Assembly (NCBI GenBank): GCA_018004935.1 | Contig: JAGNBF010000076.1 | Coordinates: 1-37,405 of the forward strand | Direction of reading: 5' to 3' | Source: Chloroflexota bacterium | GTDB lineage: Bacteria; Chloroflexota; Anaerolineae; Promineifilales; Promineifilaceae | Length of the DNA: 37,405 nt | Shown: positions 1-37,405 of the stretch, piece after piece | Layout of the letters: the number at the start of each line of letters is the position of its first letter | How positions within the stretch are numbered: the stretch's first letter is position 1 | Program-made: the position numbers and the translations under genes | The notes under the pieces: model-generated | Database searches by the model: none | What the model was told of the DNA's origin: nothing | Seen by the model: the letters and a program-made list of their open reading frames with translations, nothing else

Positions 1-2
1 CG

Positions 3-1151
3 GACAATGTGAAAGTGTTGTCGAACCTGGCTTTGCTGACCGGGCAGATTGGCCGACCGGGCACGGGTCTGAATCCCCTGCGGGGGCAGAACAATGTGCA
101 GGGGGCGTGTGATGTGGGTGGCCTGCCTAATGTATTCCCCGGCTACCAACCGGTGACGAGTGAAGAGGTGCGGCGCAAGTTCGCGGCCGCGTGGCACATC
201 CCTTACGAGCAACTCAGCCCCACCCCTGGCCTGACCATCACCGAAATCATGCACGGTATCGGGGCGGGGCATATCAAAGCGGTGTTTATCATGGGCGAAA
301 ACCCCATGCTCTCCGACCCCAACCTGAGCCATGTCGAAGAAGCATTGCGCGAGGTGGAGTTCCTCGTCGTGCAGGACATCTTCGCCCACGAGACGGCCCA
401 ATTTGCTCATGTGATTTTGCCAGCGGTCAGTTTTGCCGAGAAAACGGGCACCTTTACCAGCACCGAGCGGCGCGTACAGATGATTCGTCCGGCGTTACCG
501 GCTCCCGGTGAGGCTCGCCCCGACTGGCAAATTACCCTGGAACTGGCGCAGAGGCTGGGGGCTGACTGGCAATATGACGGCCCGGCGGACATCTTTACGG
601 AGATGGCCGCGGTGACGCCACAATATGCCGGGATGAGCCATGCCCGGCTAGAAAAGGACGGTCTGCAATGGCCGTGCCCCACCCCGGAGCATCCCGGTAC
701 GCCGATTTTGCATACGAAGGTGTTTACACGGGGCAAGGGGTTGTTCTGCGCCATTCCGTACCGGGAACCGGCGGAACTGCCGGATGAGCAATACCCGCTC
801 ATTCTTTCGACGGGGCGGATTTTGTTCCACTGGCATGGGGGCACGATGTCGCGCCGTTCGCCAGGGTTGGATGCGATTGCGCCGTGTGCGGAGGTGGAGA
901 TTCACCCGGCTGACGCGGCCGCGGCCCACATCCGCACCGGTGATTTCGTAAAAGTTAATTCACGGCGGGGGGAACTGGTTGCGGCCGCGAAGCTGACCCG
1001 TCGCTCCCCCGTCGGAACCATCTTCATGACCTTCCACTACGCCGAAGCCGCCACCAACCTGCTCACCATTGACGCCGTAGACCCTACGGCCAAGATACCG
1101 GAGTACAAGGTGTGTGCGGTGAGAGTGGAGAAAGTGAACAGTGAACAGTGA
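3..1151 (+). CDS. formate dehydrogenase alpha subunit, C-terminal part (5' end outside window)
   Basis: Molybdopterin-dependent oxidoreductase of the formate dehydrogenase H/alpha type. It would oxidise formate to CO2, or reduce CO2, passing electrons to partner subunits that are not in the window. The reading frame is open to the left edge (codons for Asp-Asn precede the first possible start, a GTG at 9), so this is the C-terminal part, about 382 codons. The segment LLTGQIGRPGTG followed by NPLRGQNNVQGACDVG is the classic FDH alpha signature. MGENPMLSDPN and the region to about residue 210 finish the molybdopterin domain. A molydopterin-binding beta-barrel follows at about 255-375 (LSTGRILFHWHGGTMSRRS, then DFVKVNSRRGE). 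The 4Fe-4S cluster and the Cys/Sec active site would lie upstream. The last codons (VNSEQ) are made of the heptamer repeat that starts here. The next gene encodes an FNT channel, which fits formate metabolism. Confidence 0.92.
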   Translation, partial: DNVKVLSNLALLTGQIGRPGTGLNPLRGQNNVQGACDVGGLPNVFPGYQPVTSEEVRRKFAAAWHIPYEQLSPTPGLTITEIMHGIGAGHIKAVFIMGENPMLSDPNLSHVEEALREVEFLVVQDIFAHETAQFAHVILPAVSFAEKTGTFTSTERRVQMIRPALPAPGEARPDWQITLELAQRLGADWQYDGPADIFTEMAAVTPQYAGMSHARLEKDGLQWPCPTPEHPGTPILHTKVFTRGKGLFCAIPYREPAELPDEQYPLILSTGRILFHWHGGTMSRRSPGLDAIAPCAEVEIHPADAAAAHIRTGDFVKVNSRRGELVAAAKLTRRSPVGTIFMTFHYAEAATNLLTIDAVDPTAKIPEYKVCAVRVEKVNSEQ

Positions 1152-1184
1152 CCAGTGAGCAGTAAGCAGTGAGCAGTGAGCAGA
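1127..1184. repeat. short tandem heptamer repeat (CAGTGAN type)
   Basis: About seven imperfect 7-base units of the form CAGTGAN or CAGTAAN run head to tail. They begin inside the last codons of the formate dehydrogenase gene and end just before the ribosome binding site of the FNT channel gene. Similar arrays lie near 29187-29212, 29335-29385 and 31737-31770. They resemble the STRR heptamers of cyanobacteria. Confidence 0.8.
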
Positions 1185-1210
1185 AGGTCACACCAGGAAG
1201 GATTTGTCTT

Positions 1211-2140
1211 ATGGACAGCAAACAACCGAACAACAATAACAACAATAACAACAATATTTCTTTTGAATCGCTCCTACCCCCAGCGATGGCGCATAAGGCG
1301 GAAGACGTGGGGGTGGCGAAGGCCAACCTGGCCTTTATGACCATGTTTTTTCTGGCGGTGCTGGCTGGGGCCTTCATCGCCATGGGGGCGATTTTTGCCA
1401 CGACGGTAACAGCCGGAGCCAGTGGCATTTTGTCCTACGGCGTCAGTCGCCTGCTCGGGGGATTGGTCTTTTGTTTAGGACTTATTCTGGTGGTTGTCGC
1501 CGGGGCGGAACTGTTCACTGGCAACAATCTGATTGTTATGGCCTGGGCCAGCAACAAAGTAACCACCCGAAAACTCCTGCGTAACTGGGCCATTGTGTAC
1601 GCCGGAAACTTTGTTGGCTCCATTTTGACAGCTTATCTGATGTACCTGAGTAAACAGTATACTTTTGGTGGTGGGGCTATTGGCGCGAATGCCTTAGCCA
1701 TTGCCAATACCAAAGCGGGTTTGGAATTTGGACAGGCGTTTGTGTTGGGAATTTTGTGTAATGCGTTGGTTTGTCTGGCGGTCTGGCTTAGCTTGAGTGC
1801 GCGGACGACGTTGGACAAAATTGCGGCCATCATTTTCCCCATTACCGCTTTTGTGGCGGCCGGGTTTGAACACAGCATTGCCAACATGTACTTTATTCCG
1901 GTGGGGTTGTTTATCAAGGGGGGCGCGGCCGCGTCCTTTTGGGAAACGGCCGGTGTCACAACCGAGCAGTTTGCCAATCTCACCTGGGGTAATTTCCTCG
2001 TCAACAACCTCATCCCCGTCACACTCGGCAATATTGTTGGTGGGGCGGTGATGGTGGGGTTGGTTTACTGGTACATTTATCAGCGGCCGCATCCTGTTTT
2101 GCACTCTACCAGTCAACCTAAACCCCTGGCGGTAAAATAG
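1211..2140 (+). CDS. formate/nitrite transporter (FNT, FocA/NirC family)
   Basis: Integral membrane channel for small monovalent anions, most likely formate, because it directly follows a formate dehydrogenase gene. It has 309 aa from the ATG at 1211. The in-frame GTG at 1169 is less likely because it lies in the heptamer repeat, while AGGAAG at 1195-1200 is well placed for 1211. After a cytoplasmic N-terminus come about six hydrophobic segments. The family motif FTGNNLIVMAWASNK and the segment AAGFEHSIANMYFIP contain the expected central-pore histidine (about H221). The N-terminus carries nine Asn in a row (residues 7-15), encoded by three perfect copies of the 9-base unit AACAACAAT. This is a microsatellite and probably not conserved. 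FNT function is secure. Formate rather than nitrite or hydrosulfide is inferred from context. Confidence 0.93.
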   Translation: MDSKQPNNNNNNNNNISFESLLPPAMAHKAEDVGVAKANLAFMTMFFLAVLAGAFIAMGAIFATTVTAGASGILSYGVSRLLGGLVFCLGLILVVVAGAELFTGNNLIVMAWASNKVTTRKLLRNWAIVYAGNFVGSILTAYLMYLSKQYTFGGGAIGANALAIANTKAGLEFGQAFVLGILCNALVCLAVWLSLSARTTLDKIAAIIFPITAFVAAGFEHSIANMYFIPVGLFIKGGAAASFWETAGVTTEQFANLTWGNFLVNNLIPVTLGNIVGGAVMVGLVYWYIYQRPHPVLHSTSQPKPLAVK

Positions 2141-2250
2141 CTTCCCCCACCCCTCGCCCTGCCCCCAAGGGCGAGGAACTTTTCTTGTGTCATTTTTTGC
2201 GGGCGTCTGCCCGCAAAAAATGACACGAATAGGGTTTCCCCCTTCCTGAA
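2141..2250. repeat. GC-rich composite repeat with perfect hairpin (family C, copy 1)
   Basis: A C-rich block (CCCACCCCTCGCCC, then a small CCCCCAAGGG turn, then GGAACTTTTCT) is followed by a perfect 18-bp hairpin. The arms are 2187-2204 and 2209-2226 with loop GTCT, and a TTTCCCCCTTCC tail follows. The same architecture recurs near 4222, 9960, 11265, 35636, 36303 and 37194. It lies 3' of the FNT channel gene and could also end its transcript, although no U-tract follows the stem. Confidence 0.8.
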
Positions 2251-2268
2251 CGACTAAGCCAGTTGCCT

Positions 2269-2463
2269 GAGCTTGTCGAAGGCAAACGGGCTTTTCGACA
2301 AGCTCAGCCCTGGAGAGGGTTAGTTGTTACGGAAAAACGGAAAAGCCGTTGGCCGCCAAAAGCACAGCCGAAAAATGGCCCAGGCTGTAGAACAACCATT
2401 CAGGCTGTTCGCCCACTCGAGAAAACGGCAAACGCCAGGAGCAAACCAAATTGAGAATTGCTG
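2269..2463. repeat. composite repeat: GCTTGTCGAAGG inverted repeat joined to the right half of a family A element
   Basis: The stretch 2269-2315 contains CTGAGCTTGTCGAAGG and its inverted copy CTTTTCGACAAGCTCAG. Then come GAGAGGGTTAGTTGTTACGG, which is shared with about 37125-37150, and a segment homologous to the right part of the family A elements. The segment ends in the terminal repeat AAATTGAGAATTGCTG at 2448-2463. The left terminal repeat is missing, so this is a broken copy. No convincing gene lies here. Confidence 0.7.
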
Positions 2464-2508
2464 TGAAAACCTGTCAGGTTTTGACGGAACCTGATCTTTT
2501 GTAGGCCC

Positions 2509-4110
2509 TTAGTTGCAGGTAGAAGGGGGGACAAAAATGGGATTGTCTACGGTTTCCACAAAACCGGTGCGCTGGAAATCATGCCGCGCTGTTGGCCAGG
2601 GCATTAAGTCGGGGGCATAGGCGGCGGGTAAATCCCAGACGTACACCACCCCGGCCTGACTTCCGGCGATAATCTCTACCAGACAATCCCCATCCAGGTC
2701 GGCCAGGGTGGGCGCGGCCCGCAGTCCTTGTTTAACCGATGTGCCCTCAGCGTTCAATATCAGGGGGAAACCGGCCAGGGGCTGACCCAATGCATTGAGA
2801 CCGATGAGACGAGCCAGGTTATTATCACTGTTATCAGGGCTGTAAGTGCCAAAAATGATATCCAGATTGCCATCACCTGTCACATCACCAATAACCGGTT
2901 CACTGGCAGATAATGTTTGCCCTTGAGCAAAATCGTATTTCCACATCAAGTTACCATCAGGATGGTAGGCCCGTATGGTGCCATCTAACAAGCCCACGAT
3001 AATTTCCAGGTCGCCATCACCGTTCAGATCTGCCAGGGCGGGGGATTGAGTGGGGGGAAAATCACTGATATTAAGAACCGGGGGGCCACCTAACTTGGCA
3101 TTGTACCAACCTGGTTCACGCTGGCCGTTAGCCTGCAAAACCCAAACGGCACTACCAATGACAGCGCGATTTTGGTTGGGATCACGTACTTTGCCAGCGA
3201 TCACGATTTCAAATGTGCCGTCATTATCAATATCGCCGATGGAGGGGGCATCACGGGTAAATTCCATAAACAGGCCACGGGGTTGACTGTTGTAGACGTA
3301 AGCGGGAGCAGGCCACTTTTGGAACGGACTGCCTTGGGCGTTGTAAGCGTGCAGGAAGGAATGATCACGCCCGGTGAAAATCTGAGCATAGCCGCTACCG
3401 GTGGTGTCGGCTAAACCCACAAAGCCCCAGATACCGGCACGTCGGTATTGGGTGGGAAATCCGGTAAGGACTAAGCCGTTGGCCTGATAGGCATAAAGAT
3501 TATGGGTGGCGTCATCAGGTGTACCCCCGTTCGATGAATTGTTACTGGTTCCAGTGACGATTTCTAAGCCACCATTACCCACCATGTTGGCCATGGCGAC
3601 GGTATTGACTTCGGGCAAACCACTGCCAAATTGTACATTCCAGGCCATCTCTTTGGGCCAGCCGTTGACGATAGCACCATTGGCGTGCCAGACGAAGACG
3701 CGGCCGCGTTGTCCTACCCCAGTGCCTCTACCCCGTGTGCCTGCGGCAATTTCCGGGTCGCCATCCCCATCAATATCACCAATCGCCAAGGGGCCGTTGA
3801 TACGGGGTGTGCCCTGGCAACTTCCCCCTGTCATCAGGGGATAGTTCGCTAAAATGTTACCCTGGCGATCCCAGGCCCAGACACAACCATTCCCATCGGG
3901 CACCAGAATATCAAGATACCCATCGCCATTGATATCTACGACGGAGGGGGAGCCAAACGCGATCGTACCGTGCGGCTCAGAGCGAGGAAATCCCGGATGT
4001 TGGGGGAAATTTTGCGCCTGTAGGGAACTAGAATGAAGCGACCATTGGAGCCATAAGAAGGCCCCGACTATCACGAATGCGCGGAATACCAAACTGCTTT
4101 TATTTGCCAT
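2509..4110 (-). CDS. secreted FG-GAP/VCBS repeat beta-propeller protein
   Basis: Extracellular or surface beta-propeller of the integrin alpha type. It has 533 aa from the ATG at 4110, which has AGGAAC a few bases upstream. An upstream ATG at 4164 would add 18 residues without a better binding site. An N-terminal hydrophobic segment (residues about 7-24) followed by LQAQNFP looks like a signal peptide. At least six repeats carry Ca2+-binding DxDGDG-type loops: DINGDGYLD (about residue 59), DIDGDGDPE, DIDNDGTFE, DLNGDGDLE, DVTGDGNLD and a variant DLDGDCLVE with Cys in place of Gly. No catalytic domain or sorting signal is visible. Ligand and role are unknown. It stands alone between repeat blocks and is transcribed away from nifJ. 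Confidence 0.88.
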   Translation of the reverse strand: MANKSSLVFRAFVIVGAFLWLQWSLHSSSLQAQNFPQHPGFPRSEPHGTIAFGSPSVVDINGDGYLDILVPDGNGCVWAWDRQGNILANYPLMTGGSCQGTPRINGPLAIGDIDGDGDPEIAAGTRGRGTGVGQRGRVFVWHANGAIVNGWPKEMAWNVQFGSGLPEVNTVAMANMVGNGGLEIVTGTSNNSSNGGTPDDATHNLYAYQANGLVLTGFPTQYRRAGIWGFVGLADTTGSGYAQIFTGRDHSFLHAYNAQGSPFQKWPAPAYVYNSQPRGLFMEFTRDAPSIGDIDNDGTFEIVIAGKVRDPNQNRAVIGSAVWVLQANGQREPGWYNAKLGGPPVLNISDFPPTQSPALADLNGDGDLEIIVGLLDGTIRAYHPDGNLMWKYDFAQGQTLSASEPVIGDVTGDGNLDIIFGTYSPDNSDNNLARLIGLNALGQPLAGFPLILNAEGTSVKQGLRAAPTLADLDGDCLVEIIAGSQAGVVYVWDLPAAYAPDLMPWPTARHDFQRTGFVETVDNPIFVPPSTCN

Positions 4111-4189
4111 GAAAAACGTTCCTGTTATAGCGCTTAAGAAAATGATTTTGAGTGATAGGGGCAACTCTCATAATTGCCCTCCCCTATTG

Positions 4190-4350
4190 AGATTTAATGA
4201 ATTAATACCGGTATCGAGTTTTCCCCACCCCTAACCCCGCTCCCAGGGGCGGGGAACTTTTTCTCAGGTCATTTTTTGCAAGCGTCCGCCTGCGAAAAAT
4301 GAGATGAATGGGGTTTCCCCTGCCCCTTCCCAGTGGGATCGCAGAGGGAT
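4190..4350. repeat. GC-rich composite repeat with imperfect hairpin (family C, copy 2)
   Basis: The sequence begins with an AT-rich end (TTTAATGAATTAATACCGG) and continues with CCCCACCCCTAACCCCGC, a CCCAGGGGCGGGG turn and GAACTTTTTCTC. A degenerate hairpin follows (arms about 4269-4283 and 4288-4302, loop GTCC), then GGGTTTCCCC. It is the same family as copy 1, with more mismatches in the stem, so it is probably older. Confidence 0.7.
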
Positions 4351-5114
4351 GAAGCTTTCGCTATGCCTGTATTATTTTGGAAAAATTCAATAGGGCGGGT
4401 ATAAGGCCAGCCCATCCTTCAAATCATTATCTTGAGATCCATAGTTTTAACGGGTACGGTTAGAGGGTCCAGATGCGAACTATGTTATGTAGGGTAAGGC
4501 GAGGCCGAGGGAACCCTGGGTGTGCAATGGCCCTGGTGCGGGCTAGTTTGAGTGAAATGGGAGCAAATCATAGACTCCCAACGAAGGAATTTTGACCGTA
4601 TTGGATCTTGATTGTAATTTAATTTTCGGATGATAGCAAAATAAAGCGTATCACTTCGCCCGCTCACCACCTTAAATACAATATTAATGAAATATGAAAA
4701 TGAGCGGTGTTGGTGAAAAGGAGAGAGGGGCTATCGCGGCCGCGTTCCCATTCCGTAACCATTCAACTGCAAGTCTACTGAAAAAAGGAACCGCCAAGAC
4801 GCTGAAAACGCTAATAACAGAAGACGTCCAGAGAAAATGTTTGCGCCCTTTGCCTCTTAACGGTGGGAAATCTTCTTTTGGTGAATACCTGCTTTGCCCC
4901 CAACCCCTAATCCCACGAGATACTCCCCTTCGTGATCTTCGTCACCGGTCAACGTGTGATCTGTCACTGTCTGCTCAGACCACCCCACCCTACAATGTAA
5001 CGCAATGTGGTTGGGCCAACCTGCGCTAACGCGTGGGTACTCTCGAAACCTGCAATTCACATAACACACAACACGCCATACGCACTACGTATCACGTTTT
5101 GAGGAGAACGTTCC
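4351..5114. other. long gap before nifJ, no supported gene
   Basis: This 0.76-kb gap holds no reading frame with recognisable protein character. A 111-codon frame at 4694-5029 has no ribosome binding site and atypical composition. One GCGGCCGC site lies at 4736-4743. The last 70 bases (from about 5044) are rich in ACAC/CACG words and end in GAGGAGAACG, a good ribosome binding site for nifJ. The nifJ promoter should lie here, but no -35/-10 pair stands out. Confidence 0.5.
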
Positions 5115-8100
5115 ATGAATACAGACATGATCACGATTGACGGCAACGAAGTGGCCGCCAAAGTGGCCTACAAAATCAGTGATGTGATCGCTATTTATCC
5201 CATTACGCCTTCTTCTGCGATGGGTGAATGGGCTGACCAATGGGCATCAGAAGGTAAAACGAACCTCTGGGGGGTGGTACCACAAGTTGTAGAAATGCAA
5301 TCAGAAGGTGGAGCGGCGGGGGCTGTTCATGGGGCCTTACAAAGTGGCGCTATGACCACCACGTTTACCGCTTCACAAGGTCTCTTGTTGATGATCCCTA
5401 ATATGTACAAAATCGCTGGGGAACTGACACCCGCGGTTTTTCACATTGCCGCCCGCGCCGTGGCCGCACAGGCCCTCTCAATTTACGGCGATCACAGTGA
5501 TGTGATGGCTGTACGCAGTACCGGCTGGGCTATGCTCTCCTCTGGTTCTGTACAAGAGGTAAATGACTTTGCCCTCATTGCCGCGGCCGCGACGCTCAAA
5601 GCACGCATCCCGTTCCTTCATTTCTTTGATGGTTTCCGCACCTCGCACGAAGTCAACAAAATTGAACTGCTTAACGACGAAATTATCCGGGCGATGGTCA
5701 ATGATAACCTGGTGATGGCTCATCGCGGCCGCGCTCTTACCCCTGAAAAACCCACCATTCGTGGTACGGCACAAAACCCTGATGTCTTCTTCCAGGCCCG
5801 TGAAAGCGCCAATCCCTATTACCTGGAAACCCCCATCATCGTGCAAGAAGCGATGAATGAATTTGCCCAACATACCGGGCGGCAATACCACCTGTTTGAT
5901 TATGTCGGTGCCCCAGATGCCGAACGAGTAATTGTGATTATGGGTTCTGGTGGAGAAACCGCCGACGAAACAGCTAAATACCTGATCCAACAGGGTGAAA
6001 AAGTAGGCGTGGTAAAAGTACGCCTCTATCGGCCCTTTGATGCGGCCGCGTTCGTTGCCGCCCTGCCCGCTACCACCCAGGCCATTGCCGTTCTTGACCG
6101 CACCAAAGAACCCGGCGCCACAGGTGAACCTCTCTATCAAGATGTCATAACCGCCCTGGCCGAATCCTGGAATGACCGGCACACCACCCTTTTGCCCCGA
6201 GTTATCGGTGGCCGCTACGGCCTCTCTTCCAAAGAGTTTACCCCCGGCATGGTCAAAGCCGTCTTAGACGAACTTAACAAAGCTGTTGGCTCCCTGCCCT
6301 TGCTTTGCAAACCTAAAAATCATTTTACCATCGGCATCCATGATGATGTGACCCATACCAGCCTGGTCTGGGATCATGATTTCAGCATCGAAGCGGATGA
6401 TGTGGTGCGGGCTGTCTTTTATGGTCTAGGAGCCGATGGAACCGTAGGGGCCAACAAAAACGCCATCAAAATTATTGGCGAAGATACGCCCAACTATGCC
6501 CAGGGATTTTTCTACTACGACTCCAAAAAATCTGGCTCTACCACTGTCTCTCATCTGCGCTTTGGGCCTAACCCCATCCGTGCCCCCTATCAGATTCAAT
6601 CAGCCAACTTTGTCGCGGTTCACCAATTCAACTTTGTTGAACGCTTCGATGTTCTGCGCCTGGCCGCACCTGGGGCTACCTTCTTGCTCAATAGCCCTTA
6701 CAGTGTTGATGAAGTGTGGGATCACCTGCCCCGCTCCATGCAAGAAACCATCATCGAGAAGAAATTGCACTTCTACGTTATTGACGCTCTGGCCGTCGCC
6801 AGAGAAACCGGCATGGGTCGGCGCATCAATAGCATCATGCAAACCTGTTTCTTCGCCCTGATGAACCTGCCCACCTTACCCAGCGATAAGGCCATTGAAG
6901 CTATCAAATATGCCATTGCCAAAACTTACGGCAAACGGGGACAGGCGGTAGTGGATCAAAACTACGCGGCTGTAGATGCGTCCATCCAGAATTTGCACCA
7001 GGTTTCTCTGACTCCGGAAGCAACCAGTACCTTTGAGCGGCCACCCATCGTTCCCGATTTTGCGCCGGAATTTATCCGTTCGGTTACTGCCCGTATTATC
7101 GAAGGGCTGGGGGATGAATTGCCTGTCAGTGCCATGCCCGTAGATGGGGTTTACCCCAGCGGCACTACCAAATGGGAAAAACGTAATATCAGCGACGAAA
7201 TCCCGGTATGGAACTCGGACATTTGCATCCAATGTGGTAAATGTGCCCTTGTTTGCCCCCATTCGGTCATTCGGCTGAAGGTGTATGACACCGAGCTTCT
7301 GAGCGATGCACCAGAAACGTTTAAATCGGCTCCTGCCCGATTTAAGGAATATAAGGAAATGGCTTACACCCTCCAGGTGGCCCCAGAAGATTGCACCGGC
7401 TGTAGTTTGTGTGTGGAGGTTTGCCCGGTAAAGGATAAACGCCAACCTAAACTGAAGGCGATCAATATGGCCCCACAACTGCCCTTGCGTGAACCAGAAC
7501 GGGCTAACTGGGAATTTTTCCTGAACCTGCCGGAAATAGATCGGACAACGTTGCCGCTTAATCAGATCAAATACAATCAGTTATTAGAGCCACTGTTTGA
7601 GTTCTCTGGGGCTTGCTCCGGGTGCGGTGAAACGCCTTACTTAAGCTTGCTTACGCGTCTCTTTGGCGAACGGGCGATGGTGGCTAATGCCACTGGTTGC
7701 TCCTCAATTTATGGTGCTAACCTGCCCACAACCCCCTGGTCGCACAACAAGGAAGGGCGGGGTCCGGCCTGGGCGAACTCGCTTTTTGAAGATAATGCTG
7801 AATTTGGTCTGGGGATGCGCGTGGCGCTCGATCAACGGGAACAAGCGGCCGCGACCATTCTGCACCAACAGCGAGATCTTATTGGGGCCGAACTGGTAGA
7901 CGCTCTGCTCACTGCTGACCAAACGACGGAAGCAGGTATTCGTGACCAACGCGGCCGCGTTGCCCAACTCCAGACCCGCCTGGGTGATTTACAGGGAGAG
8001 GATGCACTCAGTGGCGATCAAAAAGCTACCCTCGAGAACCTTTTGAACTTGACTGAAGTTCTGGTTAAGAAAACGGTCTGGATTATTGGGGGGGATGGTT

Positions 8101-8714
8101 GGGCGTATGATATTGGTTATGGTGGTCTGGACCATGTGCTGGCCAGCGGCCGCAACGTCAATATTCTCGTTTTGGATACCGAAGTGTATTCCAATACTGG
8201 TGGACAGATGTCTAAGTCAACGCCACGGGGTGCGGTAGCCAAGTTCGCGGCCGCGGGTAAACCGTTGCCTAAGAAAGACCTGGGGATGCTGGCGATGAGT
8301 TATGGTAATGTTTACGTGGCGCGAGTCGCTTTTGGGGCCAATGATAACCAAACCATCAAAGCGTTCCTGGAAGCCGAAGCCTATGATGGGCCGTCCCTCA
8401 TCATTGCCTATAGCCATTGCATTGCCCACGGTTATGACCTGAAATACGGTCTGCAACAACAACAATCGGCTGTTAATTCTGGTTACTGGCCGCTCTATCG
8501 TTATAACCCAGGTTTAGGCAATGGAGATAACCCATTCCATCTGGATTCCAAACCAGCAAGCATCCCCTTAACCGATTATGTGTACCGGGAAGGACGCTAC
8601 CAGATGTTGACACAGAGCCATCCGGATGCGGCCGCGCACCTGCTTGAACAAGCCAAACAAGACATACAGAAGCGGTGGCAAACATACGAGCAACTTGCTG
8701 GTACTGAAAAATAA
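5115..8714 (+). CDS. nifJ: pyruvate:ferredoxin (flavodoxin) oxidoreductase, single-chain
   Basis: Oxidises pyruvate with CoA to acetyl-CoA and CO2 and reduces ferredoxin or flavodoxin. It is the fused single-chain form, 1199 aa, a normal length for the family. In order: domain I with YPITPSSAMGEWAD (about 29-42) and the substrate-side GGAAGAVHGAL; SIYGDHSDV near 122; domain II to about 420; the gamma-like domain III (about 425-640); two 4Fe-4S motifs, CIQCGKCALVCP (C704, C707, C710, C714) and CTGCSLCVEVCP (C760, C763, C766, C770); then the TPP domain with SGACSGCGETPY, NATGCSSIYGANLPTTPW, GGDGWAYDIGYGG (about 990) and DTEVYSNTGGQMSKSTPRG. The start has a strong GAGGAGAACG site. The gene contains eight GCGGCCGC sites. 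The dihydroorotate-dehydrogenase-like gene follows 100 bases later in the same direction. Confidence 0.97.
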   Translation: MNTDMITIDGNEVAAKVAYKISDVIAIYPITPSSAMGEWADQWASEGKTNLWGVVPQVVEMQSEGGAAGAVHGALQSGAMTTTFTASQGLLLMIPNMYKIAGELTPAVFHIAARAVAAQALSIYGDHSDVMAVRSTGWAMLSSGSVQEVNDFALIAAAATLKARIPFLHFFDGFRTSHEVNKIELLNDEIIRAMVNDNLVMAHRGRALTPEKPTIRGTAQNPDVFFQARESANPYYLETPIIVQEAMNEFAQHTGRQYHLFDYVGAPDAERVIVIMGSGGETADETAKYLIQQGEKVGVVKVRLYRPFDAAAFVAALPATTQAIAVLDRTKEPGATGEPLYQDVITALAESWNDRHTTLLPRVIGGRYGLSSKEFTPGMVKAVLDELNKAVGSLPLLCKPKNHFTIGIHDDVTHTSLVWDHDFSIEADDVVRAVFYGLGADGTVGANKNAIKIIGEDTPNYAQGFFYYDSKKSGSTTVSHLRFGPNPIRAPYQIQSANFVAVHQFNFVERFDVLRLAAPGATFLLNSPYSVDEVWDHLPRSMQETIIEKKLHFYVIDALAVARETGMGRRINSIMQTCFFALMNLPTLPSDKAIEAIKYAIAKTYGKRGQAVVDQNYAAVDASIQNLHQVSLTPEATSTFERPPIVPDFAPEFIRSVTARIIEGLGDELPVSAMPVDGVYPSGTTKWEKRNISDEIPVWNSDICIQCGKCALVCPHSVIRLKVYDTELLSDAPETFKSAPARFKEYKEMAYTLQVAPEDCTGCSLCVEVCPVKDKRQPKLKAINMAPQLPLREPERANWEFFLNLPEIDRTTLPLNQIKYNQLLEPLFEFSGACSGCGETPYLSLLTRLFGERAMVANATGCSSIYGANLPTTPWSHNKEGRGPAWANSLFEDNAEFGLGMRVALDQREQAAATILHQQRDLIGAELVDALLTADQTTEAGIRDQRGRVAQLQTRLGDLQGEDALSGDQKATLENLLNLTEVLVKKTVWIIGGDGWAYDIGYGGLDHVLASGRNVNILVLDTEVYSNTGGQMSKSTPRGAVAKFAAAGKPLPKKDLGMLAMSYGNVYVARVAFGANDNQTIKAFLEAEAYDGPSLIIAYSHCIAHGYDLKYGLQQQQSAVNSGYWPLYRYNPGLGNGDNPFHLDSKPASIPLTDYVYREGRYQMLTQSHPDAAAHLLEQAKQDIQKRWQTYEQLAGTEK

Positions 8715-8722
8715 GAGCGAAA

Positions 8723-8791
8723 AGTGTATTGGTATATTGGTGTAGACGTTGCCTGGGACAAAAGCCCAATATATCAATACACCAATACACT
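8723..8791. repeat. imperfect inverted repeat in the nifJ-pyrD-like spacer
   Basis: AGTGTATTGGTATATTGG on the left pairs with the complementary ATATCAATACACCAATACAC block on the right around a central GTTGCCTGGG region. It lies in the 100-base spacer after the nifJ stop and before the binding site CAGGAG of the next gene. It could act as an mRNA-stabilising or partial-termination hairpin between the two genes. Confidence 0.6.
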
Positions 8792-8814
8792 AATTCCCCT
8801 CTCAGGAGCAAATC

Positions 8815-9843
8815 ATGGACTTATCCACCACCTATCTCGGTTTGAAACTAAAAAACCCCCTGGTTCCGTCGTCTTCCCCCTTGACCCGGCATCTGGATAA
8901 TTTGAAGCGGATGGAGGATGTAGGCGCGGCCGCGGTCGTGCTCTACTCTCTCTTTGAAGAACAAATTAACCACGAAAGCCATACCCTCGACGCCTATCTA
9001 ACCCAGGGTGTTGAAAGCTACGCCGAAGCCCTTTCCTACTTCCCCGAAGCTATAGATTATCAAACCGGCCCGGAAATTTATCTGGAACATATCCGCAAGG
9101 CCAAAGAAAGCCTGGAAATTCCCATCATCGCCAGCCTCAACGGTGTTTCCACCGGTGGGTGGGTCCGCTATGCCCGTGATATTCAAGATGCTGGTGCCGA
9201 CGCCCTGGAGCTAAATGTCTACTACCTTCCCACCGATCCCTATATGACCAGTGGCGAAGTGGAACGGCTCTACCTGGATATCCTGACCGATGTCAAAAGC
9301 GTTGTGACTATTCCCATTGCCATGAAACTCAGCCCTTTCTTTAGTTCCATGGCCAATATCGCACACCGTCTAGATGTAGCCGGAGCCAATGGCTTAGTCC
9401 TGTTCAACCGCTTCTACCAACCTGATCTGGATTTAGACAATTTGGAAGTTGTTCCTAACCTGAAACTCAGTAGCTCTAGCGAATTACGCCTGCCTTTACG
9501 CTGGCTGGCCATTCTCTATGGACGCATCAAAGCGGATATGGCTCTGACAACCGGCGTTCACACCGTTACGGATGTCCTAAAAGGAGTAGCCGCGGGCGCG
9601 GCCATCACCATGTTGGCCTCTGAACTGCTCAAGAATGGCATCAACCGGCTTATGGTTTTGCGTCAGGGTGTGGAAGCCTGGCTCACGGAACGCGAATATG
9701 AGTCATTGGCGCAATTGCGCGGTAGCCTGAGCCAGATGAACTGCGCCGAACCTGCCGCCTTTGAACGGGCCAATTATATGCGTGTCCTCAGCTCTTACGC
9801 CCCAGATTATCCCTGGCGGTTGCACAATTGGGGCATGATGTAA
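8815..9843 (+). CDS. dihydroorotate dehydrogenase-like FMN-dependent TIM-barrel protein
   Basis: 342-aa protein of the dihydroorotate dehydrogenase-like family: a class 1-type barrel that is annotated next to nifJ in other bacteria but whose real substrate is not settled. Visible family features are the N-terminal [16 protein letters not shown], the first strand/loop [30 protein letters not shown] (about 104-121), [32 protein letters not shown] with the conserved Lys, [14 protein letters not shown] and the C-terminal phosphate-binding [18 protein letters not shown] (about 242-259). The ATG has CAGGAG 6 bases upstream. The tight arrangement behind nifJ suggests a redox role with ferredoxin or pyruvate rather than pyrimidine synthesis. 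That is an inference: no other pyr gene is nearby. Confidence 0.88.
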
Positions 9844-9929
9844 GAATGAAGAGGGATTAGAGGGGAAACCAGAGGTGTAGGAACCTGACTCTTGTTTGCG
9901 GCAACAGTCTGGGTAGGGATGGGCGAATC

Positions 9930-10060
9930 AACTGATTACCCGATTCATCATTTAATCAACAACGGGGATGGGAAGAAACCCACCGGCGCGGTTTGGGGGC
10001 GTCCGCCCCCAAACCGCGCCGAGAAAAATTCCCCGCCCCTCGGGGTGGGGGTAGCCTCGA
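9930..10060. repeat. GC-rich composite repeat with perfect hairpin (family C, copy 3)
   Basis: An AT-rich end (GATTACCCGATTCATCATTT) is followed by GGGGATGGGAAGAAACCC and a perfect 16-bp hairpin (arms 9985-10000 and 10005-10020, loop GTCC). Then come CCCCGCCCCTCGGGGTGGGG and a further G-rich end. The stem sequence (GGCGCGGTTTGGGGGC) differs from copy 1, yet both arms changed together. It lies between two convergent genes. Confidence 0.78.
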
Positions 10061-10132
10061 ATATACCTGACGCGATGATAAAGCGACACGGCGGGGGAAT
10101 ATCAGATTATGCCCTTTGGCCGTATAGAAACA

Positions 10133-10163
10133 AAAAAAGGGGTGCCTCTAGACACCCCTTTTT
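10133..10163. terminator. bidirectional rho-independent terminator
   Basis: The inverted repeat AAAAAGGGGTG / CACCCCTTTTT has a loop of about 8 bases. The right side gives a T5 tract for plus-strand transcripts and the left side gives T7 for minus-strand transcripts. It lies between the convergent dihydroorotate-dehydrogenase-like gene (+) and the membrane protein gene (-), and should end both. Confidence 0.85.
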
Positions 10164-10194
10164 GCTGTCAATGATGGGGAATTCCCTGGGTGCA

Positions 10195-10992
10195 TTAACC
10201 CCCGGCAGAACGAACGGCAATCATAAGGCCAGTGCCTAATCCTAAGATGAGTGCCCCGGCCACAATCACCCAAATAATGCCCCAATCGGTGGCTTTATTA
10301 GCATTCGCTTCGACCTGGTGAATGAACACGTGGGGGCGGTAGACAAAAATCAGGAGAAGGGCAGTCAGGATGATGAAAGTCCAGGATGTGATGGCGGCTC
10401 CAGATACAAGTTGTTCGCCAATTTCTACTCCGCCATTAGGGAAGAAAACAGTGGCGAAGGTCAGCCCCATGATCCAGGCAAATAAGAGGGCGATGATCGA
10501 AGTCGCGGCCGCGGACCAGCGAGGTTCTTCGTGAGAAGGTATGGGATCTGCCGGACGAGCTTTATTGATCAGTTTTAGCGCGTCTTTTTGCTTCTTTTCC
10601 AGGGTACGGGTTGTCTCTTGGAAAGTTTGGCTCTCTTTCGTTCCCAGAACAAAGCGGTCTAGGAATTTATAGGTGAAACCTAACCCTCCACCGACAACCG
10701 CAATGCCGCCCAAGAAAATGCCAGCCAAGACCAGCATCAGCACAGGCGCTGATACTTGAATAGGGTTGGCGTTTAAGTCAGCTAGAGCGGGGATTTTGAT
10801 GAGTTCTTCGCCCAGGAGTAGTTTATCAATCTGAATGGTGATCATTTCTGTTTCGTTGGGGGCTTCCACTTCGGGGCGTTCGCGGCCGCTACGGGACACC
10901 ATATTGTTCACCACAGAAATAATCACTGGAGACAATAGAGCTACCAAAAGAAGGGCACCAATCAAGCCATACATTTGCAATTTGTCTTTCAT
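10195..10992 (-). CDS. membrane protein of unknown function
   Basis: 265 aa from the ATG at 10992, which has GAGG 8 bases upstream. A GTG/ATG further up would add 15 residues without a better site. There are four or more hydrophobic segments: residues about 8-29, 85-108 (VLMLVLAGIFLGGIAVVGGGLGF), a central pair near 165-220, and the C-terminal VIVAGALILGLGTGLMIAV. A charged stretch, FLDRFVLGTKESQTFQETTRTLEKKQKDAL, lies between about 110 and 145 and is likely helical. No family was recognised. It stands alone, convergent with the nifJ pair and divergent from the ccm region. Two GCGGCCGC sites (10505, 10882) show that it shares the local coding style. A role in the cytochrome or energy-coupling machinery would be a guess from position only. 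Confidence 0.75.
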   Translation of the reverse strand: MKDKLQMYGLIGALLLVALLSPVIISVVNNMVSRSGRERPEVEAPNETEMITIQIDKLLLGEELIKIPALADLNANPIQVSAPVLMLVLAGIFLGGIAVVGGGLGFTYKFLDRFVLGTKESQTFQETTRTLEKKQKDALKLINKARPADPIPSHEEPRWSAAATSIIALLFAWIMGLTFATVFFPNGGVEIGEQLVSGAAITSWTFIILTALLLIFVYRPHVFIHQVEANANKATDWGIIWVIVAGALILGLGTGLMIAVRSAGG

Positions 10993-11119
10993 CGTGGATA
11001 CCTCAGCATTGACACCAACGGCCACAGAAGTGGTCAAAAAAAATGAGTCTAGGGTTGTTTCTTAAGTCAAGAGCCTGTGCATTTTAACACAATCCACAGA
11101 GGGGTGGCAAAATGAGGCA

Positions 11120-11454
11120 AGAGTTGGCAGCAATTCTCAATTTGGCCTGGGCCTCAACAAAGGCAGAGGCCGCCCGGCCGTAAAACGGGCCAGGCTATAT
11201 TTACGAAGGCTGTTGGCCTGGGGTCTTAGCCCGTTTGTCATTTAAAGAATTAATCAGGTAATGGAATCCCCCCCACCCCTAACCCGGCCCCCAGGGGCGG
11301 GGAACTTTTCTAGGGGCATTCCCCCCTTCCCTCGGGAATCGGCAGGGGGATGGGGTCAATGAAGGCGTTACCCGATTAAAAATTTAATGAACAATGACCG
11401 CCGGGCGGATTAAGGAAATGCTTACCCTTCAAATTGAGAATTGCTGAGAGTTGG
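11120..11454. mobile_element. family A MITE-like element with 8-bp target duplication, carrying a nested repeat
   Basis: Terminal inverted repeats CAGCAATTCTCAATTT (11128-11143) and AAATTGAGAATTGCTG (11431-11446) bound a 319-bp element without coding capacity. AGAGTTGG stands directly outside both ends (11120-11127 and 11447-11454), so it is an 8-bp target-site duplication. Inside, 11237-11392 is a second element (family B) with imperfect inverted ends (ATTAATCAGGTAATGG against the complement of CGTTACCCGATTAAAAATTT) and a family C core. It lies in the gap between the divergent genes at 10992 and 11697. Confidence 0.85.
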
Positions 11455-11475
11455 AGATTGAGATGATTGTCTCAT

Positions 11476-11559
11476 CAGGGTTCGCTCAAAATTAAGTCAG
11501 GTGGTGTGGTCAGGAGGTCAGCCACAGCAAACTCAAAAGTTATTTGCGGGCGAACCCTA
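11476..11559. repeat. family D core flanked by its own inverted repeat
   Basis: AGGGTTCGC at 11478-11486 is mirrored by GCGAACCCT at about 11550-11558. Between them lies GGTGGTGTGGTCAGGAGGTC followed by AGCCACAGCAAA, the core shared with the elements at 12646, 18314 and 23528. The remaining gap to 11696 holds a TATAAT at 11656-11661 that may be the -10 of the next gene, without a convincing -35. Confidence 0.6.
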
Positions 11560-11696
11560 GGAAATTCAGGGGGTTGATCTGCCCTGCCAATTGTCATATT
11601 TGTTTCCCGATCCCTCATAAGCCGATACATGATAAACGGCACGTGACAAATAGGGTATAATCAGCGACATAATTAGTGTGAAGTAAAGGTCAACCT

Positions 11697-12017
11697 ATGA
11701 TAACTACGATTAACTCTGCTTCCACCTGGGATAACGACCAGGAAGAAATGTCCCAACCCCTTCAGGAAACAACCGGGGGTGGGGAGCATGAACAAGTCTG
11801 GGAAATTGTGGCCCGGACGCAGGGTTTGTTAGAGGCACAGATAAAAGCGGGCCGTTTGCAGGCTGAGGGCCTTCCTGCCCGCGCCTGGGCCGAAAGTGCC
11901 GGTGTTGCCATAGGACTTACTGTGGGTTTGTTAGGAACGGGTTATGTGAGTGTACCAGAAAAACTGGCCGAACAAGCCCGCGAGATTTTAGCTATCACGT
12001 TAGATGAGGAAGAGTAG
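11697..12017 (+). CDS. small protein of unknown function at the head of the ccm cluster
   Basis: 106 aa from the ATG at 11697, with AAAGGTC about 8 bases upstream. A second Met at residue 18 is possible. The N-terminus is polar and acidic. Residues about 30-60 (EQVWEIVARTQGLLEAQIKAGRLQAEGL) look helical, and 65-85 (AWAESAGVAIGLTVGLLGTGYV) form one hydrophobic segment. No family was recognised. It is followed 93 bases later by ccmE on the same strand, so it may be the first gene of the cytochrome c maturation unit. A TATAAT at 11656 could provide its promoter. Confidence 0.65.
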   Translation: MITTINSASTWDNDQEEMSQPLQETTGGGEHEQVWEIVARTQGLLEAQIKAGRLQAEGLPARAWAESAGVAIGLTVGLLGTGYVSVPEKLAEQAREILAITLDEEE

Positions 12018-12025
12018 CCACTGTT

Positions 12026-12055
12026 TTGACAAAGGGGCAATGATGAGGATTTACT
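12026..12055 (+). promoter_or_regulatory. possible promoter upstream of ccmE
   Basis: TTGACA at 12026-12031 is a perfect -35 hexamer. With an 18-base spacer the best -10 is TTTACT (4 of 6). It lies about 60 bases before ccmE, in the spacer after the small unknown gene. Confidence 0.35.
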
Positions 12056-12110
12056 TCATCTGCCTCTAAGAAACATTGTCTACATTCAATACATCCGTTG
12101 GAGGGAAAAT

Positions 12111-12599
12111 ATGGCAGGTACATCTTGGACAGCAATTGAAGGGGACGCCCCCAAAAGTGGCTCGAGTAAACTGAAGTTTATTGTGGGGGGGGTGCTGATC
12201 GCGGCCGCGATCATTTTTCTCATTGTGAATGCGGCTAGTGGTAGCACCCAGCTTTATGTCACTGTTGAGGAGTTTTATCAACAACAAAACCGCCTTATGG
12301 GCCGCGATCTACGGATGGGCGCTTTAGTTGTTGGCGACTCCATCCAATACACGCAACTGGATGCAACAACCTCACGACTGGAGTTTGATGTGGTGGATAG
12401 TTATGAAAATCCTCAATACACCATGCACGTTGTCGTGATGAATGAACCCAAACCTGATTTGCTCCAACATGAAGCCACCGCTCTCATTGAAGGCCATGTC
12501 CAGGCTGACGGTAGTTTTCTGGTCAACCCTGGTGGTCTACTCCTGAAGTGCCCCACCCGCTACGAAGAAGCCAATCCGGAACGGCTTAGCCAACAATAG
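12111..12599 (+). CDS. ccmE: cytochrome c maturation protein CcmE (CxxxY variant)
   Basis: Periplasm-facing heme chaperone of the System I pathway. It binds heme covalently and hands it to CcmF. 162 aa: cytoplasmic N-terminus, one membrane anchor (KFIVGGVLIAAAIIFLIV, about 23-40), then an OB-fold domain. The family segment AVVVG-like GALVVGDSIQY, DVVDSYENPQYTMHVVVMNEPKPDLLQH and ATALIEGHVQADGSFLVNPGGLLLKCPTRYEE are visible. The usual heme-binding His of HxxxY is replaced by Cys: C147-P-T-R-Y151. This CxxxY type is known from archaea and Desulfovibrio-like bacteria. GGAGGGAAAAT precedes the ATG. ccmF follows after a family D repeat. Confidence 0.92.
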   Translation: MAGTSWTAIEGDAPKSGSSKLKFIVGGVLIAAAIIFLIVNAASGSTQLYVTVEEFYQQQNRLMGRDLRMGALVVGDSIQYTQLDATTSRLEFDVVDSYENPQYTMHVVVMNEPKPDLLQHEATALIEGHVQADGSFLVNPGGLLLKCPTRYEEANPERLSQQ

Positions 12600-12645
12600 T
12601 CAATCAATCGTAAACAATAGTCAGTAACCAGAAACCGTGGTGAGT

Positions 12646-12714
12646 GTCTTAAGAATAATGTGGGTGGTGCGGTCAGGAGATTGCCCACTGTAAATCAGGA
12701 AGTTATTCTTAGAC
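12646..12714. repeat. family D inverted-repeat element (copy between ccmE and ccmF)
   Basis: The ends GTCTTAAGAATAATG (12646-12660) and AAGTTATTCTTAGAC (12700-12714) are near-complementary and enclose the core GGGTGGTGCGGTCAGGAGAT. An in-frame GTG at 12660 inside this repeat would extend ccmF by 32 codons. That is judged an artefact of the insertion. Confidence 0.75.
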
Positions 12715-12755
12715 AGTTCCCTGAATCTGGTTACTGGCGATTACCCCTTTGCCCT

Positions 12756-14762
12756 ATGATTCCAGATATTGGACGATTATCGCTGTTAATTGCTTTTGGT
12801 GCGGCCGTATATGCCGCCATCGCTTCGGTGGTGGGGGTACAGCAAGGCCGTACCGCTATTGTTGCCAGTGCCCGGAATGCCATTATGGCTATTTTTCCGT
12901 TAATTAGCATTGCGGCCGCGGCCATCATCTACGCCCTTGTCATTGGTGACTTCTCCCTGGATTATGTGGCGAGCGTCTCCAGTCGCGGTATGCCCACCTA
13001 CCTTAAAGTTACCGCCTTATGGGGTGGGCAGGCTGGTTCCATCCTTTTTTGGAACTTCCTCCTCGCCGCCTTCCTCTTCGCCGCCATGCTCCGCAAATGG
13101 AAAGGAGAAGAACATCTCATCCCCCTGGTCATATTCGTTCTGGCCATTACACAGGGGTTCTTTCTTCTGATCACCAACTTTCTGGAAAACCCCTTTAATC
13201 GTTTGGCGATGATTCCTGCCGATGGTCAAGGGTTAAATCCCCTACTCCGCCACCCCGGCATGATCATCCATCCGCCTATGCTTTACCTGGGATTTGTCAG
13301 CCTCACCATCCCCTACGCTTTTGCTTTGGCGGCGCTCATCAAAGGGGACAAGGATGATGGCTGGATTCGCATTACCCGCCGCTGGACGCTAGTTGGCTGG
13401 TTGTTTCTGAGCCTGGGACTGATTCTTGGAGGCCGTTGGGCCTACGATGTGTTGGGTTGGGGTGGTTACTGGGCCTGGGACCCGGTTGAAAATGCTTCTT
13501 TTATGCCCTGGCTGGCGGCTACAGCCTTCTTACACTCAGTCATGATTCAGGAAAAACGAAGCATGTTCCGCCTCTGGAATATGGGTCTGATTATTGCCAC
13601 CTTCTGCTTGATGATCTATGGCACTTTCATCGTTCGTAGTGGTGTCATCACTTCCGTTCACTCCTTTGCGCAGTCCCCTATTGGTCCTTTTTTCTTCGGT
13701 TTTCTGGCCATCGTTTTCATCGGTTCGATTCTGCTCATCCTTATGCGTCTTGATCAATTCAAGGCTGAGCATCAAATCAGCTCTTTCCTTTCCCGCGAGG
13801 CCGCCTTCCTGCTCAATAATTATCTTATTTTGGGCATTCTGGTTGCCACCTTCATCGGCACAACTTTCCCCATCCTGTCTGAGTTAGTGACTGGTGAAAA
13901 GATGAACGTGGGTGAGACGTATTATGAAAAAGTAAATGGCCCCTTGTTTGCCGCCTTGCTTCTGTTGATGGGTGTCGCCCCTATGACCATGTGGTTCCGT
14001 ACCAGCGCCGGGCGGTTGCAGATGTCCCTCCGTTGGCCAGCTTTAGTGACTACCATCATCATTGCCATTCTCTATTTTGCACTTCCCTTACAGGGTTGGG
14101 GATCACCACTTGGGTTGTGGATTGTCACCTTCTCTACCATTCTGACGTTGTTGGAATTTTGGAAGGGCACCCATGCCCGTATGCGTAGCAAAGGAGAAAC
14201 TCCCTGGTTAGCGTTTAGTAACCTCATGGCACGTAATCGGCGGCGTTATGGCGGTTACTGGATTCACCTGGGGGTGTTGGTGATGGGTTTTGGGGTGATT
14301 GGCACGGAATTTTACCAGCAACAGACGCAGGTACGCCTGGCCTCTGGCGAATCCTTGAGTTTGGGTCGTTATACCCTCACGTTTAATGGGATGAGAGAGT
14401 ATGCCGGAGCGGATGATTTGGTGAATACCGAGGCCAATTTGTCGCTTTATGAAAATGGGCGACTGGTAGATACGCTGACGCCGCGCAATCAGATATATAC
14501 GCGCACCCGCCAACCGATGACGATCCCGGACCTGCGGGCAACTATTGGCGAAGATTTTTATGTTCTGATTGTCAATTGGGAAGGATTATCCGCGAATGCG
14601 GCCACGTTCCGGGCTTATCTCAATCCGCTGGTAAATTGGGTGTGGGCGGGGGGTATTATCTTCATCATCGGCACTTTCATTGCGGCCTGGCCTGATCCGG
14701 TGGATGAAAAAGTGAAGGAAGCCGCCAAATTGCCTGCCTTACAACCCGCGATTGGTGATTGA
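12756..14762 (+). CDS. ccmF: cytochrome c heme lyase CcmF
   Basis: Core heme lyase of cytochrome c maturation System I: it attaches heme from CcmE to the CxxCH motif of apocytochromes on the outer face of the membrane. 668 aa from the ATG at 12756 (MIPDIGRLSLL, the usual CcmF beginning). The membrane protein has about 14-15 hydrophobic segments. The WWD heme-binding loop WGGYWAWDPVENASFMPW is at about 235-252, preceded by LILGGRWAYDVLG. The following SGVITSVHSFAQSPIGPFF is typical. The C-terminal part has YGGYWIHLGVLVMGFGVIGTEFYQ and a soluble domain before the last helix. Length is normal. ccmH begins 28 bases after the stop. Confidence 0.95.
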   Translation: MIPDIGRLSLLIAFGAAVYAAIASVVGVQQGRTAIVASARNAIMAIFPLISIAAAAIIYALVIGDFSLDYVASVSSRGMPTYLKVTALWGGQAGSILFWNFLLAAFLFAAMLRKWKGEEHLIPLVIFVLAITQGFFLLITNFLENPFNRLAMIPADGQGLNPLLRHPGMIIHPPMLYLGFVSLTIPYAFALAALIKGDKDDGWIRITRRWTLVGWLFLSLGLILGGRWAYDVLGWGGYWAWDPVENASFMPWLAATAFLHSVMIQEKRSMFRLWNMGLIIATFCLMIYGTFIVRSGVITSVHSFAQSPIGPFFFGFLAIVFIGSILLILMRLDQFKAEHQISSFLSREAAFLLNNYLILGILVATFIGTTFPILSELVTGEKMNVGETYYEKVNGPLFAALLLLMGVAPMTMWFRTSAGRLQMSLRWPALVTTIIIAILYFALPLQGWGSPLGLWIVTFSTILTLLEFWKGTHARMRSKGETPWLAFSNLMARNRRRYGGYWIHLGVLVMGFGVIGTEFYQQQTQVRLASGESLSLGRYTLTFNGMREYAGADDLVNTEANLSLYENGRLVDTLTPRNQIYTRTRQPMTIPDLRATIGEDFYVLIVNWEGLSANAATFRAYLNPLVNWVWAGGIIFIIGTFIAAWPDPVDEKVKEAAKLPALQPAIGD

Positions 14763-14790
14763 TAGTCTGACAAGATGAAGAGGTGATAAG

Positions 14791-15291
14791 GTGAAGTACG
14801 TATGGCGTATTGCGCTTAGTTTAGTGGTTCTTACCCTGGTGCTGGCATCAGGAAAAGTATTGGCTCAGGATGGCACGGTTACGCAGGATGAAGTGAATGA
14901 GGTCGCCCGTGGGTTGTTTTGTCCGACGTGTGAAAGTACCCCACTGGATGTCTGTCCAACCCAAACTTGCCAGGATTGGCGCGAATTGATTCGTCAGCAG
15001 TTAGAAGAAGGCAAGAGTAAGGAAGAGATTTGGGCTTATTTTGAGACTAATTTTGGGCCACAGGTGCTTGAGGAACCCTCACAAAAGGGGTTTAACCTGG
15101 CGGTGTGGTGGGTGCCGGTTTTGTTGATTGCGGCCGGGGGAATTTTCTTCTCTTTGTATTTGTACCAATTGAAAAAAGCGGGAACCGCGGCCGCGGTCAG
15201 TTCCCCCACTTCCGTCACACCTACTTCAGTACCAACAGCCATGGACCCTTATCGCGAACAGATTGAACGCGAATTACAAAATAAGGGTTAG
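14791..15291 (+). CDS. ccmH: cytochrome c maturation protein CcmH (NrfF-like), with extra cysteines
   Basis: Thiol-disulfide component that keeps apocytochrome CxxCH cysteines reduced for the CcmF step. 166 aa from a GTG at 14791 with GAGGTGATAAG just upstream. An N-terminal signal segment (about 7-25, ending VLAQ) precedes the CcmH domain with ARGLFCPTCESTPLDVCP (first CxxC at about 50-53). A second cysteine pair, CPTQTC, follows at about 60-65. The helical GKSKEEIWAYFETNFGPQVL segment and one C-terminal membrane anchor (VWWVPVLLIAAGGIFFSLYLY) complete it. The LFCPTC replaces the LRCPxC of proteobacteria. The family is secure, and the four-cysteine arrangement is unusual compared with textbook CcmH. 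ccmG starts 14 bases later. Confidence 0.9.
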   Translation: MKYVWRIALSLVVLTLVLASGKVLAQDGTVTQDEVNEVARGLFCPTCESTPLDVCPTQTCQDWRELIRQQLEEGKSKEEIWAYFETNFGPQVLEEPSQKGFNLAVWWVPVLLIAAGGIFFSLYLYQLKKAGTAAAVSSPTSVTPTSVPTAMDPYREQIERELQNKG

Positions 15292-15305
15292 GGGAGAAAT
15301 TATCT

Positions 15306-15896
15306 ATGACGGCAACAAATAATACCCTTTCGACCCCATCAACGGATAAACCGGAAAAGGGCAAAATTGGCCTCTTAGGCCTCCTGGCCGTTGTTCTGGT
15401 GTTGGCTTTACTGGCTTTGCTTGGTTGGGGGCTGGTAAATACCAACCGCACCCGCCCTATTGAGGGCAATGTTGCCCCAGATTTCAGTGTTACTTACTAC
15501 AAAGGTTATGAGTGGGATGCGAAAGCAACGTCTGCTCTTAATGACTTCAAGGGTAAGGTGGTCGTGTTGAATTTTTGGGCTTCGTGGTGTGTGGAATGCC
15601 GCTATGAGGCAGATTTGTTGGAGCAGGCGTGGCGGGCTTACCGTGATTCCGATGTGGTTTTCCTGGGCGTAGCTTATGTAGATGTTGAGCCAAAGTCTCG
15701 TGAATACCTGACTGAGTTCAATGTCACCTATCCCAACGCCCCAGATCTTCGCTCTTTGGTTTCTGGGGCTTATGAAATTACCGGTGTACCGGAGACGTTT
15801 ATCATTGACCAGCAGGGTGAAATCGCCTATGTTCAGATTGGGCCAATTGACGCTCCCACACTTTATAATCAACTTAATCAACTTGTTGGAGAATAA
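15306..15896 (+). CDS. ccmG: thiol:disulfide oxidoreductase CcmG/DsbE (TlpA/ResA-like)
   Basis: Membrane-anchored thioredoxin-fold protein that reduces apocytochrome or CcmH disulfides outside the membrane. 196 aa with AGGGGAG upstream of the ATG. One N-terminal anchor (about 22-44), then the thioredoxin domain. NVAPDFSVTYYKG is the usual start of the fold. The active site is WASWCVECRYEA with C95 and C98, and GVPETFIID provides the cis-proline loop. An expanded acidic segment, VDVEPKSREYLTEFNV, matches the CcmG central insert. It lies between ccmH and the CcmI-like gene, in the expected order of a ccm operon. Confidence 0.9.
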   Translation: MTATNNTLSTPSTDKPEKGKIGLLGLLAVVLVLALLALLGWGLVNTNRTRPIEGNVAPDFSVTYYKGYEWDAKATSALNDFKGKVVVLNFWASWCVECRYEADLLEQAWRAYRDSDVVFLGVAYVDVEPKSREYLTEFNVTYPNAPDLRSLVSGAYEITGVPETFIIDQQGEIAYVQIGPIDAPTLYNQLNQLVGE

Positions 15897-15976
15897 ACAG
15901 TCAGTCATAACTGTTGGTTGTATCCTCTAGTTGATGGGGATATGGTTGACTGTTGCCGCTGGCTGGTTACTGAAAC

Positions 15977-16549
15977 ATGACGACTGGTGCTATCCTTTTT
16001 GGCCTTGCTATATTCGTGGGTGTGGTTTTCTTTGTGGCACAACCGTATTTTTCCGGCCCGCGGCCGCAACCCAATACCCTTCTTACCCGCCGCCAACAAC
16101 TCCTCTTGCAAAAGGAAGTCTTGCTGGAGCAACTTCAGCAGATAGATTTTGACCAGGAAACGGGCAAAATTGACCCCGAAGTGTATGAACGATCGCGGCC
16201 GCGCCTGATTGAACAGGCCGCCCTTATCCTCAAAGAACTGGAAACTCTGACCGATCCACAGACGGATGATGCCATTGAAACTGCCATCGCCCGTTTCCGG
16301 GGTAATCAAGCGGCTACTACCAGCCCGGAACGGCTCGATGCCCCTTCCCCAGTGGATGATGACCCCATTGAAGCCGCCATTGCTCGCCGCCGCACGGCTC
16401 AACCCGTCGCACGTCGCCAGCCTGCTGGAGCAACGGTTGGCGCTACCGCAAATGCGGCCCCGGCATTGGGGCGATTTTGCCCTGGCTGTGGCAAACCCCA
16501 CGATCCAGGCGATCAATTTTGCGCTTTTTGCGGCCGCAAATTCTCGTGA
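15977..16549 (+). CDS. CcmI-like membrane protein with C-terminal zinc ribbon
   Basis: 190 aa: an N-terminal membrane helix (about 4-23), then a charged coiled-coil-like stretch (LLTRRQQLLLQKEVLLEQL) and DFDQETGKIDPEVYERSRP. The latter resembles the N-terminal membrane-helix-heptad region of CcmI (IxFDxxTGKLxxxDY). A Pro/Ala-rich linker follows. The C-terminus is a double-CxxC zinc ribbon, CPGCG(x10)CAFCGRKF, about 170-189. There is no TPR domain as in proteobacterial CcmI. Position after ccmG and before the cytochrome gene supports a role in presenting apocytochrome, but this is inference. Three GCGGCCGC sites, one inside the zinc ribbon codons. The start is taken at the ATG at 15977, with no strong binding site. 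Confidence 0.7.
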   Translation: MTTGAILFGLAIFVGVVFFVAQPYFSGPRPQPNTLLTRRQQLLLQKEVLLEQLQQIDFDQETGKIDPEVYERSRPRLIEQAALILKELETLTDPQTDDAIETAIARFRGNQAATTSPERLDAPSPVDDDPIEAAIARRRTAQPVARRQPAGATVGATANAAPALGRFCPGCGKPHDPGDQFCAFCGRKFS

Positions 16550-16586
16550 ACCCTATACAAAACCCTTATTTCTCAAGTGGTGCGTA

Positions 16587-16636
16587 AGAGAAAGAGCTAG
16601 AGGCAGAATCAAGGCATTCCCTCTAGCTCTTTCTCT
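16587..16636. repeat. 17-bp perfect hairpin before the cytochrome gene (family H, copy 1)
   Basis: AGAGAAAGAGCTAGAGG (16587-16603) and its exact complement (16620-16636) form a hairpin with a 16-base loop, 24 bases before the next start codon. The words CTCTGAAC and AAACCCAGTTACC on its right side match the hairpins in front of pgk (19285) and the lipoprotein gene (20842). Confidence 0.75.
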
Positions 16637-16660
16637 GAACGCCAAACCCAGTTACCGCCC

Positions 16661-18214
16661 ATGACTTCTCTTCAACGCTCTTTGCTCATTACCCTTCTCC
16701 TCGGTTTATTACTCACCCTGACCGTTGCTGTTTTTGCCCAAGAAGACACAGGGAGTGCACCCTCCGTTCCCCCTTTACCCGCCGAACTCAGCACAGCCGA
16801 TGCCGGTGCCGGAATGATCCTATTCCAGAACCGTTGTGCCTCCTGCCACGGCCCCAGCGGGTTAGGAGATGGAGAACTGGCCGCACAATCCATCCAGCCC
16901 CCCTTACCCATCGGTACATCTGACTATCTGGTTACCGCAGATCTGGTTAAAATGCGGGAAACAGTTCTCAATGGCAACATTGAACGGGGTATGCCCCCCT
17001 TTGGCCCGGGAACCACAGATCCCCTGAGTGATGAAGACATCACCAATATTTTTGCCGCTCTCTACGATCTGCCCAAGCTCAATGCCCCTTTGCCTGAAGT
17101 CACAGTGCGAGGAAGCCTTGTCAATGGCACAACGGGGGAACCGGTCACCGGCAATCTCACAATTGAACTGGCGGCTTTTACACAAGATTTCACCCAAACG
17201 GTTAATGTCAGTACAACTCTGGACGCTGAGGGCAATTTCCTCTTTGATCTGAAAAATGTTTCTCCTACCTGGGCCTTTATTACAAGTGTTACCTACCAGG
17301 ATATTAATTTCACCGGGGATGTCTTCCAATTTGCCGCCCAATCCCCAGAGCAAGAAACAACGATCACCGTTTTTGATGCCACCACTGAAGCTACCGATAT
17401 AGTGGTGCAACAGTGGCATATTGTGGTAGATGTTAGTGATAACAGTTTGAATATCGGTGAGGTTTTCGTGTTTGCCAACCAGGGCAACGAGGTTTATGTA
17501 GGCGAAACGGGAGATGCTAACGGGGGAACGTTGCGTCTACCTATCCCCACTTCGATTGAATCGCCTACATTCCGGCGCGGTTTTGGGGGAGCTGAATCAT
17601 TCTTGCCCGCCAATGAGATCTTCCAAAATGGGGATGAATGGGTAGATACCTTGCCCCTCTATCCGGGAGCAGGGGGGATGATTATCCTGGCCCAATACAG
17701 TCTACCTTATGACAATGAACTTACTCTGGAACGCCCCACCTTTTATCCTGTTGAATCGGTTTCGATTGTGGTGCCAGAAGGAATCACCGTGGATACGGCC
17801 AATGGTTGGGTAGGGGGTGACGCCCAAAGTTTGAGCGGACAGGGAAGTTTTGTGACATATGAACACGCGGCCGCAAATCCTGACGATACCATTACTATCC
17901 AACTGAGTGGTGAGCCAGTTCTGGTCATTCCCGGTGCCGAGGGAGCCGAATCCGTCGTTCGTAACGAGAGCAATGAACTATTTATTGGTGTGGTTGCCCT
18001 GCTCATCGTGGGGGGGGGGGCCTTTTACATCTATCGCACCCGTCAGGCTTCAGCCATTACCTCAGCCGATGAACCCGTATGGAACAAAGAAGAATTGCTC
18101 CAGGCCATTGCCGATTTAGACGATGAATATGCCACTGGCGAGATGAGTGAAGGAGAATATCGCGCCGAAAGGCAACGCCTTAAACTCCTTTTACTTGATT
18201 TGTGGGAACACTAA
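16661..18214 (+). CDS. membrane-anchored c-type cytochrome with beta-rich domain and C-terminal CcmI-like helix
   Basis: 517 aa. A signal peptide (about 6-26, ending VFAQ) precedes a small cytochrome c domain with heme motif CASCH (about 58-62) and GLGDGELAAQ. The likely Met ligand is in MPPFGPGTTDPLSDEDITNI. Residues about 150-440 form a beta-rich region that starts like a carboxypeptidase-regulatory/invasin domain (VRGSLVNGTTGEPVTGNLTI). A membrane anchor, LFIGVVALLIVGGGAFYIY (about 445-463), precedes a cytoplasmic helix (WNKEELLQAIADLDDEYATG, then MSEGEYRAERQRL) like the CcmI N-terminal heptad region. The anchor codons contain a run of 11 G (18010-18020). It lies inside the ccm cluster, so it is probably a substrate of it. 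The redox partner is unknown. Confidence 0.82.
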   Translation: MTSLQRSLLITLLLGLLLTLTVAVFAQEDTGSAPSVPPLPAELSTADAGAGMILFQNRCASCHGPSGLGDGELAAQSIQPPLPIGTSDYLVTADLVKMRETVLNGNIERGMPPFGPGTTDPLSDEDITNIFAALYDLPKLNAPLPEVTVRGSLVNGTTGEPVTGNLTIELAAFTQDFTQTVNVSTTLDAEGNFLFDLKNVSPTWAFITSVTYQDINFTGDVFQFAAQSPEQETTITVFDATTEATDIVVQQWHIVVDVSDNSLNIGEVFVFANQGNEVYVGETGDANGGTLRLPIPTSIESPTFRRGFGGAESFLPANEIFQNGDEWVDTLPLYPGAGGMIILAQYSLPYDNELTLERPTFYPVESVSIVVPEGITVDTANGWVGGDAQSLSGQGSFVTYEHAAANPDDTITIQLSGEPVLVIPGAEGAESVVRNESNELFIGVVALLIVGGGAFYIYRTRQASAITSADEPVWNKEELLQAIADLDDEYATGEMSEGEYRAERQRLKLLLLDLWEH

Positions 18215-18243
18215 TGCTCTCTTCACAAGGTTGTTATGCTTAC

Positions 18244-18277
18244 AAACCTGACAGGTTTTCAGAAACCTGTCAGGTTT
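18244..18277. repeat. perfect 15-bp hairpin (AACCTGACAGGTT type)
   Basis: AAACCTGACAGGTTT and its complement AAACCTGTCAGGTTT are separated by TCAG, and each arm is itself nearly palindromic. It lies 30 bases after the cytochrome stop and has no following T-tract. Degenerate relatives occur at about 2465-2490 and 36468-36495. It may still serve as a transcript-end hairpin. Confidence 0.7.
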
Positions 18278-18313
18278 ATCACAAGCTCTTTGTTAAAGAT
18301 ACACTCAGTGAGC

Positions 18314-18384
18314 GTCTAAAAATAACTTGGGTGGCGTCGCCGTCAGGAGACCGGCCACAGCAAAAAGGGAAGTTATTCTTAGAC
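18314..18384. repeat. family D inverted-repeat element (copy before ccmA)
   Basis: The ends GTCTAAAAATAACTT (18314-18328) and AAGTTATTCTTAGAC (18370-18384) enclose GGTGGCGTCGCCGTCAGGAG and then ACCGGCCACAGCAAAAAGG. It is 71 bp long and ends 21 bases before the ccmA start. Confidence 0.78.
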
Positions 18385-18405
18385 AGTTCCTAAGATAAAC
18401 GACAC

Positions 18406-19089
18406 ATGATTCGTATTGAAGGTTTAATCAAGACATATGGCCTGAACCCTGTACTAAAAGGGATTGATTTACACGTGCTGGCTGGAGAGTTTGTAGGGTT
18501 GGTCGGAGCAAATGGAGCCGGTAAATCTACCCTACTCAAGATTATTGCCGCCTTGCTTAAACCAACGGAAGGGTTGCTCAAGATAGGGGGGTGGATGTTA
18601 CCGGATCATGCCGACCGGGTGCGGCCGCATCTTGGTTATGTCTCCCACGATTTGCTCCTCTACCCGGACCTCACCGCCGCCGAAAATTTGCGCTTCTATG
18701 CCCGGCTCTACGGCCTACCCAATGCCGATGACCGCATTACCTCAGCCCTAAAGCAGGTTGGTCTTTACACCCGGCGCGACGATCTGCTTCGCACCTTCTC
18801 CCGAGGAATGGGGCAACGTTTAGCCCTGGCCCGCGCCACCCTGCACGAACCGGATATTCTCCTGCTAGATGAACCATACACTGGCCTGGATACACAGGGT
18901 TCAGACTTGTTGGATGAATGGTTAATGCGCGAAAAGGATCGCGGCCGCACCATTCTCCTCATCACCCATGACATTTATCGGGGCCTGCCCCTGTGCCACC
19001 GGGTTCTCCACCTGGAGCGGGGAAAGATTAGGGAAAAGATGGCTGTGCCCAGTGAAACGTTAGTCGTAAACAGTCAGCCTCAGCCATAA
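18406..19089 (+). CDS. ccmA: heme ABC exporter ATP-binding protein CcmA-like
   Basis: ATPase of the CcmABC(D) complex, which releases holo-CcmE in System I. 227 aa. Walker A GANGAGKST (34-42), Q-loop region YVSHDLLLYPDLTAAENL, signature SRGMGQR (about 132-138, the SRGMxQR form typical of CcmA), Walker B ILLLDEP (151-157), D-loop GLDTQG and switch His in ITHD. The tail VVNSQPQP is encoded by CAGT-type repeat words and is probably dispensable. The partner membrane genes ccmB and ccmC do not follow, because pgk comes next. The CcmA call therefore rests on the signature and on the upstream ccm genes; a generic ABC-2 ATPase is the alternative. Confidence 0.8.
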   Translation: MIRIEGLIKTYGLNPVLKGIDLHVLAGEFVGLVGANGAGKSTLLKIIAALLKPTEGLLKIGGWMLPDHADRVRPHLGYVSHDLLLYPDLTAAENLRFYARLYGLPNADDRITSALKQVGLYTRRDDLLRTFSRGMGQRLALARATLHEPDILLLDEPYTGLDTQGSDLLDEWLMREKDRGRTILLITHDIYRGLPLCHRVLHLERGKIREKMAVPSETLVVNSQPQP

Positions 19090-19141
19090 ATCAGTTGCCT
19101 TAACAACCCCATCATCACCCCAATTCCGTGCTTTTCAGCAC

Positions 19142-19170
19142 GTTTCATCCCCTCCCCCCTATGCTAAAAT
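19142..19170 (+). promoter_or_regulatory. possible extended -10 promoter for pgk
   Basis: TGCTAAAAT at 19162-19170 matches the extended -10 pattern TGnTAnAAT. The -35 region (GTTTCA, 19142-19147) is weak. It would give an untranslated leader of about 210 bases that contains the family H hairpin at 19285. Confidence 0.4.
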
Positions 19171-19284
19171 ACACTGGCGTCTGTTGACGCTTACAACACA
19201 TTCCTGGTCTCCCAATCTCTCCATCACTCAGTCTCTTATTTGCCAGGAGACCGAGAGACTGAGAGATGCAGAGACTCGTTACTG

Positions 19285-19361
19285 GAGTTTAGAACTAGAG
19301 GAGAGAGCAAGAGAAAATTACTCTGGAAAACCCTCTCGCTCTTGCTCTGAACTCTAAACTC
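19285..19361. repeat. family H inverted repeat in the pgk leader (copy 2)
   Basis: GAGTTTAGAACTAGAGGAG and AGAGCAAGAG pair with CTCTTGCTCT and TCTAAACTC around ATTACTCTGGAAAACC. A near copy lies at 20842-20918 in front of the lipoprotein gene, and a shorter relative at 16587. In all three cases the hairpin ends 18-30 bases before the start codon. Confidence 0.75.
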
Positions 19362-19387
19362 AAGTTGTTACCCATCACGAGGAAACC

Positions 19388-20593
19388 ATGAACAAAAAAT
19401 CAGTTACCCAAATGAATCTCCAGGGCAAAAAAGTGCTGGTACGGGTGGACTTTAATGTGCCGCTCAGTGGCAAAGAAGCCCCCATCACCGTCACCGACGA
19501 TAACCGCATCCGGGCCGCCTTGCCCACCATCAACTACCTGCTAGAACAAAACGCCGCCCTCATCCTCTGCTCCCACCTGGGGCGACCCAAAGCCCAAGAG
19601 GCCCATTTCCGCATGGACCCGGTAGCGGTGCGCCTGGGTGAACTCCTGGGCCGACCGGTGCAGAAGGTAGATGAATTTGTGGGAGAACAGGCGAAAGCGG
19701 CCGCGGCCGCGCTCCAGCCCGGTGAAATCCTCATCCTGGAAAACACCCGCTTCCACCCCGGCGAAACCAAAAACAACCCCGAACTCTCCGCCCAACTGGC
19801 CGATCTGGCCGATGCCTACGTCAATGACGCCTTCGGCTCCGCCCATCGCGCCCATGCCAGCACCGAAGGCGTGGTTCACCCTATGCGGGCCAAAGGGGGC
19901 GAATGTGGCGCCGGTTTCCTCATGGATGCCGAAATCAAAGCGTTGGGTCTGGCCGTTACCAACCCACCTCACCCCTATATCGCCATCATGGGCGGGGCCA
20001 AAATCTCGGACAAAATCCTGCTCATCGAAAACCTGCTCCACAAAGCCGACAAAGTGCTCATCGGTGGTGGCATGGCCAACACCTTCCTCAAAGCCAAAGG
20101 GCTGGAAATCGGCACATCACTGGTCGAAAATGAAGCTCTCCCCGAAGCCAAACGTCTATTGGAGACCGCCTCGGAGCGACTCATCCTGCCGGTAGATGTT
20201 GTCGTGGCCGCCAAATTTGCCGCCGATGCGGAAGGGACAGATGTCCCCGTGGCGGAAATCCCCGCCGACAAAATGGCTCTGGATATTGGCCTGGTGACGG
20301 TACAATATTTCAACCAACAGCTCGAAGGGGCCAAACTGGTGGTCTGGAATGGGCCGATGGGGGTGTTTGAATTTGACCGCTTTGCCGTGGGCACAAACGC
20401 CATGGCCCAACTGCTGGCCGGGTTAGCCGACAAGGGCACGAAGGTGATTATCGGTGGGGGAGACTCCGCGGCCGCGGTGGCCAAAGCCGGTCTCACCGAG
20501 AAAATGACCCATGTCAGCACCGGGGGCGGGGCCAGTCTGGAACTGCTCGAAGGCAAAGAGCTACCCGGCGTGGCCGCCCTCGACGAAGCGTAA
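19388..20593 (+). CDS. pgk: phosphoglycerate kinase
   Basis: Glycolytic enzyme: 1,3-bisphosphoglycerate + ADP to 3-phosphoglycerate + ATP, in the cytoplasm. 401 aa, normal length. N-domain motifs RVDFNVPL (19-26), [10 protein letters not shown] and [13 protein letters not shown], with the conserved Asp/Asn/Arg substrate residues; then [52 protein letters not shown] and the C-terminal nucleotide loop [13 protein letters not shown] (about 354-366) with [15 protein letters not shown]. The ATG has ACGAGGAAACC upstream. It carries two overlapping GCGGCCGC sites at 19697 and 19703 that code for an alanine run, and another at 20468. The gene stands alone: gap and tpi are not adjacent. Confidence 0.98.
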
Positions 20594-20659
20594 CACATAA
20601 GAACTCCTGGGAACTCTGGGAACGCAATTATCAGGACACGGATTAACACGGATAAACGC

Positions 20660-20794
20660 GGATTTTCGGCGTGGTTCAAAAGTCGGCAAACGGTGCTTAA
20701 CACCTTGTAGGGCGATTTGGTAAATCGCCCACGAGACGATTTACCAAATCGTCCTACAAATTTGTAAAGTTGACCTGAACCATGCCGGATTTTC
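20660..20794. mobile_element. family F 119-bp MITE with 8-bp target duplication (copy 1)
   Basis: A 119-bp element (20668-20786) starts with GGCGTGGTTCA and ends with TGAACCATGCC. It is flanked by a perfect 8-bp direct repeat, GGATTTTC (20660-20667 and 20787-20794). Its centre is a long palindrome: GTAGGGCGATTTGGTAAATC on the left, with the complementary right arm in which GACGATTTACC mirrors it. There is no coding capacity. The second copy at 30117-30235 has the same length. Confidence 0.9.
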
Positions 20795-20841
20795 TTTTGA
20801 TCCGTGACATCCGTGAAATCCGTGTCCGACTCTTTTATCTG

Positions 20842-20918
20842 GAGTTTAGAGCTAGGGGGGAGAGCAAGAGGTAATTACACTGGAAAAACCTCTCGCTCTC
20901 GCTCTGAACTCTAAACTC
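20842..20918. repeat. family H inverted repeat before the lipoprotein gene (copy 3)
   Basis: GAGTTTAGAGCTAGGGGGGA and AGAGCAAGAGG pair with CCTCTCGCTCTC and TCTAAACTC around ATTACACTGG. It is nearly identical to the pgk leader hairpin at 19285-19361 and again ends shortly before a start codon (20937). Confidence 0.75.
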
Positions 20919-20936
20919 AAGTTTTATAGGACGCTT

Positions 20937-22184
20937 ATGAAAACTTCTGCTCCATCACGCAACACGCAACACGTATCACGTATCATCCCCCTTCTCCTCT
21001 TACTCATCCTCATCCTCACCGCCTGCGGGGGCGACGAAACTCCTACTGTTCAAGCTACCATAGCTGTTCCTACCACTGAGGTGGTGGTGGTTAATACACC
21101 AACTCCAGCGGCAATCGCGGCCACAGCCACGTTGGTGCCCCCACCAACATTGGCTCCCCCGGCTACGGCTACGCTCCTACCTACGATTGCTCCCACGCCC
21201 TTGCCCGAAGGCGTTTTTCTGCTCACCGCCGCCGATTTTGGCACGGATCGTAATCCGCTCACGGGTGAACAAATGCCCGACCCGTCGGTGTTGTTGCGCC
21301 GCCCCATTGCCGTAAAAATTTCTAATGCGCCACCGAGTTATGTGCGGCCGCAATCCGGCCTCAACGATGCTGACATTGTGTACGAACACATCGCCGAAGC
21401 CAGCATCACCCGTTTCACGGCCATTTTTTATGGACACACCCCCGCCACCATTGGCCCCATTCGCAGTGCCCGCCTCATTGACCTGGAAATCCCGGCTATG
21501 TACGATGCCGCCCTCTTCTTTTCCGGGGCCAGTACCGGCGTCAACCAGCGGCTCTTCTCCTCAGACTTTGCCGACCGGGTGATGCGCTCCAACGAACCTG
21601 GTTACTACCGCACCGGGGACACAAACAAACCGTATGAACATACGCTTTATGGCAACCCGGTGCAGTTCTGGGAAGGGTTAACCAACAAAGGGCTAAACAC
21701 CCCGCCCGTTTTCACCAGTTTCATGGCCTTCAGCTCAACCCCGCCTGCCGGGGGCACAGCCGCGACAAGCATTACCCTGGATTACCAATGGGAGACGGTG
21801 AGCTGGCAATACGACGCGGCCGCGGGCCATTATTTGCGCTGGTCGGCCGGTGCGCCCCACCTGGATGGCAACACCAACGAACAGGTCCACGCCGAAAATG
21901 TCGTCGTTGTTTTTGCCAACCACCAGGAAGATGCCACCATCTGTGAGCAAATCACCAATGGGGTTTGTACCTGGTTGTCGTTACAGGCGCAGATTTGGAA
22001 TAGCGGCCGCGTAGTCATTTTTCGCGATGGGCAAATGTACGAAGGAACCTGGACCCGCACCAACCGCAGTGACATGCTCACCTTCACCGATGCCAGCGGC
22101 AACCCGCTCCCCCTGCAAATCGGCAATAGCTGGTTCCAAATGATGTCATTAGCTTATGTGAACCCTCTGACGGTAACACCTTAG
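20937..22184 (+). CDS. DUF3048 (YerB-like) lipoprotein
   Basis: 415 aa. A signal peptide with lipobox LTAC (lipidated Cys about residue 29) shows membrane anchoring on the outside. A Thr/Pro-rich linker (about 35-90) precedes the DUF3048 domain. The domain starts NPLTGEQMPDP (about 104) and continues VKISNAPPSYVRPQSGLNDA, DIVYEHIAEASITRFTAIFY and IGPIRSARLIDLEI, the most conserved part of the family. The C-terminal subdomain ENVVVVFANHQED follows. The family includes Bacillus YerB, and the biochemical function is not established. The residues before the hydrophobic core (NTQHVSR) are encoded by a CACGCAACACGTATCACG repeat, which suggests that the start region was rebuilt by repeat expansion. 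Confidence 0.9.
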   Translation: MKTSAPSRNTQHVSRIIPLLLLLILILTACGGDETPTVQATIAVPTTEVVVVNTPTPAAIAATATLVPPPTLAPPATATLLPTIAPTPLPEGVFLLTAADFGTDRNPLTGEQMPDPSVLLRRPIAVKISNAPPSYVRPQSGLNDADIVYEHIAEASITRFTAIFYGHTPATIGPIRSARLIDLEIPAMYDAALFFSGASTGVNQRLFSSDFADRVMRSNEPGYYRTGDTNKPYEHTLYGNPVQFWEGLTNKGLNTPPVFTSFMAFSSTPPAGGTAATSITLDYQWETVSWQYDAAAGHYLRWSAGAPHLDGNTNEQVHAENVVVVFANHQEDATICEQITNGVCTWLSLQAQIWNSGRVVIFRDGQMYEGTWTRTNRSDMLTFTDASGNPLPLQIGNSWFQMMSLAYVNPLTVTP

Positions 22185-22210
22185 TAATCGTTCATAAGTG
22201 ACTATACAGC

Positions 22211-22403
22211 CCCTCACCCTAACCCTCTCCCCTGAGGAGAGAGAACTAACTCCCCTCTTCCGCTTCGGGAGAGGGGTCGGGGGTGAGGGACAGCGGTTTC
22301 ACCTTCTCCTTCCGCGCCCGGCGTGGAATATTCCTGGCGATGCTCTGCGTCGTGTAGGACGCCGAGCGTCCCAGAGGGAATTCCCACGCTGAGTGTGGGA
22401 ATA
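22211..22403. repeat. palindromic repeats (CCCTCACCC...GGGTGAGGG and GGGAATTCCCAC...GTGGGAAT)
   Basis: CCCTCACCCTAACCCTCTCC at 22211 is mirrored by GGGAGAGGGGTCGG and GGGTGAGGG at 22267-22289, an imperfect inverted repeat common in repeat-rich environmental genomes. A second small hairpin, TTCCCACGCTGAGTGTGGGAA, is at about 22380-22402. No gene was seen between 22185 and 22577. Confidence 0.6.
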
Positions 22404-22427
22404 AGTTGTGACACCTGAATAGTTATA

Positions 22428-22500
22428 GACCTTAAGATAATGATTTTGAGTAGGGGCTGGCCTTGTGCCTGCCCTGCATTTGAGTAGGGGACCTTACCGT
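22428..22500. repeat. family E repeat (GGGGCTGGCCTTGTGCCTGCCC), copy 1
   Basis: CTTAAGATAATGATTTTGAG followed by TAGGGGCTGGCCTTGTGCCT and GCCC. The same words stand at 25193 and 30012. The GGC/GCC palindromic core can form a hairpin. Confidence 0.65.
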
Positions 22501-22577
22501 ACCGATCACCCTGCAAAATCTCCAAAACCCAATAACCTATGCGTCTTTTCGTTGTGGTGCATTCGGCTTAGGCGTCT

Positions 22578-23480
22578 ATGAATAAAGAAAAGTTCACCTT
22601 GTTGGCTATTACCTTCGTTTTCTTTTACCTGCTGGGCGGGGGGATGTGTCGCGTTTTCTTTCCGGCCACAGTTACCCCCTTTCTTGAACTGACCTGCCCT
22701 GAAGGCACGACCCCCGCATCCGAACAAATACGTCGTTTTTTCGGTAATGGTATCTCTCTTTCTTCGCGTGCCAGTTGCGAAGGAGCGGTTGAAACAGAGT
22801 GGAGTCGGACAATGGGGGTGATAGGCGCACGGATCTTGCATCAGTCTACTGTTGCTCTGGTACTGATGGGAATTGGCTGGTTATGGCTCCGTTACCAGGG
22901 GGGGAAGTCTGAACCACCCCCGGCTCCGCCGCCCGGCATCAATCTGGAAGGGGATATGGTGTTGCGCCAGTTTATCAGCCAGAAACAACGCCTGGATGCG
23001 GTTAAACATGTACGTGAAATGACAGGGGCCGGTCTGAAGGAAGCGAAGGCATATGTGGATTGGCTGAGTTATCAGATGCAAGGGGGTGGACGTCAGCCCG
23101 GTAGTGTGGAAACACCCCGACCCATGATGAGTCTGGACGCGGCCGCGCACGATTTCCAGGTTCTCGATTTCCTGACCCAGGGGCAAAAAATTATGGCTAT
23201 CAAACGGGTGCGAGAACTGACCGGCATTGGCCTGAAAGAAGCCAAAGATCTGGTTGAGGCCATAGAACGGGGTCAAATTGAGATCAACCGCCCCCTGACC
23301 CCATTACCCCCTACCAACCCCACCTTTCCCATGACCCCAGAACAGGCCACAAACGACCCGGAAGTACACGAATTACTCGCCAGAGGTTTAAAAATTAACG
23401 CCATTAAACGGGTACGCGAACTGACCGGTGTGGGGTTAAAAGAGGCCAAAGATCTGGTTGATGGATTGGAACGAGGCTAG
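22578..23480 (+). CDS. membrane protein with three ribosomal bL12 C-terminal-like repeats
   Basis: 300 aa. An N-terminal hydrophobic segment (about 6-22), an extracytoplasmic stretch with three cysteines, a second membrane segment (about 88-106) and a Pro-rich linker precede the cytoplasmic part. Three copies of a motif at about 128-165, 195-232 and 263-300 read, in the last two, KIxAIKRVRELTGxGLKEAK followed by DLV. This is the characteristic helix-turn-helix segment of the bL12 (L7/L12) C-terminal domain, which recruits translation factors on the ribosome. The first copy is more divergent (LDAVKHVREMTGAGLKEAKA). Each motif is shorter than a full bL12 domain and is joined by flexible linkers. 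The call is by motif only. Function unknown; membrane tethering of a bL12-binding factor is a speculation. Confidence 0.8.
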   Translation: MNKEKFTLLAITFVFFYLLGGGMCRVFFPATVTPFLELTCPEGTTPASEQIRRFFGNGISLSSRASCEGAVETEWSRTMGVIGARILHQSTVALVLMGIGWLWLRYQGGKSEPPPAPPPGINLEGDMVLRQFISQKQRLDAVKHVREMTGAGLKEAKAYVDWLSYQMQGGGRQPGSVETPRPMMSLDAAAHDFQVLDFLTQGQKIMAIKRVRELTGIGLKEAKDLVEAIERGQIEINRPLTPLPPTNPTFPMTPEQATNDPEVHELLARGLKINAIKRVRELTGVGLKEAKDLVDGLERG

Positions 23481-23527
23481 GCGGTCACTCCCTCTACTAC
23501 GTAACCGTTCACCCTTAACTGAGCGAT

Positions 23528-23592
23528 TTGCTATGGCCGGTCTTGCTGTGGCCGGTCTCCTGACCGCGCTACCAAGTTGTTTTTAGACGCTC
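23528..23592. repeat. family D element, inverted and decayed copy
   Basis: In reverse orientation the core is CGGTCAGGAGACCGGCCACAG, with one intact end (AAGTTGTTTTTAGAC at 23574-23588). The other end has diverged. It overlaps the 3' end of the minus-strand gene that follows. Confidence 0.6.
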
Positions 23593-24184
23593 ACGAAGAG
23601 TTATTTATGAACTTTCCTGCTTGACTACCGTAATGGTCAACCGCAAAAGCGAATAACACTTTTACCATAAAAAGCAAAGAGATAAGCAAGAAATATTTTG
23701 GAGCCTCCACTCCTATGACGATGATTGATATGCCCAGGGTTAATAATATTCCCGCTACCAATATTTGAAACTGATTGCCCTTCAGCATGTTCACCACAAA
23801 TGCACCAGCGATTGTATATCCCCAGACAATAACAGAGTTCCCAAACCCAGTCCCTAGTAACCATGCTACGATTAATATGTGAACATGAATGGCGATAAAT
23901 ACCAATCGTTGTTTGTCCCGAGTAGCATAATAGTTGTTGGTAGAGCGTGTGAAATTGGCAATACAACCAGCAGATATGTCTGCGATGAGTAGATAAGCAA
24001 GGACACTTCGCCAAAGCGGTAGGTTATGGGTCATCTCTGGAAATACGAAAAATAACACTGTGGTGAAACCTACGCCGAAAAACACTATGGCTAGAATTTC
24101 ACCAATGGTTTGAGATTCGCCAAATACATCGTGTAAATAACGTGGCATACGTATTGACATATAATTCTCAGTATCGTTACTCAT
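23591..24184 (-). CDS. multi-pass membrane protein of unknown function
   Basis: 197 aa with five to six hydrophobic segments: about 27-47 (IGEILAIVFFGVGFTTVLFF), 57-75, 95-112 (FIAIHVHILIVAWLLGTGFG), 118-136, 142-158 (ILLTLGISIIVIG) and 162-180. A polar region, NFTRSTNNYYATRDKQR, lies near 77-93. No family was recognised. The gene is visibly richer in A and T than its neighbours and contains no GCGGCCGC site, which suggests recent acquisition. The ATG at 24184 is chosen as the longest frame; a Met at residue 9 is an alternative. It stands alone, and its 3' end abuts a decayed family D repeat. Confidence 0.72.
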   Translation of the reverse strand: MSNDTENYMSIRMPRYLHDVFGESQTIGEILAIVFFGVGFTTVLFFVFPEMTHNLPLWRSVLAYLLIADISAGCIANFTRSTNNYYATRDKQRLVFIAIHVHILIVAWLLGTGFGNSVIVWGYTIAGAFVVNMLKGNQFQILVAGILLTLGISIIVIGVEAPKYFLLISLLFMVKVLFAFAVDHYGSQAGKFINNSS

Positions 24185-24231
24185 TTGAATTGTATTGTTG
24201 GGTATTGTCCCAACAGGTGGGGGAAACCAAC

Positions 24232-24476
24232 TTACAACTTCATTTCTTGTACGGTTAGCAGAAAAAAAGGTGACATCGGCTCCAGCCGGAGCCAGAGCGC
24301 GGCCGCAGACCAGACCGTCCCCCCGTTGTTGCCCGGCCCATCAAAACCAGCACCCGCTTGCCCTGCACCAACAGCCGTTCCATGAGGGTCTGGGCGTTAG
24401 CCCGACCCGCATTTTCCATCATCTGGCCGTAAGAGATGCCAAGCGGATCGTGGGCTTGCGCGGCCGCGTCTCCAGT
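24232..24476 (-). pseudogene. broken fragment of NAD(P)HX epimerase (YjeF N-terminal domain, NnrE)
   Basis: On the minus strand the translation reads AHDPLGISYGQMMENAGRAN, then AQTLMERLLVQGKRVLVLMG. After frame changes come PGNNGG, DGLVCGRAL and AGADVTFFLL. This is the order of the YjeF_N domain (ISxxxLMENAGR ... VLVLxGPGNNGGDGLVAARHL ... GADVTVYL). Two one-base losses are needed to join it: one near the Gly-Pro-Gly codons and one in the run of six G/C around 24326. The first residues of the domain and everything after the fifth strand are missing, and no start codon is present. The upstream edge falls in GAGACTGGAGAC-type repeat words. Two GCGGCCGC sites remain (24299, 24460). The catalytic C-terminal dehydratase domain is absent. 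Confidence 0.75.
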
Positions 24477-24495
24477 CTCTTAATCTTTCAGCCTC

Positions 24496-25122
24496 TCAAT
24501 CTCCCCTCGGCATCACACACCCAAAGGTCGTATTCACAATCCCCGGCAAGAGTGGGTAAACCGGCTGGCCGATGGCGGCCTCGAAATAGTCTTTGAGGTG
24601 TAGGGTGGCACGCCATTTGTCGAGGATAAAGTCGTTCCAGCCATAGCGCAAGGTGACATCCACGAACCGTTTTTCCAAAATGCAGTAGCCGGTGGGTAAA
24701 GCCAGGGCGTCACATAGTTGGAAAAGGCGGTCGTAATCGTCAAACGGGTGGTGGGTGAGGAAATCGGCCACGAACTGTTTTTCGGCGGGCAGACAATCCC
24801 AGTTGCCGTAGGCTTCGTGGATGTTTTGGGCGGGGAAGGAGTGGGTGAGGCTGATGCACGCGGCCGCGTCGTAACCCAGGTGGTGCAAAAAATGGTAGCC
24901 GTCAATAATGTGGCGCATTCCCGTCACCCCTTCACGCCGCCCAATGTCGTGGAGCAAGCCCAAAATGGTGGCCCGGTCGGGGTCGAGGGTGGGGTGATGG
25001 TGGGCGATGATCGCGGCCGCGCCTGCCACATAGCGTGAGTGGTCTGCCCAGGGGCCAGGGTTTAGCTGGGACGCGGCCGCGAGCAACTGTTCAGCTTCAT
25101 TAAGAGTAGGTAACTTGTCCAA
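24496..25122 (-). CDS. HD-domain phosphohydrolase-like protein
   Basis: 208 aa. HD superfamily metal-dependent hydrolase: H28 in ADHSRYVAGAA, the HD pair H58-D59 in ILGLLHDIGRREG, and His residues in MRHIIDGYHFLHHLG. A DALAL segment (LFQLCDALALPTGY) near 145 supplies the distal Asp. Members of this group act on nucleotides or other phosphomonoesters; the substrate cannot be told from sequence. The start is the ATG at 25122. Four GCGGCCGC sites. It is followed downstream by the YjeF fragment. No operon partner is obvious. Confidence 0.85.
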   Translation of the reverse strand: MDKLPTLNEAEQLLAAASQLNPGPWADHSRYVAGAAAIIAHHHPTLDPDRATILGLLHDIGRREGVTGMRHIIDGYHFLHHLGYDAAACISLTHSFPAQNIHEAYGNWDCLPAEKQFVADFLTHHPFDDYDRLFQLCDALALPTGYCILEKRFVDVTLRYGWNDFILDKWRATLHLKDYFEAAIGQPVYPLLPGIVNTTFGCVMPRGD

Positions 25123-25187
25123 TAGGATCTCTCCGTGATTGCGTCAGGTGTTAAGTAATCGTTCGTTTTTAACTTATAGACAATTCA

Positions 25188-25246
25188 AATAGGGGCTGGC
25201 CTTGTGCCTGCCCCGTCGAGGGCAACCACAAGGGTTGCCCCTACAG
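25188..25246. repeat. family E repeat, copy 2
   Basis: AATAGGGGCTGGCCTTGTGC, then CTGCCCCGTCGAGGGCAACC and ACAAGGGTTGCCCCTA. It contains an inner hairpin, GGGCAACC/GGTTGCCC. It lies just upstream of the HD-domain gene and downstream of the next minus-strand gene. Confidence 0.65.
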
Positions 25247-25252
25247 ATAGTG

Positions 25253-25759
25253 TCAACCCCCTGAAATCCCGAAGACCCATCGTTTATCCAGTTCTTGGGC
25301 CGGGAAATAGGTGACATCGCCACTCATAATCACCACATAGGCATCCCGTTGGAAGGCCAGATTGCGGGGGGCTGGACCGGTGAATTGGCACGCGGCCGCA
25401 CCCACCTCAACCGGAGCTGGCTCTGACTGTTCCGTACACACCTGGGCAAAGGCGCGTTGGGCCGCGGCCGCGTTCTCATACCGAACAATCGTGCATTCCA
25501 AAACCGTGTAGGTGAGTTGCATGTCAACCAGTTCAACCGTGTGCGAGGCCACCACCGTTTCTCCCAACACCAGAAAAGGCCGCGTCAACTGGGCTGGCCT
25601 ACCCGATGGGTGGTACAAATCGCCCAAATCCTGGGCCTGGCAGTTTAGGGTCGCCAGGTCTGGCTCTTGGGGTCGAAAAACAACAATCCATCCAACCCAA
25701 AGCCCCAAACCAACCAGCAATACGACTAAAACTTTCGGTATTAAGGGTTTCATAGGCAT
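25253..25759 (-). CDS. small membrane-anchored extracytoplasmic protein, unknown
   Basis: 168 aa. One N-terminal hydrophobic segment (about 7-28, VLVVLLVGLGLWVGWIVVF) acts as an anchor or uncleaved signal, followed by an outside domain of about 140 residues. Cysteines at about 40, 88, 107 and 123 could form disulfides. The C-terminal part contains NLAFQRDAYVVIMSGDVTYF and ends near WVFGISGG. No family was recognised. Two starts are possible (Met1 or Met3). It lies downstream of the strong terminator at 25785-25824, so it needs its own promoter. Two GCGGCCGC sites. Confidence 0.72.
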   Translation of the reverse strand: MPMKPLIPKVLVVLLVGLGLWVGWIVVFRPQEPDLATLNCQAQDLGDLYHPSGRPAQLTRPFLVLGETVVASHTVELVDMQLTYTVLECTIVRYENAAAAQRAFAQVCTEQSEPAPVEVGAAACQFTGPAPRNLAFQRDAYVVIMSGDVTYFPAQELDKRWVFGISGG

Positions 25760-25784
25760 AAGTTTACTCCGTTCTATGAAGCAT

Positions 25785-25824
25785 AAAAAAAACGCGGCCG
25801 CAACCCGTTTCCAGTTGCGGCCGC
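25785..25824 (-). terminator. rho-independent terminator of the ABC transporter genes, built from two GCGGCCGC octamers
   Basis: GCGGCCGCAAC (25794-25804) and GTTGCGGCCGC (25814-25824) form a perfect 11-bp stem with a 9-base loop. On the minus strand it is followed directly by eight T. It lies 41 bases after the permease stop codon. Both arms contain the complete over-represented octamer. Confidence 0.9.
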
Positions 25825-25864
25825 GCCTCAGTTCCTACCAGCTCCCCTCAGTTCCTACGAGTTC

Positions 25865-28378
25865 CTATTCATACCGCAGGGCCGTCACAATATCCAACTT
25901 CGCCGCCTGGCGGGCTGGCAATACCGACGCCACTACCCCAAACAGCAAGCCCACCGCAATAGCGACCAGAATGCCGCTGTAGGGGAAGGAATAAGGAATG
26001 ATGTATCCGGCAAAGTTCATCGCCCCCACCAGCCCGTACCCCAGCCAGATGCCCCCCAGTATGCCAAAGGCCGTGCCCGTGGCCGCCAGAAGCAGGCTTT
26101 CCACCAGAATCATGCGGCGCACCTGCTTTTGTGTGCCCCCCACCGCCCGGAGCATCCCGATCTCGCGGGTGCGCTCCAACACATTGATGACCAATGTGTT
26201 GATTAAGGCAATGAGGGACGGGAACGCCAGCGCGATCATCAGGATGTACAGGAAGCTCATCGTGGAAGCGAAGGTGGTCTCCTGTGTTTCCCGCCATTCG
26301 GCCGAGCTAAACAGACCAAAGGCCGGATATTGAGCTACCAGGGCGTTGAGATCCGCTTCCACCGCGGCCGCGTCCGCCCCATCCGTCAGGTTCGCCATCA
26401 GGAGCAGGTCACTCGTCTGGTGAAAATCCGTCGCCAGATCCGTCTGAGAGATGTAACCCGTTGCCAGTTTGGCGTTCAGATAATCCGTCCCGATACCCAC
26501 CACCTCATATTGGCGATTGCCTTCCGGTGTCTTCATCGTCAGCACATCACCCACAGACACCTGGTTTTGGGAGGCAAAGATGCCATTGACGATGATAGTC
26601 TGACCACCCGCCAAAGCCGAGTACGCGGCCGCGTCCTCCCCCTGACTAAACTGCAACCCCGCCACCTGACCATACACCAATGGGTCAATACCAATCAATT
26701 GAATATCAAACCCATTCGCCACCGAGGGGGCCAATCGCAATGAAGCCACATTTTCGATACCCGGCGTATCCTTTACAGCCTGGATGAGTTCCGGGCCAGC
26801 CCCGACGTTCCCCCCAGATAAAATAATGGCATTGGGCATCAGCAAAAAATCAGCCCCCATGCTTTTGTCAATGTAAGCCATAAAACCAGTGTAGATGCTG
26901 GAAACCATGCCCACCATCGCCAGAAGAATCGCCAGACCAATCATCATCGTTGAAGCGGTAATAGCCGAGCGGCCTGGTTGCCGGGTCAGGTTGCCCTGGG
27001 CCAGATGCCCCTCGCGGGCAAAGATGAGGGCGAACAGCCCCCCAAACACGCGAGCGATGGGGTGAATGAGGGCAGGAGCTACCAGGATCAACCCGATCAG
27101 GAACAAGACGGCCCCCAAAAGGGCCAGACCGGCGTTGCCAGAGAGTAGCCCCGCGGCCGCGATGAGCATCAACACCACCCCCACAATCGTGGCCCGCCCC
27201 AGGCGTCGCGCCTGAACTTCGGCCACGGCTGGGCGCAACGCTTCCAGGGGCGTCACCCGGCTGGCACTAAGGGCCGGGAACAACCCACTGGCTACCGTCA
27301 CCCCCACACCCAGAATGATCGAGCCGATGATCACCCCGGCTGAATATTGAGGGCCACCCACCGAAAAGCGCAGAAACTCTTCAAAAATTGGTTTGACCGC
27401 TAACAACATCAGCGACACAAACAGATAACCGGCGATCATCCCCAGCACCGTGCCGATCACCCCCTGGACAACACTTTCCACCAGGATCAGGCTCAAGATG
27501 GTGCGACGGGAGGCCCCAATAGCCCGGAGCAGACCAATGTCCCGCCGCCGCTCGGCTACAACCGTGCGGAAGGTATTGAAGATGATGAATCCACCCATGG
27601 CCAGGGACATAAAGCCAAAGAAGTTCATGGCCGTCTGGCCCACACTCAGGTTCGCCATGAGTTCCTGGCCGACTTCCAGTTCACCCAGTTTGAAAGTATC
27701 TCCCAACCGCGCCTGAATGTCGGCCCGCACAGCCTCTTGATCTACGTTGGGGGCAAAGATGGCTTCAATGGTGTTGAGGCGGTCCGGTTCGTTGAAGAGC
27801 GTTTGCGCGGCCGCAAGCGGCACATACACCTCTTCCACTCCTGGTACACCCCGCGCCGTCAGAATACCCACAATCTCAAACCCGGTTGTTCCCTGCGCCG
27901 CCGGTAAAACCAGCGTATCACCGACCGTCAGCCCCGATTGTTGGGCCAATGTTTCCCCGATGAGCATGGTATTGCCATCATCACTGCGGAGAAAACGGCC
28001 ATCCACCAGGTCAAAAGCCCGCACATCGTTGGCGGTAGCCGGATCAATCCCGGCGACGGTGGCGGCAGACACCGCCGACCCATCGGGCAAACTGACATTA
28101 TGGCGGAGAATGCCGGTAGCATGGGCAATGCCCCCGGTTCCGGTCACGCTATCCAGAGACTCTTCGGCAAAAGTGCCCCGGCTGGTGCTGGAAATGGCGA
28201 GATCAACCTGGTCTGCGGCCGCGAGCATGTTCTGTCGGAAAGCCAATGAAAAAGCAGGCAGAACCCCATTCAGGCCAAAAATAACCATCACCCCAAACAT
28301 CACCGCCAGGGTGGTAAGTAAAGTCCGTACTTTGCGTCCCCACAGGTAACGCATGGCTAAAGTCAATTGCATGGTCAT
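25865..28378 (-). CDS. ABC transporter permease, MacB/FtsX type
   Basis: 837-aa integral membrane protein of the type VII (MacB/LolC/FtsX) ABC family, which couples ATP use to mechanical work on periplasmic substrates or to lipid/peptide export. N-terminal helix (about 17-37, VMFGVMVIFGLNGVLPAF), a large extracytoplasmic domain (about 45-250), a first FtsX domain (about 255-385, with GLLRAIGASRRTILSLILVE), two central helices (about 395-440), a second extracytoplasmic domain (about 490-700) and a second FtsX domain (about 710-830, GMLRAVGGTQKQVRRMILVE). The duplicated layout is the large single-chain form, so one chain may suffice. Its ATG overlaps the ATPase stop by four bases (28375-28378). 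It ends before a strong terminator. The substrate is unknown. Confidence 0.93.
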   Translation of the reverse strand: MTMQLTLAMRYLWGRKVRTLLTTLAVMFGVMVIFGLNGVLPAFSLAFRQNMLAAADQVDLAISSTSRGTFAEESLDSVTGTGGIAHATGILRHNVSLPDGSAVSAATVAGIDPATANDVRAFDLVDGRFLRSDDGNTMLIGETLAQQSGLTVGDTLVLPAAQGTTGFEIVGILTARGVPGVEEVYVPLAAAQTLFNEPDRLNTIEAIFAPNVDQEAVRADIQARLGDTFKLGELEVGQELMANLSVGQTAMNFFGFMSLAMGGFIIFNTFRTVVAERRRDIGLLRAIGASRRTILSLILVESVVQGVIGTVLGMIAGYLFVSLMLLAVKPIFEEFLRFSVGGPQYSAGVIIGSIILGVGVTVASGLFPALSASRVTPLEALRPAVAEVQARRLGRATIVGVVLMLIAAAGLLSGNAGLALLGAVLFLIGLILVAPALIHPIARVFGGLFALIFAREGHLAQGNLTRQPGRSAITASTMMIGLAILLAMVGMVSSIYTGFMAYIDKSMGADFLLMPNAIILSGGNVGAGPELIQAVKDTPGIENVASLRLAPSVANGFDIQLIGIDPLVYGQVAGLQFSQGEDAAAYSALAGGQTIIVNGIFASQNQVSVGDVLTMKTPEGNRQYEVVGIGTDYLNAKLATGYISQTDLATDFHQTSDLLLMANLTDGADAAAVEADLNALVAQYPAFGLFSSAEWRETQETTFASTMSFLYILMIALAFPSLIALINTLVINVLERTREIGMLRAVGGTQKQVRRMILVESLLLAATGTAFGILGGIWLGYGLVGAMNFAGYIIPYSFPYSGILVAIAVGLLFGVVASVLPARQAAKLDIVTALRYE

Positions 28379-29112
28379 AATGCCGCCACCTTTTGCCGTA
28401 GAAGTTCACTATCTTCATGGCCGTTATTGTTCAGGCGCGTATCATCTACAATCGTGCCATCCTTCAGAAAAATGATCCGGTCAGCATACGCGGCAATGCG
28501 TGGATCATGCGTCACCATCAGCACCGAGCGTTTCCACTCATCAGCGATCTGGCGCAAAAGGGCGGCAATCTCGTCAGCCGCCCGTGAATCCAGGTTGCCA
28601 GTTGGTTCGTCCGCTAACACCAGCGACGGTTCGGCGGTGAGGGCGCGGGCAATCGCCACCCGCTGTTGTTGCCCCCCGGAAAGCTGATCGGGCCGTTTGT
28701 CCAGCTTATCTGCCAACCCTAACCGTTCTAACCAGGCTTTGGCTTTTCTATTGGCTTCCGCTGGTTTCGTGCCATCCAAAACCAGGGGTAGGGCGGCGTT
28801 TTCGGTGGCGGTAAGGACAGGGATGAGGTTGAAGAACTGGAAGACAAAGCCAATGTGACGACGGCGCAACTCGGTCAGATGGTTGTCATCCAACCCAGAC
28901 AGCTTGTGTCCGTCAATGGTGACATGCCCTTTGGTGGGCGTGTCCAACCCGCCGATGAGATGAAGCAGGGTAGATTTGCCACAGCCACTCGGCCCCATTA
29001 CCGCCACAAACTCCCCCTGGTTGATGCCCAGGTTGAGATTATTGAGGGCGGTTACAGCCGTCTGGCCCGTGCCATAGACTTTGGTGAGATTTTCGGTTTG
29101 TACAAGCGACAT
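28375..29112 (-). CDS. ABC transporter ATP-binding protein, LolD/MacB type
   Basis: 245 aa. Walker A GPSGCGKST (about 40-48), Q-loop GFVFQFFNLIPVLTATEN, signature LSGGQQQRVAIARAL (about 143-157), Walker B LVLADEP (about 164-170), GNLDS D-loop and switch MVTHDP. The FQFFNLIP and LSGGQQQR forms are typical for the MacB/LolD group. It is translationally coupled to the permease by the 4-base overlap. The PadR regulator gene lies 215 bases upstream on the same strand and probably controls the pair. The start is the ATG at 29112. Confidence 0.95.
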   Translation of the reverse strand: MSLVQTENLTKVYGTGQTAVTALNNLNLGINQGEFVAVMGPSGCGKSTLLHLIGGLDTPTKGHVTIDGHKLSGLDDNHLTELRRRHIGFVFQFFNLIPVLTATENAALPLVLDGTKPAEANRKAKAWLERLGLADKLDKRPDQLSGGQQQRVAIARALTAEPSLVLADEPTGNLDSRAADEIAALLRQIADEWKRSVLMVTHDPRIAAYADRIIFLKDGTIVDDTRLNNNGHEDSELLRQKVAAL

Positions 29113-29141
29113 GATTTCAACTCCAGGGTGGATAAATAAGG

Positions 29142-29215
29142 GGATTGAGAGACTGAGAGACTGAGAGACTGAGAGACTAGAGACTGTTCACTGTTCACTG
29201 TTCATTGTTGAGATT
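29142..29215. repeat. tandem 8-mer (TGAGAGAC) followed by ACTGTTC heptamers
   Basis: About five head-to-tail copies of TGAGAGAC are followed by three copies of a CACTGTT-type heptamer. It lies between padR and the ABC ATPase gene. Related words (GAGACCGAGAGACTGAGAGA) are at about 19245-19270. Confidence 0.75.
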
Positions 29216-29327
29216 ACTGAAGAAAGAGGGGTTTTCACCGCAAAGACGCAAGGTCGCAAAGATTTTCTCTGGACTTCATCCGCTCTTGGCGTTCTTAGCG
29301 TCTTGGCGGTTCCTTTGTTCAGTAGAC

Positions 29328-29945
29328 TTACTGTTCCCTACTCCCTACTCCCTCCTCACTACTCACTACTTTCCTCGGCCTGCCTCTGGGTTTGACTTCT
29401 GGCTCTGGGAGTGGTTGGCGTTCTACTTCTCCCAGGCGGGCTTCCACCATATCGAGCCAGCGTAAGTCGGCTTCCAGGTGCATGATGGCCTTATCGAACA
29501 ATAAGATGCGAGCTAATTCACGGCGGGGATTGGCGCGGCCGCGATCCGCTGTCAATTGGTGTAACTCCCGGTACAGGGCCGCCCGTTGCCGTTGCACCAC
29601 CTGGCGCGGATTCGCCGTACTATCGCCAATACTCAGCATCAACTTAAGGAAAAACTCATCCCGTTGGTGAACTGGCTCGACGTAACCGGTAAACCATCCC
29701 TCTAATTCCGCCTGCCCTGTCGGAGTAATGGCATAAATGCGCTTCTCTGGCCCACCATCCTGCTCCACTGTGTCTTGGGCCACCAGGCCACTTTCAGCCA
29801 ACCGGGAGAGCGTGGTGTAAATCTGCGCCGGTTTCACATCCCAGTTCTTCTCTCCACCGATCAACGCCTCAAAAGCGGCATGCAACTCGTAACCGTGACG
29901 AGGGCGTTGGGCGAGTAAACCGAGCAGGGCATTGCGTACTGACAT
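29328..29945 (-). CDS. PadR-family transcriptional regulator
   Basis: 205 aa from the ATG at 29945; an earlier Met would add 20 poorly supported residues. The N-terminal winged helix (about 1-85) has SVRNALLGLLAQRPRHGYEL, KPAQIYTTLSRLAESGLV and PEKRIYAITPTGQAELEGW, the PadR hallmark. A C-terminal helical dimerisation region (about 100-180) follows. The tail RKVVSSEEGVGSREQ is encoded by GTAGTGA-type heptamer repeats and is likely not functional. It is next to a MacB-type transporter on the same strand, the usual arrangement for PadR control of efflux genes. A sigma70 promoter lies 32 bases upstream. Confidence 0.92.
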   Translation of the reverse strand: MSVRNALLGLLAQRPRHGYELHAAFEALIGGEKNWDVKPAQIYTTLSRLAESGLVAQDTVEQDGGPEKRIYAITPTGQAELEGWFTGYVEPVHQRDEFFLKLMLSIGDSTANPRQVVQRQRAALYRELHQLTADRGRANPRRELARILLFDKAIMHLEADLRWLDMVEARLGEVERQPLPEPEVKPRGRPRKVVSSEEGVGSREQ

Positions 29946-29976
29946 AAATAGTCTACGAGTTACTAATTTATGAAAA

Positions 29977-30005
29977 AGTATAAACCCGGTTAATAGTTTT
30001 GTCAA
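29977..30005 (-). promoter_or_regulatory. sigma70-type promoter of padR
   Basis: On the minus strand TTGACA (30005-30000) and TATACT (29982-29977) are separated by exactly 17 bases. The -35 is perfect and the -10 has 5 of 6 matches. The expected transcript start is near 29970, about 25 bases before the ATG, so the short leader has little room for more than the binding site. Confidence 0.8.
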
Positions 30006-30011
30006 TCAGGT

Positions 30012-30098
30012 CGTATAGACTTTAAGATGATGATTTTGGGTAGGGGCTGGCCTTGTGCCTGCCCTACCAAAAGAGGGCAACCACGAGGGTTGCCCATA
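30012..30098. repeat. family E repeat, copy 3
   Basis: CTTTAAGATGATGATTTTGG, then TAGGGGCTGGCCTTGTGCCT and GCCCTACC, then the inner hairpin GGGCAACC/GGTTGCCC. It is homologous over its whole length to the copies at 22428 and 25188. Confidence 0.7.
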
Positions 30099-30108
30099 CA
30101 GCCAAAAT

Positions 30109-30243
30109 GTTTTTCTGGCATGGTTCAAAAGTTGACAAACGGTGCTTAACATTTTGTAGGGCGATTTTGTAAATCGCCCAGTGGACGATTTGCAAAATCG
30201 TCCTACATATTTGTAAAGCTGGCCTAAACCATGCCGTTTTTCT
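30109..30243. mobile_element. family F 119-bp MITE with 8-bp target duplication (copy 2)
   Basis: The element 30117-30235 begins GGCATGGTTCA and ends TAAACCATGCC. Perfect 8-bp direct repeats GTTTTTCT flank it (30109-30116 and 30236-30243). The length equals copy 1 (119 bp). In the central palindrome the pair GGTAAATC/GATTTACC of copy 1 is replaced by TGTAAATC/GATTTGCA, so the arms have changed together. Confidence 0.9.
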
Positions 30244-30255
30244 TAAAAGCTATAG

Positions 30256-30295
30256 AAACGAAAAGAAGGCAGGTTCTGACCCAAAACCTGCCTTC
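30256..30295 (-). terminator. probable original asd terminator
   Basis: GAAGGCAGGTT (30265-30275) and AACCTGCCTTC (30285-30295) form a perfect 11-bp stem with a 9-base loop. On the minus strand TTTTCGTTTC follows. It lies about 245 bases beyond the asd stop, because a family A element was inserted between stop and terminator. Without the insertion the distance would be about 25 bases. Confidence 0.75.
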
Positions 30296-30317
30296 TCGCC
30301 TTTTCGCCGCGCCAAGT

Positions 30318-30545
30318 ATATTAACCCAGCAATTCTCAATTTAGCCAACGGTCAAACCCATTGGACTCCAGGCGCACGCTCGAAAAATGACCCAAACCGT
30401 AGAACAGCCTTTCAGGTTGTTCGCCCTCTCGTGAAAACAAACTGTATAGAGAGTGCACAGCCTGGAAAGGCTGTGCTACCCCAGTTGACCGCCGGGCGGA
30501 TTACGGAACGTTTATCGTTCAAATTGAGAATTGCTGATATTAACC
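30318..30545. mobile_element. family A MITE-like element inserted at the asd stop codon, 9-bp target duplication
   Basis: CAGCAATTCTCAATTT (30327-30342) and AAATTGAGAATTGCTG (30521-30536) bound a 210-bp element. ATATTAACC stands on both sides (30318-30326 and 30537-30545), a perfect 9-bp target-site duplication. The right duplicate contains the asd stop codon (30540-30542), so the coding sequence stayed intact. The interior is homologous to the right half of the copies at 2337 and 35790. Confidence 0.92.
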
Positions 30546-31595
30546 CAGATACCCCTGCACGTAGAGCAGTTCCCCGTTGAGCACCGCCCCACTGGCCGCG
30601 CCGCGTAGGGTGTTATGGGTCAGGGCCAGGTAACGTAAATCTAGCACCTCACATTCACGCACCTTGCCTACCGTCCAGGCCAGCCCATCACCAGTATCCC
30701 GATCCAGGCGCGGCTGGGGACGATCCGGTTCGTTCCGATAAACCAGCAGGCGTTGTGGTGACGAAGGCAACTCCTGGCAGATGGCCGGGGGACACCACGT
30801 TTTCAACGTCGCGATGGCTTCATCTACCGAAGGCTTATGGCGCATGCCCACCGAAACACTGGCGAGGTGGCCGTCGAACACGGGAACCCGGTTGGCCTGG
30901 GCACTGATTTTCAGATTCGCCAGTTCCATTTGCCCGGCTATCACCTGGCCCAACAGTTTTTTCGGTTCATTTTCCAGTTTGTAATCCTCACCGCCGATGT
31001 AGGGAACCACATTATCCAGAATGTCCATTGAGGAGACACCGGGATAACCAGCCCCGGAGATGGCCTGCATCGTCACCATGATGATGGATGTGAGGTCGAA
31101 AGCGTCGTGCCAGATTTTCATGGGCAGGATGGCACTGGTGGTGGAACAGTTGGGGCTGGCGACGATAAAACCAGACCAGCCGTTGTTGGCCTTTTGGGTG
31201 GCGATCAGGTTGGTGTGATCAGGGTTGAGTTCAGGGATGAGCAGGGGGACATCGGGGGCCAGACGGTAGACAGAGGTGTTGGTGATGACGGCATAACCCG
31301 CGGCCGCGAACTGGGGTTCATATTCCTTCGCTTCCGTTGTGGGCAGGGCCGAGAACACCACCGGCACATCCAGGTTAGGGGCCGTCGGTTGCACAACCAG
31401 ATCCCGCACCGAAGCCGGGGCATCTCCTAGCAACTTCCAATTCACTCCCTCCCCATACGCCCGTCCCACCGTGCGGTCTGACCCGGTGACGACTTTCACT
31501 TCAAACCAGGGATGGTTCTCCAATAACTGCACAAACCGTTGCCCAACTGTGCCCGTCGCGCCCAAAACAGCGACTGGAATACGTTTTTGGTTCAT
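30540..31595 (-). CDS. asd: aspartate-semialdehyde dehydrogenase (archaeal/fungal type)
   Basis: Converts aspartyl-4-phosphate to aspartate semialdehyde with NADPH, the branch point to lysine, threonine and methionine. 351 aa. N-terminal Rossmann motif GATGTVG (12-18), FSALPTTEAKEYE, the catalytic Cys C150 in SPNCSTTS, QAISGAGYPGVSSMDI, the catalytic His H243 in VFDGHLASVSVG, and the C-terminal ALTHNTLRGAASGAVLN. The motif forms place it in the shorter archaeal/yeast-like class rather than the E. coli class. A strong AAAGGAG precedes the ATG. A T-box leader upstream (31677-31985) implies control by an uncharged tRNA. The 3' end carries a family A insertion at the stop codon. Confidence 0.96.
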   Translation of the reverse strand: MNQKRIPVAVLGATGTVGQRFVQLLENHPWFEVKVVTGSDRTVGRAYGEGVNWKLLGDAPASVRDLVVQPTAPNLDVPVVFSALPTTEAKEYEPQFAAAGYAVITNTSVYRLAPDVPLLIPELNPDHTNLIATQKANNGWSGFIVASPNCSTTSAILPMKIWHDAFDLTSIIMVTMQAISGAGYPGVSSMDILDNVVPYIGGEDYKLENEPKKLLGQVIAGQMELANLKISAQANRVPVFDGHLASVSVGMRHKPSVDEAIATLKTWCPPAICQELPSSPQRLLVYRNEPDRPQPRLDRDTGDGLAWTVGKVRECEVLDLRYLALTHNTLRGAASGAVLNGELLYVQGYLG

Positions 31596-31676
31596 AAAAT
31601 TCTCCTTTAGCTTGTCAGCATTTCAGCATTTCAGCTTGTCAGCTACTTGGCCTTAGCAAGTTTTTGTTGTTGCCAC

Positions 31677-31985
31677 AAAAAAACGCCACCACCCACATTG
31701 GGGCGATGGCGTCGCGGTTCCACCCAAAATTCAGTAAACAGTGGACAGTAGGCAGTAAACAGTAAAAATCACTGAAGTCTGCTAACTGGCTGTACTCTTA
31801 GTGCGGCTGATAACGGAGCAACCCGGATTTTCTTACTGGTGTGTCAACTGTTAATGGGTCACGGTTGACTGTTCACTTTCTGAAAATCACTCCTGGGGGG
31901 TTTTCATCCTGTCCTGATGGTGCGGGCTTCCAGCCTATTGGCCCATCACTCTCTGGCACAGGGATAAGGATTACTCGTCCCAGTC
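31677..31985 (-). promoter_or_regulatory. T-box riboswitch leader of asd
   Basis: On the minus strand the conserved T-box GGGTGGAACCGCG is at 31725-31713. It is followed at once by a terminator stem (31712-31701 with 31694-31683, two G-U pairs) and seven T (31683-31677). Upstream, a Stem I-like part (about 31978-31880) shows GACGAGTA, CCAGAGAGTGATGGGC, GGCTGGAAGCCC and the closing AGGATGAAAACC, then CAGGAGTG. The specifier lies in GAAAACC: AAC (Asn), ACC (Thr) or AAA (Lys) are possible by register. Thr or Lys would suit asd best. CAGT-type heptamer repeats sit in the linker at 31737-31770. Confidence 0.9.
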
Positions 31986-32059
31986 AACGTGTTACATGTA
32001 GCGAAGTGGAGAAATTATGAAGGAAAGGTTGGGGAGTGTCAAGTCGAGGTACCACAAAA

Positions 32060-32130
32060 CAGCAATTCTCAATTTGGTCTGGGCCTCAACAAAGGCAGAG
32101 ACCGCCCGGCCGTAAAACGGGCCGGGCGAC
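32060..32130. repeat. truncated family A element (left end only)
   Basis: CAGCAATTCTCAATTT at 32060-32075 is followed by about 50 bases closely matching the left part of the element at 11128 (CTGGGCCTCAACAAAGGCAG, then CCGCCCGGCCGTAAAACGGG). The right end is missing. It stops at the 3' end of the LysM/M23 gene. The small CGCCCGGCCGTAAAACGGGC hairpin may serve as its transcript end. Confidence 0.75.
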
Positions 32131-32132
32131 CT

Positions 32133-33560
32133 TTAGGGGAACAGCTCTTCTACCCATTGCTGACCACTGACCGGTACGTTGTGCACCCGCACATCCCAAT
32201 GCAGGTGGGCACCCGTCGAAAGCCCTGTTGTGCCGACTTTGCCAATTAACTGCCCCGCCGTCACTGTTTGTCCCAATGTAACCAATGTTTCAGTCAGGTG
32301 AAAATAGCCACTTGTGAGGCCCAGGCCATGATCTAAAATGATGACATTACCACGTAAGGGGGTGGGTTCGTTAAAAATGACGGTGCCCCCCGCCGGTGCC
32401 AGAATGGGTGTGCCAGTGGCGGCAAAAAAGTCTACTCCTGTGTGTAGAATTAAGGGACTGCCATTGTAGGTGCGGAATTCACCAAAATTTGAGGTAACGA
32501 GGGTGTTGGTGAGGGGGTATTGAAATAACCCTTCCCATAACGGGGTGGGCGTGAACTGGCTGAAGTAGGTGTCTAGCAGGGCATCATCCTGGATACGCAC
32601 ATTGGGGTCTAGTAAGGGAGTCAATTCCGCCGCCAGGGTGAGGTCCAGGCGGCCAAATGTGTTGGCTACCACGAGTAAGGGTTGATGGAAGGGTCGCCAG
32701 GGGCGTTGTCCGGAACCGGTAATCTCCAAAGGTTGGGGGCCAGAGGGAGCATCTACGGGTAGACCCACGAGTGCCAGGTAGCCGTTTTCATAAGGGGAAA
32801 AATGGAGTGATTGCCCGGCGAAAGTGCCATCTGGAGTACCTTCTTGCAAGTTTTCGACGTAAATGGCCAGAGATTGTCCCTGGACGGGGCGGGCGGGATG
32901 GACATTCACGGTTATCCATTCGTCTGGCAAATCCTGGTAAGGTGTCTCACCGGGGATGTAGAGTCGCTGTCCAGGAAATAGAACGGTGGGGTAGGGTAGA
33001 TTGTTCGCGGCCGCAAGCCCGTTCGGCTCCAGGTTATAGCGTAGCGCCAATAGGGTCAGCGTTTCCCCGGCCGCCACCAGATGAAAACGCCCTGTTACGG
33101 GGCGCGGTTCGGCCGAGCCGGTGCGGCTTACCAGGACCAATTGTTGTCCCCCATAAAGCAGTTGGGGGTTGAGCAGGCCGTTTTGTTGGCCGATAGCCTC
33201 GGGGGTGGTATTGAACGCGGCCGCGATACTCGCCAACGTATCACCAATTTGTACCATATATACGGCCGTTGCAACATCCCCTATCTGCCCCGGAATGAGC
33301 AATTCTTGCCCTTCAAACAAAAACTCTGGGTTTGTCAGGCTGTTCACCAGGATCAGATCATCCACCGTAAGGTTATACAACGTGGCGATGCTAGATAACG
33401 TTTCACCGGCCTGCACGACATGCACTTTGGGGATGGGAATCGTATCGGTGGGGGTGGGCGTAGGGGTGGCCTCTTCGCCATCTTGCGCTTGAACGAACAC
33501 CGGCAAAAACAGAAACAACAGAAGAAAGAAGAGAAGTGGTAAACGACGCATAACAGACAT
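32133..33560 (-). CDS. secreted LysM / M23-family peptidoglycan endopeptidase
   Basis: 475 aa. Signal peptide (about 5-25, ending VQAQDG), a short Thr/Pro linker, then three LysM domains for peptidoglycan binding: about 47-91 (HVVQAGETLSSIATLYNLTV), 97-140 (YMVQIGDTLASIAAAFNTTP) and 161-205 (HLVAAGETLTLLALRYNLEP). A middle domain of about 140 residues and the C-terminal M23 (LytM) metallopeptidase domain follow, with HTGVDFFAATGTPILAPAGG (zinc His and Asp) and TGLSTGAHLHWDVR (HxH) near 455. All zinc ligands are present, so it is likely active. The start may be Met1 or Met4. It is the last gene of the sigma factor unit, which suggests envelope control. Confidence 0.94.
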   Translation of the reverse strand: MSVMRRLPLLFFLLLFLFLPVFVQAQDGEEATPTPTPTDTIPIPKVHVVQAGETLSSIATLYNLTVDDLILVNSLTNPEFLFEGQELLIPGQIGDVATAVYMVQIGDTLASIAAAFNTTPEAIGQQNGLLNPQLLYGGQQLVLVSRTGSAEPRPVTGRFHLVAAGETLTLLALRYNLEPNGLAAANNLPYPTVLFPGQRLYIPGETPYQDLPDEWITVNVHPARPVQGQSLAIYVENLQEGTPDGTFAGQSLHFSPYENGYLALVGLPVDAPSGPQPLEITGSGQRPWRPFHQPLLVVANTFGRLDLTLAAELTPLLDPNVRIQDDALLDTYFSQFTPTPLWEGLFQYPLTNTLVTSNFGEFRTYNGSPLILHTGVDFFAATGTPILAPAGGTVIFNEPTPLRGNVIILDHGLGLTSGYFHLTETLVTLGQTVTAGQLIGKVGTTGLSTGAHLHWDVRVHNVPVSGQQWVEELFP

Positions 33561-33607
33561 AAAACGTGGGGCGTGAGATCCGGCAAAGGGGTCTACGCGG
33601 CACGTTT

Positions 33608-33982
33608 TCAGGCATTATCGAGGAATTGAAGGGTGTCACCGATTTGAACCTGATCCAGGATGACCGGGTGGCCCTCGATGACGTAACGGGCTGGCGTTTG
33701 GGCGCCATAATGAGGTCGCCACGGTTTGGCTAATACTTTATCTACCACCACTCCCTGATCATTCACCCAGATAACCGCCAGGTCAAAAAAGACGAAAAAC
33801 ATGTGAATGGCACTATTCAGGCGGTCATCTTTGGCATTAACCAGCACCAGACCATCCTGGGGGGTCAGGGAACGGCGGAAAGTAAAACCACGTAATTTGC
33901 TGAGGAAGGAGTCACACCAAGAGGCGCGAGAGATAAGAACGCGGCCGCGGGCCGGTAGATAAATTCGTTTGAAGGTGGTCAC
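33608..33982 (-). CDS. DUF192 family protein
   Basis: 124 aa from a GTG at 33982. DUF192 is a small beta-rich domain of unsettled function, often secreted or near envelope genes. Recognised by SFLSKLRGFTFRRSLTPQDG (usual RxxGLMFRxxL), NSAIHMFFVFFDLAVIWVND (usual IHMFFMxFPIDVVFLD) and the closing P(x)3GAQTPARYVIE (usual gA..vLEl). No signal peptide is visible. A small hairpin, AACCCG/CGGGTT, sits directly in front of the GTG. The gene lies 20 bases after the anti-sigma-like gene, so they are probably cotranscribed. Confidence 0.85.
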   Translation of the reverse strand: MTTFKRIYLPARGRVLISRASWCDSFLSKLRGFTFRRSLTPQDGLVLVNAKDDRLNSAIHMFFVFFDLAVIWVNDQGVVVDKVLAKPWRPHYGAQTPARYVIEGHPVILDQVQIGDTLQFLDNA

Positions 33983-34002
33983 AACCCGGTAGTATAGCGG
34001 GT

Positions 34003-34842
34003 TTAATCGTTGCCGTCATTCCCGTCGTTGATATTCCCAGAGTCGTCATCCTCATTATCATTCCCAGAACCATCGTTGCCATCCTCGTTATCGGGGTCAT
34101 CCTCGTTGTCGTTGTCGTCTTCGTTATCGTTGTCATCCCCACCATCGTCTGGGGTAGCTGTGGCCGGGAGGCTTGTCGTGGCGGAAGGCTGAGAGGTGAC
34201 GGTTGGCTCAACCGTCGGCCCCCCCACCGGGGTATAGGTGGCCTGGGGGGTAGGGGATATTGTCGGTGCAGAGGTGCGGCTCGGCAACGGGGTAGAGGTA
34301 GCCGTCGGTGAACTGTCCAACGCGTTCTCCTCTGTGGGGTCAGGTTCTGGCGTAGGGCTGTCTGATGGCTCCGGTGCGCCAATTGTGGGTGTTATCGTTG
34401 GTGCGGCGGTTTCGGGTGTGGGGGTAGAACTGGGGGTGACAAGGGCGGGGATTGAGGTAGGGCCGGGTGAAAGGGTATCGTTCCTCTGGGGATTGTTTAG
34501 GAAGGCAAAGATAGTGGCGCTAAGGAGTAAGAAGACAAGTGCGGCCGCGGCCAGAGAAGGGGACCATCGCGGCCGCAGGCTCTGGGTTAACCAATCGAGA
34601 AAGGGCAGGCGCGGGCGTTTTTCTCGCAAGCGGCTTGCCTGTTGCAAAAAAGCCTGACGAGAAGCCCGTTGCGCGGCCGCAGAATACCCTACCGGCAATT
34701 GAGTGAGTTGTTGAGTTGTCTCTAGCAATGGCCGGAGCGCGGCCGCGTCCTGTGGATAACGCCGCAGAACCCCTTCCAGGGTTTCACCACGCTCCAATGC
34801 ATCCAAACACTCAATGAGCTTCGTTTCCAAAGCACTATCCAT
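34003..34842 (-). CDS. anti-sigma-factor-like membrane protein with Asp/Asn-rich tail
   Basis: 279 aa. The cytoplasmic N-terminal region (about 1-90) is helical, with LIECLDALERGETLEGVLRR as its start; this pattern occurs in Chloroflexota proteins next to ECF sigma genes. No HxxxCxxC zinc motif. One membrane helix (about 96-115, LAAAALVFLLLSATIFAFL). Outside is a Thr/Pro/Ser-rich stalk (about 120-230) and an extremely acidic C-terminus of about 45 residues made of DND, NEDD and DGND units. The stop of the sigma gene and this ATG touch (TAGATG), so translation is coupled. The anti-sigma role is inferred from position and topology. Four GCGGCCGC sites. Confidence 0.78.
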   Translation of the reverse strand: MDSALETKLIECLDALERGETLEGVLRRYPQDAAALRPLLETTQQLTQLPVGYSAAAQRASRQAFLQQASRLREKRPRLPFLDWLTQSLRPRWSPSLAAAALVFLLLSATIFAFLNNPQRNDTLSPGPTSIPALVTPSSTPTPETAAPTITPTIGAPEPSDSPTPEPDPTEENALDSSPTATSTPLPSRTSAPTISPTPQATYTPVGGPTVEPTVTSQPSATTSLPATATPDDGGDDNDNEDDNDNEDDPDNEDGNDGSGNDNEDDDSGNINDGNDGND

Positions 34843-35385
34843 CTAAACGCCTCGCCATTGGGCCAACTTCTTAGACAACATCATTACGGCGCGTGCCTGA
34901 AGCTGTTTAATTGCCCCTTCACTCTTCCCCATTGTTTCTGCGACTTCCCGAATCGGCATGTCATAACCAAAACGCAACGCCAAAACATCTTGTTGCTCGG
35001 CGGTTAGCTCGTTCATAGCCTGACGCAAACGGCCCTGCTGTAAAGTGCGGTCCACGGCATCGGTGGGGTCACCAAAAGAGCTGGCCAACGTTTCCGGAAG
35101 TTCCGTTTGCGGCCGCCGGTACTGCTGACGGTGATAATCCCCCACCACATTTGCCGCCACTCCATACAACCACCCCTTCAAGGTTGTCTGCGGGGCGTTA
35201 CCACCATTAAGAGCCGTCAATAAACGTATAAATACTTCACTCGTCAAATCTTCTGCGGCATGTCGATCCGCCACCCGAAAAGCGATAAAGCGGAAGATCG
35301 GCCCATAATAAGCCGTATGAATCTCCGCCAAAGCCCCTTCATCCAGTTCGTGGGCACGTGCCAGAAGCACCGATTCGTTACGCAA
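34843..35385 (-). CDS. ECF-type RNA polymerase sigma factor
   Basis: 180 aa. Region 2 (about 20-85): IHTAYYGPIFRFIAFRVADR, then HAAEDLTSEVFIRLL, and the -10 recognition part GWLYGVAANVVGDYHRQQYR. Region 4 (about 118-172): LTAEQQDVLALRFGYDMPIR and AETMGKSEGAIKQLQARAV, with the helix-turn-helix. No region 3, so it is ECF-like. The start is a TTG at 35385 with AGGAG about 12 bases upstream; no ATG or GTG fits better. Downstream genes are the anti-sigma-like protein, a DUF192 protein and a LysM/M23 peptidase, so the regulon may concern the cell envelope (inference). The 190 bases upstream hold no clear promoter. Confidence 0.92.
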   Translation of the reverse strand: MRNESVLLARAHELDEGALAEIHTAYYGPIFRFIAFRVADRHAAEDLTSEVFIRLLTALNGGNAPQTTLKGWLYGVAANVVGDYHRQQYRRPQTELPETLASSFGDPTDAVDRTLQQGRLRQAMNELTAEQQDVLALRFGYDMPIREVAETMGKSEGAIKQLQARAVMMLSKKLAQWRGV

Positions 35386-35562
35386 CGTGAACTATCACTC
35401 CTATGGTTCTTATTTAGAATTGACGATTTTTCACCCGGCACGAGCTCAAAGCCAACTGCTTGTTTCCAAACCAACAGGTTTTGTCTACATTATGCCTTCG
35501 TCAATCCTTAAGGATTGTTCACGTAGTATACCCAAATTAGGCGCTAATCCTGAATAATCTAG

Positions 35563-35990
35563 TAGTTCAACCAGTAGTTCTCAATTTAGCCAACGGTTTT
35601 TGTTCATTAAATTTTTAATCGGGTAACGCATTCATTGACCCCATCCCCCCATCCCCCCTTCCCTCGGGCAGGGGGGATGGGGGGATGGGGCATTTTTCGG
35701 GGCATTCGCCCCGAAAAATGCCCCTTAGAAAAGCTCCCCGCCCCTGGGGGTGGGGGGATTCCATTACCTGATTAATTTTTTAAACGACAATAACCGTTGG
35801 ACTCCAAGAGCACGCTCGAAAAATGGCCCAACCCGTAGAACGGCCTTTTAGGCTGTTCGCCCTACACGTCCTCGAGGGCTGAGCTTGCCGAAGCCCGGCA
35901 CCGCCTGGAAAGGCTGTGCTACACCCAGTTGACCGTCGGGCAGATCAACGGAATGTTTATCGTTCAAAATGAGAATTGCTGTAGTTCGGC
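35563..35990. mobile_element. family A MITE-like element with nested family B/C repeat, 9-bp target duplication (7/9)
   Basis: CAGTAGTTCTCAATTT (35572-35587) and AAAATGAGAATTGCTG (35966-35981) are the diverged ends of a 410-bp element. The flanks TAGTTCAAC and TAGTTCGGC are a 9-bp duplication with 7 of 9 identical. Inserted inside is a second element, about 35590-35800, with inverted ends CCAACGGTTTTTGTTCATT and the complement of the right end AATAACCGTTGG, and in its centre a perfect 17-bp hairpin (35687-35703 and 35708-35724, loop ATTC). The inner insertion interrupts the CCAACGG...TTGGACTCC segment that is continuous in the copy at 30327. Confidence 0.85.
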
Positions 35991-36302
35991 AAATATTTTT
36001 TGGCGAATAGCTGTGGACAGTCTCCCGACCGTGCCACCCGTTGTTATCCGACAAGTGATTGTTAAACCATCTAAATTACCATTCTCTTGGTTATGCTCTG
36101 TGTGGGTATCATTCCCTACAAACAGTACCTGATTGCGCTTACCTACAAGTCGTTGAAGGATCAAAAAAAGTAATGGTTTCTTTAATCTCAATTCTCGGCA
36201 ACAAAGTCTGGCAAGGGTTTCAGTGGGGAAATACTACACTGTCAACGGACATAATCTGACATTTTTCGTCGTGTTGCTTTATCGCCGCGTCGGGTATATT
36301 CG
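35991..36302. other. gap without supported gene
   Basis: About 310 bases, fairly AT-rich, between two repeat blocks. A 75-codon minus-strand frame (35964-36191) contains VGKRNQVLFVGNDTHTEHNQ and may be the remnant of a lost gene, but no family was recognised and the frame runs into the family A element. It is not annotated as a gene. Confidence 0.4.
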
Positions 36303-36425
36303 ATGCCACATCCACGCCTAACCCCGCTCAGGGGCGGGAACTTTTCTCGGCGCAGTTTAGCGGGCGTCTGCCCGCTAAACCGCGCCGTTGGGTTTCCCCC
36401 TTCCCCGGGGAAGGGGACGAAAGAA
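36303..36425. repeat. GC-rich composite repeat with hairpin (family C, copy 6)
   Basis: CCACGCCTAACCCCGCTCAG, then GGGCGGGAACTTTTCTCGG, then an 18-bp hairpin with one mismatch (arms 36348-36365 and 36370-36387, loop GTCT), then GGGTTTCCCCCTTCC. The stem sequence (GGCGCAGTTTAGCGGGC) differs from the other copies. Confidence 0.78.
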
Positions 36426-36509
36426 CCGCTTTTATTTTAGCAAGTATAACCACGACTTATGAGAGACCGGGCAGGTTTGGGAAACCTGTGAGGTCTACGC
36501 CCACATGCA

Positions 36510-37067
36510 CTATGCCAACCTATCACGTCGTTGGCGTAAGGCTTCATAAAGGGACTGAGTCTGGGGCAGATAAAAGGTATGCACTTTTTGCCAAAATTCG
36601 CCTAATTGCCGGTTGCCCGTCTGTTCTTCATACATAACTGCCTGAACGAACATCTCTAATTTATCCGCATCATCTACCAATTGGGCTTCCAGGGTTTTTT
36701 TCTGGTGCAATTCTTCCCATAAAACCGACCATTGAGCGGCAAAAGGCATATCTCCTAAAATGGTAGACAATGCTTGCCGTTCCACCTCTGTCTTGATACC
36801 TGCGGGCAGGTAATGCCAGGCTGGCGTAGGAATATCCGTCGTCAACGCTTCGGGCAAATCATGGAGCATGGCCATCTTTAACACCTTTAATAGATCAACA
36901 GGTTGTTCTGCCAGCTCTGCCAATGTGCAGGCTACAAAAACAACACCATAACTGTGTGCGGCCACATTTTCGGCATTGGTCACACCCCGCTGAACCCAGC
37001 CGGTGCGGGCGGTACGTTTTAGTTGATTGCCGTATAAAAGCAAATGAAGAATATCGGATGTGTTCAT
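36510..37067 (-). CDS. HD-domain phosphohydrolase, YfbR-like 5'-nucleotidase
   Basis: 185 aa from the ATG at 37067, which has AGGAAGAG at the right distance. A longer frame starting at 37235 reads through repeat DNA and is rejected. It resembles E. coli YfbR, a metal-dependent deoxyribonucleoside 5'-monophosphatase: RTARTGWVQRGV, NAENVAAHSYGVVFVA (H38), AMLHDLPEALTTDIPTP (HD pair H69-D70, E73, D78) and the distal Asp in LVDDADKLEMFVQA. All metal ligands appear to be present. It is isolated between repeat blocks. Confidence 0.9.
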   Translation of the reverse strand: MNTSDILHLLLYGNQLKRTARTGWVQRGVTNAENVAAHSYGVVFVACTLAELAEQPVDLLKVLKMAMLHDLPEALTTDIPTPAWHYLPAGIKTEVERQALSTILGDMPFAAQWSVLWEELHQKKTLEAQLVDDADKLEMFVQAVMYEEQTGNRQLGEFWQKVHTFYLPQTQSLYEALRQRRDRLA

Positions 37068-37124
37068 TGTTTCTCTTCCTGTAGATGAGATTTTTGCCCC
37101 GGGTAAAGGATCAGGATTTTCCAG

Positions 37125-37263
37125 GTTCTCTGTAACGACTAACCCTCTCGAGGGCTGAGCCTGTCGAAGCCGTCGGGAAGGGGGGAACCAGTTGTGTCGT
37201 TTTTTGCGGGCATGCGCCCGCAAAAAACGACACATTATAACATTCCCCGCCCCTGGGGGCGGG
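37125..37263. repeat. composite repeat with perfect hairpin (family C, copy 7) and GCTGAGCCTGTCGAAGC unit
   Basis: TCTGTAACGACTAACCCTCT and GAGGGCTGAGCCTGTCGAAG match the segment at 2290-2335 in reverse. Next is a perfect 18-bp hairpin (37194-37211 and 37216-37233, loop ATGC), then CCCCGCCCCTGGGGGCGGGG. Hairpin and flank orders agree with the copy at 2141, in the opposite orientation. Confidence 0.8.
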
Positions 37264-37405
37264 GGGCTAGGGGTGGGGGTAGGGCGATTGCATACTCACC
37301 AGAATGAACCCATCCCCCTACCCCCCTTCCCGAAATCGGGAAGGGGGGTAGGGGGATGGGTTCATTCTGGTGAGTATGCAATCGCCCTACCCCCACCCCT
37401 AGCCC
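37264..37405. repeat. perfect 70-bp inverted repeat ending at the window edge
   Basis: Arms 37264-37333 and 37336-37405 are exact reverse complements around the two bases AA. The sequence stops at the last base of the right arm. The centre (CCCCCCTTCCCGA / TCGGGAAGGGGGG) resembles the inside of the family B/C elements. It is either a real giant hairpin in a repeat or a fold-back at an assembly end. Confidence 0.9.

Follow-up and report, generated by a model that had tools for sequence, protein, structure and literature searches.

The yeast retrotransposons Ty1 and Ty3 insert at a set distance from the starts of genes transcribed by RNA polymerase III, with their integrase guided by Pol III factors, while elements of the ISAs1/IS4 type have ends beginning with CA and generate duplications of 8-10 bp. 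Prokaryotic MITEs, according to the parts of a published account that bear on them (PMC10969869), are shorter than 500 bp, possess terminal inverted repeats (TIRs) and a target-site duplication (TSD), show an intergenic bias and a structured transcript, and derive from insertion sequences (IS) by internal loss. Here, we describe a family of such elements, one copy of which lies exactly at the stop codon of asd in a 37,405-nucleotide stretch of Chloroflexota DNA (contig JAGNBF010000076.1 of assembly GCA_018004935.1), hereafter the window. Beyond the preliminary description of this locus, our analysis provides a parent IS and a promoter-linked target rule for the family.

The preliminary description, made from the sequence of the window, reported a short TIR-bounded MITE at asd, and the anatomy of the locus bears this out. 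The element is 210 bp long (30327-30536), non-coding, with no ORF of at least 80 aa inside, and is bounded by two perfect 16-bp TIRs, the left one (30327-30342, plus strand) matching CAGCAATTCTCAATTT exactly and the right one (AAATTGAGAATTGCTG, 30521-30536, minus strand) being its exact reverse complement, with no mismatch. The sequence ATATTAACC is duplicated on both sides with 9/9 identity, once on the terminator side (30318-30326) and once on the asd side (30537-30545), where it holds the TAA stop codon (30540-30542, minus strand), as originally noticed. The claim that asd was rebuilt intact is also correct. The gene (30540-31595, minus strand) encodes a 351-aa aspartate-semialdehyde dehydrogenase with both the Semialdhyde_dh and Semialdhyde_dhC Pfam domains and ends in ...GGG TAT CTG GGT TAA, and its coding sequence is complete because GGT TAA, including its own TAA, lies within the asd-side duplication. 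This copy represents a shorter subtype; beyond query position 124, other copies contain additional internal sequence. It is a MITE by the measures applied here, being short, non-coding, flanked by TIRs and a TSD, with dispersed copies and with autonomous IS carrying the same ends elsewhere, and its insertion at the asd stop is real and ordinary in itself. That the insertion is datable is, by contrast, unsupported: among the relatives searched, the closest asd is 71-72% identical at the protein level, and in a single scan of genome contigs for an empty site no asd relative exceeded about 53% identity.

The genome from which the window originates (8.0 Mb, 229 contigs) is rich in copies of the family. 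We found 77 DNA matches to the MITE, and the 16-mer TIR has 306 sites when one mismatch is allowed, 146 of which are exact, while a reversed-pattern control gave 0. A first set of 57 paired elements from this genome includes 23 with a perfect 9-bp TSD and 4 with a perfect 8-bp one; shifting the flanks by 20 leaves none of either. The TSDs are mildly AT-rich, with a GC content of 0.42. In two loci of the same genome (L358, C70:28554-29411; L359, C135:147366-147887) matches recur about 125 and about 98 bp apart in a minisatellite-like manner, which suggests that some copies carry internal tandem units. Since no matching transposase was found in this genome, the family looks orphaned there.

A parent IS is nevertheless present in relatives, where elements of 1.4-1.9 kb with the same ends and 8-9-bp duplications encode a distant DDE transposase. 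For example, a 1673-bp element from another member of the Anaerolineae (L258) has exact TIRs, an 8-bp TSD and a single 438-aa transposase. A second one from other Anaerolineae (L280) is 1446 bp long with a 9-bp TSD and 51% identity, and a third (L281), whose host shares its GTDB family with that of the window, is 1407 bp long with exact TIRs and 49% identity. A 471-bp deletion derivative (L268), which retains pieces of the transposase, directly links IS and MITE as an intermediate form. Transposase homologues with 46-48% identity occur on cyanobacterial plasmids (Anabaena, Nostoc and Calothrix), and a blind search for inverted repeats and TSDs around three of these cyanobacterial homologues recovered CAGCAATTCTCATTTT ends and perfect 9-bp TSDs. 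A phylum-wide search for further autonomous copies yielded only four genomes. In Methylomagnum, a related IS (L407:1086-1481) is apparently inserted in a gene resembling those for ECF sigma factors, with a TIR within the annotated ORF.

The Pfam matches of these transposases, to DDE_Tnp_1_assoc and DDE_Tnp_1, are weak and nearly all below the curated cut-offs: PF13808 scores at most 26 of 32.3 bits, and for PF01609 the Calothrix copy alone attains the cut-off (24.1 bits against 23). PF01609 matches, searched in six TIR-bearing genomes, were absent from the genome of the window and nowhere flanked by the TIR, and no NCBIfam match was found in the two transposases scanned. The parent reads as an ISAs1/IS4-like DDE family, a likeness for which we claim no membership. 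A quite different candidate parent was an IS110, since the one IS-sized unit in the genome of the window, a 1566-bp TIR-bounded stretch in contig C25, encloses an IS110 transposase. We rejected it, and give it practically no chance of being the parent, because alignment of the copies shows the IS110 to be a passenger that entered a MITE close to the left end, and because several independent IS copies enclose a different DDE transposase within their TIRs. At that nested locus (L061:1410-2975), where the IS110 sits beside the left TIR of a family MITE, a tandem second MITE shares the GAATTTAG duplication.

When the target sites were aligned, a CAA/TTG motif was apparent outside the duplication, in 31 of the 132 half-sites, where the background rate is 1.8%, and never on both sides. 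Orienting the sites by this motif brought out a second block, at the position of a -10 box. We scanned 78 duplication-verified sites, over a series of offsets, for TTGACA-(16..18)-TATAAT with a match of at least 8/12, the promoters discussed here being such sequence matches rather than mapped start sites. In 39/78 sites the match puts the first base of the -35 box precisely 9 nt beyond the duplication, while offsets away from the peak have about one site each; neighboring offsets drop at once, to about one site at offset 7 or 12. Mononucleotide shuffling yielded 1.2 sites on average and never more than 6, and 500 dinucleotide shuffles yielded 1.3 on average and never more than 5. Apart from a duplicate pair at the nested C25 locus, the flanks are mutually unrelated, which leaves 38/77 as independent sites. 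Held-out element ends repeat the pattern, with 51/229 at offset 18 from the TIR edge compared with a few at most other offsets, as do individual genomes (17/35 in that of the window, G000, 10/15 in G021 and 10/24 in G037). The promoter side faces a gene start rather than a gene end in a ratio of 30:7, whereas the opposite side does so in a ratio of 17:20 (P 0.003, genes called with a codon model).

The rule has exceptions, 24/78 verified sites, about a third, scoring below 7/12 at offset 9. In G037, four loci that lack the promoter at offset 9 (L098, L100, L373 and L382) show a -10-like box nearer the element, which may hint at a second register. As for autonomous IS, the cyanobacterial copies and the full-length Chloroflexota elements L258, L280 and L413 have no clear promoter at offset 9, and the register is seen only in single examples, namely a gammaproteobacterial relative (L300, TTGACA at offset 9, 10/12) and one weak side of L281. 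The evidence for a fixed register is thus strong for the MITEs and leaves it unproven for active IS. A limited search of the open-access literature turned up nothing on point about promoter-directed insertion of this kind in bacteria, and searching texts for the TIR sequence likewise gave no pertinent publication.

Could the register arise without any targeting, by random insertion followed by selection for copies upstream of promoters? Insertions do avoid genes, with 12 inside ORFs against about 57 expected, as such selection would produce. We nonetheless consider this very improbable because selection cannot give a register precise to a single base, with 39 sites at offset 9, about one at 7 or 12, and the same peak in held-out ends. 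Our main reading, to which we assign a probability of roughly 85% as a whole, is that the asd copy is a MITE mobilized in trans, inserted by a staggered cut over the end of asd, and that its family chooses targets relative to sigma70 promoters. A DDE transposase of the IS family with CAGCAATTCTCA ends and 8-9-bp duplications would move the MITE in trans. A staggered cut across the last asd codons would then leave a 9-bp duplication, one copy of which keeps the stop codon joined to asd while the other lies beside the terminator. In general, the transposition complex would pick its target by a sigma70 promoter, the 9-bp target lying 8 bp upstream of the -35 box, at about -44 to -52. Insertion would thereby fall on the non-transcribed side of the promoter and mostly spare both coding sequence and core promoter.

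What reads the promoter is a separate question. RNA polymerase holoenzyme, or DNA bent by it, may mark the target, as suggested by the conservation of the -35 box, the -10 box and their 17-bp spacing, from 9 to 37 nt from the duplication. From about -52 to -44 the alpha subunit of the polymerase makes its upstream contacts, and since the target spans this zone, recruitment by RNA polymerase is favored. Alternatively, the transposase itself could read TTGACA ... TATAAT in the promoter DNA, with no part for RNA polymerase, which would account equally well for a fixed register and a one-sided motif. The -10 box, however, is 32-37 nt from the duplication, such that recognition of both boxes and of their 17-bp spacing would need a very large contact, and Pfam detected no HTH or sigma-like domain in the transposases. 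Direct reading by the transposase is in our view a minority option, though a serious one. On balance we lean, with some reserve, toward an IS family that, together with its MITEs, targets a landmark of transcription initiation. Strand transfer would take place in a 9-bp window centered at about -48 of sigma70 promoters, with RNA polymerase bound at the promoter as the probable docking site, and this bacterial counterpart of Ty-type targeting would leave genes unharmed while placing elements ahead of promoters.

The window itself illustrates the rule. It contains four promoter matches of at least 10/12, two of which are exactly 18 nt from a family TIR edge. The first is a sigma70-like promoter (TTGACA-17-CATAAT, 32014-32042, minus strand, 11/12) upstream of the T-box leader of asd. 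A truncated family copy (32060-32135, right limit approximate) has a TSD-like sequence at 32051-32059, followed after 8 bp by the -35 box of this promoter. Transcription would be expected to start near 32007 and to lead straight into asd by way of the T-box leader (31696-31996, minus strand; RF00230, E 5.4e-18), which is complete over the Rfam model though its 80.7 bits do not reach the gathering score of 93. The second belongs to a copy at 11128-11446 with an 8-bp TSD (AGAGTTGG), where a TTGCCA-18-TAAAAT promoter (10/12, minus strand, -35 beginning at 11110) is 18 nt from the end. Two further copies are less clear: one with an imperfect TSD (35572-35981) has a weak promoter (8/12) at the same register offset, and a decayed one with a single TIR (2326-2463, left limit approximate; TIR 2448-2463) has TTGACG at the -35 offset and no -10 box.

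Other repeats are found in the window. The gap between asd and padR holds three different repeats. Among the repeats of the window, one at 30014-30101 resembles 22424-22475 and 4392-4443 and lies about 8 bp from the padR promoter (-35 beginning at 30005), so it may represent a second family with a like habit. Another dispersed family has copies at 30112-30241 and 20663-20792 that are 85% identical. The window repeat families D2, D12, D14 and D15 consist of many copies of a GCGGCCGC-centered sequence, mostly in coding DNA, and the contig end (37264-37405) has a 70-bp perfect palindrome with a 2-nt loop, probably an assembly end artefact.

The gene asd is therefore flanked by two family copies, one before its promoter and one at its stop codon. 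The latter is an off-rule insertion with no recognizable promoter on either side, the best promoter score being 4/12 on each. Its overlap with a stop codon is not unique, since the TSD overlaps a stop codon in 6/66 non-genic sites against 1.56 expected (P 0.003), or in 5 against 1.53 (P 0.014) when the asd copy is left out, while start-codon overlap shows no enrichment. This excess is no more than suggestive, the test having been prompted by the asd finding and based on simple ORFs. Three of the six sites (L126, L315 and L364) have a promoter immediately past the duplication, in the same direction as the gene, and the position can be attributed to the promoter rule acting in tightly packed tandem genes, where the duplication saves the upstream stop. 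No such account is available for asd.

The preliminary description also proposed that the MITE displaced the asd terminator, from about 25 to about 245 bases from the stop. The displacement stands and its figures were essentially right. An intrinsic-terminator-like hairpin with a T-rich tail (30263-30297, minus strand, dG -27.4) now starts 232 nt past the stop and would start 13 nt past it in the computed empty site, a shift of about 219 bases made up of the 210-bp element and the 9-bp TSD. Among the loci parsed with our own scanner, asd terminators of relatives are near the stop in three (19-49 nt; L069, L070 and L071) and absent or further away in the others. A strong effect on termination is, on the other hand, doubtful. 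The MITE supplies a hairpin with a U-rich tail (TGTTTTCA) 53-100 nt after the asd stop (30440-30486, minus strand, coordinates derived from those distances), the element as a whole folds strongly as RNA, the old terminator is intact, and a near-consensus promoter match (30005-29977, 11/12) serves padR, the next gene, separately, which together make a large effect unlikely. Because the 9-bp duplication surrounds the element, asd remains intact with a 3' UTR about 219 nt longer, and we would expect a mixture of 3' ends.

The hairpin within the MITE is a possible replacement terminator, which raises the idea that this copy is kept by selection as a functional terminator or 3' stabilizer. In addition to the hairpin, the excess of stop overlaps would fit, as would the strong fold of the MITE as RNA, far better than that of shuffled sequences (z -5.5). 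This is a single copy, however, whose conservation is unsupported by any orthologous insertion, and the promoter rule explains the three other stop overlaps described above, which leaves selection for such a role unlikely.

How does the family compare with known systems? It shares with prokaryotic MITEs, as characterized in the relevant parts of PMC10969869, its size, TIRs, TSD, intergenic bias, structured transcript and IS origin; those parts mention an AT-rich intergenic preference and no fixed promoter register, whereas the present family has such a register and only mild AT-richness in its TSDs. Internal tandem units, suggested for the C70 and C135 copies, are found in the BrickBuilt MITE of Porphyromonas gingivalis (PMC4596501), which is unrelated in sequence and host. 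The IS copies of Anabaena, Nostoc and Calothrix have perfect 9-bp TSDs like the present family, and their transposases belong with Gloeothece verrucosa WP_013335080.1, labeled "ISNCY family transposase" after a catch-all, the unclassified group of ISfinder, among homologues of 46-48% identity with CAGCAATTCTCATTTT ends. Unlike the MITEs, they are autonomous and 1.87 kb long, with no clear promoter register in the few copies seen. ISAs1 and IS4-type elements are approached by weak matches of the parent transposases to both PF13808 and PF01609, but by the yardstick of a curated cut-off or an NCBIfam match their membership in ISAs1 is not established. The surprising part is the family-level promoter rule, from which we infer the mechanism. 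If the register reflects RNA polymerase recruitment, it would amount to a host-factor-guided safe-haven strategy in a simple bacterial DDE element, and insertions of the family, such as the copy before the asd T-box leader, would be natural promoter tags in uncultured Chloroflexota. Like Ty1 and Ty3, the family inserts at a set distance from the start of transcription; in contrast to them, it does so as a bacterial DDE element and at sigma70-like promoters.
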